Below are positions 1 to 51,164 of a stretch of 51,164 nt of DNA, piece by piece. Both the position numbers and the translations under genes were made by a program. This DNA comes from Ruminococcus sp. (lineage in GTDB: Bacteria > Bacillota > Clostridia > Oscillospirales > Ruminococcaceae): the NCBI GenBank assembly GCA_017471405.1, contig JAFUTK010000043.1, positions 1 through 51,164 on the forward strand, written 5' to 3'. Within the stretch, counting starts at the first letter, position 1. Every line of letters starts with the position of its first letter. Under the pieces are notes generated by a model that did no database searches, was not told the DNA's origin, and saw only the letters and a list, made by a program, of their open reading frames with translations.

Positions 1-522
1 GATGAGGACGAGGACGATTACGACGACGAGGACGAGGAGCCTGTAAAGCTGGACGACTTCCTCTTCGGTGGCGAGAATGACGAAAAGCTCATCGAGGACA
101 GCATCCGTCACGGTGAGGCTGCTATCGCTGAGGACAGCGACATCTCCTTTGAGTCTAATGAAGAGCCCGAGGAGCCTGCTCCCGCACCTGCCGCTCCTAT
201 CAAGGAGCCCGAGCCTGAGCCGGTAGTCAGAACTGTAAAGCAGGAGGAGACTCCCGCACCTGATGCCAAGACCAAGCCGGATATCGACCCCTCTTATTAT
301 GAGAAGGCTGCAAAGCTCATCGACGGCGAAGCTGCTCCCGCAAAGGCTGAGGAGACCGCTCCCAAGGTGAAGGTCGAGGCTGAAAAGGCTGTCAAGAAGG
401 CTGCTCCCGACATCAAGCTCTCAAAGGAAAATCAGAAGAACATCTCCGCTAGTCTGGAGGACCTTATGAAGCTGATGGAGGCAGAGTCCAACAAGCTGAA
501 GGATCAGATAAACAAGAAATGA
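1..522 (+). CDS. Acidic Glu/Pro/Ala-rich protein, C-terminal part (5' end outside window)
   Basis: The frame is open from the first base to a TGA at 520-522, giving 173 residues. It begins with a run of Asp/Glu, continues through a Pro/Ala/Glu-rich low-complexity stretch of EPAPAP type, and ends in a predicted amphipathic helix (SASLEDLMKLMEAESNKLK). No enzymatic motif is visible. The composition suggests a disordered acidic tail of a larger protein ending in a short helical, possibly protein-binding, module. GC-rich codon use matches the rest of the window. A strong hairpin terminator follows 8 bases after the stop. I do not recognise the family, and the missing N-terminus is needed to place it. 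Confidence 0.85.
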   Translation, partial: DEDEDDYDDEDEEPVKLDDFLFGGENDEKLIEDSIRHGEAAIAEDSDISFESNEEPEEPAPAPAAPIKEPEPEPVVRTVKQEETPAPDAKTKPDIDPSYYEKAAKLIDGEAAPAKAEETAPKVKVEAEKAVKKAAPDIKLSKENQKNISASLEDLMKLMEAESNKLKDQINKK

Positions 523-530
523 TAGATTGA

Positions 531-559
531 CCGAGCCGCTGACGCGGCTCGGTCTTTTT
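531..559 (+). terminator. Intrinsic terminator after the acidic protein gene (hairpin type A)
   Basis: CCGAGCCGC (531-539), loop TGAC, GCGGCTCGG (544-552), then TCTTTTT. This is a perfect 9-bp GC stem with a T tract on the plus strand. The same stem core recurs at 5811, 9152 and 37682. Confidence 0.85.
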
Positions 560-560
560 G

Positions 561-607
561 CTAAAAAGGGTATCTCCCCGCCTTGCGGCGGGGGATACCC
601 TTTTTAG
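561..607. repeat. Long intergenic hairpin (type B), possible bidirectional terminator
   Basis: The left arm 561-582 and right arm 587-607 pair over 21 bp with one bulged T and loop TTGC. The apex is CCCCGCC/GGCGGGG and the outer arm is CTAAAAAGGGTATC with its complement. It lies 8 bases after hairpin A. An A-rich and a T-rich foot could terminate transcription from both sides. Confidence 0.75.
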
Positions 608-718
608 CTGGTGAGCGGCTTGCTTTTATCGCGTAGGGTGTCCAGCCTGACAGCGGTGAGAACCGTTTCGCCGGTGGACTGCACAGCATTTTGCCCGAAG
701 GCTGTCTCTGCATAACTC

Positions 719-756
719 AAAACAGCGTCCCGTTCAAATGAGCGGAGCGCTGTTTT
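719..756 (-). terminator. Possible terminator of the aminotransferase gene
   Basis: Nine-base arms AAAACAGCG (719-727) and CGCTGTTTT (748-756) with partly paired interior. Read on the minus strand the right foot is TTTT. It lies about 35 bases past the aminotransferase stop. Apart from this hairpin and the two at 531-607, nothing convincing is seen between 523 and 790. Confidence 0.5.
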
Positions 757-790
757 ATTTGACCAATATTTGTAGGGGGTTAAGCTTAAG

Positions 791-2074
791 TTATTCCGCA
801 AGGAGCTTCTCGGCGGAGGCGAGCTTTACTGCGCAGACGAATACCTTCATTGCCTGCTCCAGCTCGGATACGGGGGGAAGTGTAGGTGCGATGCGGATAT
901 TGGAATCCTTGGGGTCCTTGCCGTAGGGGTAGGTAGCGCCGGCGCCGGTCATTACCACGCCTGCCTCCTTGCAGAGGCCTACTACCCTCTTAGCGCAGCC
1001 GTCAAGGGTGTTGAAGCTGATGAAGTAGCCGCCGTTGGGCTTGGTGTAGGTGCCGATGCCCAGGGGCTTGATCTCCTTATCCAAAGCGTCGAGCACAGCC
1101 TCAAACTTGGGAGCGATGATAGCGCGGTGCTTCTCCATCTGTGCCATCAGTCCGTCGTAGGAGCCGAAGAACTTGGCGTGACGCAGCTGATTTATCTTAT
1201 CGTAGCCGATGGTCTGAATGGTCATCAGCGACTTGATGTACTCAACGTTCTTGACGGACGCTGCCATTACCGCAACTCCGCCGCCGGCAAAGGTTATCTT
1301 GGAGGTGGAGGCGAACTCATACACCATATCCTCCGAGCCCAGCTTCTTGCACTCGTCCAGGAGGTTCAAGAGCTTGTCGGGGTGGTCGGTGAGGTGATGG
1401 ATGCAGTAGGCGTTATCCCAGAAGATGCGGAAGTCCTTGGCTGCGGGCTTCAAAGCTGCGAAGCGCTTTACCACCTCGTCGGAATAGGTGATACCGGTGG
1501 GGTTTGCGTACATAGGCACGCACCAGATGCCCTTGATAGAATCGTCCTCTGCAACCAGCTTCTCGATCATATCCATATCGGGGCCGTTCTCGTCGGTGGG
1601 GATATTTATCATCTCAAAGCCGAACTGCTGTGTGATGGCGAAGTGCCTGTCATAGCCGGGAACGGGGCAGAGCCACTTGACCTTAGGCAGGTCCTTCCAT
1701 GGCTTGGACTCCTTATCAACGCCGAAGACATAGCAGCGCATTATCATATCGTACATTATATTAAGGGAGGAGTTTCCGCAGATGATGAGCTCATCGTTGG
1801 AGACGCCCAGCATGGGAGCGAAGAGGTTCTTGGCATCCACGATGCCGTCCAGCCCGCCGTAGTTGCGGCAGTCAGTGCCGTCGGAGGCCTTGTAGTCCTT
1901 ATCATAGCTGTTTACGGCTGCCAGCATTTTCATAGCAAGGTCCAGCTGCTGGGAAGAGGGCTTGCCTCTTGCCATATTCAGCGAGAGCCCGAGAGCCTTA
2001 TAGCCGTCATATTCCGCCTTGACTTCGTCTCTGAATTTTTCAAGCTGCTGCTTATTCATTTCTTTGAGCTGCAT
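791..2074 (-). CDS. PLP-dependent class I/II aminotransferase
   Basis: A 427-residue fold-type I aminotransferase. Visible family features are an NPTG-type motif (MYANPTGITYSDE), the WDNAY segment, and a PLP-lysine motif ASTSKITFAGGG near residue 260. Overall it resembles the subgroup often annotated as aspartate aminotransferase or MocR-like enzyme (Asp_aminotransf, PF12897). That family transfers amino groups between amino acids and 2-oxo acids in the cytosol; the substrate cannot be read from sequence. The start at 2074 is chosen because GGAGGAA lies 5 bases upstream; a longer frame to 2143 has no ribosome site. It is monocistronic, with its own consensus promoter and no metabolic neighbours. 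Confidence 0.9.
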   Translation of the reverse strand: MQLKEMNKQQLEKFRDEVKAEYDGYKALGLSLNMARGKPSSQQLDLAMKMLAAVNSYDKDYKASDGTDCRNYGGLDGIVDAKNLFAPMLGVSNDELIICGNSSLNIMYDMIMRCYVFGVDKESKPWKDLPKVKWLCPVPGYDRHFAITQQFGFEMINIPTDENGPDMDMIEKLVAEDDSIKGIWCVPMYANPTGITYSDEVVKRFAALKPAAKDFRIFWDNAYCIHHLTDHPDKLLNLLDECKKLGSEDMVYEFASTSKITFAGGGVAVMAASVKNVEYIKSLMTIQTIGYDKINQLRHAKFFGSYDGLMAQMEKHRAIIAPKFEAVLDALDKEIKPLGIGTYTKPNGGYFISFNTLDGCAKRVVGLCKEAGVVMTGAGATYPYGKDPKDSNIRIAPTLPPVSELEQAMKVFVCAVKLASAEKLLAE

Positions 2075-2174
2075 ATCAATTCCTCCGAAAAGTATTTTTA
2101 ACGCCTTGCGCGGTATGCAGTGCGGATTTTCCAAAGTCTGCAAGTTATTACTAACCGCGCCGCGAGCCTATATC

Positions 2175-2203
2175 ATTATACCCCCTATGCTCTAATTTTG
2201 CAA
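2175..2203 (-). promoter_or_regulatory. Sigma-A promoter of the aminotransferase gene
   Basis: On the minus strand TTGCAA (2203-2198), 17-bp spacer, TATAAT (2180-2175). It is about 100 bases upstream of the 2074 start. Confidence 0.75.
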
Positions 2204-2316
2204 GTTGTTTTTGCTCGTCCTGCAAAAAATCATTGATTTTCACAGTTTACCGCCCTTCCCTGCCCCATAAATAGACAAAATCACAAGATGAGGCGTAGTC
2301 AGACTGCAAAATGGCG

Positions 2317-2347
2317 CAAAAAAAGCAGGACCGCAAACGGTCCCGCT
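2317..2347 (-). terminator. Terminator of the D,D-carboxypeptidase gene
   Basis: Minus strand: AGC-G-GGACCG, loop TTTG, CGGTCC-T-GCT, then seven T. It begins 13 bases after the stop of the gene at 2360. Confidence 0.85.
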
Positions 2348-2359
2348 CACTTACTGTAT

Positions 2360-3226
2360 TCAATTCATATCTTCAGCATATCTGTAATCGGAGGTGACGC
2401 CCAGATATTCCTCCAGGCAGACACCCTGCTCCTCAATGGCCTTGGCGGCCTCTACGCCCACATAGCGTATATGCCAGGGCTCATAGGCATAGCCGGTGAT
2501 GCTCTCCTTGCCCAGCGGGAACCGGATTATGAAGCCGTAGTCGGCACAATGATCAGCCAGCCACACCGCCTCGGGAGTTCCGGCAAAGGAGAATTCGGTG
2601 GTGTTGATGTCCATACTCAGACCGCTCTGATGCTCGGAATGTCCGGGGCGTGAGGACACCCTGTCGGCCTCCTCCTCGCCGCGCTCGTAGACATACATAT
2701 TGTACAGCCTCTCCTGCTCCTGATAGGGGCGGAAGCCCGAGCAGATGAACAGTGATATCCCCTCGCCCCAGGCCTGAGAGGCCATACTGTTAAAGGCGGC
2801 CTCCGCCTCCGGGTCGAGCCCGGGATTATAGTCAGAGGGGAGGCTGTAGGTCTTGTTGACTATCATTATCCCGTCAACGTATGTGATACCGTTTTTGACC
2901 TCCAGCTTATGTCCGGGTATCTCCCCGGGAGAATTTGTATCTACCGGCTGAGCGGAGACCTCCTCCGTCCTGACAGTGGTAGTCGTTTCCGAAACGCTGT
3001 TTTCGGTCTCTGAGCTTCCTCCCAGCTTCACCGTCTCAGTCTCCCGGGTGACTGTCTGGGGGACGTCTGCCGGCTCGGTCTTTGGCTTTTCGGTATTGCG
3101 GAAAAACATAAAGTACACCGCTGCCACCAGTATGAACGCAAAGAACCCCACCATTACTCCGTAGGCCTGCATAGTGTCCCGGCGCTGCTGCTCCTTTGTT
3201 CTCTTTTTTGTTTTACTGCTTCCCAT
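2360..3226 (-). CDS. Membrane-anchored VanY/M15B-type D,D-carboxypeptidase
   Basis: 288 residues: a basic N-terminus (KTKKRTKEQQRRD), one membrane segment at about 25-42 (GFFAFILVAAVYFMFF), a Thr/Glu/Ser-rich linker, then a peptidase M15B domain from about 110. The zinc motifs SEHQSGLSMDIN (SxHxxGxAxD type) and EPWHIRYVG are intact, so the catalytic site looks complete. The family removes the terminal D-Ala from peptidoglycan stem peptides outside the membrane. No vancomycin-resistance genes (vanHAX or vanRS) are nearby, so a housekeeping wall role is more likely than resistance. The start at 3226 precedes a lysine-rich N-terminus and follows GAGGAAAAGCT. Function of the family is secure; the exact substrate is inferred. 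Confidence 0.92.
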   Translation of the reverse strand: MGSSKTKKRTKEQQRRDTMQAYGVMVGFFAFILVAAVYFMFFRNTEKPKTEPADVPQTVTRETETVKLGGSSETENSVSETTTTVRTEEVSAQPVDTNSPGEIPGHKLEVKNGITYVDGIMIVNKTYSLPSDYNPGLDPEAEAAFNSMASQAWGEGISLFICSGFRPYQEQERLYNMYVYERGEEEADRVSSRPGHSEHQSGLSMDINTTEFSFAGTPEAVWLADHCADYGFIIRFPLGKESITGYAYEPWHIRYVGVEAAKAIEEQGVCLEEYLGVTSDYRYAEDMN

Positions 3227-3299
3227 AGCTTTTCCTCGAAATCCTTATTTTCATTATCTCCCGATTGTCCTTCTCGCAGGTGTCTGAAAGATGCGCGTA

Positions 3300-3338
3300 A
3301 AAGCACACTCCCCCACCCTGCGGCGGGGAGTGTGCTTT
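3300..3338. repeat. Type B hairpin between the zinc-ribbon gene and the carboxypeptidase gene
   Basis: Arms 3300-3313 and 3325-3338 (AAAGCACACTCCCC and its exact complement) enclose CACCCTGCGGC. The GC apex resembles those at 561 and 5756, but the outer arm sequence is different and still fully paired. It probably ends transcripts coming from pyk and the zinc-ribbon gene. Confidence 0.7.
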
Positions 3339-3378
3339 CCGCCGGATATTATTTCTGATAACATATCGGGTCTTATGT

Positions 3379-3387
3379 ATTATACCA
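3379..3387 (-). promoter_or_regulatory. Possible extended -10 promoter
   Basis: Minus strand TGGTATAAT, a TGn-extended -10 without a convincing -35. If used, hairpin 3300-3338 would lie in the leader of the carboxypeptidase mRNA. Nothing else is seen between 3227 and 3448. Confidence 0.35.
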
Positions 3388-3448
3388 CATCTCCGGCGTC
3401 AAATATTGTCGAAAATGTGTACCCGGGAAAAATAACCTTGTACCGTTA

Positions 3449-4177
3449 TCACTCCAGCTTAAAGCTGTCTATCATCTCAAACATCACATCGCGGTAGGTG
3501 TCCTTTTCGCTCTCGGCGCAGAAGGTGCTTACCTCATACATAGCGTTCTCGGTAAAGTAGGTGCCGATGATAGTCCAGAGCTCGTCACTCTCCTTGATGT
3601 AGTTCTTGTGGGAGGTGGGATATTCCACGAAGATGTAATCCTGCCCTTCCCTTATCTGCGGCACAAGCTCAACTCCATTGACCGTGCGCTTTACGGGAGA
3701 ATCCAGCACCAGCTGCTTAATGTCCTTGTCGCCGTACATCTCCTTCTGGCTGCCGTTGTAGACATTCATAGCGATATACACCGCCACCTTGTCAGAGGTG
3801 AAGAAGCCGATGTTCTCGAAGCTACTGTTCAGCTCCAGCAGCTCGGCCTCCTTCATAGCCTTCGGCAGCGAGATGGAATAGTTGCCCTTCTTCACTGTTT
3901 CCCAGGTCTCGGGCTTTAAGATGTTCTTTTCTGTGATGTACCCCATCAGGAAGAAAACTCCGGCTGCAATGGCTGCCAGCACTATAACTATCACCGGCAG
4001 CAGCTGTGTAAAGGACACGCTTTTTTTCACCTTGACGGAATCCAGCGTCTGGCTCTTGAGCTGATCCTCAAAGGACTGCCCTGCCACAGCCGCATCTGTG
4101 CCATAGGTCAGTGGCCTGCCGCACTCGCAGAAGGTCTTGCCGTCCTCGTTCTCTCTTCCACAAAACTGACATTTCAT
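3449..4177 (-). CDS. Zinc-ribbon, single-pass membrane protein of unknown function
   Basis: 242 residues. The N-terminus is a short zinc ribbon: CQFCGRENEDGKTFCECG, with CxxC at 3-6 and CxC at 18-20. A membrane segment follows at about 60-80 (LLPVIVIVLAAIAAGVFFLMGY), then a ~160-residue extracytoplasmic domain of no recognised family. This layout (cytosolic ribbon, one helix, exterior domain) is common in Firmicutes and usually unannotated. The gene starts 34 bases after the pyk stop on the same strand, with no terminator seen between, so read-through from pyk is likely. Start at 4177 follows GGGGGAGTAAAAA. Confidence 0.85.
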   Translation of the reverse strand: MKCQFCGRENEDGKTFCECGRPLTYGTDAAVAGQSFEDQLKSQTLDSVKVKKSVSFTQLLPVIVIVLAAIAAGVFFLMGYITEKNILKPETWETVKKGNYSISLPKAMKEAELLELNSSFENIGFFTSDKVAVYIAMNVYNGSQKEMYGDKDIKQLVLDSPVKRTVNGVELVPQIREGQDYIFVEYPTSHKNYIKESDELWTIIGTYFTENAMYEVSTFCAESEKDTYRDVMFEMIDSFKLE

Positions 4178-4211
4178 TTTTTACTCCCCCTATTATATAT
4201 GTATAAGATTT

Positions 4212-5633
4212 TTATTTTACTGTCTCAACCTTTATAAGATTGGTGGTTCCGCTCCTGCCTAGAGGCACTCCTGCGGTAACTACCACCAAGTCGCCCTCCT
4301 TGACATATCCCAGCTTTTTGGAGACCTCGATGGCGTGCTCAATAAGCTCATCGGTATTGGTCTTTTCGTCCAGTATGCCGGGACGCACTCCCCATGACAT
4401 ATTCATATGCCGGCAGACGGTTTCATCGGTAGTAAGGCCGATTATCGGGCAGTCGGGACGGAACTTTGAAAGCTGTCTTGCAGTGGCTCCGCTCTTGGTG
4501 ACTGTCATTACAGCGGCGGCGCCCAAGTCATGAGCGGTGGTGACTGTGGCGTGAGAGATAGCCTCGGTTACAGACTCGCTCTTGGCGTCGTCCCTCATTC
4601 TGAATCGCTTGATATAGTCGATGTCCTTTTCGGTAGTCTCGGCAATGAGCGCCATGGTCCTCACCGCCTCAATGGGGTACTTGCCCGCGGCGGTCTCGCC
4701 GGAGAGCATTATTGCCGAGGTGCCGTCATAGATAGCGTTGGCCACGTCGGTTATCTCCGCTCTGGTGGGGCGGGGGTTGGTTATCATCGACTCCAGCATC
4801 TGGGTAGCGGTGATGACCTGCTTACCGGCGTTGTAGGCCTTATGTATAAGCTCCTTCTGGATAGCGGGTATCTGCTCGAAGGGTATCTCAACGCCCATAT
4901 CGCCTCTTGCTACCATAATGCCGTCGGCGGCGGCGAGTATCTCGTCGATGTTCTCAACGCCCTCGGCGTTCTCTATCTTGGCGATAATGCGGGGATTGTT
5001 CCAGCCAAGGCTCTGGGTGAACTTGCGCAGGTAGATGACGTCCGCGCCAGTGCGCACGAAGGACGCAGCGATAAAGTCAAAGCCCATCTTTGCGCCGAAG
5101 GCAAGGTCGTCCATATCCGCGTCGGAAATGTATGGCATAGAAAGCTTTACTCCGGGGACGTTAATTCCCTTATGGTCGGAGAGCTTTCCACCGTGGACTA
5201 CCTCGCATCTGATATCAGTATCGGTAAGAGACTTTACAACCAACTCGATAACTCCGTCATTGATAAGTATGCGGGAGCCCAGTGAGACGTCCTTGGGAAG
5301 GTGCTCAAAGGTAATGTGAGCTATCTCCTGTGTGCCCTCAACTTCGCGGGTGGTGAGAGTGAACTCACTGCCGTCCTCGATGAACACCGGCTCGTGGTCC
5401 TTAAAATTGCCAAGCCTTATCTCCGGGCCCTTGGTGTCCAGCAGACAGGCGACGTTCAGCCCCAGCTCCTTGCTGAGCCTCCTTACCGCCTCAAAGCGCT
5501 GCTGATGGACGGAATGCTCGGAATGGGAGAAATTGAACCTTGCAACGTCCATTCCCGAGAGCATCAGGTCACGCAATACGGCCTCGTCGTCGGTGGAGGG
5601 GCCTATGGTACATACTATCTTTGTTTTTCTCAT
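4212..5633 (-). CDS. pyk: Pyruvate kinase
   Basis: 473 residues, converting phosphoenolpyruvate and ADP to pyruvate and ATP in the cytosol. Family features present: RKTKIVCTIGPS at the N-terminus, the ARFNFSH segment, IIAKIENAEGVENIDEI, the active-site region MVARGDMGVEIP and ATQMLESMITNPRPTRAE, and the regulatory C-domain to about residue 472. The length is the short form: the extra PEP-utiliser-like C-terminal domain of Bacillus pyruvate kinase is absent. A sigma-A promoter lies at 5669-5697. The start at 5633 follows GAAAGG. The zinc-ribbon membrane gene probably shares the transcript. Confidence 0.97.
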   Translation of the reverse strand: MRKTKIVCTIGPSTDDEAVLRDLMLSGMDVARFNFSHSEHSVHQQRFEAVRRLSKELGLNVACLLDTKGPEIRLGNFKDHEPVFIEDGSEFTLTTREVEGTQEIAHITFEHLPKDVSLGSRILINDGVIELVVKSLTDTDIRCEVVHGGKLSDHKGINVPGVKLSMPYISDADMDDLAFGAKMGFDFIAASFVRTGADVIYLRKFTQSLGWNNPRIIAKIENAEGVENIDEILAAADGIMVARGDMGVEIPFEQIPAIQKELIHKAYNAGKQVITATQMLESMITNPRPTRAEITDVANAIYDGTSAIMLSGETAAGKYPIEAVRTMALIAETTEKDIDYIKRFRMRDDAKSESVTEAISHATVTTAHDLGAAAVMTVTKSGATARQLSKFRPDCPIIGLTTDETVCRHMNMSWGVRPGILDEKTNTDELIEHAIEVSKKLGYVKEGDLVVVTAGVPLGRSGTTNLIKVETVK

Positions 5634-5668
5634 ATATGATACGACCTTTCGTATTGATATCCTTTATA

Positions 5669-5697
5669 ATTATACCCTATTTTTGGAGTCAAGTCAA
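5669..5697 (-). promoter_or_regulatory. Sigma-A promoter of pyk
   Basis: Minus strand TTGACT (5697-5692), 17-bp spacer, TATAAT (5674-5669); the transcript would start about 30 bases before the pyk start codon. Confidence 0.85.
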
Positions 5698-5755
5698 TAC
5701 AAATATTGTGCAGTCGGGAGGCAGGTCATGAAGTTATCGGGCTAGTGGTAATTCG

Positions 5756-5806
5756 GTGAAAAATGATTATCCCCCCGCCAACGGCGGGGGGATAATCATT
5801 TTTCAC
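5756..5806. repeat. Type B hairpin, 24-bp perfect stem
   Basis: Arm 5756-5779 (GTGAAAAATGATTAT then CCCCCCGCC) pairs perfectly with 5783-5806; the loop is AAC. It separates the divergent pyk and proS transcription units, so it does not follow the end of any gene. Confidence 0.8.
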
Positions 5807-5810
5807 TTCT

Positions 5811-5838
5811 GCCGGGAGCCGCGTCAGCGGCTCCCGGC
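5811..5838. repeat. Type A hairpin adjacent to the type B hairpin
   Basis: GCCGGGAGCCGC (5811-5822), loop GTCA, exact complement 5827-5838. It shares the GAGCCGC/GCGGCTC core with 531 and 9152. No T tract follows. Confidence 0.75.
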
Positions 5839-5874
5839 TCCTGCTGTATTCAGCACTAAACCCCTGCGAAACGC

Positions 5875-5903
5875 TTGACAAAGCCTGCTTTTTGTGATAA
5901 ATT
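5875..5903 (+). promoter_or_regulatory. Sigma-A promoter of the small membrane protein-proS operon
   Basis: TTGACA (5875-5880), 17-bp spacer, TAAATT (5898-5903). The TTG of the -35 box could be misread as a start codon of the downstream frame. Confidence 0.85.
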
Positions 5904-5940
5904 AAATATGTATGTTTATGTGCAGACAGGAGGGGTGAGA

Positions 5941-6228
5941 TTGAACAGCGAGCTTGTTTCTCTGCTTATAAAGCTGGTCATCGGAAGTGCGGCCATTATG
6001 GCGGTCATTGCCCTTGCCTGTATAGTCACCCCGAAGCTGGCGAAACTCATAACAAAGCGTCACCCCGAATGGGCCAATCCCGAAAGGGTGGACGGTGATA
6101 TTGAGTCTGGGACAGCCCCCTCGGTCAAGGGAGCTTACGACGCCCAGCATGAGGACTACGACCTGAATTACAAAATTTACAATAAAGATATTTACGGAGT
6201 TGATTTTAAACATGGCAAAAAACAATGA
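5941..6228 (+). CDS. Small single-pass membrane protein upstream of proS
   Basis: 95 residues from a TTG start at 5941, chosen because AGGAGGGG (5928-5935) precedes it at good spacing; longer versions of the frame would start inside the promoter. A membrane helix spans about residues 9-30 ([22 protein letters not shown]), followed by a basic stretch and a polar tail ending in Tyr/Asp-rich sequence. No family recognised. The last 17 bases overlap the start of proS, so the two are co-transcribed and perhaps translationally coupled. The job is unknown; the link to proS may be only positional. Confidence 0.75.
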
Positions 6229-7672
6229 CAAGAAGGTAGAGGCTATCACCTCTATGGACGAGGATTTTGCAAAGTGGTACACCGACATCTGCAAGAAGGC
6301 GGAGCTGGTGGAGTACACAAGCGTCAAGGGCTGTATGGTAATAAGGCCCTACGGCTACGCTATCTGGGAGAATATCCAGAGGATACTTGACGGTGAGTTC
6401 AAGGCGCTGGGACATGAGAATGTGTGTATGCCTATGTTCATTCCCGAAAGCCTGCTCAACAAGGAGAAAGATCACGTCGAAGGCTTTGCTCCCGAGGTGG
6501 CCTGGGTAACTCACGGCGGCAGCGAAAAGCTGGAAGAGCGTCTTTGCGTGCGCCCCACCTCCGAGACGCTGTTCTGCGAGCACTACGCCAACATCGTTCA
6601 CTCCTACCGCGACCTGCCGAAGCTCTACAATCAGTGGGTATCGGTAGTAAGATGGGAAAAGACCACCCGTCCCTTCCTGCGCTCGAGAGAGTTCCTCTGG
6701 CAGGAGGGTCACACCATTCACGCCACCGCCGAGGAGGCAATTGAGGAGACAGAGCGTATGCTTAACTGCTACGCTGACTTCTGCGAGAAAAACCTCTGTA
6801 TGCCGGTAGTGCGCGGACAGAAGACCGAGAGTGACAAGTTCGCCGGCGCCGTTTCCACCTACGCTATTGAGGCTATGATGCACGACGGCAAGGCGCTGCA
6901 GGCTGGCACCTCCCACTACTTCGGAGACGGCTTTGCCAAGGCCTTCAATATCCAGTTCACCGGCAAGGACAACAAGCTGGCATATCCTCACCAGACCTCC
7001 TGGGGAATGACTACCCGCCTTATCGGCGCTATCATTATGACCCACGGCGACAACAACGGCCTTGTGCTGCCTCCGGCAGTAGCCCCCATTCAGGCAGTTA
7101 TCGTGCCTATCGCACAGTTCAAGGAGGGCGTGCTGGAAAAGGCTAATGAGATATATGAGAAGCTTAAGGCTCTAGGCATCAGAGTCAAGCTGGACGACAG
7201 CGACAACTCTCCCGGCTGGAAGTTTGCTGAGTACGAAATGCGCGGCGTGCCTGTCCGCATCGAGATTGGCCCCAAGGATATCGAGGCGGGCCAGTGCGTT
7301 GTGGCGACCCGCTGCAACGGCGCAAAGCAGACCGTTTCTCTTGAAAATGCACTGGAAACTCTGGCGGCAAAGGTCACCGACCTGCTGGAGAATGAGATCC
7401 CTGCCGGAATGTTCGCGGCGGCGCTTGAGAACCGCTCCAAGCGCACCTATCAGTGCACCAGCACCGACGAGATAATCAAGGCTCTGGAAGAAAAGGGCGA
7501 CGGCTTTGTTGAGGCCATGTGGTGCGGCGATGAGGCCTGCGAGGACAAGGTCAAGGAGCTTACCGGCGTAGGTTCCAGATGCATACCCTTCGCACAGCAC
7601 ACCGTTTCCGATAAGTGCGTATGCTGCGGCAAGCCCGCCAAGCATATGGTGCTCTGGGGCAAGGCTTACTAA
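6212..7672 (+). CDS. proS: Prolyl-tRNA synthetase, archaeal/eukaryote-like (type 3)
   Basis: 486 residues, charging tRNA-Pro with proline. It is a class II synthetase: motif 2 region [12 protein letters not shown] with [14 protein letters not shown], and motif 3 region [16 protein letters not shown]. It has no inserted editing domain between motifs 2 and 3, and ends with the type 3 zinc-binding domain (cysteines in [14 protein letters not shown] and KCVCCGK) and the terminal Tyr. Length and layout match the archaeal/eukaryote-like ProRS found in many clostridia, not the 570-residue E. coli type. The start ATG at 6212 has CGGAG upstream; a TTG at 6200 in frame is less likely. Confidence 0.96.
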
Positions 7673-7689
7673 ATCAGATTCTTTTTCAG

Positions 7690-7725
7690 ATATCCCGCTC
7701 ACAGTCAGGACTGTGGGCGGGATAT
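7690..7725 (+). terminator. Hairpin after proS
   Basis: ATATCCCGC (7690-7698) pairs with GCGGGATAT (7717-7725), with ACAG/CTGT inside. It starts 17 bases after the proS stop. The T tract is poor, so termination is inferred from position. Confidence 0.5.
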
Positions 7726-7794
7726 GTAAAATAACGGCGCTCTTGCAAGGACAAGCAGAGCCTGATGACACTTATAAAAAAGGAGGGAGCCGCT

Positions 7795-9120
7795 ATGTTC
7801 GACCTTGACGAAAGGCTCATATCTGTTGTACCCAGCGAGAGGCAGCTGAAATTCCAAGAGACGGAGTTCTATGCCTTTGTGCATTTCACCGTCAACACCT
7901 TTACCGACAGAGAGTGGGGCGACGGCAGCGAATCCCCGGAGGTATTTGCGCCCTCCCGCCTCGACCCGGAGCAGTGGTGCGAGGCAATAGCCTCTGCCGG
8001 AATGAAGGGACTGATACTCACCTGCAAGCATCACGACGGCTTCTGCCTCTGGCCAAGTAAGTACACCTCTCACTCGGTGGCGGCAAGCCCCTACAAGAGC
8101 GGCAAGGGGGACGTTGTCAGAGAGGTCAGCGACGCTTGCCGGAAGTACGGGCTGAAATTCGGAGTATACCTCTCCCCTTGGGACAGGCACGAGCCTACCT
8201 ACGGCGCCGGCAGGGAGTATGACGATTACTTTGTCTCCCAGCTGACGGAGCTGCTGACCGGCTACGGAGATATCTTCTGCGTGTGGTTCGACGGCGCCTG
8301 CGGCGAGGGAGCAAACGGCAAAAAGCAGTACTACGACTGGGAGCGCTACTATTCTGTGATAAGGGAGCTGCAGCCGGGGGCCTGCATAAACGTCTGCGGG
8401 CCGGATATCCGCTGGTGCGGCAACGAGGCGGGGCAGACCCGTCCCTCCGAATGGAGCGTTCTGCCAAAGGCTATGAGGGACACCGAAAAGGTGGCCTCCA
8501 AAAGCCAGCAGTCGGACAGCGGAGAATTCCGCCAAAGAAAACTCTCGGCGCAGGAGCTTGACCTTGGCAGCCGCGAAAAGCTCAAGGACGAGCGGGAGCT
8601 TATCTGGTACCCGGCGGAGGTGAACACCTCTATCCGGCCGGGGTGGTTCTATCATGAAAGCGAGGACGGCAGAGTTCGCCCGGCGCTGGAGCTTTTTGAC
8701 ATCTACCTCAAATCCGTCGGCGGCAACGCCACCTTCCTGCTGAATATCCCTCCCAACAGAGAGGGGCTGTTTCATCAGAACGATGTAGCGGTGCTCCGGG
8801 ATCTGGGAGAACTCATCAGGGGCGTTTACACCCGGAGCATCACCAGAGAGGCAACTATTACTCCCGAGAGACTTGAAATCACCGTTGACAGCTCATTCCC
8901 CTGCGGATATCTTGTTTTGCAGGAGGACATCACCAAGGGTCAGCGGGTGGAGAGCTTCAAGGTGCTTGCTGACGGCGAGCAGATATATGAGGGAACCGTC
9001 ATTGGCTACAAGAGGATAGTCAAGCTGAATGGCATCAAGGCGAAGCACATAAGCATCATCATCACCGCCGCCAGAGGCGAGCCGGTGATAAAGACCGCAG
9101 AGGTCTATGCATTACAGTAA
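7795..9120 (+). CDS. Intracellular alpha-L-fucosidase, GH29
   Basis: 441 residues. GH29 features: the N-terminal FVHFTVNTF segment, LTCKHHDGFCLWPSKYT, KFGVYLSPWDRH, and the nucleophile region FCVWFDGACGE, where the Asp of WFDG is the family's catalytic nucleophile. A beta-sandwich follows the barrel after about residue 330. There is no signal peptide or membrane segment, so it should act in the cytosol on imported fuco-oligosaccharides. The start at 7795 is set by AGGAGGG at 7781-7787; an upstream in-frame ATG at 7765 has no ribosome site. The gene stands alone with no transporter or fucose catabolism gene, so its substrate supply is not visible here. Confidence 0.92.
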   Translation: MFDLDERLISVVPSERQLKFQETEFYAFVHFTVNTFTDREWGDGSESPEVFAPSRLDPEQWCEAIASAGMKGLILTCKHHDGFCLWPSKYTSHSVAASPYKSGKGDVVREVSDACRKYGLKFGVYLSPWDRHEPTYGAGREYDDYFVSQLTELLTGYGDIFCVWFDGACGEGANGKKQYYDWERYYSVIRELQPGACINVCGPDIRWCGNEAGQTRPSEWSVLPKAMRDTEKVASKSQQSDSGEFRQRKLSAQELDLGSREKLKDERELIWYPAEVNTSIRPGWFYHESEDGRVRPALELFDIYLKSVGGNATFLLNIPPNREGLFHQNDVAVLRDLGELIRGVYTRSITREATITPERLEITVDSSFPCGYLVLQEDITKGQRVESFKVLADGEQIYEGTVIGYKRIVKLNGIKAKHISIIITAARGEPVIKTAEVYALQ

Positions 9121-9151
9121 AAATCAGAGGCCGCCTTGCAGTCTTCCCGGC

Positions 9152-9187
9152 ATTTTGCCGAGCCGCCGTCAGGCGGCTCGGCAAAAT
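9152..9187 (+). terminator. Type A hairpin terminator after the fucosidase gene
   Basis: ATTTTGCCGAGCCGCC (9152-9167), loop GTCA, exact 16-bp complement to 9187. Both feet are A/T-rich, so it could act on both strands. Confidence 0.75.
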
Positions 9188-9189
9188 AT

Positions 9190-9234
9190 ACAAAGGAATA
9201 TCCCACTCCTATCCGGGGTGGGATATTCCTTTGT
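9190..9234. terminator. Type B hairpin, likely terminator for convergent genes
   Basis: Arm 9190-9206 (ACAAAGGAATATCCCAC) pairs exactly with 9218-9234. It lies between convergent genes ending at 9120 and 9258 and directly follows hairpin A. Confidence 0.75.
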
Positions 9235-9257
9235 TATGGCTGATGTACAGCTCTTTC

Positions 9258-9830
9258 TTATTTCTTCTTTTTGACGTCCGCCCCGAAACGGTACCAGTCG
9301 CCGTCGATGCGGTTGTCGTCAAGGTAGCCGGCGGGATAGTAAAACCCGGGACTTTGCTGGGTCTGCTGTGAGATGTAGCAAAGGCCGGAATTTATGTCGG
9401 TGTAAAACCTTATCTCTCCGTCGTAGAGGGTAATTTTTTGGACACCTGCATCGCCCAGCTTTTTGATATCCCCAGAGATGGGGTCGTCCTCAAAGATGTC
9501 GGCAAGGGTCTCAACAGCGGCATAGCCGCTCATCTTGTTCTTGCTGTCCTTTTCCTTCTCGGTGATATCCTTGCCCTCGTCCTCGAGGATCGCTCCCCGG
9601 CGGTCAATTTCATTTTGTGAAAGGGTACCGAAGAACTCGGCGCAGGCCTCAAAGCTCTGGCGGTTGTCCTTTAGCATTGATTCCAGCCGTCTGTCGGAGT
9701 GCTTCCATATCTCGATGACAAGACCAATAGCAAACGCCAGCACAAAGACGAGAATGGCTATATTTTTCGGTCGCAGGAAACGTCTGCGGGGTTTTGCTTC
9801 CTCCGGCACGACATTGCGCTCATCGCTCAT
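9258..9830 (-). CDS. Single-pass membrane protein of unknown function
   Basis: 190 residues: a basic N-terminus (PRRRFLRPKN), a membrane helix at about 24-41 (IAILVFVLAFAIGLVIEIW), then a ~145-residue exterior domain with charged and Tyr-rich segments ending DVKKKK. No recognised family. Its start codon overlaps the trmB stop (ATGA, 4 bases), so it is translationally coupled to trmB and lies last in the minus-strand run starting at 13528. A role in tRNA modification should not be inferred from this coupling alone. Confidence 0.85.
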   Translation of the reverse strand: MSDERNVVPEEAKPRRRFLRPKNIAILVFVLAFAIGLVIEIWKHSDRRLESMLKDNRQSFEACAEFFGTLSQNEIDRRGAILEDEGKDITEKEKDSKNKMSGYAAVETLADIFEDDPISGDIKKLGDAGVQKITLYDGEIRFYTDINSGLCYISQQTQQSPGFYYPAGYLDDNRIDGDWYRFGADVKKKK

Positions 9831-10495
9831 TTGAGATACGCCTCCAGTCGGTAGATGGGGAAGCCCTGCTCGGAAAATCTCTGCTCATACTCGGTGACGA
9901 TGTTATCCTCAAAATCGGAGGCGTGGAGGTCGAGGGAGATGTTCTTCATCGTCCAGCCGTACTGCGAGAACTCCTCCAGTGAGAACTCGAAAAAGCCCCT
10001 GTTATCGGTCTTTTGATGTATCTCGGCGCCGGGTTTCAGCAGCATCTTGTAAATATCAAGGAAGCGGTGATGCGTCAGCCTGTGAGAGGCATAGGATTTC
10101 TTTGGGAAGGGACAGCTGAAATTAAGGTATATCCTCCCGATGCTGTGGGCGGGTATGTAGCTTTCCAGATACTCCGCTCCGCCCCTCAGAAACCTGACGT
10201 TCTTTATCCCCAGCGCTATGGCCTTCTCGGCTGCATCCACGATGACATTGCTGGCCTTTTCTACGGCAAGAAAATTGATATCCGGGCGGCGCTGAGCCAG
10301 CTCGCAGATGAACTGCCCCTTGCCGCAGCCTATTTCCAGCTCCACAGGGTTATCATTACCAAACAGCTCAGCAGCATCGAGGATATTCTCGGTATCCTTG
10401 ATCTGGTAGTTGCGGTCCTCCCTGTCCATATAGATTATCATATCTCCGCAGTCCGCGAGGCGCTCCTCGAGGTGCTTTTTTCTTCTCATTCGCAT
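9827..10495 (-). CDS. trmB: tRNA (guanine-N7-)-methyltransferase with an altered motif
   Basis: 222 residues. The family puts a methyl group from SAM on G46 of tRNA. SAM-binding motif EIGCGKGQF lies near 54-62; also present are NFLAVEK, HQKTDNRGFFEFS and the C-terminal ENIVTEYE-like segment (DNIVTEYEQRF). Where most family members have NFSDPWPKKRH with a conserved Asp, this protein reads NFSCPFPKKSYASHR at about 125-139: the Asp is Cys128 and the Arg-His pair is Ser-Tyr. Length is normal and the frame intact. It may be a lineage variant. It sits between an unknown gene (10533) and a membrane protein gene (4-base overlap). Confidence 0.92.
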   Translation of the reverse strand: MRMRRKKHLEERLADCGDMIIYMDREDRNYQIKDTENILDAAELFGNDNPVELEIGCGKGQFICELAQRRPDINFLAVEKASNVIVDAAEKAIALGIKNVRFLRGGAEYLESYIPAHSIGRIYLNFSCPFPKKSYASHRLTHHRFLDIYKMLLKPGAEIHQKTDNRGFFEFSLEEFSQYGWTMKNISLDLHASDFEDNIVTEYEQRFSEQGFPIYRLEAYLK

Positions 10496-10532
10496 AGATG
10501 TTGCTCCTTTTTTTGCGTCGCGCTTTGTGCCG

Positions 10533-11120
10533 TTATTTCCCGAATCTGCGCTTAGGCTTGGTCTTTAATGCCTCCGGGTGACTGGTAAACCAATTCTCAT
10601 CGGTGGTGCAGGGCTTCCATTCCACCGCCAGTCCCCCAAGCGGGTCCTCCAGCGGGTAGACGGTTATCATTACCTCTGCGTCCTCCTCCCCGGTATACTG
10701 CGGGGTAGTCCGGAATGTATAGTGTGAGGCAATGTCCGTCAGGAACATATTCTCGTCAGCCTTCTTGCCGTCAGGAGCGAACTCCTCCAGCACTGCATCG
10801 GTAAACCTTGCCTGATAAATCGGCTTGCCGTCCTTCTTGATGACCTTGACCAGCTTCTTGGTCTCCTGTCTTGCCTTGCCGCCCCGGAAGTAGTGCATCT
10901 CAACAGCGCCGAAGGTGAGCAGACCCTTTTCCACCGGCTCTCCCGAAAAGGATATGACTATTCCCTTATTCGATGCGTCCCCCGCGCTGGCGGCGGAGAA
11001 GGAGAACGGCAGACCGTTTATCAGCACCTTCCCGCAGGAGGCTATTTTCACCTTTACCCCTCGCTTGTTCATCTGCTCCAGCTGCTTCTTTGCCAGAGCC
11101 AGCTTCTGATTGAGCTTCAC
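10533..11120 (-). CDS. Hypothetical cytosolic protein downstream of galK
   Basis: 195 residues starting with GTG at 11120, which overlaps the galK stop as GTGA (4 bases), a sign of coupled translation. The N-terminus is a short basic helix (KLNQKLALAKKQLEQMNKRG), followed by alternating beta-rich sequence, and the C-terminus is basic (TKPKRRFGK). There is no signal peptide, membrane helix or catalytic motif I recognise. It is flanked by galK and trmB in one tight minus-strand run. Function unknown. Confidence 0.8.
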   Translation of the reverse strand: MKLNQKLALAKKQLEQMNKRGVKVKIASCGKVLINGLPFSFSAASAGDASNKGIVISFSGEPVEKGLLTFGAVEMHYFRGGKARQETKKLVKVIKKDGKPIYQARFTDAVLEEFAPDGKKADENMFLTDIASHYTFRTTPQYTGEEDAEVMITVYPLEDPLGGLAVEWKPCTTDENWFTSHPEALKTKPKRRFGK

Positions 11121-12355
11121 AGCTTAACCTCTGTGCCGCCAAAGGGTCTTATGGAGAGGACGTAGCAGCTGCCCTCACCGAAGGCGGCCTCCATAGTACT
11201 CCTGAACTTGTCAAGCAGGTCGTCGGGGACGAAGGCCTGTATAGTGCCTGCAAAGCCGCCGCCGTGTACTCTGAAGGCTCCCCTTTCACCGAGAACGTTC
11301 TCAGCGAGATAGAGGGCAGTGGAAAGACCCTGCTGCGAGGGGTCACTAACTGCGAACACGTTCTGCAAGAACATATAGGACGACCTTCCGGAGGCTCTTA
11401 CCTCCTTTAAAAAGCTGTCAATATCCCCCTTGCGGAGGGCGTCTGCCTCTCGGAGAACTCTTTCGTTGTCGTCAACGAAGTGCAGGGCTCGGAGGACGGC
11501 TCTGTCGCCGAACTTGGCTTTTAGCTCTGCGAGGTTTGCAAGGATATCCTCCTTGGCAACGCCCCTCAGCACCTCCTTGCCGAAGAAGCCTGCCACCTCC
11601 TTCATTTCCTTGGGGATAGCGGCATACTCGGGGGTGAGGTCGGCATGGGAGCCCTTGGTGTCCACAATGCAAAGGCTGTGTCCATACTTCGCAAGGTCGA
11701 AATCAATAGCCTCAATGACGGGCTTTGAGGGGTCGGCAAAGTCGATGGTGATAAAGCCGCCAACAGATGAAGCCATCTGGTCCATCAGTCCTGAGGGCTT
11801 GCCGAAGTATACATTCTCAGCATACTGGGAGATCTGAGCTATCTCCACGTCGGAAACGGAATGCTCGTTGTAGAGGCCGTTTAAGATATTCCCCACCAGC
11901 ACCTCAAAGGCCGCGGAGGAAGAAAGCCCGGAGCCTTTCAGCACGTTTGAGGTAGTATAAGCCTTGAAGCCGCCTATCTTATGGCCGTTCTTTGCAAAGC
12001 CTGCGGCAACTCCTCTGATAAGCGAGGCGGAGGTGCCCTCCTCGTCTGTATGTACGGTCAGGCCGGCGGTATCTACGGTGTCGAGGGGGAAGCCCTCGGA
12101 CTTGATGCTGATAACGCCGTCATCGGTGGCTGTCACCATAGCGATAACGTCCAGCGAGACGCCTGCCGCCATTACTCTGCCGTAGTTATGGTCGGTATGG
12201 TTGCCGCCCACCTCTGTTCTGCCGGGGGCGGAGAACACTCTCTCCGGAGCACCTCCGTACATATCAGCAAAGCGCTTAACTGCGCTGTCATAACGCTCTC
12301 TCTGCATAGCGAGTGCGTCGTTTGAATAGATCTGGTCAAGTGTGTGGATAGACAT
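11117..12355 (-). CDS. galK: Galactokinase
   Basis: 412 residues, phosphorylating galactose at C1 with ATP (Leloir pathway, cytosol). GHMP kinase features: the galactose-binding signature APGRTEVGGNHTDHNYG near residue 43-59, the ATP loop LKGSGLSSSAAFE near 136-148, and the C-terminal HGGGFAGTIQAF. The start at 12355 has GGAGGAA directly upstream; the longer frame to 12424 lacks a site. It follows the FtsW-like gene by 84 bases and leads into the 195-residue gene by overlap. galT, galE and a sugar transporter are not in the window, so the pathway is split across the genome. Confidence 0.96.
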   Translation of the reverse strand: MSIHTLDQIYSNDALAMQRERYDSAVKRFADMYGGAPERVFSAPGRTEVGGNHTDHNYGRVMAAGVSLDVIAMVTATDDGVISIKSEGFPLDTVDTAGLTVHTDEEGTSASLIRGVAAGFAKNGHKIGGFKAYTTSNVLKGSGLSSSAAFEVLVGNILNGLYNEHSVSDVEIAQISQYAENVYFGKPSGLMDQMASSVGGFITIDFADPSKPVIEAIDFDLAKYGHSLCIVDTKGSHADLTPEYAAIPKEMKEVAGFFGKEVLRGVAKEDILANLAELKAKFGDRAVLRALHFVDDNERVLREADALRKGDIDSFLKEVRASGRSSYMFLQNVFAVSDPSQQGLSTALYLAENVLGERGAFRVHGGGFAGTIQAFVPDDLLDKFRSTMEAAFGEGSCYVLSIRPFGGTEVKL

Positions 12356-12439
12356 AGTGATTCCTCCGTATATATTTTTATGGATTTTTTTCTTTGATAA
12401 AACTGAAACCGGCAAGCTTATCAAATTCCGAATTCCGAA

Positions 12440-13528
12440 TTAACTACAGGCCAGCCCCACCGCTCCCAGCATTGCTATCATCGCGGTGCCTCCCGCCGAG
12501 ATAAACGGCAGCGGTATGCCTATGACCGGCATAAACCCCAACACCATTGCAAGGTTAAGAAAGGTATGGGAAAAGAGCATCATCGCCGCTCCTGCGATCA
12601 TCAGTCTGCCGGCGCCGGTGCTTCTCCCGGCTAGGGCGGTCATTCTTAACACCGCCGCAAACAGTATGACAATTATCGCCCCGCAGAGCACCAATCCTCC
12701 CACCTGTCCGGCATAGGAGAATATGAAGTCGTTCTCCGCCTGCGAAACATAGACAAGATCCCGCTCCCGGGAGAAAAGCCCGCTGCCCCATAGTCCTCCC
12801 TGAGCGAGGGCCCGTCCCGCCTGGAGCTGCTGAAAGCCTGTACCCAGCGGGTCAGCGGAGGGGTATAACAGAACTTTTATCCTATCCTTTTGATGCTCCC
12901 CCAGCAGGCGGCTCCAAAGCACCCACCCCGCAAGTGGAAGTGCTAACACCGCCGCAGCGAAGTACCCGGCGTTAAGCCCTGCCGCGAAGAGCATCCCTGC
13001 CGCTATGAGGATAAACACCAGCGCGGTGCCCTGGTCTCCCTGTGCCCAGACAAGTGCTGTCGGGGCGGCGGCGTGGAGCAGCAGGAGCGCCAGCTCCCGA
13101 GGTCTGCTCAGCCTGTCCTTAACAGTGTCCAGATGAGCCGCAAAGCTGACGATAAAGCAGAGCTTCAACAGCTCCGAGGGCTGAAGGGTCACTCCCCCCA
13201 GCGAGAGCCACGCTCTGTCGTCAGAGCCCTCGGGTGATACTCCCAGAGGGGTAAAGGTCAGGGCGGTGAAAGCCATTCCCGCTGTGAGGATATGAGCGCC
13301 GTATCTTGCCAGCCGCTTACTTCCTATGAGCATCACGCTCACGCACAGCACCGCTCCTATGAGCAGGGCGGCTGCCTGTGTTGCAAACAGTCCTCCCGTC
13401 TCTCCGGAGGTGATGTCCTGTGCGGCGCCGATATACCCCAGAGATGCCGCCAGCGTCAGCCCTATGCCGCAGGCAGCAGCCGTGAGCAGCAGCAGCGGGA
13501 GGTCAGCCCTCCGACTTTTATTATACAC
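12440..13528 (-). CDS. FtsW/RodA/SpoVE-family peptidoglycan glycosyltransferase
   Basis: 362 residues from a GTG start at 13528, preceded by GGGAGGA at good spacing; upstream in-frame codons lack a site. About ten membrane helices. SEDS-family landmarks: LQPSELLKLCFI, the GDQGTALVF segment and the C-terminal PFISAGGTAMI. These integral membrane proteins polymerise lipid II, usually with a partner class b PBP. FtsW, RodA and SpoVE cannot be told apart safely from this sequence and no PBP gene is adjacent. Being first in the minus-strand run with galK, its neighbours say little about whether it serves division or elongation. Confidence 0.88.
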   Translation of the reverse strand: MYNKSRRADLPLLLLTAAACGIGLTLAASLGYIGAAQDITSGETGGLFATQAAALLIGAVLCVSVMLIGSKRLARYGAHILTAGMAFTALTFTPLGVSPEGSDDRAWLSLGGVTLQPSELLKLCFIVSFAAHLDTVKDRLSRPRELALLLLHAAAPTALVWAQGDQGTALVFILIAAGMLFAAGLNAGYFAAAVLALPLAGWVLWSRLLGEHQKDRIKVLLYPSADPLGTGFQQLQAGRALAQGGLWGSGLFSRERDLVYVSQAENDFIFSYAGQVGGLVLCGAIIVILFAAVLRMTALAGRSTGAGRLMIAGAAMMLFSHTFLNLAMVLGFMPVIGIPLPFISAGGTAMIAMLGAVGLACS

Positions 13529-13594
13529 TAAAACGTCCTCCCTTGCAAGTGTTTTGTAAGAAAAACTGCTCCTGATAGTATGCCCCGCCTGGAC

Positions 13595-13624
13595 AAAAAA
13601 ATGCCCGGAGATAAAACTCCGGGC
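13595..13624 (-). terminator. Terminator of the SPFH operon
   Basis: Minus strand GCCCGGAG, loop TTTTAT, CTCCGGGC, then A and seven T. It follows the SPFH stop by 34 bases. Confidence 0.9.
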
Positions 13625-13658
13625 GTATATAGGCACAGTGTGCGGTGTTTGTTAGGTT

Positions 13659-14546
13659 TTACTCATCGAGGCTGTCGATGTCAAAGGTCATCAGAGGGTT
13701 TGCAGAGCCGGTGACCTTGGGAACAGAGCCGTCCCACTTTTCAAGCATCTGATACTTGAGCAGGGTATCGGACAGTGACTCAGCGATGACCTTGTTGGCC
13801 TCTGCCTGAGCGTCAGCCTTGAGCTTGATAGCGTCGGCCTCTGCGGTGGCTGCCTTTACCTTCTTCTGAGCGTCTGCGTCAGCGATGACCAGCTGCTCCT
13901 TCTGCTCGGTCTCGGTCTTCAAGAGGTTCTGCTCCGCTACCTGCTTCTGCTCGATAGCGCTGTTGAACTCTGCCGAGAAGTCAAAGTTCACGATGTTGAA
14001 CTTCTCTATCTGGATGCCGTAATCTGAAACCTTAGCCTCCAGCTGCTCCTTTATCTCCTGACCTACCTGATTTCTCTTGGTGATGAGCTCCTCGGCGGTG
14101 TACTGGGCGCTGACAGCCTTCATGGACTCCTGAACTGCGGGCATCAGAATTACCTGCTGGTAATCGGGCCCGATGTTCTTATAGATGGAAGCCGAAGCGT
14201 CACTACGCACGCGGAAGTTTACCGCGATCTTGGAGTTTACAGTCTGTAGGTCCTTGGAGACCGCACTGGCGTCGGTCTCATATACCTGAATCTTATTGGA
14301 TACTATCTCAACTGTCTGTGCGAAGGGTATCTTCAAGTGGAAGCCCTCGGAATAGGTGCTCTCGGAGACCTTGCCGAAGGTCACCACAACACCCGTTGAG
14401 CCTGCGGGAACGATGGCTGTTGCCGATGCAAAGACGATTATCAGCACCACCACGATAGCTATTATCGCGGCGATAAGTCCGCCCTTGACGTTTCCGCTGC
14501 CGCCCTTGTTCTTATTGATATCTACAAATCCGTTTCTCTCAGTCAT
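13659..14546 (-). CDS. SPFH/Band 7 (prohibitin/stomatin-like) membrane protein
   Basis: 295 residues. A short cytosolic N-terminus is followed by one membrane helix at about 24-45 (LIAAIIAIVVVLIIVFASATAIV), then an SPFH domain beginning IVPAGSTGVVVTFGKV. A long Ala/Glu/Lys-rich helical region (AEADAIKLKADAQAEANKV) at about 200-255 is the typical oligomerisation coiled coil. SPFH proteins form ring- or cage-like membrane scaffolds that organise proteases or lipid domains. Here it is the last gene of a minus-strand set of small genes (14550-16619) of unknown role and is followed by a strong terminator. Start at 14546 follows AAAGGAG. Confidence 0.92.
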   Translation of the reverse strand: MTERNGFVDINKNKGGSGNVKGGLIAAIIAIVVVLIIVFASATAIVPAGSTGVVVTFGKVSESTYSEGFHLKIPFAQTVEIVSNKIQVYETDASAVSKDLQTVNSKIAVNFRVRSDASASIYKNIGPDYQQVILMPAVQESMKAVSAQYTAEELITKRNQVGQEIKEQLEAKVSDYGIQIEKFNIVNFDFSAEFNSAIEQKQVAEQNLLKTETEQKEQLVIADADAQKKVKAATAEADAIKLKADAQAEANKVIAESLSDTLLKYQMLEKWDGSVPKVTGSANPLMTFDIDSLDE

Positions 14547-14549
14547 AGC

Positions 14550-14798
14550 TTATTCTCCTTTTCTGACTTTCCTTATTGCGCGGACTAAAACCATTTCTAT
14601 GGCGACCAGTGCCAGAGCCGCAGCTAAAAATCCGAGGCTGCCTCCCCATTCTGCGGCGGCTATAACACCCACTGAAAAAAGCACCGCAAGAAATATCCCA
14701 ATCACCGTCAGCCTGAGGTATCTTACCCACAGCGGAGCATTTTTACTCCCCTCTATTGCAGAGCTTATCCGCGCCAGTATCTTTCTGAACAGTGTCAT
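14550..14798 (-). CDS. Small two-helix membrane protein, paralogue of the 14843 gene
   Basis: 82 residues with two membrane helices (about 31-47 and 53-72) and basic ends (RKILARIS, RAIRKVRKGE). It ends 3 bases before the SPFH start. It is clearly related to the next gene upstream: both share the pattern of an acidic/hydrophobic start, WV(R/K)YLxLxVxGIFLAV, a small-residue second helix and a basic tail. The leaders match too: AGGAGGCGGGGGATATG here and GGAGGCGAGGGATATG there. This points to a tandem duplication. No family recognised. Confidence 0.8.
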   Translation of the reverse strand: MTLFRKILARISSAIEGSKNAPLWVRYLRLTVIGIFLAVLFSVGVIAAAEWGGSLGFLAAALALVAIEMVLVRAIRKVRKGE

Positions 14799-14842
14799 AT
14801 CCCCCGCCTCCTTTTTTTAAGCCGCGCTGCGCTTAAGCCTTG

Positions 14843-15091
14843 TTATTTACCGGCTTTGATCTTTTTAAATGCCAGCCTGTAGATCATCGCTGTTGCTGCC
14901 GCTGCCAGGGCTCCGGCTATAAGCGCCAGGATATCTCCCCTTGCTGCAGCGGCTGTCAGTGCTCCTGCAAATATCACCGCGAGGAATATTCCTGCCACTC
15001 CCAGCAGAAGGTACTTTACCCACCTGGCGACCCTTTTACTTTCAAGCGTTTCCGAGCCTATCAGCGTCAGCATTTCTTCAATGAATGACAT
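14843..15091 (-). CDS. Small two-helix membrane protein, paralogue of the 14550 gene
   Basis: 82 residues, two predicted membrane helices (about 27-46, Ala/Gly-rich, and 53-70), with charged N-terminus SFIEEMLTLIGSE and basic C-terminus FKKIKAGK. The same length as its downstream paralogue and the same WVKYLLLGVAGIFLAV core. Ala-rich packing suggests a helical hairpin in the membrane. It sits between the DUF6440 gene and its paralogue in a run of closely spaced genes. Function unknown; a holin-like or toxin-like role cannot be argued from sequence. Confidence 0.8.
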   Translation of the reverse strand: MSFIEEMLTLIGSETLESKRVARWVKYLLLGVAGIFLAVIFAGALTAAAARGDILALIAGALAAAATAMIYRLAFKKIKAGK

Positions 15092-15110
15092 ATCCCTCGC
15101 CTCCTTTTCA

Positions 15111-15299
15111 TCAGTCGTACATCTCCTCCGGAGGAGTGATGACCGGCTTGCCGTCCTTATCCACGAGGACTGTAAGCCCTCCGGTGTAGCCGGCTGCGTG
15201 GTAGATGTAATTCACGCCGGTCTTCTTATCCACCCAGATCTCGGTGCAGTTGAGTGTCCCCTGCGAATACACCTTCTCAAATCTCTTTCTGTCAAACAT
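15111..15299 (-). CDS. DUF6440-like small protein
   Basis: 62 residues: starts MFDRKRFEKVYSQGTLN, then TEIWVDKKTGVNYIYHAAGY and VDKDGKPVI. This pattern matches my memory of the DUF6440 family, small soluble proteins of unknown function common in Firmicutes. The start at 15299 is preceded by GAGGAGA; a longer frame to 15326 would add nine polar residues without a ribosome site. It lies 19 bases upstream of the paired small membrane proteins. Family assignment is from recognition, not from a search. Confidence 0.75.
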   Translation of the reverse strand: MFDRKRFEKVYSQGTLNCTEIWVDKKTGVNYIYHAAGYTGGLTVLVDKDGKPVITPPEEMYD

Positions 15300-15334
15300 A
15301 TCTGTCTCCTCTGTTTTGTTCTGCACAAGGCAGG

Positions 15335-15667
15335 CTATTCTCTGTAAAACCCGTTTTCTTCAAGCACTCTCTGTGCCTTTTTGGCGATAGCCCTGTTTGC
15401 TCCCCAGGATATATTCAGCAACCCGTCTCCGCCGCCCGAGCCGACTATCACGGCTCTTGCCTGACCTGCTTCATCTGAAAGCAGAACAGACAGGGATACA
15501 TAGTTGCTCGCTCTGAAATAGTACTGCTCAAAGCAGAGCAGCAGCACACTGCCGTTTTGTACCGGCTCCTCACAGATCAATTCCGACCAGAGCACATCCT
15601 TGAGCGTATCCGCAAGCATTCGGATATCACAGGGAATATCTTTTCTCATTTTTATTGTCTCTGCCAT
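15335..15667 (-). CDS. DUF6054-like protein
   Basis: 110 residues, soluble. Segments ELICEEP, LCFEQYYFRASNYVSLSVLLS and the Gly-rich VGSGGGDGLLNISWGA match the pattern I associate with DUF6054, a small alpha/beta family of unknown role. No signal peptide or membrane helix. It lies between the DUF3784-like membrane protein and the DUF6440-like protein in the same direction. Start at 15667 has only a distant GGGAG, so translation may be weak or depend on upstream ribosomes. Confidence 0.75.
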   Translation of the reverse strand: MAETIKMRKDIPCDIRMLADTLKDVLWSELICEEPVQNGSVLLLCFEQYYFRASNYVSLSVLLSDEAGQARAVIVGSGGGDGLLNISWGANRAIAKKAQRVLEENGFYRE

Positions 15668-15704
15668 CGTTCTGTTGTTTCTCCCTGATCCAAACTGTTA
15701 TTCT

Positions 15705-16040
15705 TTATTCTTTTTTTGCTTTCTCGATCTTTACCGATGAGCTGACGGCGTAACACACCGTCAGAGCCATCAACGCCGCGGCTCCCACAAGGAGCCAACC
15801 GGTCTTTAGCAGCACATACAGTCCGTTGAGCACATCCAGCCCTGCTATCATCAGGAATATTATTCCCGACTGCTTATAGTAGGGAGTGAAGTCTCCGGTC
15901 TCCCGCTGCTTTTTGTCCGCCCAGATGTAAGCGTTGTTGAAGCAGTACCCCTTGCATTTTAGCTGTCTGACAGCTAAGGCTGTCAGCACTGCGGCTGCAA
16001 TGAACAGCAGCACTGCCAATACTATCTCCCCAACTGACAT
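15705..16040 (-). CDS. DUF3784-like membrane protein
   Basis: 111 residues with three or four membrane helices: about 4-23, 57-75, 80-98. The motif CKGYCFNNAYIWADKKQRE followed by PYYKQSGIIF is the pattern seen in DUF3784 proteins. Start ATG at 16040 is favoured because GGGGTGA precedes it at 5-8 bases; an in-frame GTG at 16049 directly abuts that site. It begins 15 bases after the DUF1836 gene stop, so the regulator and this gene are one transcript. Function of the family is unknown. Confidence 0.78.
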   Translation of the reverse strand: MSVGEIVLAVLLFIAAAVLTALAVRQLKCKGYCFNNAYIWADKKQRETGDFTPYYKQSGIIFLMIAGLDVLNGLYVLLKTGWLLVGAAALMALTVCYAVSSSVKIEKAKKE

Positions 16041-16055
16041 AAAGCTCACCCCGCT

Positions 16056-16619
16056 TTATTCATACTCTAGCTCGGCGTATTCCGACTCCGCCATTCTGCG
16101 GTAGTAGGAGGCGCGGTAGCCGAGTATCATTATTAGAAGCACCCGCTTGAGCCTTCTTCTGTTCTCACCCTCAAAGCTCTTGTCGAGGCGTTTTTCTATC
16201 TCCTCCTCGATTTCCTCTCTGCTGTGGTAGTTGCCCCTGGTCATTTCCGTCAGCAGCTGGCACATCAGATTATAGAGCTCTGTATCGTGCATTATGTCGT
16301 CGTTTAAGTTATCGACCTCGCCGTTGATGTACTCCATCAGTCTGGCGATATCCTCCAGCCGGAGGGTCCCGCGGAGGATATTGATGAGCATTATCCTCAC
16401 CACCTGCCGCTCGCCGTACTTCTTCCCGACTGTGGGAACTACCCACCCGCGCTTGATCCAGTTCTGTATGGTGGAGCCCTCCAGCCCTGTGAGTGTTGCC
16501 AGCTGTGAGAGGGTCAGTCCGCCGGTGGCGTCCAGTATCGGAGCGATAACGGAGAAGGCATTTGAAGCACCTCTCTCGTCGAAGTCCAGTGCGGTCCCGG
16601 GGAGCTTGTCTAGCATCAT
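16056..16619 (-). CDS. DUF1836-domain (MerR-like HTH) regulator
   Basis: 187 residues from the ATG at 16619, which has AAGGAGG at correct spacing; another ATG at 16625 is too close to that site. The winged-helix-like N-terminal half (LSQLATLTGLEGSTIQNWIKRGWV and KKYGERQVVRIMLINILRGTLRLEDIARLMEYI) is typical of DUF1836, a family related to MerR-type HTH domains. The C-terminal half is helical with a basic patch (RRRLKRVLLI). It heads the operon running to the SPFH gene. Its promoter carries an inverted repeat in the spacer, consistent with autoregulation, which is inference. Confidence 0.85.
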   Translation of the reverse strand: MMLDKLPGTALDFDERGASNAFSVIAPILDATGGLTLSQLATLTGLEGSTIQNWIKRGWVVPTVGKKYGERQVVRIMLINILRGTLRLEDIARLMEYINGEVDNLNDDIMHDTELYNLMCQLLTEMTRGNYHSREEIEEEIEKRLDKSFEGENRRRLKRVLLIMILGYRASYYRRMAESEYAELEYE

Positions 16620-16643
16620 ATCCATTACCTCCTTACGGCGGCT

Positions 16644-16810
16644 GCCCGCCGGATGATGTGGATCTCCGTGAAAGCGCGGTTTAGGCGGGCGCAGGGACTG
16701 TGGAGGTGATATGTATGCGCCCGCCGCCGTACTTCGCGGCTATCCGCCGCATTGTCTCCCCTGTGATCCGGGCAATTAATTACCCCAGCCCGGGTCTCTT
16801 TTTTATTTTT
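16644..16810. other. Structured leader region with alternative stems
   Basis: GCCCGCC (16644-16650) and GCGCCCGCC (16717-16725) can each pair with the same GGCGGGC(GC) at 16684-16692. On the plus strand the second stem presents GGAGGTGATATG in its loop, followed by CCGGGC (16768)/GCCCGG (16788) and a T-rich tail to 16810, which looks like an intrinsic terminator. On the minus strand this is the ~225-base leader of the DUF1836 operon. A plus-strand ORF of 56 codons (16715-16885) follows the Shine-Dalgarno-like site but runs through the terminator. I recognise no known riboswitch class. Confidence 0.4.
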
Positions 16811-16850
16811 GCGCAGGAGCTGTATATTTATTGCCCCTTGCGATACTATG

Positions 16851-16879
16851 ATTATATCACAGGTTCATTTGAACCGCAA
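16851..16879 (-). promoter_or_regulatory. Promoter of the DUF1836-SPFH operon with inverted repeat in spacer
   Basis: Minus strand TATAAT (16856-16851) with TTGCGG (16879-16874) 17 bp upstream. GGTTCA-TT-TGAACC at 16862-16875 fills most of the spacer, a position typical for MerR-type operators. The -35 is weak, which suits an activator-dependent promoter. Confidence 0.6.
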
Positions 16880-16996
16880 GTCTAGTCTAATGATTATTTT
16901 GCTAATTTTCAGGAGTTTTGAGCATTTATAATATAGTTTTCATTGATTTTTAAACTTTTTCGCCTGTTTTCTTGCGATTTTAAAATTCTACCGTAG

Positions 16997-17016
16997 GGCG
17001 GGGGCTTGCCCCCGCC
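16997..17016. repeat. GC-rich palindrome
   Basis: GGCGGGGGC, TT, GCCCCCGCC: a perfect 9-bp stem in AT-rich surroundings with no T tract. It resembles the apex of the type B hairpins. Otherwise 16886-17108 holds no gene that I can see. Confidence 0.55.
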
Positions 17017-17108
17017 GCAAACCCTCCGCCCTCCTGATTTTATTCCAAGCTAAATATATCCGCACTATACGCTCCGCATTCATTATCCCCACGCTGTACA
17101 TTCTATAA

Positions 17109-17134
17109 TAAAAAAGACACCCCTCAGGGTGTCT
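17109..17134 (-). terminator. Terminator of the nrdR-downstream gene
   Basis: Minus strand AGACACCC, loop TGAG, GGGTGTCT, then six or more T. It starts right after the stop codon at 17138. Confidence 0.85.
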
Positions 17135-17137
17135 CTG

Positions 17138-17344
17138 TTATTTCAGCATTACGCCGTATCTCTCGCAAAAAGCCTTTATGTCCTCATCGCTGCGCACAAG
17201 CTCCGAATAGAGCAGCTTTTTGCTCACCGGCTCGTAAAACCCGATTACCTTCTCCCCGGTGCAGGTGCTGGATTCTATCCTTACCTCCAGACCCTCACAG
17301 CCCTTGGGCACCGCCGCCGTCCGGGGTTTCTTAAACAGGCTCAC
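17138..17344 (-). CDS. Small hypothetical protein downstream of nrdR
   Basis: 68 residues from a GTG at 17344, 12 bases after the nrdR stop. Basic N-terminus (SLFKKPRTAAVPKG), then a short alpha/beta sequence with two Cys (EGC, STC) and a C-terminal helix IKAFCERYGVML. No family recognised. Spacing and the shared terminator place it in an operon with nrdR. The ribosome site (GGCGGGG) abuts the start, so a slightly different start is possible. Confidence 0.65.
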   Translation of the reverse strand: MSLFKKPRTAAVPKGCEGLEVRIESSTCTGEKVIGFYEPVSKKLLYSELVRSDEDIKAFCERYGVMLK

Positions 17345-17356
17345 TTCCCCGCCCTC

Positions 17357-17809
17357 TTACTTCTTTTCGTCAGAGAGCTCGGAGATTATCTGTATGAACG
17401 CATCAACGTCGTCAAACTCCTTGTATACAGAAGCAAAGCGCACATAAGCCACCGAGTCCAGCTTCTTAAGCCCTGCCAGCACCTTGTCGCCTATCTCGCT
17501 GGTAGTGGTCTCGGTCTGCATTGCATTGGCGTAGGTGTTCTCGATATCGTCCACCAGCTCGTTGACCTGCTCCACGCTTACAGGGCGCTTCTTGATAGCG
17601 GTCTGCAAGCCCTTGAACAGCTTGTTCTTATCGAAGGGCTCGAAGCTGCCGTCCTTCTTGTAGACCATCAGCAGCGGTTTTTCAACCACCTCATATGTAG
17701 TGAAGCGCTTGCCGCAGTTGGTGCACTCGCGCCTGCGGCGCTTCTTTCCCTCGCTGGGGCGGGAATCTATGACCTTTGTATCCTCAAAGTTGCAAAACGG
17801 ACATCTCAT
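17357..17809 (-). CDS. nrdR: Transcriptional repressor NrdR
   Basis: 150 residues, the usual family length. An N-terminal zinc ribbon (CPFC at 3-6, ECTNC at 28-32 with a basic RRRRE stretch) precedes an ATP-cone domain from about 46 (LLMVYKKDGSFEPFDKNKL) to 135. NrdR represses ribonucleotide reductase genes in response to ATP/dATP by binding paired NrdR boxes. The start at 17809 has AAGGAGA; the longer frame to 17896 begins inside the -35 box. A palindrome resembling an NrdR box lies between its promoter and start codon. No nrd reductase gene is in the window. Confidence 0.95.
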   Translation of the reverse strand: MRCPFCNFEDTKVIDSRPSEGKKRRRRECTNCGKRFTTYEVVEKPLLMVYKKDGSFEPFDKNKLFKGLQTAIKKRPVSVEQVNELVDDIENTYANAMQTETTTSEIGDKVLAGLKKLDSVAYVRFASVYKEFDDVDAFIQIISELSDEKK

Positions 17810-17836
17810 AGCTATTCTCCTTAAAACGGATATGTC

Positions 17837-17856
17837 TTGTACTATCAATAGTACAA
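17837..17856. promoter_or_regulatory. Candidate NrdR box in the nrdR leader
   Basis: Perfect palindrome TTGTACTAT-CA-ATAGTACAA just downstream of the expected transcript start. Its core ACTAT-N2-ATAGT equals the core of the NrdR box consensus (ACACTATATATAGTGT). A further half site TGTACTAT lies at 17862-17869. Confidence 0.6.
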
Positions 17857-17867
17857 TCTTCTGTACT

Positions 17868-17896
17868 ATTATACCATAGCTTGTATGAAATGTCAA
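17868..17896 (-). promoter_or_regulatory. Consensus sigma-A promoter of nrdR
   Basis: Minus strand TTGACA (17896-17891), 17-bp spacer, TATAAT (17873-17868): a full match to consensus, so probably strong unless repressed. Confidence 0.9.
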
Positions 17897-17932
17897 GGGT
17901 TTTGGCCTTTTTTCATAGGAAAAGCACGGCTA

Positions 17933-19342
17933 TCAGCCGTAGCCGTAATTGACGACCTCCCACTCCCCGCCCGGCTCCCGGGCAAGGGTCCAGCTCCAGT
18001 CGCATATCCTCTCACTCCAGCTGCTGTTATTAACTCCGAAGAACTCCGGTGTCCGGAAGCTGCTTTCAAATACCATCAGCTCCGCATTTTGGCTGAAGCC
18101 ATTTTCTTTGCGGATCCGCGCGGTGAAGTACCTCTCCTCCGACTTAACGCGCCCGTCGCCGGCGTATTCAAGGGCAGTCAGATAACAGCTTTCCATACTC
18201 CTCAGCTTCTCACAGACAGCCTCCGCTGCCGCGTCTATATCCTCACGGGTGTATCTCTCCGATGTGCCGTAGGTGAGGGAGTAATACTTGTTTGTAGGAT
18301 CAAGCTCAATTAAAAAGACTTTGATCTCCTCTCTGAACTGGATTCCCAGAACGACCGTCAGCAATGCCCCCGCGAACAGCGGCAGAAACAGCAGGCCGCC
18401 GGTCTTTTTGCCTTCCCGCCTGCTGCGGCGGTATCCTCTTATGACGTGGATAATTCCGATGATAAAGGGCGCCGCCGCCATAAGCGTCAAAAGAAATCCC
18501 GGTATATCAAAAAAGAACCCGCCCTTTGAAAACAGCCGCCGGACGGTGTCGCTGCCCGTGATAGGTTGGTAGTCGCCCAGACCGTCATCAGAGATCCGGC
18601 TTATGGCATAGGGGACGGCTCCGGCAGCTGCTCCCGCCGCCGCAGCGCCCAGCACCTTTAGCAGGATATGGCTCTTTACCATCGCTCCGCCCTTGGCTAT
18701 GGCGGCGGCCTGCCCCGCCTCAAAGGAGCTCTTGACGATGTTCCCCAGCGGGAAGGCGCAGAGCACCGCCCCTCCGGCAGCGAGCTTTTCCAGCCCCCGC
18801 TTAATGCTCTTTCTGGCGCGGTAGAGCTTTTGCCTGGCGGCAGGCTCGGTTACACCCAGCCGCTGCGCCACCTCTTCCAGCGGCAGGTCGTCGTAGTAAT
18901 AGAGTATTACCGCTCGGCGGCAGTCGGGACGGAGACGGTCTATCTGACGGCGCACCTGCTCTATGGTCTCGGCGCTTTCGGCGGTCTCCTGCGGGAGGTC
19001 TAGGGGCTCATTCAGCTGCGCCTGCTCGCAAAGCGCCTCCAGCTCATCTGCGGAGGAAATATCCCGCCTCCTGCTCTCATCTGTAAAGCTGTCGAGACAC
19101 AAACGGTAGGCTATGCTGTAGAGCCAGCCCTTGAAGGCGCCCATATCCCGCAGCTCCGGCAGTCTTTCCATAGCCTTAAGGAAGGTCTCATGGGTGATGT
19201 CCTCGGAGTATATTGCGCTGCCGCAGCACTTGGTGACAAAGGCAGCTATCTCGTCCCTGTATTCTCCGTAGAGCTGCTCAAAGGCGGCGCGGTCGCCGGC
19301 GGCGGCATTTTTTATAAGTTCCGGTGTAACGGCTGTGCTCAC
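17933..19342 (-). CDS. ECF sigma factor fused to a membrane-spanning C-terminal domain
   Basis: 469 residues from a GTG at 19342 with GAGGAGGGGAG upstream. Residues about 5-85 are sigma region 2 (AAFEQLYGEYRDEI, ITHETFLKAMERL, FKGWLYSIAYRLCLD) and about 120-175 sigma region 4 (LPLEEVAQRLGVTEPAARQKLYRARK). After it come an Ala-rich hydrophobic segment (VLGAAAAGAAAGAVPY), then two clear membrane helices (PGFLLTLMAAAPFIIGIIHVI; LLFLPLFAGALLTVVLGI) and a ~150-residue exterior domain. ECF factors normally have a separate anti-sigma partner; here sensor and sigma domains seem to be one chain, so release by proteolysis or membrane-tethered action is possible. No separate anti-sigma gene is adjacent. 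Confidence 0.88.
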   Translation of the reverse strand: MSTAVTPELIKNAAAGDRAAFEQLYGEYRDEIAAFVTKCCGSAIYSEDITHETFLKAMERLPELRDMGAFKGWLYSIAYRLCLDSFTDESRRRDISSADELEALCEQAQLNEPLDLPQETAESAETIEQVRRQIDRLRPDCRRAVILYYYDDLPLEEVAQRLGVTEPAARQKLYRARKSIKRGLEKLAAGGAVLCAFPLGNIVKSSFEAGQAAAIAKGGAMVKSHILLKVLGAAAAGAAAGAVPYAISRISDDGLGDYQPITGSDTVRRLFSKGGFFFDIPGFLLTLMAAAPFIIGIIHVIRGYRRSRREGKKTGGLLFLPLFAGALLTVVLGIQFREEIKVFLIELDPTNKYYSLTYGTSERYTREDIDAAAEAVCEKLRSMESCYLTALEYAGDGRVKSEERYFTARIRKENGFSQNAELMVFESSFRTPEFFGVNNSSWSERICDWSWTLAREPGGEWEVVNYGYG

Positions 19343-19586
19343 AGTCTCCCCTCCTCTCCTTCTGTATATGGGACGCGCCTGCGTCGAAAATATAACGCTT
19401 AGTTTGAGAATTTCGTCACTTTGCACTTAAACGCCCCATTATTTTTGTGCACTGACACAGCAAGGCGCCGGGGCATAGAATATACCAGCGGAGAAATCGC
19501 TCCGCGAAAAATTTTCCTTTGATATGATTATCCCGTTCACTCCCTGCGCATAATAAAAACAAATCAAAAAGAATGGAGTGTTCAAA

Positions 19587-19931
19587 TTGACAGTACACAG
19601 AGGCGAGATATATTACGCCGACTTAAGCCCGGTAGTCGGGTCGGAGCAGGGCGGGCTGAGGCCTGTGCTGATAATCCAGAACGACGTGGGCAACAAGTAT
19701 TCCCCCACCGTTATCGCCGCGGCGATAACCAGCCGTCTCGAGAAGTCGCGTATGCCGACACATATCAGAGTGACCGGCAGCAGCTGCGGGCTCTCACGGG
19801 ATTCCATCGTTCTGCTCGAGCAGATCCGTACATTAGACAAGCGCCGTCTGCGCGAGAGAATGGGCGAGCTGGACACCGCCGCCATGACTGCGGTGAACTC
19901 CGCTCTGTCCGTTTCCTTCGGACTGAGCTGA
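19587..19931 (+). CDS. mazF: MazF/EndoA-type mRNA interferase toxin, no adjacent antitoxin
   Basis: 114 residues from TTG at 19587, preceded by GGAG 8 bases upstream. The sequence opens TVHRGEIYYADLSPVVGSEQGG, followed by RPVLIIQND, IAAAITSR and LEQIRTLDK, all characteristic of the EndoA/MazF family that cuts single-stranded RNA at short motifs. Length and key Arg/Thr-containing segments look complete. Firmicute mazF usually follows a mazE/endoAI antitoxin gene; here the 244 bases upstream, to the divergent sigma gene, hold no convincing antitoxin frame. It may pair with an antitoxin elsewhere. Confidence 0.93.
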   Translation: MTVHRGEIYYADLSPVVGSEQGGLRPVLIIQNDVGNKYSPTVIAAAITSRLEKSRMPTHIRVTGSSCGLSRDSIVLLEQIRTLDKRRLRERMGELDTAAMTAVNSALSVSFGLS

Positions 19932-19944
19932 CCCCCATACGGCG

Positions 19945-19970
19945 AAAAACCCCCGTCGAAAGACGGGGGT
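19945..19970 (-). terminator. Terminator of the carbohydrate-binding lipoprotein gene
   Basis: ACCCCCGTC (19949-19957), GAAA/TTTC tetraloop, GACGGGGGT, with TTTTT on the minus-strand side. It also lies just after the mazF stop. Confidence 0.85.
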
Positions 19971-19979
19971 AAATTATTA

Positions 19980-20912
19980 TCAGTAAACCGTTACAGCGCC
20001 CTCTGCGACGGTCTGAATGTCACAGTTGATAGCCTGCTTTACCGAGTGTATCTTGATGCTGCCGCTGAGAATGGCGACCTCCTTGCTGGCCTCAATGCCG
20101 TTGCCGGAGGCGTTCTGAATATCCACCACTGCGTCCTCGCAGGTGACCTCGCCTCTCGTGGTGTCGGTATCGTTGACCGACTTGATGCCGTCCTTGCAGG
20201 TGGTGATGGTGATGGTGCCACCGGTAAGCTGAACGCTGTCCTCGCCGTAAATACCCGCCGCAACGGAGGCTATCTCATAAACGCCGTTCTTTATCTTCAC
20301 GTCGTTGCTGGACTTGATGGCGTGCTTGCCGTTGCCGACTACCTGCAAAGTGCCCTTGCCCTTGATGGTCAAGTCGTCCTTGGCGGAAATGCAGGCAGAG
20401 ACGTTGTTTGAGGCCGAGTCGGTGAACCTGTTCACCGAGCCCTCCACCAGATGCAGCGTAACTCCGTCCGCTGACTCAACTCTTATGGGAGCGGTGGTGG
20501 AATTGCTTATCGTGACATTTTCAAGGTAGATATCCACCTTGTCGGTCTTGGGGGCGTTTACAAGTATCTGTCCGTCGTCGAGAGTGCCGGTAAAGGTGTA
20601 ATCTCCCGCCGCTGTAATAGTCACAACGCTGCCGCTGACGGATATGCCCTGCGCACCCTCGGATATCTCGGCAGAGCTGCCGTTCAGGGTTACCGAGGCC
20701 GAATTATCTGGAGCCTCATCCGGGGAGCTGTCCTCTTCCGATGAGGCGGGGTCATTGGTGCTCTCGCCGTCCTGAGGGGTACTTGTATCTGAGCTCTGTT
20801 CCTGCTGCGGCACTGTCTTATCCGAAGAGCTCTCGTTATTGTTCACCGAGCAGCCTGCGCCCAGTATCATCATAATCGCCATAGCGGCAATGATAATTTT
20901 TCTGTTGTTCAT
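19980..20912 (-). CDS. Lipoprotein with Cthe_2159-like carbohydrate-binding beta-helix
   Basis: 310 residues from ATG 20912 (GGAG 8 bases upstream). A lipoprotein signal ends LGAGCS (lipobox), so the mature protein should be lipid-anchored outside the cell. A Ser/Glu/Asp-rich linker to about residue 75 is followed by repeats of the type VTLNGSSAEISEGAQGISV, AGDYTFTGTLDDGQILV, ISAKDDLTIKGKGTLQV and HAIKSSNDVKIKNG. These match the Cthe_2159 carbohydrate-binding family (PF14262), right-handed beta-helix proteins reported to bind cellulose or pectin. The binding target here is unknown. It ends the minus-strand run after the M23 hydrolase at 20927, 14 bases away. Confidence 0.85.
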   Translation of the reverse strand: MNNRKIIIAAMAIMMILGAGCSVNNNESSSDKTVPQQEQSSDTSTPQDGESTNDPASSEEDSSPDEAPDNSASVTLNGSSAEISEGAQGISVSGSVVTITAAGDYTFTGTLDDGQILVNAPKTDKVDIYLENVTISNSTTAPIRVESADGVTLHLVEGSVNRFTDSASNNVSACISAKDDLTIKGKGTLQVVGNGKHAIKSSNDVKIKNGVYEIASVAAGIYGEDSVQLTGGTITITTCKDGIKSVNDTDTTRGEVTCEDAVVDIQNASGNGIEASKEVAILSGSIKIHSVKQAINCDIQTVAEGAVTVY

Positions 20913-20926
20913 ATCTTTCACTCCAA

Positions 20927-22477
20927 TCAGCTGTCTATCGCAACGAATGCTGTCGGGTTGACGTACATACCGTTGTATCGTATCTCAAAATGCAGATGGT
21001 CTCCTGTTGAGAAGCCTGTTGAGCCCATTTGTCCGATATGGTCTCCCTGCTTGACGCGGTCGCCCTCCTTAACGTCCACCTGCGAAAGATGTCCGTAAAG
21101 GGTCAGAAAACCGTTTCCGTGGTCGATGATGATATAATTGCCGTAGCCGCCTCCGCAGCCGCAGGATTCCTCCTTGCCGTAGTCGTGAGGGCAGGAGGTG
21201 TTTATTTTTACCACAGTTCCGCTCTCGGAGGCTCTTATATCATCGTGCTTGCTGCCGACGATATCTATTCCCTGATGGTAGCTGCCCCATCTTGCCCCTA
21301 CACCGTAGGAGATGTAGTAATTCCCCGGCACAGGCCATCTGAACACATATCTGCACTCGTTGTCGAGGAGAGGCTCGCCGTTCTGCTCTTTGGTTTCGAT
21401 GTAGGAACGGAGCCTTTCCAGTGCCGCCGCTGCTTGAGCCTCCGCAGCTATCCTTGCGGTGTCGTTTGCCGAATCGCCGTAATCGGACTTGAGCAGTCCC
21501 GAAAGGTCAGATTCAAAGGCGCGCCTCTCTGCAATATAGCTATCGTTCTGCTCCTTAAGCGCTTGGGCTTCCTCGTCCAGCTGCTTGCACACTTCGGCAT
21601 TTCTTGCCAGAAGCCTGTCATACTGCGCCTTGTTATCATCAAGCGCCTTAAGCTGGGTGTCATATTCCTTCTGCTTTTCGGCCAGCGACGATTTTATTTC
21701 CAGCAGCTCCTGCCTGGACTTTGCCAGCTCATCTATGATAGTATCGTCATACTCCGCAATGCGCTTTACCAGCTCCATACGCATAAGCACATCGAAGAAG
21801 TCGTTGGAGGTCAGTACCACACTGATGTAGCCGTCGTCCCCGCCTGCAAGGTACAGAGCCCGCAGACGCTTCTTGAAGGTGTCGATGCTGTGGTCTATCT
21901 CCTTCTGCTTTTTTTCAATGAGCCGCTGATTGTCGTTGATGCTTATCTCCAGTCTGGCAGTGTACTGATTGAGCAGCATTATCTTTGCCTGTATCTTTGT
22001 GAGATAATCAATGTAGAGCGCCCTGTTTTCGTCATTCAGCTCGAGCTTATCCTCCAGGTCTCCCAGCTGCTCGGCTATCTTCTCCTGCTCTTCGCTTATC
22101 TGTCTTAGCCTGTAAGCATAGGGGGTTACATCAAAGGCGCCGGAGGTGTTGTCGTCCTTGTAAGGGTCCTCATCTTCCTCATCGGGAGTATCCTCAGGCT
22201 CCTCATCACCAGGCTCAGCTTCTGGGTCGTTCTCATCGCCGGGCTCACTCTCCGGGTCATCACCCTCCCCATTTTCAGAGGGCTCTCCGCTCTCCTCCTG
22301 CTCCTCAAGCTCCTTTACCGCCTCGTCCAGAGTGGAGGGAGGGGTATCCTCCCCGCTTTCAGCCTGGGACTCCGCAGGCTCAGAGGGTATTTCCTCCTCC
22401 TCAGCAAAGCCAGAGAAGACCCCGACGCTCAGAGCAAAGGCCGCAGCTATGGCGGCAATGCGTTTTATCTTATTCAC
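20927..22477 (-). CDS. Secreted M23 peptidoglycan hydrolase with coiled coil (CwlO/PcsB/EnvC-like), paralogue 1
   Basis: 516 residues, GTG start at 22477. A signal peptide (to about 25) is followed by a Glu/Asp/Pro-rich linker to 110, a long coiled coil about 115-345 including SIDTFKKRLRALYLAGGDDGYISVVLTSNDFFDVLMRMELVKRIAEYD, and a LytM/M23 domain 375-510. Zinc ligands are seen in YHQGIDI and HLHFEI. The coiled-coil segment is typical of hydrolases activated by FtsEX. An insert CPHDYGKEESCGCGG near 430 brings three Cys into the M23 domain, shared with paralogue 2. ftsX and ftsE lie two genes upstream in the same direction, supporting a functional link. Confidence 0.92.
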   Translation of the reverse strand: MNKIKRIAAIAAAFALSVGVFSGFAEEEEIPSEPAESQAESGEDTPPSTLDEAVKELEEQEESGEPSENGEGDDPESEPGDENDPEAEPGDEEPEDTPDEEDEDPYKDDNTSGAFDVTPYAYRLRQISEEQEKIAEQLGDLEDKLELNDENRALYIDYLTKIQAKIMLLNQYTARLEISINDNQRLIEKKQKEIDHSIDTFKKRLRALYLAGGDDGYISVVLTSNDFFDVLMRMELVKRIAEYDDTIIDELAKSRQELLEIKSSLAEKQKEYDTQLKALDDNKAQYDRLLARNAEVCKQLDEEAQALKEQNDSYIAERRAFESDLSGLLKSDYGDSANDTARIAAEAQAAAALERLRSYIETKEQNGEPLLDNECRYVFRWPVPGNYYISYGVGARWGSYHQGIDIVGSKHDDIRASESGTVVKINTSCPHDYGKEESCGCGGGYGNYIIIDHGNGFLTLYGHLSQVDVKEGDRVKQGDHIGQMGSTGFSTGDHLHFEIRYNGMYVNPTAFVAIDS

Positions 22478-22538
22478 TTTTCACATCACCGCCCCCTTGT
22501 AAAATTCCGAATTAATAAGCTATCCGTAAAACCCTTTA

Positions 22539-22570
22539 CGACCCTGCGCACCAACTGATGCACAGGGTCG
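22539..22570. terminator. Hairpin between the two M23 genes
   Basis: CGACCCTG (22539-22546) pairs with CAGGGTCG (22563-22570). A GTTTTT tract follows on the plus strand only; on the minus strand the tail is TAAAGGG, so termination after the 22579 gene may be partial. Confidence 0.45.
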
Positions 22571-22578
22571 GTTTTTAA

Positions 22579-24108
22579 TTATACATAATCTGACGGGTTA
22601 AGCGCCACACCGTTAAGTCTTATCTCAAAGTGCAGGTGAGGTCCTGTGGAGTAGCCTGTAGAGCCTACAGTACCCAGCACATCACCGGTGTTGACTACCT
22701 GTCCCACATAAGCGGTGATGCCCTCTGAGTGACCGTAGAGCGTCCACCATCCGTCGCCGTGGTCTACGATGCAATAGTTGCCGTAGCCTCCGCCGCAGCC
22801 GCAGCTGTAGTTCTTGCCGTAGTCGTGGGGACAGCCGTTCACGACTCTGATGACGGTTCCCGGGGCAGCAGCACATATCTTCGCACCCCTTATGCTGGGC
22901 GAGAAGATATCAATACCCTTATGGTATGCGCCCCATCTCCAGCCAACGCCGTAGCTTATGTAATAGAAGCCGGGGCAGGGCCAGGTGAACTGAGACTTCT
23001 GAGTATACCCGTAGCCGGAGTTGCTGAGACTGCCGGTGCTTCCAGGAGTGATGGTCGGGGTGGTGGGGGCGGTGTAGGATTGCTGCTGCTGTTGGAGCAA
23101 AGCCTGCTTCCTGGCCTCCTCCTCTTTACGCTTGCGTTCCTCTTCCTCCTTGCGCTTGCGCTCTTCCTCTTCCTTGCGCTTGCGTTCCTCTTCCTCCTGA
23201 CGCTTTCTTTCCTCCTCAGCAGCCTTATCCTTCTTGATCTGCTCCTGCTCCTCAAAGAGCTTCTGAAGATCATCTTCAAAGGCCTCCTGCTCGGCGGTTG
23301 CTTTATCCTTATTGGCAGCAAAGGTCTCCTTGTCCTTTTCAAGCTGCTCTATAACAGCTCTGCTCTGCAGGAAGAGGTCGTCAAGCTTGTCCCTCTGGGC
23401 CTCGTGCATTTCCTGCTGAGCGAGAAGGTCTTCCTTGTCAGCTTCTAGCTCCTGCTTTTCAGCCTCCAAAGCTGCCTCATCAGCCTCAAACTGGTTCTTC
23501 ATCTCGATGAGAGTATCTATCTGTCCGCTGTCGTGGTCGGCAACTCTCTTAACGAGCTCCAGCTTCATCAGCATATCGTAGAAGTCAGAGGCTCCCACAA
23601 GAATATCGGTATAGCTCTCGCTTCCCGCCACATACATTATCCTGATACGCTGCTTGAAGTCCTCGACGCCCTGAGAGATCTCCTCCTTCTTGGCGGCGAT
23701 GTCTATCTCCTTCTGGGCAATGCTCTCGGTGAGCTCGGTTATCCTTGTATTGAGGGCAACTATCGAGCTTTCCAAAGCTGTGATAGTCTCAGTAACAGTG
23801 TCTATCTGCGCCTCGATGGCGGCCTGATTGGCCTCCTCCTCATCGAGGTCGCCCTGAGTCAGAGCAATCTGCTCGTCCAGCTCTGCCTGCTTCTGTTCAA
23901 GCTCGGCCAGCTTTTCCTTTGCCTGCTCTATCTCGTTAGCCTTTTCCTCCGCCTGTCTTTCCAGCTCTGCTATCTTTTCATCGGTGGAGCTAGCGCTGGC
24001 GATATCTCTTGCGATCAGCGGGTCATTTCCCGACGCAGTAACGGTGAACACCGTCACGACAGCAGCCGCAAGGGCGATGAATCGTTTAAGTGTACCTGTC
24101 CTTTTCAT
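22579..24108 (-). CDS. Secreted M23 peptidoglycan hydrolase with coiled coil (CwlO/PcsB/EnvC-like), paralogue 2
   Basis: 509 residues; GGAGG precedes ATG 24108. Signal peptide to about 27, coiled coil about 40-340 with the FtsX-interaction-like segment SYTDILVGASDFYDMLMKLELVKRVADHD, then repeats of EEERKRKEE type (about 300-335), a Gln/Thr/Ser/Pro linker, and an M23 domain 375-509. Zinc ligands appear in YHKGIDI and HLHFEI. The insert CPHDYGKNYSCGCGG near 423 matches paralogue 1. The protein differs from paralogue 1 in lacking the acidic N-terminal linker. It directly follows ftsX (70 bases), the arrangement expected for an FtsEX effector. Confidence 0.94.
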   Translation of the reverse strand: MKRTGTLKRFIALAAAVVTVFTVTASGNDPLIARDIASASSTDEKIAELERQAEEKANEIEQAKEKLAELEQKQAELDEQIALTQGDLDEEEANQAAIEAQIDTVTETITALESSIVALNTRITELTESIAQKEIDIAAKKEEISQGVEDFKQRIRIMYVAGSESYTDILVGASDFYDMLMKLELVKRVADHDSGQIDTLIEMKNQFEADEAALEAEKQELEADKEDLLAQQEMHEAQRDKLDDLFLQSRAVIEQLEKDKETFAANKDKATAEQEAFEDDLQKLFEEQEQIKKDKAAEEERKRQEEEERKRKEEEERKRKEEEERKRKEEEARKQALLQQQQQSYTAPTTPTITPGSTGSLSNSGYGYTQKSQFTWPCPGFYYISYGVGWRWGAYHKGIDIFSPSIRGAKICAAAPGTVIRVVNGCPHDYGKNYSCGCGGGYGNYCIVDHGDGWWTLYGHSEGITAYVGQVVNTGDVLGTVGSTGYSTGPHLHFEIRLNGVALNPSDYV

Positions 24109-24178
24109 TTCAGATCCTCCATAGAGATGTGCGGCATTATTTCTATCTCGCCGCGGTGAAAATTTTTACACAAATATT

Positions 24179-25084
24179 TTAAACCTTAAGATGCTTTCCT
24201 GTGCTGAACGAGGTGCCCAGCGCACCGATCAGCGCTCCAGTCGCCGCATATGCGATAGCTATACGAACAAAGAGCTGATCAAACGGGTAAAGATTGCTTA
24301 CACCCAGCACGCTCCAGAGCTTGAAGTCATCGTTGAAGATGTTGTAAATGCCCTCGTATGCGAACTTGGTGAGCAGCAGAGCTCCTCCCGCGGCAAGTAT
24401 TCCCACTACCATACCCTCAATGAAGAAGGGTATCCTGATAAAGCTGTTCTTCGCTCCGACGTATTTCATTATATTTATCTCTTTGCGTCTGGCGAAAACG
24501 CTGGCTCTGGTGGTGTTGGAGATGATAATGAGGCACACGATTATCAGAGCCACAACGATAGCTCCGGAGATGATTCCCATAACTCTCCTTATACTGATGA
24601 GCACATCGGTGAACGCCGTAGGCGACCGGGTGGACTCAACGTTTGCAAAGGTGTCGATCTGAGTGATGGTCTCGGTCATTCTCTTTATATCTATGACCGT
24701 AAGGCGGAAGGTGTCAGGCAGGGGGTTCTCATCGGCATAGCGGAAGAGGTCTCTTTCCTCATCGGTCATGCCCTCCATCATATTCTCCCAGGCCTTATCC
24801 TTTGAATAGAACTCAACACCGCTGACATTGGGGAGGGCTGCGATATTCTTTTGCAGCTGGTCGATATCCTCCTGTGAGATGCCGTCCCTTATCTGAACGA
24901 CCACCTCGCTCTTATCCTCAATGCCGCCGATTATTCTGTCGATGTTTATCCACAGCAGCACCGAAACTCCAACCATAAGAAGTGAAACGAGCATAATGCA
25001 AAAGCTTGCAAAGCTCATCATCCTGTTTTTCCAGATACCCTTAAAGCCCTGATGGACAAGGTATCTCATACTACTTATTCTCAT
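24179..25084 (-). CDS. ftsX: Cell division protein FtsX
   Basis: 301 residues with four membrane helices: one at about 24-48 and three after residue 170, with a large extracellular loop between helices 1 and 2 (EVVVQIRDGISQEDIDQL, YSKDKAWENMMEGM) and the conserved SNTTRASVFARRKEINIMKYVGA segment before helix 3. FtsX transmits ATP hydrolysis by FtsE to extracellular wall hydrolases. Start at 25084 follows AGGAGG; the first 14 bases overlap ftsE. Downstream lie two M23 coiled-coil proteins, its likely effectors. Confidence 0.97.
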   Translation of the reverse strand: MRISSMRYLVHQGFKGIWKNRMMSFASFCIMLVSLLMVGVSVLLWINIDRIIGGIEDKSEVVVQIRDGISQEDIDQLQKNIAALPNVSGVEFYSKDKAWENMMEGMTDEERDLFRYADENPLPDTFRLTVIDIKRMTETITQIDTFANVESTRSPTAFTDVLISIRRVMGIISGAIVVALIIVCLIIISNTTRASVFARRKEINIMKYVGAKNSFIRIPFFIEGMVVGILAAGGALLLTKFAYEGIYNIFNDDFKLWSVLGVSNLYPFDQLFVRIAIAYAATGALIGALGTSFSTGKHLKV

Positions 25085-25757
25085 TGGTGCCTCCTATAAC
25101 TTCATCGAAGGCGATAGAGCCGCTGTTGATATTTATTATGCGTCCGCCGAAATGACGGACAAGGTCATGCTCATGAGTTACCATAAGAATGGTGGTCCCG
25201 CACTCGTTAATGCCCTTGAGCAGTCCCACTATCTCGTAGGAAAGCGCGGGGTCGATATTACCGGTAGGCTCGTCCGCGATGATGAGCTTGGGGTCGTTGA
25301 CCAGCGCTCTTGCCAGCGCAACTCTCTGCTGTTCGCCGCCGGAAAGCTCCGTCGGGTAGGATTTAGCCTTATGCGAAAGTCCCACAAGGTTGATAACATA
25401 AGGAACGCGGCTGCGGATATACTTCGCGGGCGCGTCAATAACGCGCAGCACGAATGCAACATTGTCATAGACCGTCATCGTAGGGATAAGCCTGAAATCC
25501 TGGAACACAACTCCGATGGTGCGCCGCAGTGCCGGCACCTTTCTGCGCCTCAGCTTGCGCAGGTTGAAGCCGTTTACCACCACCTCGCCGGAGGTAGCGT
25601 CTATCTCCTTTAGTATGAGCTTGATAAGGGTAGACTTACCGGCTCCGGAGGGGCCTACCACGAAGGCAAAGTCGCCGTCGTTGACAGTCAGATTGATCTT
25701 GTTGAGTGCATCGACACCACTTGAATAGGTGACGGACACATCCTTGAATTCTACCAA
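25071..25757 (-). CDS. ftsE: Cell division ATP-binding protein FtsE
   Basis: 228 residues, an ABC ATPase: Walker A GPSGAGKST (about 36-44), Q-loop VVFQDFRL, signature LSGGEQQR, Walker B LIIADEPTGNID and H-loop VTHEHD, all intact. It pairs with FtsX to form a mechanotransmission complex rather than a transporter. The start is TTG at 25757; the N-terminus VEFKDVSVTY aligns with the family, and only a weak GGCGGTG precedes it. The PucR-type regulator lies upstream in the same direction, separated by a terminator at 25805-25841. Confidence 0.97.
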   Translation of the reverse strand: MVEFKDVSVTYSSGVDALNKINLTVNDGDFAFVVGPSGAGKSTLIKLILKEIDATSGEVVVNGFNLRKLRRRKVPALRRTIGVVFQDFRLIPTMTVYDNVAFVLRVIDAPAKYIRSRVPYVINLVGLSHKAKSYPTELSGGEQQRVALARALVNDPKLIIADEPTGNIDPALSYEIVGLLKGINECGTTILMVTHEHDLVRHFGGRIININSGSIAFDEVIGGTNENK

Positions 25758-25804
25758 GAGAAATACACCGCCTTATATATTTGGTGCTGCGGGACTCGTG
25801 ACGC

Positions 25805-25841
25805 TAAAAAATCGGTCGGGCTTTTTACGCCCGACCCCGAT
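25805..25841 (-). terminator. Terminator of the PucR-type regulator gene
   Basis: Minus strand GTCGGGC, loop GTAAAAA, GCCCGAC plus flanking CGA pairing, then TTTTTT. It begins 11 bases past the regulator stop. Confidence 0.85.
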
Positions 25842-25851
25842 TTGTTTTAGC

Positions 25852-26937
25852 TTAGAACTTGACCGGATTGGCGGACAAGTATTTCTTGACCATAAGTGCG
25901 ATCTTAAAGATGATTGCATGATCGAACTCACGAAGGTCGAGACCCGTTAGCTTTTTGATCTTTTCAAGTCTGTAGACCAGAGTGTTTCTGTGAACGAACA
26001 GCTTTCTCGAGGTCTCCGAAACGTTCAGGTTGTTCTCAAAGAACTTCTGGATCGTGAACAGCGTTTCGTGGTCGAGAGATTCTATCGAGCCCTTCTTGAA
26101 CACTTCCTTTAAGAAGGTCTCACAGAGAGTAGTAGGCAGGTGATAGATGAGCCTTGCGATACCCAGGTTATCGTAAGAAACGATGACCTTATCGGTATCA
26201 AATACCTTGCCGACCTCAAGAGCGATCTGCGCTTCCTTGAAGCTTCTTGCAAGGTCTCTTACGCCCTCAACTACCGTACCAATGCCGACATTAACTCTGG
26301 TATAGAACTCGCCGCTGAGCGTATCCGAGATAGATCTTGCCAGCTTTTCAAGATCGCGGGGCTCAACGCCTGCAGCAACCTCCTTGACCAGCACAATATC
26401 GCTCTCGGTGATATTAAACACAAAGTCCTTATTCTTGTCGGGGAAAAGATTTTGTATTACGTCGAACGCAGAAACGTCATTGGCAGCGATGATCCTGATA
26501 AGGAGCGCCACGCGAGAGGTATCAGAGCTGAAGTGCAGCTCTCTTGCCTTTACGTGGATATCGCCGGGAAGGACGTTGTCCAGCACGACATTTTTTATAA
26601 AGTTGTTTCTGTCATACTTCTCGTCGTAGTACTGCTTGATGCTCGAAAGGGTGATGGCAAGTATGCTGGCATACTTTGCAGCCACCTCGTCGGTACCCTC
26701 AACAAAGACGGCATAATCCGGCTTCATAAGAGCGCCAAAGGGCTTGTAGGTGTATCCGTCACGAACAAAGATGTCGTGAGAATCACTCAGGTCAAAGGAC
26801 ACGAACTCATTGGTAGTGCCGACCTGTGCAAGCTCCGAGCAAGCGATGATGGTAGCGGTCTCATCAATTACACCAATGGTGCAGTCGATGGTATCTCTCA
26901 TCTGGTGAACTACGCTCTGAAATAATCTGTTAGACAT
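25852..26937 (-). CDS. PucR/CdaR-type transcriptional regulator
   Basis: 361 residues. The N-terminal third looks like a ligand-sensing domain (GVIDETATIIACSELAQVG), a GGDEF-like middle region follows (RVNVGIGTVVEGVRDLARSFKEAQIALEVG), and the C-terminus is a PucR-type HTH: FFENNLNVSETSRKLFVHRNTLVYRLEKIKKLTGLDL at about 305-341. CdaR/PucR regulators respond to small metabolites (sugar acids, purines), but the ligand here is unknown. It has its own promoter with an 11-bp inverted repeat on either side and a terminator, so it is monocistronic although next to ftsEX. Confidence 0.88.
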   Translation of the reverse strand: MSNRLFQSVVHQMRDTIDCTIGVIDETATIIACSELAQVGTTNEFVSFDLSDSHDIFVRDGYTYKPFGALMKPDYAVFVEGTDEVAAKYASILAITLSSIKQYYDEKYDRNNFIKNVVLDNVLPGDIHVKARELHFSSDTSRVALLIRIIAANDVSAFDVIQNLFPDKNKDFVFNITESDIVLVKEVAAGVEPRDLEKLARSISDTLSGEFYTRVNVGIGTVVEGVRDLARSFKEAQIALEVGKVFDTDKVIVSYDNLGIARLIYHLPTTLCETFLKEVFKKGSIESLDHETLFTIQKFFENNLNVSETSRKLFVHRNTLVYRLEKIKKLTGLDLREFDHAIIFKIALMVKKYLSANPVKF

Positions 26938-26952
26938 AATTTATCCCCTCTA

Positions 26953-27030
26953 CTTGCAAATTTTAGACCGTGTTTTTTTGAGATAGTCTTTACAGAATAC
27001 ATTATAACAAAAAACGCTGAAATTTGCAAG
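26953..27030 (-). promoter_or_regulatory. Promoter of the PucR-type regulator flanked by an inverted repeat
   Basis: Minus strand TTGCAA (27029-27024), 17-bp spacer, TATAAT (27006-27001). CTTGCAAATTT at 26953-26963 and AAATTTGCAAG at 27020-27030 are exact inverted copies: one covers the -35, the other lies in the leader. Nothing else is evident between 27031 and 27364. Confidence 0.7.
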
Positions 27031-27364
27031 GGGTTTATAGTAAAAATGTTCAAAAAAGTTTTTCGGGCGTTAAAACCCGCTAAACCCGGACTGAACTTAT
27101 TACAAATTGTAACACATTTCACCGGTTATTGTGTGAACAAATTGTTAAATCCCGCAGTTTTTCGGCCTCTGATTACGGGATTTTGTCATAAACCGCGGTA
27201 AAACAGTTACTTTTCTGTAATTTTTAAATTTTTTGTAAACGCGGCGCTTATGTCCGTTTTTTCAGACTAAAAACTCTGCCAGAGCAAATAAACCGCCGAT
27301 ATAGGCGTCTTGCAGGGCGATTATTCGTCATATACACCAAAAACAATCCGACCACCTTGCGGGC

Positions 27365-27393
27365 TTGAAAATCTCGGCATTATATGATAGAAT
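27365..27393 (+). promoter_or_regulatory. Sigma-A promoter of rimM-trmD
   Basis: TTGAAA (27365-27370), 17-bp spacer, TAGAAT (27388-27393), about 35 bases before the rimM ribosome site. Confidence 0.8.
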
Positions 27394-27433
27394 GATAATA
27401 TCAAATTCGGAATTAAAAATAAAGGAGAGGCTT

Positions 27434-27934
27434 ATGAAGCAATATCTCGAGATAGGCAAGATTGTGTCCGTATTCGGGCTCAAGGGAGAGGTCAAGGTGC
27501 AGCCCTGGTGCGACTCCCCGGAGCTGCTCTGCGAATTCGACACCCTCTACTGGAAGAGCGGCACCCCCGTCAAGGTCGAGAGGGCAAGAGTGCAGAAAAA
27601 TATCGTGGTGATGAAGCTTTCCGGCTGCGATACTGTTGAGGAGGCCCAGAAGCTGCGGGGGCGAGTGCTCTATATGAACAGAGACGACGTAGAGCTTGAA
27701 GATGGCTCCTACTTCGTGCAGGACCTCATCGGAATGAAGGTCCTCGACGCTGTAAGCGGCGAGGAATACGGCGAGCTCACAGAGGTCAGCAAGACCGGCG
27801 CCAACGATGTTTACCACATCAAGTCCCCGGAGGGCAAGATGTACTATATCCCCGCCATCCCCGATGTGGTCAAGGAAACGGATATAGAGGGACAGGTAAT
27901 GAAGATAACTCCCCTGCCGGGGTTGTTTGACTGA
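27434..27934 (+). CDS. rimM: Ribosome maturation factor RimM
   Basis: 166 residues. The N-terminal RimM beta-barrel (EIGKIVSVFGLKGEVKVQPWCD) is followed by a PRC-barrel domain (DLIGMKVLDAVSGEEYGEL, YYIPAIPDVVKETDIEGQVMKI). RimM binds ribosomal protein S19 and helps mature the 30S head. The ATG at 27434 follows AAAGGAGAGG; the longer frame starts in the -35 box. trmD begins 8 bases downstream. The usual rpsP and rplS partners are not adjacent. Confidence 0.96.
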   Translation: MKQYLEIGKIVSVFGLKGEVKVQPWCDSPELLCEFDTLYWKSGTPVKVERARVQKNIVVMKLSGCDTVEEAQKLRGRVLYMNRDDVELEDGSYFVQDLIGMKVLDAVSGEEYGELTEVSKTGANDVYHIKSPEGKMYYIPAIPDVVKETDIEGQVMKITPLPGLFD

Positions 27935-27942
27935 GGTGTGCT

Positions 27943-28692
27943 ATGAGATTTGACATTGCAACACTTTTCCCGGATATGCTGGAGAGCTACCTCTCCCAGA
28001 GCATAATGGGCAGGTCTAGGGCAAAGGGGCTTTTCGAGGCGGAGTGCCATAACATCAGGGATTACACCCTCGACAAGCATCGCCGCGTTGACGACACCCC
28101 CTACTCCGAGCGGCAAGGAATGTTGATGCAGTGCGAGCCCATCTACCGCTGCTGGCAGGCTATATGCAATATGACCCGCTCCCAGCCCCACGTCATCTAT
28201 ATGTCCCCTCAGGGAAGGACGCTTACCCAGCAGCGCTGCCGGGAGCTTTCCCAAATGGAGCACATTATGATACTCTGCGGCCACTACGAGGGCGTTGACC
28301 AGCGCATACTTGACAGGATAGTTGACGAGGAGATATCCGTCGGGGACTATGTGCTCACCGGCGGCGAGCTGCCGGCGCTGATACTTGTGGACAGCGTTGT
28401 GAGGCTTTTGGACGGCGTTCTCGCCGAGCCCGACTGCTTCGAGGACGAAAGCCACTGGAACGGCCTGCTGGAATACCCCCAGTACACCCGCCCGGAGGTC
28501 TGGGAGGGAGAACGGGTGCCGGAGGTGCTGCTTTCGGGGCATCACGCGAATATTTTAAAGTGGCGGCACCAGCAGGCGCTGATAAATACTGCCAAAAAGC
28601 GCCCCGAGCTGCTCACCGATTATCCCCTCTCCGACGAGGATTTGTCTATTATCACTAACAGCGTGGGCAATTTCTACAATAAAAAAATTTGA
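27943..28692 (+). CDS. trmD: tRNA (guanine-N1-)-methyltransferase with an altered GGG loop
   Basis: 249 residues. TrmD methylates G37 of tRNAs with SAM and forms a trefoil knot. Knot segments are intact: VIYMSPQGRTL, ILCGHYEGVDQRI and SVGDYVLTGGELPAL, followed by YPQYTRPEVWEGERVPEVLLSGHH. The segment normally DDxPYGGGxGM reads DDTPYSERQGM (about 51-60), so the three glycines are lost, though the frame is intact on both sides. It is the second gene of the rimM operon, with no rplS after it; a 290-base AT-rich gap follows. Confidence 0.95.
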   Translation: MRFDIATLFPDMLESYLSQSIMGRSRAKGLFEAECHNIRDYTLDKHRRVDDTPYSERQGMLMQCEPIYRCWQAICNMTRSQPHVIYMSPQGRTLTQQRCRELSQMEHIMILCGHYEGVDQRILDRIVDEEISVGDYVLTGGELPALILVDSVVRLLDGVLAEPDCFEDESHWNGLLEYPQYTRPEVWEGERVPEVLLSGHHANILKWRHQQALINTAKKRPELLTDYPLSDEDLSIITNSVGNFYNKKI

Positions 28693-28864
28693 GTGAAATC
28701 GAATTTTAATTTTTTGCATACAAATGTTACGCGATTTTGTCTAAAGTGTCTCACTGAATTAATAATTTTTGCGCAGATTGCACAACTGTAAACATTTCTT
28801 AAACGATGTAATTGGCAAACCGCCAAAAAAACTACAAAAAAAGTGTGTTTGGTGATAATTTGCG

Positions 28865-28893
28865 TTGACGTTGCCGGGGTTGTCCTGTATAAT
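28865..28893 (+). promoter_or_regulatory. Sigma-A promoter of the HPr gene
   Basis: TTGACG (28865-28870), 17-bp spacer, TATAAT (28888-28893). The preceding 28693-28860 is AT-rich with no gene seen. Confidence 0.85.
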
Positions 28894-28980
28894 ATAGTTA
28901 TAGAAGTTATAAAAGGGTTATTCGTTATCCGCAGGAGCACAGAACTCACGCGGAAATCTAATGAATGGAGAGATCAAATT

Positions 28981-29253
28981 ATGTTCGTAAAAGACGTTGT
29001 AGTTCAGAATCAGGTAGGTCTTCACGCTCGTCCGGCTACATTCTTCATCCAGAAGGCTAACGAGTTCAAGAGCTCTATCTGGATCGAGAAGGAAGAGAGA
29101 AGAGTAAACGCCAAGAGCCTTCTTGGTATCCTCTCACTCGGTATTGTAGGCGGCACCACCATCAGGATCATCGCTGACGGCTCCGATGAGCAGGCAGCAG
29201 TTGAGGGTCTGGTTGAGCTGGTAGACAGCGGCTTCTCCGAGGACGCAAGATAA
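28981..29253 (+). CDS. ptsH: Phosphocarrier protein HPr
   Basis: 90 residues from ATG 28981 (GGAGAG upstream). The active-site region VGLHARPATFF has the phosphorylatable His15 equivalent, and NAKSLLGILSLGI carries the Ser46 equivalent used by HPr kinase. The presence of the His argues for HPr rather than Crh. It relays phosphate from Enzyme I to PTS permeases and, when Ser-phosphorylated, acts with CcpA in catabolite repression. Enzyme I is not next door. The gene is monocistronic with its own promoter and terminator. Confidence 0.95.
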   Translation: MFVKDVVVQNQVGLHARPATFFIQKANEFKSSIWIEKEERRVNAKSLLGILSLGIVGGTTIRIIADGSDEQAAVEGLVELVDSGFSEDAR

Positions 29254-29271
29254 ATAAAGACTTAAAAAACA

Positions 29272-29299
29272 CACCCGCAGCAATGCGGGTGCTTTTTTT
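29272..29299 (+). terminator. Terminator of the HPr gene
   Basis: CACCCGCA (29272-29279), loop GCAA, TGCGGGTG (29284-29291), then C and seven T. Confidence 0.92.
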
Positions 29300-29308
29300 G
29301 CCGTAAAA

Positions 29309-29542
29309 TCACCTGGGCAGGATATTCGGAGTGCCGTATGGGAAGAGGTCCTTGTTCTCCTCATATTCCTCTGGGGTCATATCCGTACCGCTGGGGACAA
29401 GGCCGGTCATCTCGTTGGCGGAGGCGGCGCCGGAATCCATTCCCGTCCTGACGTCGGGAGCGTTTGGGTCGTACATCTCCTCGATGACGCGGTCCTTTTC
29501 ATCGTCGAACACTGCCTCATCAGGGCGCTTGTGCTTGCTCAT
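29309..29542 (-). CDS. Small acidic hypothetical protein
   Basis: 77 residues from ATG 29542 with AAGGAGATGATAGC upstream; the longer frame to 29638 would cross the opposite pyrK promoter. The protein is Asp/Glu- and Pro-rich (DEAVFDDEKDRVIEEMYDPNAPD, TPEEYEENKDLFPYG) and looks largely disordered. No family recognised. It sits alone between the convergent HPr gene and the divergent pyrK gene. Confidence 0.7.
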   Translation of the reverse strand: MSKHKRPDEAVFDDEKDRVIEEMYDPNAPDVRTGMDSGAASANEMTGLVPSGTDMTPEEYEENKDLFPYGTPNILPR

Positions 29543-29593
29543 GCTATCATCTCCTTTGAGGATAGTTTGCACAGGCAGGCTCCTTTTATACGG

Positions 29594-29622
29594 TTGACAC
29601 AGCGCACAAAATGCGATATAAT
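29594..29622 (+). promoter_or_regulatory. Consensus sigma-A promoter of pyrK-pyrD
   Basis: TTGACA (29594-29599), 17-bp spacer, TATAAT (29617-29622). The transcript should start near 29628-29631 with AAAGGGCACACGCCC, a 5'-terminal GGGC/GCCC hairpin (29631-29642). Confidence 0.9.
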
Positions 29623-29668
29623 CATTTAAAGGGCACACGCCCTATCCTCTAAAGAATGGAATGATAAA

Positions 29669-30448
29669 ATGTTCAAGCAAGGACTTTACCCGATAGTCAA
29701 AAAGACCGCTTCGGCCAAGGGGATATTCGATATCACCGTCCTCTGCCCGGAGATAGCAGAGCTGGCAGAGCCCGGGCAGTTCGCACAGCTGCTGGCGGAG
29801 GGCTTTTTCCTGCGCAGACCTATCTCTATCTGCGGGATAGACAAGGCTGCCGGCACTATAAGAATGGTATTTGAGGTGCGCGGCAGCGGCACCGAAAAAT
29901 TAGCAGAGCTCAATGTCGGCGAGAATATCGACATCATCGCTCCGCTGGGTCACGGCTTCACAAAAATCGACGGCAAGGCTGTCTGCGTGGGCGGAGGCAT
30001 CGGCACTCCCCCGATACTGGGCATCGCCTCTCTCTACGGCAGGGACGCCACAGTTGTCTCAGGCTTCCGCAATGCCGCCGCAGTTATCCTTCAGGAGGAC
30101 TTCAAGGCCGCCGGCTGCGAAACTGTCCTCTGCACCGATGACGGCTCAGCAGGTATCCATGGCTTTGTAACCACAGCCCTCGAGCAGCATTTACTGTCCA
30201 ATAAAACGGACATCATCTACGCCTGCGGCCCTACTCCTATGCTTAAGGCCATAGCGGCTATGGCTAAAAAATTCGGTGTGCGCTGCGAAGTATCCTTAGA
30301 GCAAAGAATGGCCTGCGGCGTGGGCGCCTGTCTGGGCTGCGCCTGCCGCACACTGCAAAGCGACACTAAAGCTCCTGTGGAGGTCTACAAGCACGTCTGC
30401 AAGGACGGCCCGGTATTTGACGCAAGGGAGGTAATTTTCGATGGCTGA
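29669..30448 (+). CDS. pyrK: Dihydroorotate dehydrogenase B, electron-transfer subunit
   Basis: 259 residues. An FAD-binding ferredoxin-reductase barrel (FFLRRPISICGID) is followed by an NAD-binding half (VCVGGGIGTPPILGIASLYG, IYACGPTPMLKAI) and a C-terminal 2Fe-2S motif with Cys in MACGVGACLGCACR. It passes electrons from PyrD to NAD+ in de novo pyrimidine synthesis. The stop overlaps the pyrD start by 8 bases. Other pyr genes are not in the window, and no PyrR attenuator is evident in the ~40-base leader. Confidence 0.97.
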   Translation: MFKQGLYPIVKKTASAKGIFDITVLCPEIAELAEPGQFAQLLAEGFFLRRPISICGIDKAAGTIRMVFEVRGSGTEKLAELNVGENIDIIAPLGHGFTKIDGKAVCVGGGIGTPPILGIASLYGRDATVVSGFRNAAAVILQEDFKAAGCETVLCTDDGSAGIHGFVTTALEQHLLSNKTDIIYACGPTPMLKAIAAMAKKFGVRCEVSLEQRMACGVGACLGCACRTLQSDTKAPVEVYKHVCKDGPVFDAREVIFDG

Positions 30449-31352
30449 TTTAAGAGTAACACTGGCGGGTGTTGAATTCAAGAACCCCGTTATCCCGGCC
30501 AGCGGCACCTACGGCTACGGCAGGGAGTACGAGGCGCTATATCCCCTCTCCAAGCTGGGAGGCATCTCCGTCAAAGGCACCACTCTTCACGAGAGGACAG
30601 GCAACCTCCCTCCCCGCATCGCGGAGACGCCTATGGGAATGCTCAACTCTGTAGGTCTGCAAAACGGCGGCTCGGACAAGTTCATCAGATATGAGCTGCC
30701 AAACCTGCTGACCAAGGACACCCGCATAGTTGCCAACATCGCCGGCTCCACCGTTGAGGAATGTGCCGAGCTGGCAGCCAAGCTTGACCCCACCGGGGTG
30801 GATATGATAGAGCTGAACATCTCCTGCCCGAATGTGAAGCAGGGCGGCGCCGCTTTCGGCACTGACTGCACCGTTGCGGCAGCCGTCACCAAAGCAGTAC
30901 GTCAGGCCACCAAGAAGCCCCTGATGGTAAAGCTCTCCCCCAACGTCACCAGCATCACCGATATCGCCAAGTCTGTGGAGGCTGCGGGCGCCGACGCTCT
31001 CTCGCTGATAAACACCCTGCTGGGTATGAGGATAGACATAAGGACCCGCCGCCCGGTGCTGCACAACAATGTAGGCGGCCTCTCGGGTCCTGCGGTGTTC
31101 CCGGTGGCGGTGAGAATGGTATGGCAGGTGACTAACGCCGTCAGCATACCAGTCTGCGGAATGGGCGGCATCAGCTCCGCCGAGGACGCTATCGAGATGA
31201 TGATGGCTGGCGCGCAGGCTGTTCAGGTAGGCGCAGCCATCTTCCGCGACCCCTACGCTCCGGTAAAGATAATCGACGGTATGGACGAATGGTGCGACAG
31301 AAACGGCGTCAAAAGCATATCCGAGATAGTCGGAACGGTTAAGCCCTGGTAA
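30441..31352 (+). CDS. pyrD: Dihydroorotate dehydrogenase B (NAD+), catalytic subunit
   Basis: 303 residues, class 1B enzyme oxidising dihydroorotate to orotate with FMN. Features: KNPVIPASGTYGYG, ELNISCPNVKQGG, VKLSPNVTSITDIAK, SLINTLLGMRIDI, NVGGLSGPAVFPVAVRMV and the FMN phosphate segment GMGGISSAEDAIEMMMAGA. The pairing with pyrK confirms the 1B type. A strong terminator follows 13 bases after the stop. Confidence 0.97.
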   Translation: MADLRVTLAGVEFKNPVIPASGTYGYGREYEALYPLSKLGGISVKGTTLHERTGNLPPRIAETPMGMLNSVGLQNGGSDKFIRYELPNLLTKDTRIVANIAGSTVEECAELAAKLDPTGVDMIELNISCPNVKQGGAAFGTDCTVAAAVTKAVRQATKKPLMVKLSPNVTSITDIAKSVEAAGADALSLINTLLGMRIDIRTRRPVLHNNVGGLSGPAVFPVAVRMVWQVTNAVSIPVCGMGGISSAEDAIEMMMAGAQAVQVGAAIFRDPYAPVKIIDGMDEWCDRNGVKSISEIVGTVKPW

Positions 31353-31365
31353 TACGCACAGCAAT

Positions 31366-31398
31366 GCCGCTCTCCCGGAAAGGAGGGCGGCGTTTTTT
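31366..31398 (+). terminator. Terminator of pyrK-pyrD
   Basis: GCCGCTCTCC (31366-31375) pairs with GGAGGGCGGC (31382-31391) apart from one mismatch, followed by TTTTTT. Confidence 0.88.
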
Positions 31399-31419
31399 GT
31401 AAGCTCTCATTTATGCGAT

Positions 31420-31708
31420 AAATCAGAATTTGCGGGGCACGCCCCCGCGGCGAATTCACGCTGCGCTCCCGTTGGTCGCTTGGGTGTGTACGGGAGTGTA
31501 GTCTGCGCACCGCGACCGGAGTTTGTTCGTGCTTTGACCGCAGGTGCTCGCATTCCACACAAGGTGTGATGTGCGGCGCATTTTCAGTTCTTCACACTAA
31601 CAAAGGTCACAACCGCGGGTGCAAAAGTACGTCGCCCGCTCAATTGAAAGCGACGAAGGAGCGCAACGCGAATTCGCCCGCGGGGGCGTGCCCCGCAAAT
31701 TCTGATTT
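31420..31708. mobile_element. 289-bp non-coding element with ~60-bp terminal inverted repeats (MITE-like)
   Basis: The left end AAATCAGAATTTGCGGGGC... (31420-31481) and the right end (31647-31708) are inverted copies: the outer 29 bases are exact and the next ~30 differ at a few positions. The interior has no gene with a ribosome site. Parts of the left end (CGCTGCGCTCCC..GGTCGCT) and the interior 17-mer at 31542-31558 recur inverted at 40578-40677. No target-site duplication is obvious and no transposase is encoded. Confidence 0.7.
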
Positions 31709-31744
31709 ACCTTAGCCACACGATCCCGAAAAGATCCTCTGTAA

Positions 31745-31778
31745 AAGAAAACCCGACGCTTTTTTTGGAGCATCGGGT
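31745..31778 (-). terminator. Terminator of murA
   Basis: Minus strand ACCCGA-T-GC, A-rich loop, GC-G-TCGGGT, then TTTTC. It starts 18 bases after the murA stop. Confidence 0.75.
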
Positions 31779-31796
31779 ATTGTTTTCTGTGTAATA

Positions 31797-33083
31797 TCAG
31801 CCGCTGATGCGGACCTGTGTAAGCTCGGGGACGGTCACACGCCTGATGTCAGCGCCGAGGCCCTGGAGCTTCTTATCAATGCTTTCATATCCTCTTTCCA
31901 CAAAGTGGATGTTCTCAACCTCTGTGGTGCCGTTTGCGGCAAGGCCTGCGATTATAAGCGCAGCGCCGGCGCGCAGGTCAGTGGCTACAACAGGTGCGCC
32001 CTGCAGCGAGCCCTTGCCCTGTATAACAGCAACGGTACCGTCAACGGAGATGTCAGCGCCCATACGCCGCAGCTCCGATACATACTTGAAACGGTTGTCA
32101 AAAATATCATCTGTAACGATTGATGTCCCCTCAGCCAAAGTCAGCATAGTGGAGAACTGAGGCTGCATATCTGTGGGGAAGCCGGGGTGAGGCATTGTTT
32201 TCAGGGAGGTCTTCTGCAGAGGGCCGTCCACCTTAACCTCAACGCTCTCGTCATTTTCGATAACGGTAACTCCCACCTTGCGCAGCTTGGCGGTGATGGA
32301 CTCCAAGTGCTTAGGGATAACGTTCTTGATGACAACATCGCCCTTTGTGGCGGCAGCGGCTACCATATAGGTGCCCGCCTCGATCTGGTCGGGGATAATG
32401 CCATAGGTGATGCCCTTGAGATAATTTACTCCCCTAATCTTGATGACGTCGGTACCGGCGCCGCGGATATCCGCGCCCATGGAATTGAGGAAGTTAGCCA
32501 GGTCAACGATGTGCGGCTCCTTGGCGGCATTCTCGATGATGGTCATTCCCTTTGCCTTAACTGAAGCCATTATAGCGTTTATAGTACCGCCAACGGTGTT
32601 GAAATCAAAGTAGATCTGCGAGCCGATGAGCTCGTCAGCGTAGCAATGCACCTGACCGTTTTCCAGCTCGTGCTTAGCACCCAATGAAGCGAATGCTTTC
32701 AGGTGCTGGTCGATGGGTCTGTCGCCCAGGTCGCAGCCGCCAGGCATTGCAACGTAAGCGTTATGGAACCTTCCCAGCAGAGTGCCTAAGAAGTAGGTGG
32801 AGGCTCTCATAGACCTCGCCAGCTCATAGGGCACCTCGGGCTTTGTTATTCCTTTGGTATCGAAGGATACCACATTTCTCTTTTCAAGCTTCACCTTTGC
32901 GCCCATAGAGGACAATATCTTCATGCAGATGGTGATGTCGCTTATCTCAGGCACATTTTCCAGCACGCAGGGCTCATCGCAGAGGATAGTTGCTGCAACG
33001 ATAGCCACCGCAGCGTTCTTTGCCCCGCTTATAGTGACCTCACCCTGCAGCGGTTTGCCGCCGTTTATCACAAACTTTTCCAA
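31797..33083 (-). CDS. murA: UDP-N-acetylglucosamine 1-carboxyvinyltransferase
   Basis: 428 residues. MurA transfers enolpyruvate from PEP to UDP-GlcNAc, the first committed step of peptidoglycan synthesis. Family features: KFVINGGKPLQGEVTISGAKNAAVAIVAATIL, the active-site loop MPGGCDLGDRPIDQHLKAF with the Cys that fosfomycin modifies, and PGFPTDMQPQ. The start is TTG at 33083, preceded by AGGAGA at suitable spacing; the longer frame to 33152 is not supported. Firmicutes often have two murA copies; which one this is cannot be told. Confidence 0.95.
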   Translation of the reverse strand: MEKFVINGGKPLQGEVTISGAKNAAVAIVAATILCDEPCVLENVPEISDITICMKILSSMGAKVKLEKRNVVSFDTKGITKPEVPYELARSMRASTYFLGTLLGRFHNAYVAMPGGCDLGDRPIDQHLKAFASLGAKHELENGQVHCYADELIGSQIYFDFNTVGGTINAIMASVKAKGMTIIENAAKEPHIVDLANFLNSMGADIRGAGTDVIKIRGVNYLKGITYGIIPDQIEAGTYMVAAAATKGDVVIKNVIPKHLESITAKLRKVGVTVIENDESVEVKVDGPLQKTSLKTMPHPGFPTDMQPQFSTMLTLAEGTSIVTDDIFDNRFKYVSELRRMGADISVDGTVAVIQGKGSLQGAPVVATDLRAGAALIIAGLAANGTTEVENIHFVERGYESIDKKLQGLGADIRRVTVPELTQVRISG

Positions 33084-33206
33084 AGTGAACACTCTCCTTG
33101 TTCCGGGACTGACTGCCCCGGTCTTATGCCCCATCGCAGTGAGGCTCCGCACTCTGCCGGCCCCCGCCGGCTTTCCCCCAAAAATGCTGTGCGGACATAT
33201 ATAGTC

Positions 33207-33225
33207 ATCGGAAAAATTTTCCGAT
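33207..33225. other. 19-bp palindrome in the murA leader
   Basis: ATCGGAAAA-A-TTTTCCGAT, a perfect inverted repeat with a 1-base centre. It lies between the likely murA promoter (33249-33277) and the start codon, so it could be an operator or leader hairpin. Confidence 0.5.
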
Positions 33226-33248
33226 ACAGATCATTAAATGATACTATT

Positions 33249-33277
33249 AGTTTATCACAAACGTTTGAAAAAATCAA
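33249..33277 (-). promoter_or_regulatory. Possible murA promoter
   Basis: Minus strand TTGATT (33277-33272), 17-bp spacer, TAAACT (33254-33249); the spacer contains palindrome CAAACGTTTG. The rest of 33278-33716 shows no gene; a small hairpin TTTTTCACA/TGTGAAAAA lies near 33526-33553. Confidence 0.4.
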
Positions 33278-33716
33278 TAGCAAAAAAAGCATTTTTCGCA
33301 AAAGACGACAATTTTCTCCGTTTTTTGACTTATTTGTAACCCAGCGTTTACCGTTGCTGTCTGATATATTGGACAGCTGTAATATATCTGTAACCGTTTT
33401 AAACGCTTTGTAATGATTGTTGTACAAAAAAATTCTCACTTGACCAAAACCTTCCTCGACAGGATATATTTTTCCTCTAAAAAATCCCCAATGTTTCGGC
33501 AGTAATCAAAATTAATGGGTGTTTTTTTTCACAGTTACATTTTTGTGAAAAAATCTAAAGACGCCAATTTCAAACTTTGCTCTTGTTCTGTTCATAATAA
33601 ATTTACTTTTGGTGTAAGCCGCTTTGCCTCTCTCTCTGACCAACCGGAGCCCTCCGCCCCGAAGCTGCGCGAAACGCGCATTTCCGCTCTTCGAGAGTAC
33701 CGTCAAGCGAAAAGAC

Positions 33717-33745
33717 TTGCAATTTGTCTGAAGATGTGTTATAAT
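33717..33745 (+). promoter_or_regulatory. Sigma-A promoter of the ABC-F gene
   Basis: TTGCAA (33717-33722), 17-bp spacer, TATAAT (33740-33745), 35 bases before the start codon. Confidence 0.85.
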
Positions 33746-33779
33746 TAAGTGTTGATTATTTTAATGAGGAGATTTTTTG

Positions 33780-35396
33780 ATGATAACAGTTTCCGAGCTT
33801 ACCCTCTCCTTCGGGGGTCAGCTGCTTTTCAAGGACGCCGACTTAAAGTTCACCGCCGGCAACTGCTACGGCATTATCGGTGCCAACGGCGCAGGCAAAT
33901 CCACCTTTCTTAAGATACTCTGCGGAGAGATCGAACCCACCAAGGGTGAGGTAGTCATCGACAAGGGTGTGAGAATGTCGGTGCTGCGGCAGGACCACTT
34001 TGCCTTCGACGAATACAACGTGCTGGACACAGTCATAATGGGCAACAAGCGCCTTTATGACATAATGCAGGAAAAGGACGCCCTCTACGCCAAGGAGGAC
34101 TTCTCCGAGGAGGACGGCGACCGCGCCGGCGAGCTGGAGAGCGAATTTGCCGAGCTCAACGGCTGGGAGGCGGAGTCCGATGCCTCAAAGCTCATTCAGG
34201 GGCTGGGGCTTCCGGAGGATATACTCTACTCCCAGATGGCCTCCCTCTCAGGAAATGAGAAGGTAAAGGTGCTGCTGGCGCAGGCGCTGTTCGGCAACCC
34301 TGACGTTATCCTGCTGGACGAGCCTACCAACCATCTGGACATAGATGCTATCCGCTGGCTGGAGGATTTTCTCTCTGAGTACTTCGGTACGGTGCTGGTG
34401 GTATCTCACGACCGTCACTTCTTAAACAACGTCTGCACACACATAGTCGATATCGACTACACCAAGATAAAGATGTACGTGGGCAACTATGAGTTCTGGT
34501 ACGAGTCCTCACAGCTGATGCAGCGAATGATAAAGCAGCAGAACAAGAAGGCCGAGGAAAAGATAAAGGAGCTGCAGGAGTTTATCCAGCGGTTCTCCGC
34601 CAACAAATCCAAGTCCAAGCAGGCCACCAGCCGCCGCAAGCTGCTGGACAAGCTCACCGTTGAGGAAATGCCCGCGTCCTCGAGAAAGTACCCCTACATC
34701 GGCTTCAATATGGACAGAGAGCCGGGCAAGGAGATACTCAAAGTCGAGGGGCTCAGCAAAACCGTTGACGGCGTGAAGCTGCTGAACAACGTTACCTTCA
34801 CTCTCGCCCGCACCGACAAGGTGGCGTTCATCGGCGAGAGCGAGCAGGCGATAACCGCGCTGTTCGAGATACTTGCCGAGCAGGACGAGGATTTTGAGGG
34901 TTCTATAAAATGGGGCTCCACCACCTCCCGCTCCTACTTCCCGAAGGACAACTCCGCCTTCTTCAACGGCTGCGATATGACCATCGTTGACTGGATAAGG
35001 CAATACTCCACCGGAGAGGTGACAGACACCTTCCTGCGGGGCTTTTTAGGCAAGATGCTTTTCTCGGGAGACGAGATCTACAAGAAGGTAGACGTGCTCT
35101 CGGGAGGCGAAAAGGTTAGATGTATGTTCTCGAGGATGATGCTGTTCGGCTCCAACGTACTGCTGCTGGACAGACCCACCAACCACCTTGACCTTGAGTC
35201 AATAACCGCTGTCAACAACGGCTTGCGGGACTTCAAGGGAGTAGTTCTCTTTGCGTCCCACGACCACGAGATAATGCAGACCGTAGCCAACAAGATAATC
35301 GAGATAACCGAGGACGGCTGCATCTGCCGCGAGGGCACCTATGAGGAATACCTTGACTACCGCAGAGAGCGGGGAATGAAGTCATTTATTGAGTAA
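33780..35396 (+). CDS. ABC-F ATPase with degenerate second nucleotide-binding domain
   Basis: 538 residues from ATG 33780 (TGAGGAG 8 bases upstream). Two ABC domains without membrane segments, joined by a charged linker (KKAEEKIKELQEFIQRFSANKSKSKQ), as in ribosome-acting ABC-F proteins; the start SELTLSFGGQLLFKD and RQDHFAFDEYNVLDTVIMG resemble the YbiT/YkpA branch. Domain 1 has GANGAGKST and LLLDEPTNHLD. Domain 2 lacks the Walker A Lys (AFIGESEQAITALF near 350) and its Walker B Glu is Arg (LLLDRPTNHLD near 460). Signature 1 reads LSGNEK. It likely acts on stalled ribosomes; a resistance role cannot be claimed. The GHL10 gene follows 37 bases later. Confidence 0.9.
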   Translation: MITVSELTLSFGGQLLFKDADLKFTAGNCYGIIGANGAGKSTFLKILCGEIEPTKGEVVIDKGVRMSVLRQDHFAFDEYNVLDTVIMGNKRLYDIMQEKDALYAKEDFSEEDGDRAGELESEFAELNGWEAESDASKLIQGLGLPEDILYSQMASLSGNEKVKVLLAQALFGNPDVILLDEPTNHLDIDAIRWLEDFLSEYFGTVLVVSHDRHFLNNVCTHIVDIDYTKIKMYVGNYEFWYESSQLMQRMIKQQNKKAEEKIKELQEFIQRFSANKSKSKQATSRRKLLDKLTVEEMPASSRKYPYIGFNMDREPGKEILKVEGLSKTVDGVKLLNNVTFTLARTDKVAFIGESEQAITALFEILAEQDEDFEGSIKWGSTTSRSYFPKDNSAFFNGCDMTIVDWIRQYSTGEVTDTFLRGFLGKMLFSGDEIYKKVDVLSGGEKVRCMFSRMMLFGSNVLLLDRPTNHLDLESITAVNNGLRDFKGVVLFASHDHEIMQTVANKIIEITEDGCICREGTYEEYLDYRRERGMKSFIE

Positions 35397-35433
35397 CGGC
35401 CAGACCGAATTTTTGAAAGGAGGAAGTGCAGGT

Positions 35434-36987
35434 TTGAAAAAAACACATAAGCTAATATCGTCGCTGATTCTTGCTATAATCTGTGCTTTCTTCGGCACCT
35501 CTGTTTTCTCTATGAGGACGGATATAACCGCAGTCTCTGCCGACAAGGTAGATGCCGTACCAGCGGCGGCAACTGTATCTCAGAACACAACGGTAACTGC
35601 CGCGGGGGCGCCTGTTCCCGAGAGAGCCGTCTCCACATCGTCAGCCGATACCGTCAGCACCGCTGTCACCACAGCTCCCCCTGATGACCTTCCCGCCGAG
35701 GAGGAGACCTCACCTGCAACCACAGTTGTGACTACAGCGATCCCTGCTCCCGAATCCGAGGCAGGTGAGCCGACTGAGATATCCGAGACCGAGCCGGCAC
35801 CCGAAACTGAGACCGAGCCTGTGACCACCTCCATAGAGACCAAGGTTATCAATATAAACATCACCACCACTACTACCGCTCCGCCGGAGCCGGTGAGAAC
35901 GGTCATCAACTACACCACCCAAAAGGCTATGTGGGTATCGGTGTTTGAGCTGAACCGCATACTTCAGGGCAAGACACAGGCGCAGTTCACCCAGGGCTTC
36001 AGGGAGATATGCAACAGGTCAAAGGCAATGGGCATTAATACCCTTTACGTTCACACCCGCCCCTTCGGGGACAGCTTCTATCCCTCGAACCTCTTCCCCT
36101 GGTCGGCCTATGTTACCGGCACCTTCGGGCGCAGCCCCAGGTACGACCCATTAAAAATAATGGTGGACACTGCCCACAGCTGCGGGCTCTCTGTCCACGC
36201 CTGGATAAATCCCTATCGGGTATCCTCCTTGACGAATATATACAGCGCTCCCGACAGCTACCTGGTAAAGAAGTGGCTCAAAGACCCGGCCTCTTACCCC
36301 GAATACGTCAGCTATGCCGAGGTTTACGGCACCTACTGGCTCAACCCGGGCATCCCGGAGGTCAGGTCGCTGATAATCCAGGGTGTCAAGGAGATAGTGA
36401 ATAACTATGAGGTAGACGGAATTCACATCGACGATTACTTCTACCCCACCAACGACACCTCCTACGACGCCGCAGCATATGCCAAATACGGCGGGGGAAA
36501 GACCCTCACTCAGTGGAGGCTTTTCAACTGCACCGCAACAGTTAAGGCTATTTACGACACCGTCAAGGCCGCCGACGGCAGACTGCTCTTTGGCATTTCC
36601 CCTCAGGGCAACTACGAGAACAACTACCTCTATCTGTACGCTGACGTTGACCTCTGGCTCTCACAGAAGGGCTACTGCGACTACCTATGCCCGCAGGTCT
36701 ACTACAGCTACGATTTCGAGACCAAGCCCTTTAAGGATGTGCTCTCCCAGTGGGCCTCCCTGCCGAGGGCTGAAGGCGTAAAGCTGCTCATAGGCTTAGC
36801 ACCCGCCAACATCTGGCTCAGCAAATCGTTCTATGACCAAACAGGCATCATCGGCTCACAGATAACCGACAGCCTTGCCGTTGCCAACGGCGTGGCACTG
36901 TTCCGCTACGACAGCCTCTATGCCGATGCGGGGTCGGTATTCCGCGCCGACAACGAGATTAACGCGATAACTAAGGCTTTGAAATAA
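35434..36987 (+). CDS. Secreted GHL10-family (DUF187) putative glycoside hydrolase
   Basis: 517 residues from TTG 35434 behind AAAGGAGG (35416-35423); a frame starting at 35389 would overlap the ABC-F stop and lacks a site. The signal peptide ends near residue 25. A long Thr/Pro/Glu-rich linker runs to about 165, then the GHL10 domain: KAMWVSVFELNRIL, INTLYVHTRPFGDSFYPS, GLSVHAWINPYRV, YWLNPGIPEVRSLII, DGIHIDDYFYP, LFGISPQGNYEN, YLCPQVYYSYD. These TIM-barrel proteins are thought to act on cell-wall glycans. The Thr-rich linker suggests a wall-spanning tether. Likely co-transcribed with the ABC-F gene and queH. Confidence 0.88.
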   Translation: MKKTHKLISSLILAIICAFFGTSVFSMRTDITAVSADKVDAVPAAATVSQNTTVTAAGAPVPERAVSTSSADTVSTAVTTAPPDDLPAEEETSPATTVVTTAIPAPESEAGEPTEISETEPAPETETEPVTTSIETKVININITTTTTAPPEPVRTVINYTTQKAMWVSVFELNRILQGKTQAQFTQGFREICNRSKAMGINTLYVHTRPFGDSFYPSNLFPWSAYVTGTFGRSPRYDPLKIMVDTAHSCGLSVHAWINPYRVSSLTNIYSAPDSYLVKKWLKDPASYPEYVSYAEVYGTYWLNPGIPEVRSLIIQGVKEIVNNYEVDGIHIDDYFYPTNDTSYDAAAYAKYGGGKTLTQWRLFNCTATVKAIYDTVKAADGRLLFGISPQGNYENNYLYLYADVDLWLSQKGYCDYLCPQVYYSYDFETKPFKDVLSQWASLPRAEGVKLLIGLAPANIWLSKSFYDQTGIIGSQITDSLAVANGVALFRYDSLYADAGSVFRADNEINAITKALK

Positions 36988-37008
36988 AACCAAGCAGGAG
37001 GGATAAAC

Positions 37009-37647
37009 GTGCAGAAGGTAAACTACCAGCTGCTGCTGGATAAGGAGCTTGAAGTCCTCGCCTCTGAGGGCAGAGTGCCGACGCTTATGCTCCACAGCTG
37101 CTGTGCGCCCTGTTCATCATACACGCTGGAATATCTCTCCAAGTACTTTAAGATAACCGTCTTTTACTACAACCCCAACATCTCCCCTAGGGAGGAGTTT
37201 GACCGGCGTGTGGCCGAGCAGAGGAGGTTCATCTCCCAGCTGCCTGTCGAAAACCCTGTGAAGCTTATCGTTGCGGACTATGTCCCAGAGGAATTTTATG
37301 AGGCGATAAAAGGGCTGGAGGATATCCCGGAGGGGGGCGAGCGGTGCTTTGCCTGCTATCGCCTGCGGCTAGAGCGCACGGCAAGTCTGGCTCATCAGCT
37401 GGGCTTTGAATATTTCACCACCACCCTTTCCATCTCTCCCTACAAGAACTCACAGAAGCTCAACGAGATTGCCTCTGAGCTTTCGGGGATATACAAGGTC
37501 AAGGCGCTGCCCACCGACCTCAAAAAGCGCGAGGGCTACAAGCGCTCGGTTGAGCTTTCAAAGCAGTACGGCCTCTACCGGCAGGATTACTGCGGCTGCG
37601 TCTTCTCCCAAAGGGAGCGGGACAAAAGAGCCGAAAAGCACGCATAA
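37009..37647 (+). CDS. queH: Epoxyqueuosine reductase QueH
   Basis: 212 residues, GTG start with AGGAGGG upstream. QueH (formerly DUF208) reduces epoxyqueuosine to queuosine in tRNA and binds an iron-sulfur cluster. Cysteines expected for the cluster are present: HSCCAPCSSY near 29-38, CFACYRLRL near 118-126 and DYCGCVFSQ near 196-204. It replaces the cobalamin-dependent QueG in many Firmicutes. The transporter gene queT lies 3 kb away with a preQ1 riboswitch, so the queuosine pathway here probably starts from imported precursor. No tgt or queA in the window. Confidence 0.93.
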   Translation: MQKVNYQLLLDKELEVLASEGRVPTLMLHSCCAPCSSYTLEYLSKYFKITVFYYNPNISPREEFDRRVAEQRRFISQLPVENPVKLIVADYVPEEFYEAIKGLEDIPEGGERCFACYRLRLERTASLAHQLGFEYFTTTLSISPYKNSQKLNEIASELSGIYKVKALPTDLKKREGYKRSVELSKQYGLYRQDYCGCVFSQRERDKRAEKHA

Positions 37648-37674
37648 AAAAAGCCTCCCCTGCAGGAGGCTTTT
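37646..37674. terminator. Bidirectional terminator between queH and leuD
   Basis: AAAAGCCTCC (37649-37658), loop CCTGCA, GGAGGCTTTT (37665-37674): T-rich feet on both strands between convergent genes. Confidence 0.85.
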
Positions 37675-37681
37675 GTCGTTT

Positions 37682-37706
37682 TGCCGAGCCGCTTTGCGGC
37701 TCGGCA
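37682..37706. repeat. Type A hairpin
   Basis: TGCCGAGCCGC (37682-37692), loop TTT, GCGGCTCGGCA (37696-37706); same stem as at 9152. Confidence 0.75.
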
Positions 37707-37726
37707 GGACTTATTTAGTCCGAAAA

Positions 37727-38206
37727 TTATTTCAATGAATTGAGCAGTCCGTTGGAGTTGATGATGTTGATGAGGAACTCCGGGAAAGACTGTCCCTGAT
37801 AGGTCTCACCCTTGGTGACGTTGGTTATCACACCGGTATCGAAATCTATCTCCACCTCGTCGCCGGCTTCTATCCTTTCGGCGGCTTCATCGCACTCGAT
37901 AATGGGCAGGCCGATGTTGATGGCGTTGCGGTAGAATATCCTCGCAAAGCTCTTAGCGATAACACAGCCTATGCCGCTGGCCTTGATGGAGGCGGGGGCG
38001 TGCTCTCTGGAGGAGCCGCAGCCGAAGTTGGCCTTAGCCACCATTATATCTCCCTGCTTGACCCGGGAGGCAAACTCGATGTCGATATCCTCCATACAAT
38101 GCTTTGCCAGCTCCTGCATATCGGAGGTGTTTAAGTATCTTGCGGGAATGATAACGTCGGTATCGACGTTATCGCCGTACTTGTGTGCGATGCCGTGTGC
38201 TTTCAT
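37727..38206 (-). CDS. leuD: 3-isopropylmalate dehydratase small subunit
   Basis: 159 residues, short archaeal/clostridial-type LeuD. Features: [31 protein letters not shown] and the swivel-domain [16 protein letters not shown]. With LeuC it isomerises 2- to 3-isopropylmalate in leucine synthesis. The ATG at 38206 has AAGGAA; the longer frame to 38386 runs into the upstream gene. It is fourth in a unit leuC-Dabb-unknown-leuD. Confidence 0.95.
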
Positions 38207-38225
38207 ATTTTCAGAGTTCCTTTCA

Positions 38226-38615
38226 TTACTTGTTGACATAATCGGGAGCCGAGAACACGTTCTCGCCGTTTGCCTGACGGTTGAGCTCATCGTAGATCTG
38301 CTCGAGGTAGGCCCCGTCGATCTTATCCTTGTTTCGGGTGATATAGTAGCAGACCTTAGCCTTGCCGAACAGACCCGTCTTTGCAAGCTTGAAGGCAGAA
38401 GTGCCCTTTACGCTTGCCGACTCAAAGTAGTTGAGTCCCTTCTTATCAATGATGGACTGTATCATATCAACGGTGAACCCGTTGGAGCCCTTTAGCTCCG
38501 CAATGATATCGTCCGCCTTGGCCTCACGCTGCGAGTCGCTGAGTGAGGTACCGTATTTCTTTGTAATGATACTCAAAAGCGTATCCCACAAAACATCTCT
38601 TAAAAAGTCTTTCAT
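38226..38615 (-). CDS. Hypothetical protein between Dabb gene and leuD
   Basis: 129 residues, soluble, mostly helical: [41 protein letters not shown] is amphipathic; a central [49 protein letters not shown] follows. No family recognised. It starts 25 bases after the Dabb stop (no promoter seen) and ends 19 bases before leuD, so it is in the leu operon. A role in leucine synthesis is only suggested by position. Confidence 0.8.
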
Positions 38616-38640
38616 AGGTACTTCCCCCTTTCAGCGTTTT

Positions 38641-38946
38641 TCAGATCTCAATATCGGCGCAGCTGCGGTGAACGGCAACGCTCTTCACAACTGCCGCAGC
38701 AGCCAGGTGCTTCGGGTGGGTCTGGTAGGCAGCAAGTGCAGCCTCACTCTCAAAGACGGAGTCCAGCAGGACATCACCCTTTGAGCTGCCCAGCAAATCA
38801 GTCCTGACGCTCATACTCACAAGCCCCGGAACGACGCCGACCAGAGCCTCAAGCCCCTGCTTTATCTCGGCCTTCTTCGCCTGACTATCCTCTGCGGTAA
38901 GCTCGGGATCGAGATCCCAGATTATAATATGTCTTATCATTTTCAT
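38641..38946 (-). CDS. Dabb-family (stress-responsive alpha/beta barrel) protein
   Basis: 101 residues. RHIIIWDLDPE at the start, a helix (AKKAEIKQGLEALVGVVPGLVSMSV), and SVFESEAALAAYQTHPKHLAAAAVVKSVAVHRSCADIE are typical of the Dabb fold, a dimeric ferredoxin-like barrel of mostly unknown function. It lies 21 bases after leuC. Ribosome site GGAG precedes ATG 38946; a second ATG six bases in is also possible. Confidence 0.88.
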   Translation of the reverse strand: MKMIRHIIIWDLDPELTAEDSQAKKAEIKQGLEALVGVVPGLVSMSVRTDLLGSSKGDVLLDSVFESEAALAAYQTHPKHLAAAAVVKSVAVHRSCADIEI

Positions 38947-38967
38947 TATTCTCCTGTGGAGATGTGC

Positions 38968-40230
38968 TTATTCCAGCTCTGTGGGCTGAGCTATCCTGCC
39001 CAGCACTGCCGAGGCCGCTGCCACATAGGGCGATGCCAGATAAACCTCGCTCTCGGGGTGACCCATTCTGCCGACGAAGTTGCGGTTGGTGGTGGCGACG
39101 GCTCTCTCGCCCTTGGCGAGTATGCCCATATGTCCGCCGAGGCAGGGGCCGCAGGTGGGTGTGGAGACTGCGCAGCCGGCGTTAATGAATATCTCCAGCA
39201 GTCCCTCCTTCATCGCGGTCATATAGACCTTCTGAGTGGCGGGGATGATTATGCAGCGGACGTCCTGAGCGATATGTCTGCCCTTAAGTATCTCTGCGGC
39301 AGCTCTGATATCCTCTATCCTGCCGTTGGTGCAGGAGCCGATGACTACCTGGTCTATCTTCACCTCGTCGATCTGATCGAAGGTTCTTGCGTTCTCCGGG
39401 AGATGAGGGAAAGCCACTGTGGGCTTTATTGTCGAGAGGTCAATGTCATACACCGCATCGTATTCGGCGTCGGGGTCGGCCTCGAAAATCTTATATTCCT
39501 TTGTGACCTTATCCTTGATGTAGTCAAGCGTCACCTCGTCAACGGCGAAGATGCCGTTCTTGGCGCCGGCCTCGATAGCCATGTTCGCCATACAGAGCCT
39601 ATCCTCCATAGTGAGGTTTTTCAGCCCCTCGCCGGAGAATTCCATGCTCTTGTAGAGGGCGCCGTCAACTCCTATCATTCCGATGATATGGAGTATAACG
39701 TCCTTGGCAGCCGACCACTTGGGCAGCTTGCCTGTTATATTGAACTTAATGGCGGAGGGAACCCTGAACCAGTCCTTGCCCTTTGCCATGCCTGCGCACA
39801 TATCGGTGGAGCCGACGCCCGTAGAGAATGCGCCCAGAGCGCCGTAGGTGCAGGTGTGGCTGTCAGCGCCGATGACGCAGTCGCCGGGAGCGACAAGACC
39901 TTTTTCAGGCAGCAGAGCGTGCTCGATGCCCATATCGCCTACGTCAAAGTAGTTCTTCACACCGTACTCCCTGGCGAAGTCGCGACACTGCTTGCACTGT
40001 GCGGCGGCCTTGATGTCCTTGTTGGGGGTAAAGTGGTCCATGACCATCGTTATCTTATCCTGACTGAAGATGCTGTCAAAGCCCGCCTTGTTGAACTCGT
40101 TGATAGCAACCGGCGTAGTTACGTCGTTGCCCAGCACAAGGTCGAGGTCGGCCATAATGAGCTGCCCCGGCTTGACCTCGTCGAGTCCGGCATGAGCTGC
40201 CAGGATCTTTTGCGTCATTGTCATTCCCAT
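38968..40230 (-). CDS. leuC: 3-isopropylmalate dehydratase large subunit
   Basis: 420 residues, aconitase superfamily, type 2 (HACN-like) LeuC. 4Fe-4S ligands are seen in VIGSCTNGR and [11 protein letters not shown]; other features are [15 protein letters not shown] and the N-terminal [13 protein letters not shown]. Works with LeuD in leucine synthesis. AAGGAG precedes ATG 40230. The promoter at 40270-40298 leaves a leader of only ~30 bases, so no T-box or leucine attenuator fits. Confidence 0.96.
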
Positions 40231-40269
40231 AGTGAAAACTCCTTAAAGTGATTAAAAATATCCAGAGAT

Positions 40270-40298
40270 ATTATAACACATTGCACAACATTTGTAAA
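40270..40298 (-). promoter_or_regulatory. Sigma-A promoter of the leu operon
   Basis: Minus strand TTTACA (40298-40293), 17-bp spacer, TATAAT (40275-40270). Confidence 0.85.
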
Positions 40299-40404
40299 GG
40301 GGTATTTTATAAAATTAATTATGTGTTAATATATGGATATGTATAAGCATATTAACATCGCAGAGGGCAAAATGCGATCTCCGTCTGTCAAGACCTGAAA
40401 CTTT

Positions 40405-40525
40405 CCGAAACAACCGAAACCCTTTTTCCTATAAATATTTTTTAGAGCTATTATTTTTTCAATTATAAAATATTTTTTTCACACATACGCTTAATTTTAA
40501 AAAAAAAGGGTTTCGACGGTTTCGG
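40405..40525. repeat. 121-bp AT-rich segment with 23-bp terminal inverted repeats
   Basis: CCGAAACAACCGAAACCC + TTTTT (40405-40427) and the inverted copy (40503-40525) match at 20 of 23 positions; the interior is strongly AT-rich and non-coding. It adjoins the degenerate repeat copy at 40578-40677. Confidence 0.55.
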
Positions 40526-40577
40526 AGCAGAAAGTAACAGCAAGGGGGTGACCGCTGCTCCAAACGTGTCTCACCCT

Positions 40578-40677
40578 GTGGAATGCGAGCACCTATGGCT
40601 ACAGTACAGGCAGACTCAAGCCGCGGCACAAAGACCACCCGCCCGCAGGAGTGGCAGCGACCGAAGGGAGCGCAGCG
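40578..40677. repeat. Diverged relative of the 31420 element (inverted)
   Basis: GTGGAATGCGAGCACCT (40578-40594) is the exact complement of 31542-31558. GGCAGCGACCGAAGGGAGCG + CAGCG (40653-40677) matches the inner part of the terminal repeat there, in the same relative order. The gap between them is similar in length in both places. A minus-strand ORF across it (40459-40698) has no ribosome site. Confidence 0.6.
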
Positions 40678-40683
40678 CGGCAT

Positions 40684-40732
40684 AAAAAACCGGAACACAT
40701 TTCAGAACACCGATGTCTGAAATGCCCTCCGG
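40684..40732 (-). terminator. Terminator of queT
   Basis: Minus strand CCGGA...TCCGG closing an inner ATTTCAGA/TCTGAAAT stem, followed by TTTTTT. It lies 40 bases past the queT stop. Confidence 0.75.
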
Positions 40733-40771
40733 CTTATTTATCAAAGGACAGACTATTGCCCGCCCCCGATG

Positions 40772-41266
40772 TCAGTATGCGGTGGTGACCAGCTTCATAA
40801 AGCCCTGATTTCTCTCCAGAGCCTTGAAAACTATCACTCCCAGTATCGACACACAGACGAATTCTCCCAGCGCGACGTAGGCGGCGTTTATCCAGAAGGG
40901 GTCGCCGAACACGAACTTTATCTCCGCGCCCACGATAAGGGCATTGGCGATGACCGGGAAAAGCGATGCCGCAAAAAGGTTCACCTTATTGCGGAACAGG
41001 AAAATCAGTACAGCTGCCACAATAGTCGCGGCGGTGCCGAAGACTACGTCCACCATTCCCAGCGAGCTGAAAAGGTTAGCCAGCAGACAGCCCACCGTCA
41101 TCGAGATGATGTAGTCCTTGTTGTAGAAGCACAGGAGCATGAGCATCTCGGACACTCGAAACTGTATTGCGTTGTACGCCAGCGGCGCACACAACAGCGT
41201 GGCTACCAGATAAATGGCGGCGACCACGCCTATCCTTGTAAGTCTGCGTGCAGAAAAAATCTCCAT
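40772..41266 (-). CDS. queT: QueT-family queuosine-precursor transporter (ECF S component)
   Basis: 164 residues with about five or six membrane helices and little else: ARRLTRIGVVAAIYLVATLL, FRVSEMLMLLCFYN, MTVGCLLANLFSSLGMVDVVFGTAATIVAAVLIFLF, LFPVIANALIVGAEI, NAAYVALGEFVCVSILGVIVFKAL. This is the QueT pattern, a substrate-binding (S) component of energy-coupling-factor transporters carrying preQ0/preQ1 or related precursors; the shared ECF ATPases would be elsewhere. The preQ1-I-like riboswitch directly over its ribosome site strongly supports the assignment. Confidence 0.93.
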   Translation of the reverse strand: MEIFSARRLTRIGVVAAIYLVATLLCAPLAYNAIQFRVSEMLMLLCFYNKDYIISMTVGCLLANLFSSLGMVDVVFGTAATIVAAVLIFLFRNKVNLFAASLFPVIANALIVGAEIKFVFGDPFWINAAYVALGEFVCVSILGVIVFKALERNQGFMKLVTTAY

Positions 41267-41272
41267 AATGAG

Positions 41273-41316
41273 ACCTCCTTGTTTTTATTAGCGAGTGGTG
41301 TTCTAGGTTACACTCG
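41273..41316 (-). promoter_or_regulatory. preQ1-I riboswitch controlling queT translation
   Basis: Minus strand: stem CGAGUG (41316-41311)/CACUCG (41297-41292), loop UAACCUAGAACAC with the family's CUAG...ACACC pattern, then an A-rich tail CUAAUAAAAACA ending in AAGGAGGU (41280-41273), the ribosome site. ACCU in the loop can pair with AGGU, giving the H-type pseudoknot that hides the ribosome site when preQ1 is bound. Confidence 0.85.
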
Positions 41317-41350
41317 TATGCGGACCTCGTCCGGTTTTTACAGTGAATAT

Positions 41351-41375
41351 ACGGGGCAGCAGATTGCCGCCCCGT
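41351..41375. terminator. Hairpin after the aldolase gene
   Basis: ACGGGGC-A-GC, GATT, GC-C-GCCCCGT: strong GC stem 19 bases past the aldolase stop but without a T tract. Confidence 0.5.
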
Positions 41376-41393
41376 TATGTTCAATTCAGTTAA

Positions 41394-42269
41394 TTAAGCC
41401 TTGCCAACGGAACCGAAGAGCTCCATCTTCTCCTTGACCTTTGCCTTGATAGCCTCGAAGCCGGGAGCCAGCAGCTTTCTGGGGTCGAAGCCCTTGCCCT
41501 GCTGATCCTTGCCAGCCTCTACATAAGCTCTGGTAGCGTCTCTGAATACCAGCTGGCACTCAGTGTTTACGTTGATCTTGCTTACACCCAGGGAAATAGC
41601 CTTGGTGATCATATCGTCAGGAATACCTGTGCCGCCGTGGAGAACCAGAGGCATATCAACGCCGTCAGCGATGAGCTTCTTCTTGATAGCATCCAGAGTC
41701 TCGAAGCTGAGACCCTCCCAGTTTGCGGGATATACGCCGTGGATATTGCCGATACCTGCTGCCAGGAAGTCAATTCCCAGCTGTGCGATTGTGCTGCACT
41801 CCTGAGGGTCAGCGCACTCGCCCTTGCCGATAACGCCGTCCTCTTCGCCGCCGATAGCGCCGACCTCTGCCTCAATGGAGAGACCCAGCTGATGAGCAGC
41901 GTGAACCAGCTCGGTGGTCTTAGCTACGTTCTCCTCGAAGGGGAGGTGCGAGCCGTCGAACATGATAGAGCTGAAACCAGCCTTGATGCACTTGTAGCAG
42001 CCCTCATAAGTACCGTGGTCAAGGTGGAGAGCAACCGGAACGGTGATGCCCAGGCTCTTGTCCATAGCCTTTACCATAGCGGTAACTACCTCAAAGCCGC
42101 CCATATACTTGCCTGCGCCCTCGGAAACACCGAGGATAACAGGGCTTGAAAGCTCCTGTGCTGTGAGAAGGATAGCCTTTGTCCACTCAAGGTTGTTGAT
42201 GTTGAAGTGACCTACGGCATATCTGCCTTCCTTTGCCTTGTCGAGCATGTCCTTTGCTGTAACAAACAT
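41394..42269 (-). CDS. fba: Class II fructose-bisphosphate aldolase
   Basis: 291 residues, zinc-dependent, splitting fructose 1,6-bisphosphate into two triose phosphates. Features: AVGHFNINNLEW, the zinc ligands in ALHLDHG and in VLHGGTGIPD, FDGSHLPFEENV, EAEVGAIGGEEDG, and the phosphate-binding INVNTECQ. Start ATG 42269 has GGAGGATATTAAA upstream; five extra residues to 42284 would lie before that site. Promoter at 42379-42407. Single-gene transcript. Confidence 0.97.
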   Translation of the reverse strand: MFVTAKDMLDKAKEGRYAVGHFNINNLEWTKAILLTAQELSSPVILGVSEGAGKYMGGFEVVTAMVKAMDKSLGITVPVALHLDHGTYEGCYKCIKAGFSSIMFDGSHLPFEENVAKTTELVHAAHQLGLSIEAEVGAIGGEEDGVIGKGECADPQECSTIAQLGIDFLAAGIGNIHGVYPANWEGLSFETLDAIKKKLIADGVDMPLVLHGGTGIPDDMITKAISLGVSKINVNTECQLVFRDATRAYVEAGKDQQGKGFDPRKLLAPGFEAIKAKVKEKMELFGSVGKA

Positions 42270-42378
42270 TTTAATATCCTCCAATCAAATATTTGATATT
42301 ATCCCTACCCTGCCGAACTTTTCCGCCTGATATCCTTTTGTTCAACAGAATTGAGACAGATAATAAATTACCGATATA

Positions 42379-42407
42379 ATTATACTATTTTTGTCCTGTC
42401 ATTTCAA
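42379..42407 (-). promoter_or_regulatory. Sigma-A promoter of the aldolase gene
   Basis: Minus strand TTGAAA (42407-42402), 17-bp spacer, TATAAT (42384-42379); leader about 100 bases. Confidence 0.85.
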
Positions 42408-42466
42408 CAGCCGCCGCTAACTATTTACTTCTTTTTAATATATGTTCAAAATTTGTTCACAGGGTA

Positions 42467-43105
42467 TCAGAGCTCTATAACGTCACATATCACTCTGCCC
42501 TTGGCGGTCACATAATAGATGAGGGAGCACTCCTGACCGTGTGCGGGGACTGTCCTTGTGAAACGGACTGTGGCTGTCTGATAGGCGCCGTTCTCGTCCA
42601 GAAAGGTAACGACACAGTCGTGGACGAAGGCCTTTCTCCTTATCACATTAACTATCAGCCCCTTCACCGGAATACCGTACTCCGAAAGCAGACGGTTCTT
42701 TCTGTGAGTGGAGGCCCCGCTTGCCAGCAGTGCAATGGAAATTATCATAATGAGCGCATACCCGGCAGCAAACGCCCCTATATACATAGCCTTTGGCATA
42801 CGGAAGATAAGCTCCTGGCGGCTGTCGAGGATATAGGCCTCAAAGGACTCCCCCACATAGGTATCCCCGTAGGTGAGGACCTCGCTGAAATGGCTCCTGC
42901 CGTCGGAGGCCTTATACATCGCCTCCACATAGCCGGCGTCGTCCTCAGTGCCGCTCACCATTATGACGGCTCTGCCCCGATAGCCGTTGACGATATAATC
43001 CAGCGGCTCTTTTACGATATAAAACACGAACACCTGCAGCGCGATGATAACAGCCGCGCTGAATATCACCCTCATCATCGAGATGTAGCCCTTGTTCTTG
43101 CCCAT
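42467..43105 (-). CDS. Two-helix membrane protein of unknown function
   Basis: 212 residues. Helix 1 at about 11-30 (VIFSAAVIIALQVFVFYIV), an ~80-residue exterior part (RAVIMVSGTEDDAGYVEAMY), helix 2 at about 108-128 (IGAFAAGYALIMIISIALLASG), and a cytosolic beta-rich C-terminus (VKGLIVNVIRRKAFVHDCVVTFLDENGAYQTATVRFTRTVPAHGQECSLIYY). The C-terminal part looks like the DUF3592-type layout, but I am not certain. It lies 27 bases after the ANTAR gene stop, in the same direction. Confidence 0.82.
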   Translation of the reverse strand: MGKNKGYISMMRVIFSAAVIIALQVFVFYIVKEPLDYIVNGYRGRAVIMVSGTEDDAGYVEAMYKASDGRSHFSEVLTYGDTYVGESFEAYILDSRQELIFRMPKAMYIGAFAAGYALIMIISIALLASGASTHRKNRLLSEYGIPVKGLIVNVIRRKAFVHDCVVTFLDENGAYQTATVRFTRTVPAHGQECSLIYYVTAKGRVICDVIEL

Positions 43106-43132
43106 CTGTTTATTCTCCCCGTTGTTCTGTAT

Positions 43133-43705
43133 TTATTTCGCTTCCAAATCGTACATCTTTATTACCCTCAGCGCCGCTTCGTTCATCGGTATGCGCAGCT
43201 CCATTGCCTGACGTTCCAGATAGCGGTGAGCCTGCTGCTCTGTGAATTTCAGGTAATGCATAAGCGCTAGCTTGGCTCTGCCTATGTTCTGGAGCTCCTG
43301 GGCCGTTTTGTCCTGGGGAGCCTCTCTGCCTAGAAGCCTGCGGCGAAACCCGCTCACCAGCCCCAGGGTGTACTCAAACCCAGCCTTTGCCAGCGGCTGC
43401 TTGCGCACCACCGCCGCTCCGGTGACTTTAGCCCGACGGCAAAGCTCCTCGTACTGTTCCGGCGGCACCAGCAGTACTATTCCCGCATCGGAGCACTCCC
43501 CGGCGTACTGCCAGAGCTCCTCGCCGCTGCCGTCCGGCAGGGGGCAGTTTATGACTATCATATCAAAGGCGCGGTCAGAGATGAGCGCCTTGGCCTCCTT
43601 GCCTGTGAGGGCGGCGGACTGCTGCCAGTCCGGGAAGTATTCGCTTATCAGCGCAGAGATGGTCTGTGAGGCCTTGCCTGCCGAGACTATCAGAACGCTC
43701 TCCAT
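43133..43705 (-). CDS. ANTAR-domain regulator with degenerate receiver
   Basis: 190 residues from ATG 43705 (AGGAGG at 8 bases); three residues longer in the other reading. A receiver-like domain (ESVLIVSAGKASQTISALISEYFP to about 120) is followed by an ANTAR RNA-binding helix bundle (IGRAKLALMHYLKFTEQQAHRYLERQAMELRIPMNEAALRVI). ANTAR proteins bind paired stem loops in leader RNA and prevent termination, often in nitrogen metabolism. The expected phospho-acceptor region reads MIVINCPLPDGSG, so the usual Asp is missing. No glnA or histidine kinase is adjacent. Confidence 0.88.
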   Translation of the reverse strand: MESVLIVSAGKASQTISALISEYFPDWQQSAALTGKEAKALISDRAFDMIVINCPLPDGSGEELWQYAGECSDAGIVLLVPPEQYEELCRRAKVTGAAVVRKQPLAKAGFEYTLGLVSGFRRRLLGREAPQDKTAQELQNIGRAKLALMHYLKFTEQQAHRYLERQAMELRIPMNEAALRVIKMYDLEAK

Positions 43706-43728
43706 ATGCCGCACCTCCTAACGATTGC

Positions 43729-43801
43729 CCTCGCCGCCGGCGCGGCTCGGGGAAATCCGGAAAAAGGTATTCTCCCCCTGCGGGGGAGATACCATTTTTC
43801 C
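43729..43801. repeat. Degenerate type A hairpin plus type B hairpin
   Basis: CCTCGCCGC (43729-43737)/GCGGCTCGG (43742-43750) is a type A stem with two mismatches; 8 bases on, GGAAAAAGGTAT-t-CTCCCCC (43759-43778) pairs with GGGGGAG-ATACC-a-TTTTTCC (to 43801). It separates the exporter operon end from the ANTAR leader. The remaining 43802-43916 holds only a possible weak promoter. Confidence 0.65.
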
Positions 43802-43916
43802 GCCGTATCTTTAGCTCGTCTGAATATATGTCAAAACAATTATACCACAGCTGTCCCCGAAATGCAAGAGGGCACAAAAAGCCGCAGCACGCTCTTCCGC
43901 GCTGCGGCTCTCTCTT

Positions 43917-45755
43917 TTAGGTCTTGTTGCCGGCAAACTGCGTCTGATATAGCTCGTAGTATTTGCCCTTCTGAGCTATCAGCTGCTCGTGGCTGCCGGA
44001 CTCCGCCACCCTGCCGCCGTCGATGACGACTATCACATCGGCGTCTCTGATGGTGGAAAGACGGTGGGCTATAATAAGGGAAGTCCTGTCCTTCATCAGC
44101 GCCAGCATAGCCGATTGGATATGCATTTCCGTTCTGGTATCGACTGATGAGGTGGCCTCATCGAGGATAAGTATGCGGGGGTCAGCCAGAACGGCTCTGG
44201 CAATGGAAAGCAGCTGCCGCTGTCCCTGGGAGAGGTTTGCGCCTCCCTCTGAGAGCTGGGTGTCGTACTTGTCCGGCAGGCGCTCGATGAACTCGTCCGC
44301 AAAGGCCTTGTTGGCAGCAGCCTTCATATCCTCGTCAGAGGCGTCGGCTTTGCCGTAGCGGATATTATCACCGATGGTGCCGGAAAACAGCACAGTGTCC
44401 TGAAGCACTATGGCTATGGACTTCCGCAGCTGTGAAACGGGTATGTCGTTTAAGCTCTTGCCGTCAACGGTTATCTCGCCGGAGTCCACATCATAGAAGC
44501 GGGTCAGCAGGTTGACTACGGTAGTCTTGCCGGAGCCCGTCGCCCCGACTATGGCTATCTTCTGTCCAGGCTTTACCGTCAGGTCAAGTCCCTTGAGCAC
44601 CGGCTTCTCGGGAACGTAGCCGAAGTGGATATCCTTAAATGTAATCTCGCCGCGGACGCTCTCCGGCTCGAAGGGCTCATTGCCGCCCACAGGCTCCGGC
44701 TCGGCCTCCATAACGTCGAAGATACGCTCGGCGCCGGCAATGGCGGTCTGAATGTTGGCATACTGGTTTGCTATCTCGTTTATGGGTCGGGAGAACTGCT
44801 TGGAGTAAAGTATGAAGGCCTGTATCGTTCCGACGGTTATCCAGCCCTCAATTGAGAACCAGCCGCCGAAGGCCGCTATCAGCACGAAGCCGAAGTTGGA
44901 GATGCAGTTCATCAGCGGGCCCATCATGCCGCCGCATATCTGCGCCTTGATGCCGGTCTTGCGCAGCTCGTCGCTCATAGTGCGGAAGCTGTCAATGGAA
45001 TCCTGCTCCTTGGAATAAGCGGTGACGGTGCGGCAGCCGGTGACCATCTCCTCAACGTGGCCGTTGATGCGTCCCAGTATTATCTGCTGCTCCACAAAGA
45101 ACTTCTTCATATATTTCGTCATCTTGGCGGAGACGAACACCGTCAGGAAGATAGTGGATATGGAAATAAGCGTCAGCAGCGGCGAGTAGGTCAGCATTAT
45201 CACAAACGTACCTATTACCGTCAGCACTCCCGAGATAAGGGAGCCTATGGACTGGGAAATGGTAGTGGAGATGTTCTCCACATCATTGGTCATACGGCTC
45301 ATAAGGTCGCCGTGGCTGTGATTGTCGATATACCTTATCGGCAGATGTACAAGGCTCTCGAAAAGGTCCCGTCGCATTGTCCTGACCGTTGTTTGTGAAA
45401 GCTTTGCCGAGACTATTCCCTGAATGTAGGTCATAGCCGCCATAACGCCGTAGGTCACAGCCAGCCAGATAAGCGTTGAGATGAGCTTCGATTTGTCAAT
45501 GCCCTCCCTTGTTTCGGAGGGAGTGATGCAGTCAATGGCTATCTGCTGTATCATCGGCGCCAGCAGGTTCATCACCGTAATGATGAGCATAACCGCCAGC
45601 AGCGTGAAGAACAGGTACTTAGACCTGCCGATGTAGCGCAGCAGCTTTTTGAGGGTCTGCCCTGCGTTCTTGGGCTTCTCGGCATTTATCCTCGCCGAGT
45701 TGGGTCCGCCCGGACCGCGCTTGGCGTTGGGTCCCATCGGAGGCATAGGAGGCAT
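43917..45755 (-). CDS. Heterodimeric ABC exporter subunit, canonical ATPase site
   Basis: 612 residues: a Pro/Gly-rich N-terminus (PPMPPMGPNAKRGPGGPN), a six-helix ABC type I exporter domain to about 330, and an ATPase domain: Walker A VGATGSGKTTV, Q-loop VLQDTVLFSG, signature LSQGQRQL, Walker B ILILDEATSSVD and H-loop LIIAHRLSTI, all canonical. Its start codon shares a base with the stop of the 45755-47482 gene (TAATG), so the pair is coupled and probably forms a BmrCD/TM287-288-type heterodimer. Substrate unknown: drugs, lipids or peptides are possible. Confidence 0.93.
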   Translation of the reverse strand: MPPMPPMGPNAKRGPGGPNSARINAEKPKNAGQTLKKLLRYIGRSKYLFFTLLAVMLIITVMNLLAPMIQQIAIDCITPSETREGIDKSKLISTLIWLAVTYGVMAAMTYIQGIVSAKLSQTTVRTMRRDLFESLVHLPIRYIDNHSHGDLMSRMTNDVENISTTISQSIGSLISGVLTVIGTFVIMLTYSPLLTLISISTIFLTVFVSAKMTKYMKKFFVEQQIILGRINGHVEEMVTGCRTVTAYSKEQDSIDSFRTMSDELRKTGIKAQICGGMMGPLMNCISNFGFVLIAAFGGWFSIEGWITVGTIQAFILYSKQFSRPINEIANQYANIQTAIAGAERIFDVMEAEPEPVGGNEPFEPESVRGEITFKDIHFGYVPEKPVLKGLDLTVKPGQKIAIVGATGSGKTTVVNLLTRFYDVDSGEITVDGKSLNDIPVSQLRKSIAIVLQDTVLFSGTIGDNIRYGKADASDEDMKAAANKAFADEFIERLPDKYDTQLSEGGANLSQGQRQLLSIARAVLADPRILILDEATSSVDTRTEMHIQSAMLALMKDRTSLIIAHRLSTIRDADVIVVIDGGRVAESGSHEQLIAQKGKYYELYQTQFAGNKT

Positions 45756-47482
45756 TATCCCTCACCTCCTTCCGAGGTCTTTACCTGCGAACGGTAAATA
45801 TCCTTGTAGACCTCGCAGGTCTTTAACAGCTCCTCGTGGGGAGCGCAGGCTACCAGCGAGCCGTGGTCGATGACCGCTATCCTGTCGCAGTCCTTGACGG
45901 AGGCTATGCGCTGAGCAATGGTTATGACGGTAGTTCCCGCCAGACTTTCCTTAAGCTTCTGCCTGAGACTTGCCTCGGTCTTGAGGTCAAGTGCAGAGGT
46001 GGAGTCGTCGAATATGAGTATCTCCGGCTTTTTGAGTATGGCTCTGGAAATGGAGAGCCTCTGCTTCTGACCGCCGGAAAGTGAGGCTCCCTTTTCGGCT
46101 ATCTTTGAATCGTAGCCGTCGGGCATAGTTGAAACGAACTCGTCCGCCTGCGCTATAACGGCAGCTTCCCTTACCTCCTCATCGGAGGCGTCCTTGCCGC
46201 CCCAGCGGATATTCTCGCTGACGGAGGCGGAGAACAGCTCACTCTTCTGCAATACTATCCCTATTCGCTTGCGCAGGTCGTCAAGCTTGAACTCTTTCAC
46301 ATCAACACCGTCCACCAGCACCTCGCCGCTGACGGCGTCGTAAAATCTGGGAATGAGGTTGACAAGGGAGCTCTTGCCGGAGCCGGTGGCTCCCAGTATG
46401 GCGATGTTCTCGCCCTTGGCTATTTTCAGGTCAATATTGTTGAGCACCGGTCTGCCCTTTGATGAGGGGTAGCTAAAGGATACGTTCTTGAACTCAACTG
46501 TCCCGATTTCTGTACAGTTTGCGCCCTCGCCGTCGGCAATGGCGGGGTCTGTTTCCAGCACCTCGTTAAGTCTCTTTGCGGAGGCCGAGGCTCGGGAAAT
46601 GCTCTGGAACATCATGGAGAGCATCATTATGCCGTGGAGTATCTGGGTCACATAGGTAACGGCAGCCATTACCTCTCCGACCTTTAAATTCGCCGCCTGC
46701 ACCTGCAAGCCGCCTATGTAGATTACCGCTATAACAGCGGCATTCATTATTATCATCAGCAGCGGCTGGAGCAGCGCCACCAGCTTCATTACCTTAAGGT
46801 TGGAGTCCATCAGAGCACCGTTGGCCGCGTCGAATCGCTTGGTCTCGTGCTCCTCTCTGACGTAGGCCTTTACCACTCTCGCTCCGGTGACGTTCTCCTG
46901 CATTACCGAGTTGACGTTATCGAGCCTCCCCGCAACTATAGTATATAGGGGGTTGGCGAACCTCATTATGCACACCACGATGATGACCTCCAGCGGAAGC
47001 GAGATAGCCACCACCAATCCGAAGCGGACGTTTAACTGCATCATCATAAATATGCCGCCTATGAGGAACATCACGTTTCTCACAAACATACGCAGGGCAA
47101 AGTCCACCAGCTGCTGAATGGCTGTGATGTCAGTAGTCAGACGGGTCACAAGGGAGCCGGTGGTGAATTTGTCAGTCTGCTGAAAGGACAGGTGCATCAC
47201 CCGGGAGAAAACGTCATTGCGCAGGTCTCTGGCAAAGCCCTGGGAGCACATACCACTGAATGCGGAGGAGCCTACTCCGCAGGCGCCGCCTATAACTATG
47301 GTCAGCATCATTATGATGCCGGTCTGGATTATTACCTCCATATTCTGTAGCAGCACGCCGTCATCGACTATCTGGGACAGCAGCTTGGGCTGCAGCAGGT
47401 CAACCAGCACCTCTCCTATCATAGCAAGAGGGGTCAGCAGCACAAACAGGATATAGGGCTTCAAATATCTTGCGAGCTTCAA
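45755..47482 (-). CDS. Heterodimeric ABC exporter subunit, degenerate ATPase site
   Basis: 575 residues, TTG start at 47482 behind GAGGAGG, overlapping the marR stop by 4 bases. Six-helix exporter domain to about 320, then the ATPase domain: Walker A LGATGSGKSSL and signature LSGGQKQR are normal, but the Walker B catalytic Glu is Asp (ILIFDDSTSALD) and the H-loop His is Gln (TVITIAQRIASV). This asymmetry is known in heterodimeric exporters, where one composite site is non-hydrolytic. The partner is the next gene. Confidence 0.94.
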   Translation of the reverse strand: MKLARYLKPYILFVLLTPLAMIGEVLVDLLQPKLLSQIVDDGVLLQNMEVIIQTGIIMMLTIVIGGACGVGSSAFSGMCSQGFARDLRNDVFSRVMHLSFQQTDKFTTGSLVTRLTTDITAIQQLVDFALRMFVRNVMFLIGGIFMMMQLNVRFGLVVAISLPLEVIIVVCIMRFANPLYTIVAGRLDNVNSVMQENVTGARVVKAYVREEHETKRFDAANGALMDSNLKVMKLVALLQPLLMIIMNAAVIAVIYIGGLQVQAANLKVGEVMAAVTYVTQILHGIMMLSMMFQSISRASASAKRLNEVLETDPAIADGEGANCTEIGTVEFKNVSFSYPSSKGRPVLNNIDLKIAKGENIAILGATGSGKSSLVNLIPRFYDAVSGEVLVDGVDVKEFKLDDLRKRIGIVLQKSELFSASVSENIRWGGKDASDEEVREAAVIAQADEFVSTMPDGYDSKIAEKGASLSGGQKQRLSISRAILKKPEILIFDDSTSALDLKTEASLRQKLKESLAGTTVITIAQRIASVKDCDRIAVIDHGSLVACAPHEELLKTCEVYKDIYRSQVKTSEGGEG

Positions 47483-47964
47483 CTGTCTGCCTCCTCAAGC
47501 ATATTCAGCAGCATTTTCCGCAGTATCGCCTTAAGGGTCTCCTTCTCCTCATCGGTGATGCCCCGGAGCATGCGTTCCTCAGTCTGGCGGCAGCGCTCCC
47601 GGATAATGTTATCCTCTTCTCTGCCCTTTTCGGTTATGTAGACGAACACCTTGCGCCTGTCCTTGCTGTCGGTCTCCCGGCGAACTAGGCCGTCCTGCTC
47701 CATTTTATAAAGCGCCGCCGACACCGAGGGCGAGGAAAGCTTAGCCTCTCTTGCCAGCTCCACCTGAGTAATGCCGTCCTTGCGGCAGAGAATATGAAAC
47801 ATACGCCTGTAGCCCTGGGAAAGGTTGTCCTGGGGAGAATCGCTCATAACTGTCCGCCAGAACAGCTTTGAAAGGTCGTTGATAAACATCGAGGGTGGAA
47901 CGTCGTCCATCTCGAGAAGCTTTCTGGGCTGGGCTTTGAGCACATCATGTTGGTTTTTCATCAT
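47479..47964 (-). CDS. MarR-family regulator of the exporter operon
   Basis: 161 residues with a central winged helix: GITQVELAREAKLSSPSVSAALYKMEQDGLVRRETDSKDRRKVFVYITEKG, the standard MarR recognition helix and wing, and long helices for dimerisation on both sides. First gene of marR-ABC-ABC. An inverted repeat overlaps its -10 box, consistent with autorepression relieved by an exporter substrate. AGGAGG precedes two adjacent ATG codons; either 47964 or 47961 may be used. Confidence 0.93.
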   Translation of the reverse strand: MMKNQHDVLKAQPRKLLEMDDVPPSMFINDLSKLFWRTVMSDSPQDNLSQGYRRMFHILCRKDGITQVELAREAKLSSPSVSAALYKMEQDGLVRRETDSKDRRKVFVYITEKGREEDNIIRERCRQTEERMLRGITDEEKETLKAILRKMLLNMLEEADS

Positions 47965-47986
47965 TGGCCTCCTTTAGTCATCAAAC

Positions 47987-48032
47987 AATTAGCCGCCTAA
48001 CTAATTATAGACTAAAAGCCGTCAGAAGTCAA
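47987..48032 (-). promoter_or_regulatory. Promoter and probable MarR operator
   Basis: Minus strand TTGACT (48032-48027), 17-bp spacer, TATAAT (48009-48004). AATTAG (47987-47992) and CTAATT (48001-48006) form an inverted repeat over the -10 and expected start site. Between 48033 and 48135 nothing further is seen. Confidence 0.7.
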
Positions 48033-48135
48033 TAGATATATAAAAATATTTACATTTTTACCATTAGTCTGCCGTCAATCAAACCTGAAATCCATATCCC
48101 CGCTTTCAAGGTCTATCTGAAATTGTGAGGATATA

Positions 48136-48175
48136 CAAAAAAAGCAGAACTTGTTTTCACATCAGTTCTGCTTTA
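48136..48175. terminator. Terminator overlapping the XRE gene stop codon
   Basis: AAAGCAGAACT (48141-48151) pairs with AGTTCTGCTTT (48164-48174); the minus-strand tail is seven T. Confidence 0.85.
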
Positions 48176-48499
48176 TTTTTGTGTGTCGAGGAGGGCAAGG
48201 ATACGTTCCTCAGCTTTTATTTTGTTTTCATAGGTCAGGGCGTTGTAGAGTGAAAGAATGTGCTGCTCGGGTTCGCTTATCACCGCAGTCTCTACGCTGT
48301 GGCCGAGTATCAGATCAACGCTGACCTTGCACACATTTGCCAGGTCGATGATATAATTTATCGGGGCTTTTACCTCGCCTGTTTCGTAGCGGCTTATCTC
48401 CTGCTGGGTAATGCCGAGCTGCTCGGCAAGCTCGGATTGGGTCATTTTCCCCTTGCGGACATTTGCGATATTAGGGTAAAGATATAAGTGATTTTGCAC
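48173..48499 (-). CDS. XRE-family HTH regulator
   Basis: 108 residues from a GTG at 48499 with GAGGTGG upstream; longer versions would begin in the -10 region. The Cro/C1-type HTH is IANVRKGKMTQSELAEQLGITQQEISRYETGEVKAPINYIIDLANVCKVSVDLIL, followed by a short helical tail. It is divergent from the BspA-LRR gene with overlapping promoters and a 12-bp inverted repeat between them, so it probably represses one or both. Possibly part of an acquired pair. Confidence 0.9.
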   Translation of the reverse strand: MQNHLYLYPNIANVRKGKMTQSELAEQLGITQQEISRYETGEVKAPINYIIDLANVCKVSVDLILGHSVETAVISEPEQHILSLYNALTYENKIKAEERILALLDTQK

Positions 48500-48538
48500 A
48501 TAAACCACCTCGGTTTTTTGGAGAATTTTGATAATTAA

Positions 48539-48589
48539 ATTATACATCATTTATGTAGTATTGACAAACAGCATAGATGATGTTATAAT
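48539..48589. promoter_or_regulatory. Back-to-back promoters with overlapping -35 boxes and operator-like repeats
   Basis: Plus strand TTGACA (48561-48566), 17 bp, TATAAT (48584-48589). Minus strand TTGTCA (48567-48562), 17 bp, TATAAT (48544-48539). ACATCATTTATG (48544-48555) and CATAGATGATGT (48572-48583) are inverted copies with one mismatch, each filling part of one spacer. Confidence 0.8.
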
Positions 48590-48638
48590 GTATTATACAA
48601 CAATATTGCTGTTTTATACAAAACAAGGAGGAAAAAAT

Positions 48639-50129
48639 ATGATAAAAAAATATGTAACAGCGGCGCTGGCGGTGCTGCTTGTGTTTGGCGCATCAGCAGC
48701 GGCGCTGCCCGCAAGCGAGAAAAATGCGGGTGGGGTGCTGACTGCGAGTGCGGAGGATTGGCCGACTCCGAGTTGGGATATACCGAAATATCAGAGCGGT
48801 GATTACGAATATACTTTGCTTGATGACGGGACTGCGGAAATAGTTAAATATACCGGCAGTGAAAAAGATGTGACTATTCCAAGTGAGCTTGATGGATTTA
48901 AAGTTACAAGCATTAAAGGAGCATTAATCTATCGGAGTGCATTTTCCTCAAATCCTTATATTATAAATGTAACAATCCCCGATAGTGTAAAATGTATAGG
49001 ATACCGTGCATTTAAAGAATCTAGAATTCTTGAAAGCATAATTATTCCCAACAGTGTTACAAGCATTGGAACCGATGCATTTTCGGAATGTAAAAGTCTT
49101 GAAAGCATAACAATTCCCGACAGCGTTACAAGCATTGAAAAATTTGCATTTGCCTATAGTGGTCTGAAAAATATAATATTAACTAACGGTATTACCAAGA
49201 TAGAAGATGGTACTTTCGAGGGATGCGCTTTTAAAGAAATAGTGATACCTAATAATGTTACAAGTATTGGAGAGAGCGCATTTAATGACTGCAAAAATCT
49301 TGAAAGCTTAGTAATACCTAATAATGTTACAAGTATCGAAGGAATTGCATTTTATGAATGCACAAATCTTAAAAACGTAACAATACCTAAATCTGTAAAA
49401 GAAATAAAAGAACGTTCTTTCGGCTATTGTTTTGATTATGATAATGACACACCGGGTCAAGTTGACGGTTTCACCATCTACTGCTACAAAGGCACTGCCG
49501 CCGAGCAATACGCCATCGACAACGGCTTTGACTACGTTCTGCTGGACGAAGAGGAGCCTGTAAGCCTTACCGATACCGCAACGGGCGTTAAGGTCGAGGC
49601 AGAGGCGGGAGTTGTTCCCGAGGACGCTAAGCTGATCGTTGAGCCGATAACCTCGGGCGAAGGATACGACAAAGCGGCTAAGGCGCTCGGCGAGGTCAAG
49701 GCGTTCAGACTGTTTGAGATACACCTCGAAAACGCGCAGGGCGAAGAGATAAAGCCCGACGGAAATGTAACAGTCAGCATTCCAATTCCTGAGGAATTCG
49801 GCGCTGACCTCGCAGTCTACCGCATAAATGACGACGACACAGCCACGAAAATGGAAGGCTCTGCAAAGGACGGAGTATTCACCTACTTAAGCGACAGTTT
49901 CAGCAATTACGCTTTGGCAGAGGCTAAACAAAACGAAGGTGAAAACAACTCCGATACAGGATCCTCAAATAACACAGAGGCAAATACAGATACCAACGAG
50001 ACAAAACCCGGCACGACCGACAGTCAGGGCGATACGACCACAAATCCCCAGACCGGCGCGGCGGCAACGGGAGCGGGCGTGCTGCTCGCGGCTGCAATTG
50101 CTATCGCAGCTAAGAAAAGAAACAAATAA
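48639..50129 (+). CDS. Cell-surface BspA-type leucine-rich repeat protein with NPQTG sorting signal
   Basis: 496 residues from ATG 48639 (AAGGAGG 7 bases upstream). Signal peptide to about 38, then about eight LRR_5/BspA repeats of ~23 residues at about 100-265 (type IPNSVTSIGTDAFSECKSLESI), then a non-repeat region and a Thr/Asn/Asp-rich linker. The C-terminus is a sorting signal: NPQTGAAATG, hydrophobic helix, KKRNK. The motif suggests a sortase B/E-like rather than classic LPXTG enzyme. The repeat part is AT-rich with codons (AAT, ATT, ACA) unlike both ends of the gene. Such proteins mediate adhesion in other bacteria; the target here is unknown. Confidence 0.92.
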   Translation: MIKKYVTAALAVLLVFGASAAALPASEKNAGGVLTASAEDWPTPSWDIPKYQSGDYEYTLLDDGTAEIVKYTGSEKDVTIPSELDGFKVTSIKGALIYRSAFSSNPYIINVTIPDSVKCIGYRAFKESRILESIIIPNSVTSIGTDAFSECKSLESITIPDSVTSIEKFAFAYSGLKNIILTNGITKIEDGTFEGCAFKEIVIPNNVTSIGESAFNDCKNLESLVIPNNVTSIEGIAFYECTNLKNVTIPKSVKEIKERSFGYCFDYDNDTPGQVDGFTIYCYKGTAAEQYAIDNGFDYVLLDEEEPVSLTDTATGVKVEAEAGVVPEDAKLIVEPITSGEGYDKAAKALGEVKAFRLFEIHLENAQGEEIKPDGNVTVSIPIPEEFGADLAVYRINDDDTATKMEGSAKDGVFTYLSDSFSNYALAEAKQNEGENNSDTGSSNNTEANTDTNETKPGTTDSQGDTTTNPQTGAAATGAGVLLAAAIAIAAKKRNK

Positions 50130-50130
50130 A

Positions 50131-50165
50131 AATAAAACGGACAGCGATATACTGTCCGTTTTATT
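50131..50165. terminator. Bidirectional terminator between the LRR gene and the SpoVT fusion
   Basis: AATAAAACGGACAG (50131-50144), loop CGATATA, perfect complement to 50165; works for both convergent genes. Confidence 0.92.
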
Positions 50166-50170
50166 GTACA

Positions 50171-51164
50171 CTAATTCTCTATCTGCTTGCCCAAAAACAT
50201 CGCTGCCGCTTTGGCTAGCATAATATTCTTCTCGTCTGCCTTGGGGTCATTGTTGGGGTCGATGAGTGCCACCGCGCCTATCACATCTCCCGAGGAGATT
50301 ATAGGCACCGCCGCCAGTGCCGGCTTGTCCAGCCCCTCAATGGGAAAGAGCCGAGGCGTCCCCGCCTTGTCGTAGGCGTAGGACTTGCGCTGCTCGATGA
50401 GCTCCTCCAGCGCCGGAGAGAGCCGCCTCTCGGCATACTCTGTCTTTCTCGCCCCGGACACCGCCACGACGTGGTCCCGGTCAAAGACTATGGCTGCGTT
50501 ACCGGTCAGCTTAGCAATGACCTCCGCCGCCTGTGAGGTTCCGCTGTCCAGCTCCCCCACCGGCGAATATTTCTTGAACACAACCTCCCCGTCACTGCTG
50601 GTGTATATTTCAAGCGGGTCGCCGCCACTGATAGTATTGACACTAAGCTCATCACCTTTTGAATTGCGTATTTTGGCGATGTGTGACGCTATTGACAGCT
50701 TAGTGCCTTGCTTAAAATTTACAACATTTCCCTCCGTATCTGTGACATAAGGCTCGCTTGTTATCTTTAGCAGCTCGTCGATGTCGGCTTTGAGATAGAC
50801 CTCGATCTTATCGGTAAAAATAAATATCTTGTCTATGATAAGCCCGATATCCTGCTTTGAGAGTCTTTCTTTGCTCAGAATATTGTCAAAGACCTCAAAG
50901 ACTGTTTTTGCGGCTCTGTTCACCTGGATCACCGCATTGTGCTTGTCAGCCGAGAGCTTCATCTGATTCTTTAGCCCCTCAATGCGGATAGTCAGATCAT
51001 CTATCTGCTCATCATAAGCCTCCTCGAGAATATCGGCTCTGTCGGGGTGCTTCATCAGGTCACGGGTCTTCTGACGGGTGAGCATTTTGATCTCAGCCTT
51101 AGCGTCTTCTATCTGAGATTCAATCGTTTCAATTACGTTTTTGCTCGCCTTAGTTTCCTCCTGC
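50171..51164 (-). CDS. Serine recombinase C-terminus fused in frame to SpoVT residues ~31 to end (5' end outside window)
   Basis: The frame is open to the window edge; at least 330 residues. The first ~130 visible residues (ETIESQIEDAKAEIKMLTRQK, EEAYDEQIDDLTIRIEGLKNQM, KQDIGLIIDKIFIFTDKIEVYLKADIDELLK) are a charged coiled-coil and end segment typical of large serine recombinases. From GDPLEIYTSSDGEVVFKKYSP (split here: GDPLEIYTSS, DGEVVFKKYSP) to the end (PIISSGDVIGAVALI, AKAAAMFLGKQIE) it is SpoVT: the second half of the AbrB DNA-binding hairpin plus the whole GAF domain, about 149 residues, as expected for residue 31 onward of a ~178-residue SpoVT. The normal SpoVT N-terminus (GIVRRIDDLGRVVIPKEIR) is absent. 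It looks like an element integrated into spoVT. Confidence 0.85.
   Translation of the reverse strand, partial: QEETKASKNVIETIESQIEDAKAEIKMLTRQKTRDLMKHPDRADILEEAYDEQIDDLTIRIEGLKNQMKLSADKHNAVIQVNRAAKTVFEVFDNILSKERLSKQDIGLIIDKIFIFTDKIEVYLKADIDELLKITSEPYVTDTEGNVVNFKQGTKLSIASHIAKIRNSKGDELSVNTISGGDPLEIYTSSDGEVVFKKYSPVGELDSGTSQAAEVIAKLTGNAAIVFDRDHVVAVSGARKTEYAERRLSPALEELIEQRKSYAYDKAGTPRLFPIEGLDKPALAAVPIISSGDVIGAVALIDPNNDPKADEKNIMLAKAAAMFLGKQIEN

What the first reader, a model, noticed from the sequence alone, without database searches (positions are those of the whole stretch)
50171..51164. Large serine recombinase fused in frame to the C-terminal 5/6 of SpoVT: probable edge of an element integrated in spoVT
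Seen: one open frame joins a serine recombinase C-terminal segment to SpoVT starting at GDPLEIYTSS, with the first ~30 SpoVT residues missing. Known: SpoVT is an AbrB-type regulator whose N-terminal hairpin binds DNA and whose GAF domain follows; sporulation genes are recurrent targets of excisable elements (skin in sigK, SPbeta in spsM). Inference: an integrase placed the element inside spoVT codon ~31, near 50602-50637, and its own gene now reads into the host gene, giving a recombinase that carries a GAF tail until excision restores spoVT. That would couple the recombinase to a host signal domain.
Basis: partly seen in the sequence, partly recalled or inferred. Interest (0 to 1): 0.78.

Follow-up and report, generated by a model that had tools for sequence, protein, structure and literature searches.

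The report
Mobile elements that split spoVT
A family of mobile DNA elements in gut clostridia inserts itself into the sporulation gene spoVT at one fixed codon, and because its insertion site lies inside its own enzyme gene, the inserting enzyme and the host protein swap their tails, so the enzyme carries a host sensor domain for as long as the element stays inserted.

Summary
The window is a whole contig that ends inside a large serine recombinase gene fused in frame to SpoVT residues 31-180. In nine related genomes, two of them single-contig, one contig holds the missing spoVT 5' part, an 11-46 kb element and the fusion; joining the flanks at the shared core restores a 178-181 aa SpoVT. At least 27 of 396 family genomes carry such an element, and 27 of 29 recombinase loci inspected from other families of the order run into SpoVT. 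Recombinase and SpoVT-tail identities hardly correlate (Spearman 0.08), so the fusion is remade at each insertion; it is not an old gene fusion. The element's other end encodes the recombinase's own C-terminal tail, which integration attaches to the SpoVT N-terminus: a reciprocal, in-frame tail swap. Cargo includes relaxase and defence genes in the elements sampled. Not shown: excision, sporulation timing, or any effect of the GAF tail. No attP-joined form turned up in 396 genomes (the pattern covers 8 of 10 inferred sites), and the window's own genome (64% complete) lacks the other half. Closest known: the gin, skin and SPbeta gene-intervening elements.

The parts
50171..51163 (-). fused open frame: recombinase C-terminal 180 aa + SpoVT residues 31-180, open at the contig end
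50624..51164 (-). element side: C-terminal part of a large serine recombinase (the rest lies beyond the contig end)
   Evidence: aligned to full-length relatives L012, L013, L014; G+C 44%
50171..50623 (-). host side: spoVT 3' part, codon 31 to stop, carrying the GAF-type SpoVT_C domain
   Evidence: homology to intact spoVT of relatives stops at 50623
50616..50623 (-). crossover core GGCGACCC (GGNGAYCC in most relatives); inferred central dinucleotide GA at 50620-50619
50595..50644 (-). inferred attR: recombinase-side attP arm (50621-50644), GA, then spoVT-side attB arm (50618-50595)
   Evidence: position inferred from comparison with relatives

Best explanation
The window ends at one edge (attR) of a mobile element inserted in spoVT at Gly31-Asp32 by its own large serine recombinase. 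Its attP lies inside the recombinase gene, about 18-34 codons before its own stop. Crossing over at the GA of GGC-GA-CCC, in the same reading frame in both genes, exchanges 3' ends: the recombinase gains SpoVT residues 31-180 (sensor domain) and the SpoVT DNA-binding N-terminus gains the recombinase's own short tail. Shown in relatives: both ends, the core, the in-frame reading on both sides, restoration of spoVT when the flanks are joined in silico, repeated independent insertion, and selection on the recombinase. Inferred: the same layout beyond 51164 here; the attP-joined circle; excision by attL x attR recombination, probably with a directionality factor, that restores spoVT.
For: G017: spoVT starts at C1:1737, core at 1827, second core and fusion at 34646, element 32,819 bp; the joined flanks give a 180-aa SpoVT. 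Likewise on single contigs G222 19,396 bp, G087 20,708, G314 14,050, G151 13,289, G387 11,354, G196 15,027, G704 15,604 and G340 46,110, restoring 178-181 aa. G222 and G704 are single-contig genomes. G006 and G009 give 180 and 179 aa from two contigs each. Inferred attP arms are near-palindromic (16-21 of 24 positions in ten genomes), attB arms less so (8-11 of 24). Left-end tails: 23 listed, differences at codon positions 1/2/3 = 34/27/69 over ten overlapping pairs. 49 near-full fusions (1,176 pairs): Spearman 0.08 between recombinase and SpoVT-tail identity; G387/G151 95.3% against 58.1%, G373/G151 60.1% against 89.4%; recombinase dN/dS 0.03-0.11 in the 14 closest pairs.
Against: The window's assembly holds neither the spoVT 5' part nor the recombinase N-terminal part. 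No attP-joined form was found in 396 genomes (the pattern would have caught 8 of the 10 inferred sites); 3 pattern hits in viral contigs were chance. So excision has no direct support. No directionality factor was looked for or identified. Two elements (G001, of which one end is seen, and G174) sit in inverted orientation, which a GA dinucleotide should disfavour. The G282 left core is mutated (GGCGCCCC) and the join there gives 184 aa.
Confidence: 0.9

Rival explanations
1. Developmental switch: like gin, skin and SPbeta, the element is excised when the cell sporulates, and this restores spoVT on time.
For: The target is a sporulation regulator. SpoIVA is present in 48 of 49 genomes searched; 44 of these 48 carry, or in the case of G227 may carry, an element. 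In the window's genus fused SpoVT tails show no decay: median dN/dS 0.048 for nine fused-intact pairs against 0.041 for seven intact pairs. Precedents: gin in gerE and SPbeta in spsM (passages read).
Against: SpoIVA is about as common in the family at large (261 of 283 genomes at least 90% complete), so no enrichment is claimed. No excised form was seen. In B. subtilis SpoVT acts in the forespore (recalled), whereas the precedents act in the mother cell, where losing the element costs nothing. G413 has an intact second spoVT. Between distant carriers the SpoVT tails have higher dN/dS than the recombinases (0.04-0.79 over 13 of the 14 closest pairs, dS often saturated).
Confidence: 0.4
2. Parasitic safe harbour: spoVT is just a conserved landing site (Gly-Asp-Pro codons), the fusion is an inert by-product, and carriers live with a broken spoVT.
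For: The recombinase of G519 is fused in frame to a different gene (EGD-RAEIRNG...), so a SpoVT tail is not obligatory. In the inverted cases G001 and G174 the recombinase reads into antisense spoVT. Cargo scanned is partly of the defence type.
Against: Both halves of spoVT are open and restore a full frame in the nine single-contig carriers; G282 has a mutated left core. In the genus the tails show no decay. The recombinase stays under strong selection.
Confidence: 0.4
3. An old, vertically inherited gene fusion with no element.
For: The fusion occurs across ten families of the order.
Against: The two halves have unrelated histories; same-genus genomes have intact spoVT; in nine genomes the 5' part lies 11-46 kb away on the same contig.
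Confidence: 0.01

Closest known systems
gin element in gerE, Bacillus cereus ATCC10987 (PMC5595907; 12 of 25 matching passages read)
   Same: non-phage element (28.6 kb) with serine recombinase genes and restriction-modification cargo that splits a small sporulation regulator gene, with a short shared core
   Different: target gerE, not spoVT; three recombinases; the passages I saw do not mention a recombinase fused to the host gene ('in-frame' and 'spoVT' occur 0 times, 'fus' 4 times); excision during sporulation is shown there and not here
SPbeta prophage in spsM (PMC4191935; 12 of 87 matching passages read) and skin in sigK (named in the same passages, otherwise recalled)
   Same: sporulation gene split by an element with a large serine recombinase
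   Different: prophages; excision in the mother cell with the SprB factor is shown; here relaxase and defence genes, and no virion family among the 20 element proteins given to Pfam
Integrative and mobilizable elements with serine integrases (PMC5704250; search listing and start of abstract only)
   Same: relaxase PF03432 in three elements, G314, G196 and (partial) G087
   Different: attP inside the integrase gene with reciprocal tail exchange; transfer not tested
Engineered integrase-RDF fusions (PMC5737554; 12 of 57 matching passages read)
   Same: a domain attached to the C-terminus of a serine integrase; there it favours attL x attR and lowers attP x attB
   Different: man-made, and the added domain is the integrase's own directionality factor, not a GAF sensor
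Integration-dependent immunity of some temperate phages, where integration changes the C-terminus of a phage protein (recalled; only listed papers)
   Same: attP inside a coding gene, so integration alters its product
   Different: recalled case concerns a repressor and tyrosine integrases; here the recombinase itself and a host regulator exchange tails
SpoVT of B. subtilis, PDB 2w1t (organism recalled)
   Same: window residues 178-329 match its residues 28-177
   Different: DNA-binding N-terminus replaced by a recombinase

Membership tests
Large serine recombinase | Resolvase + Recombinase + zinc-ribbon domains | tested here: met
   met in four of four full-length relatives; in the window itself only the C-terminal part is present and no domain is called
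Large serine recombinase | palindromic attP, less palindromic attB, shared central dinucleotide | tested here: met
   inferred sites in eleven genomes, one row discarded for wrong register (G130); GA on both sides in nine of the other ten, GC on the left in G282. No recombination assay
Sporulation gene-intervening element | splits a sporulation gene so that precise excision restores it | tested here: met
   in silico in 12 genomes: G017, G009, G006, G174, G222, G087, G314, G151, G387, G196, G704, G340; G282 gives 184 aa with a mutated left core. Not visible in the window's own genome
Sporulation gene-intervening element | excision observed during sporulation | not testable with these tools
   no reads or cultures; 0 of 396 genomes match the joined-attP pattern
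Sporulation gene-intervening element | recombination directionality factor encoded in the element | not tested
   not searched for
Integrative and mobilizable element | relaxase plus integrase | tested here: inconclusive
   relaxase in G314, G196 and (partial) G087; only 20 selected proteins of seven elements were given to Pfam, and the window's own element is not visible
Prophage | virion genes | tested here: inconclusive
   none among 20 element proteins given to Pfam, 15 of which had a match; no element was scanned in full, and PHROGs was not used

The most novel reading that the evidence does not exclude
The recombinase reads out its own integration state through its C-terminus. Free circle: own short helix, competent to integrate. 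Integrated: host SpoVT GAF domain, which blocks or reverses the preference or makes excision depend on the host signal, while the SpoVT N-terminus becomes a small sensorless DNA-binding protein with the element's tail. Integration would thus be a reversible two-gene domain exchange that sets recombination direction and rewires a host regulator in one step.
Probability: 0.2. Interest if true: 0.9.

Novelty: new variant of a known kind. Interest (0 to 1): 0.7.

Why it matters
It adds spoVT to the genes split by recombinase-bearing elements and shows such elements in ten families of one order; 44 of the 45 carriers or possible carriers tested have the spore gene spoIVA. The reciprocal in-frame tail swap gives a natural test of how the C-terminus of serine integrases controls direction, a question approached with engineered fusions in PMC5737554. 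It also supplies dozens of related integrases with one conserved target.

Tried and rejected
Viral contigs: the protein scan found no relative; the attP pattern gave three hits, none in a recombinase. Plasmid records: nothing close (best listed places under 30% identity). Phage records: two fecal virome records at 54% identity, one a SpoVT fusion (MT836658.1), one ending 17 bases before the expected core (MT839487.1). Enrichment of spore formers among carriers: not claimed, base rate about as high. A fixed motif for the native tail: only 9 of 23 matched my pattern, so I rely on the codon-position test; its ten pairs overlap and are not independent. Structure prediction never started, machine busy, so nothing is known here of how the fused GAF domain sits. 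The AbrB-like hit C44:41521-41664 in the own genome looked like a 5' spoVT part but is a separate 81-aa AbrB-type protein. My first expression for the 5' junctions failed and was corrected. Rows dropped: 3 of 52 fusions with recombinase parts of 500 aa or less; G130 missed by the expression and discarded for wrong register; pairs with dS of 0 or less or above 2. Four of the 35 genomes matched (G720, G444, G445, G437) had no locus and were not inspected. My notes say about 220 bases upstream for the extra spoVT 5' copies and about 40 bases for MT839487.1; both are corrected here.

Full report
What is in the window. The window is contig C24 of a 64% complete genome and ends at 51164. On the minus strand one frame of 330 codons runs in from the contig end and stops at 50171. 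Its last 150 residues are SpoVT residues 31-180. Its first 180 are the C-terminal part of a serine recombinase, known from alignment with relatives, since Pfam finds no recombinase domain in this part. Full-length relatives have the Resolvase, Recombinase and Zn_ribbon_recom domains followed by SpoVT_C in one frame: G006 748 aa, G009 727 aa, G017 700 aa. DNA homology with six intact spoVT genes stops at 50623, the first base of the Gly31 codon; with three fused relatives it continues 21-24 bases more.

The element. In G017, spoVT starts at C1:1737, meets the core GGCGACCC at 1827, and the core recurs at 34646 where the fusion starts; joining them gives a 180-aa SpoVT. The same holds on single contigs for G222, G087, G314, G151, G387, G196, G704 and G340 (ends 46,110 bp apart; join 180 aa). 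The core varies slightly: GGNGAYCC in most, GCTGACCC on the G196 right side. G222 and G704 are single-contig genomes, and G222 has no other spoVT start among its hits; its remaining hit is an AbrB-type protein at 60%. In G282 the left core is mutated (GGCGCCCC) and the join gives 184 aa. In the window's own genome no spoVT start was found and no other part of this recombinase, so the other end is inferred.

How common. Of 396 genomes of the family, 328 matched the 330-aa query; 26 had a frame joining this recombinase to SpoVT (counting G000, G111 and G413, whose frames are cut by contig ends), and G174 has the two halves in inverted arrangement, making 27. The list of weaker matches was cut, so this is a lower bound. 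Among 394 genomes of the order, 35 matched the recombinase tail alone. I inspected the 29 loci given from other families: 27, from nine families, run into SpoVT, and two (G578, G519) do not; four further matches had no locus. G519 runs in frame into another protein at a similar Gly-Asp site. Named records: Ruminococcus sp. RGIG3787 carries a fusion; CAMNBY010000322.1 and CAMOFU010000198.1 have the length and match of G001:C322 and G008:C198.

Not an old fusion. Over 49 fusions with a near-complete recombinase, the identity of the recombinase parts hardly follows that of the SpoVT parts (1,176 pairs, Spearman 0.08). G387 and G151 share 95.3% in the recombinase and 58.1% in SpoVT; G373 and G151 share 60.1% and 89.4%. 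The SpoVT part is the host's own each time; I infer repeated insertion.

The tail swap. The spoVT 5' part does not stop at the core; it reads on into the element's left end for 18-34 codons in 23 tails, one of them frameshifted (G367 first copy). Differences between related pairs fall at codon positions 1, 2, 3 as 34, 27, 69, as in translated DNA. Placed after the recombinase, as in a circle, this tail is in frame. So I infer that attP lies inside the recombinase gene and that integration exchanges tails. The codon test alone cannot say in which state the tail is selected, since it is translated in both. The arms around the central GA are near-palindromic in the inferred attP (16-21 of 24 in ten genomes) and less so in attB (8-11 of 24). 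The joined attP was searched for in 396 genomes and not found; the pattern matches 8 of the 10 inferred sites within the allowed mismatch.

Orientation. In G001 and G174 the recombinase end abuts the spoVT 5' part head to head. In G174 the spoVT 3' part lies at the other end and the joined flanks give 180 aa; in G001 the other end was not seen. G001 shows TC and G174 GA at the centre, which would fit a mismatched GA-GA joint resolved either way; this is inference.

Cargo. Only selected proteins of seven elements were scanned, 20 against PADLOC and 20 against Pfam, with overlap. G314: type I restriction-modification, a GmrSD-type enzyme, a relaxase; G174: type I-C Cas3, Cas8c, Cas7; G151: a Cas2e-DEDDh protein and a Mutator transposase; G196: relaxase; G087: part of a relaxase and a reverse transcriptase; the four G222 proteins and the one G282 protein given to PADLOC had no match. 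G017 open frames look like type I restriction-modification with several specificity genes and a tyrosine recombinase (my reading, no family search).

Host side. SpoIVA is present in 48 of 49 genomes searched, all but the incomplete G000, but also in 261 of 283 good genomes of the family, so carriers look like spore formers by gene content but no enrichment is claimed. In the window's genus fused SpoVT tails are about as constrained as intact ones: median dN/dS 0.048 for nine fused-intact pairs, 0.041 for seven intact pairs, 0.068 for three fused pairs. Between more distant carriers the SpoVT tails evolve faster than the recombinases (0.04-0.79 against 0.03-0.11, with dS often saturated and one pair not computable). 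This fits recent insertion, or regular restoration, or a function of the tail; it does not separate them.

Literature. No paper in the library holds both spoVT and 'serine recombinase'. Further searches listed nothing that by title and start of abstract reports elements in spoVT or a state-dependent integrase tail; only 10 of 14, 23 and 19 papers were listed, and subscription papers are missing from the library. Of three papers I saw passages, of the rest listings. Closest is gin (PMC5595907). Engineered integrase-RDF fusions (PMC5737554) show that a domain on the C-terminus can change direction, which makes the novel case testable.

Verdict. A real, widespread family of spoVT-splitting elements, new to me and to these searches in its target and in the reciprocal tail exchange, like known gene-intervening elements in kind. 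Excision and the role of the GAF tail remain open.

Noticed in passing
G130:C12 (4435, 11961, remnants 13904 and 17855), G367:C25 (5899, 26505), G282 (C37, C46, C95), G333 (C210, C65, C116): Extra copies of the spoVT 5' part; in G130, G367 and G282 with about 100-310 bases of similar upstream DNA and each running into an element left end: traces of repeated or tandem insertions, origin unexplained.
   Followed up: partly
L064 (G001:C322) and L196 (G174:C11): Elements in inverted orientation in spoVT, despite a non-palindromic central GA. G227 (C25, C30) may be a further case, not followed.
   Followed up: partly
L237 (G519:C157) near 3987-4050: Same kind of recombinase fused in frame to a different gene at a Gly-Asp site: possibly a second natural target.
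   Followed up: partly
L238 (G578:C9) near 10402: Recombinase tail that meets neither SpoVT nor a partner I recognise.
   Followed up: no
L065 (G008:C198 start), L232 (MT839487.1 end): Two contigs start 59 bases or end 17 bases before the core, which could reflect a mix of integrated and excised DNA or just repeats.
   Followed up: no
G413: C9:99806 and C6:4850: One genome with an intact spoVT start in a 252-codon frame and a second, fused one.
   Followed up: no
window 48528-50129 +: Repeat-rich surface-type protein (leucine-rich repeats by eye, no family search) convergent with spoVT; G002 also has a long open frame convergent with spoVT at this place.
   Followed up: no
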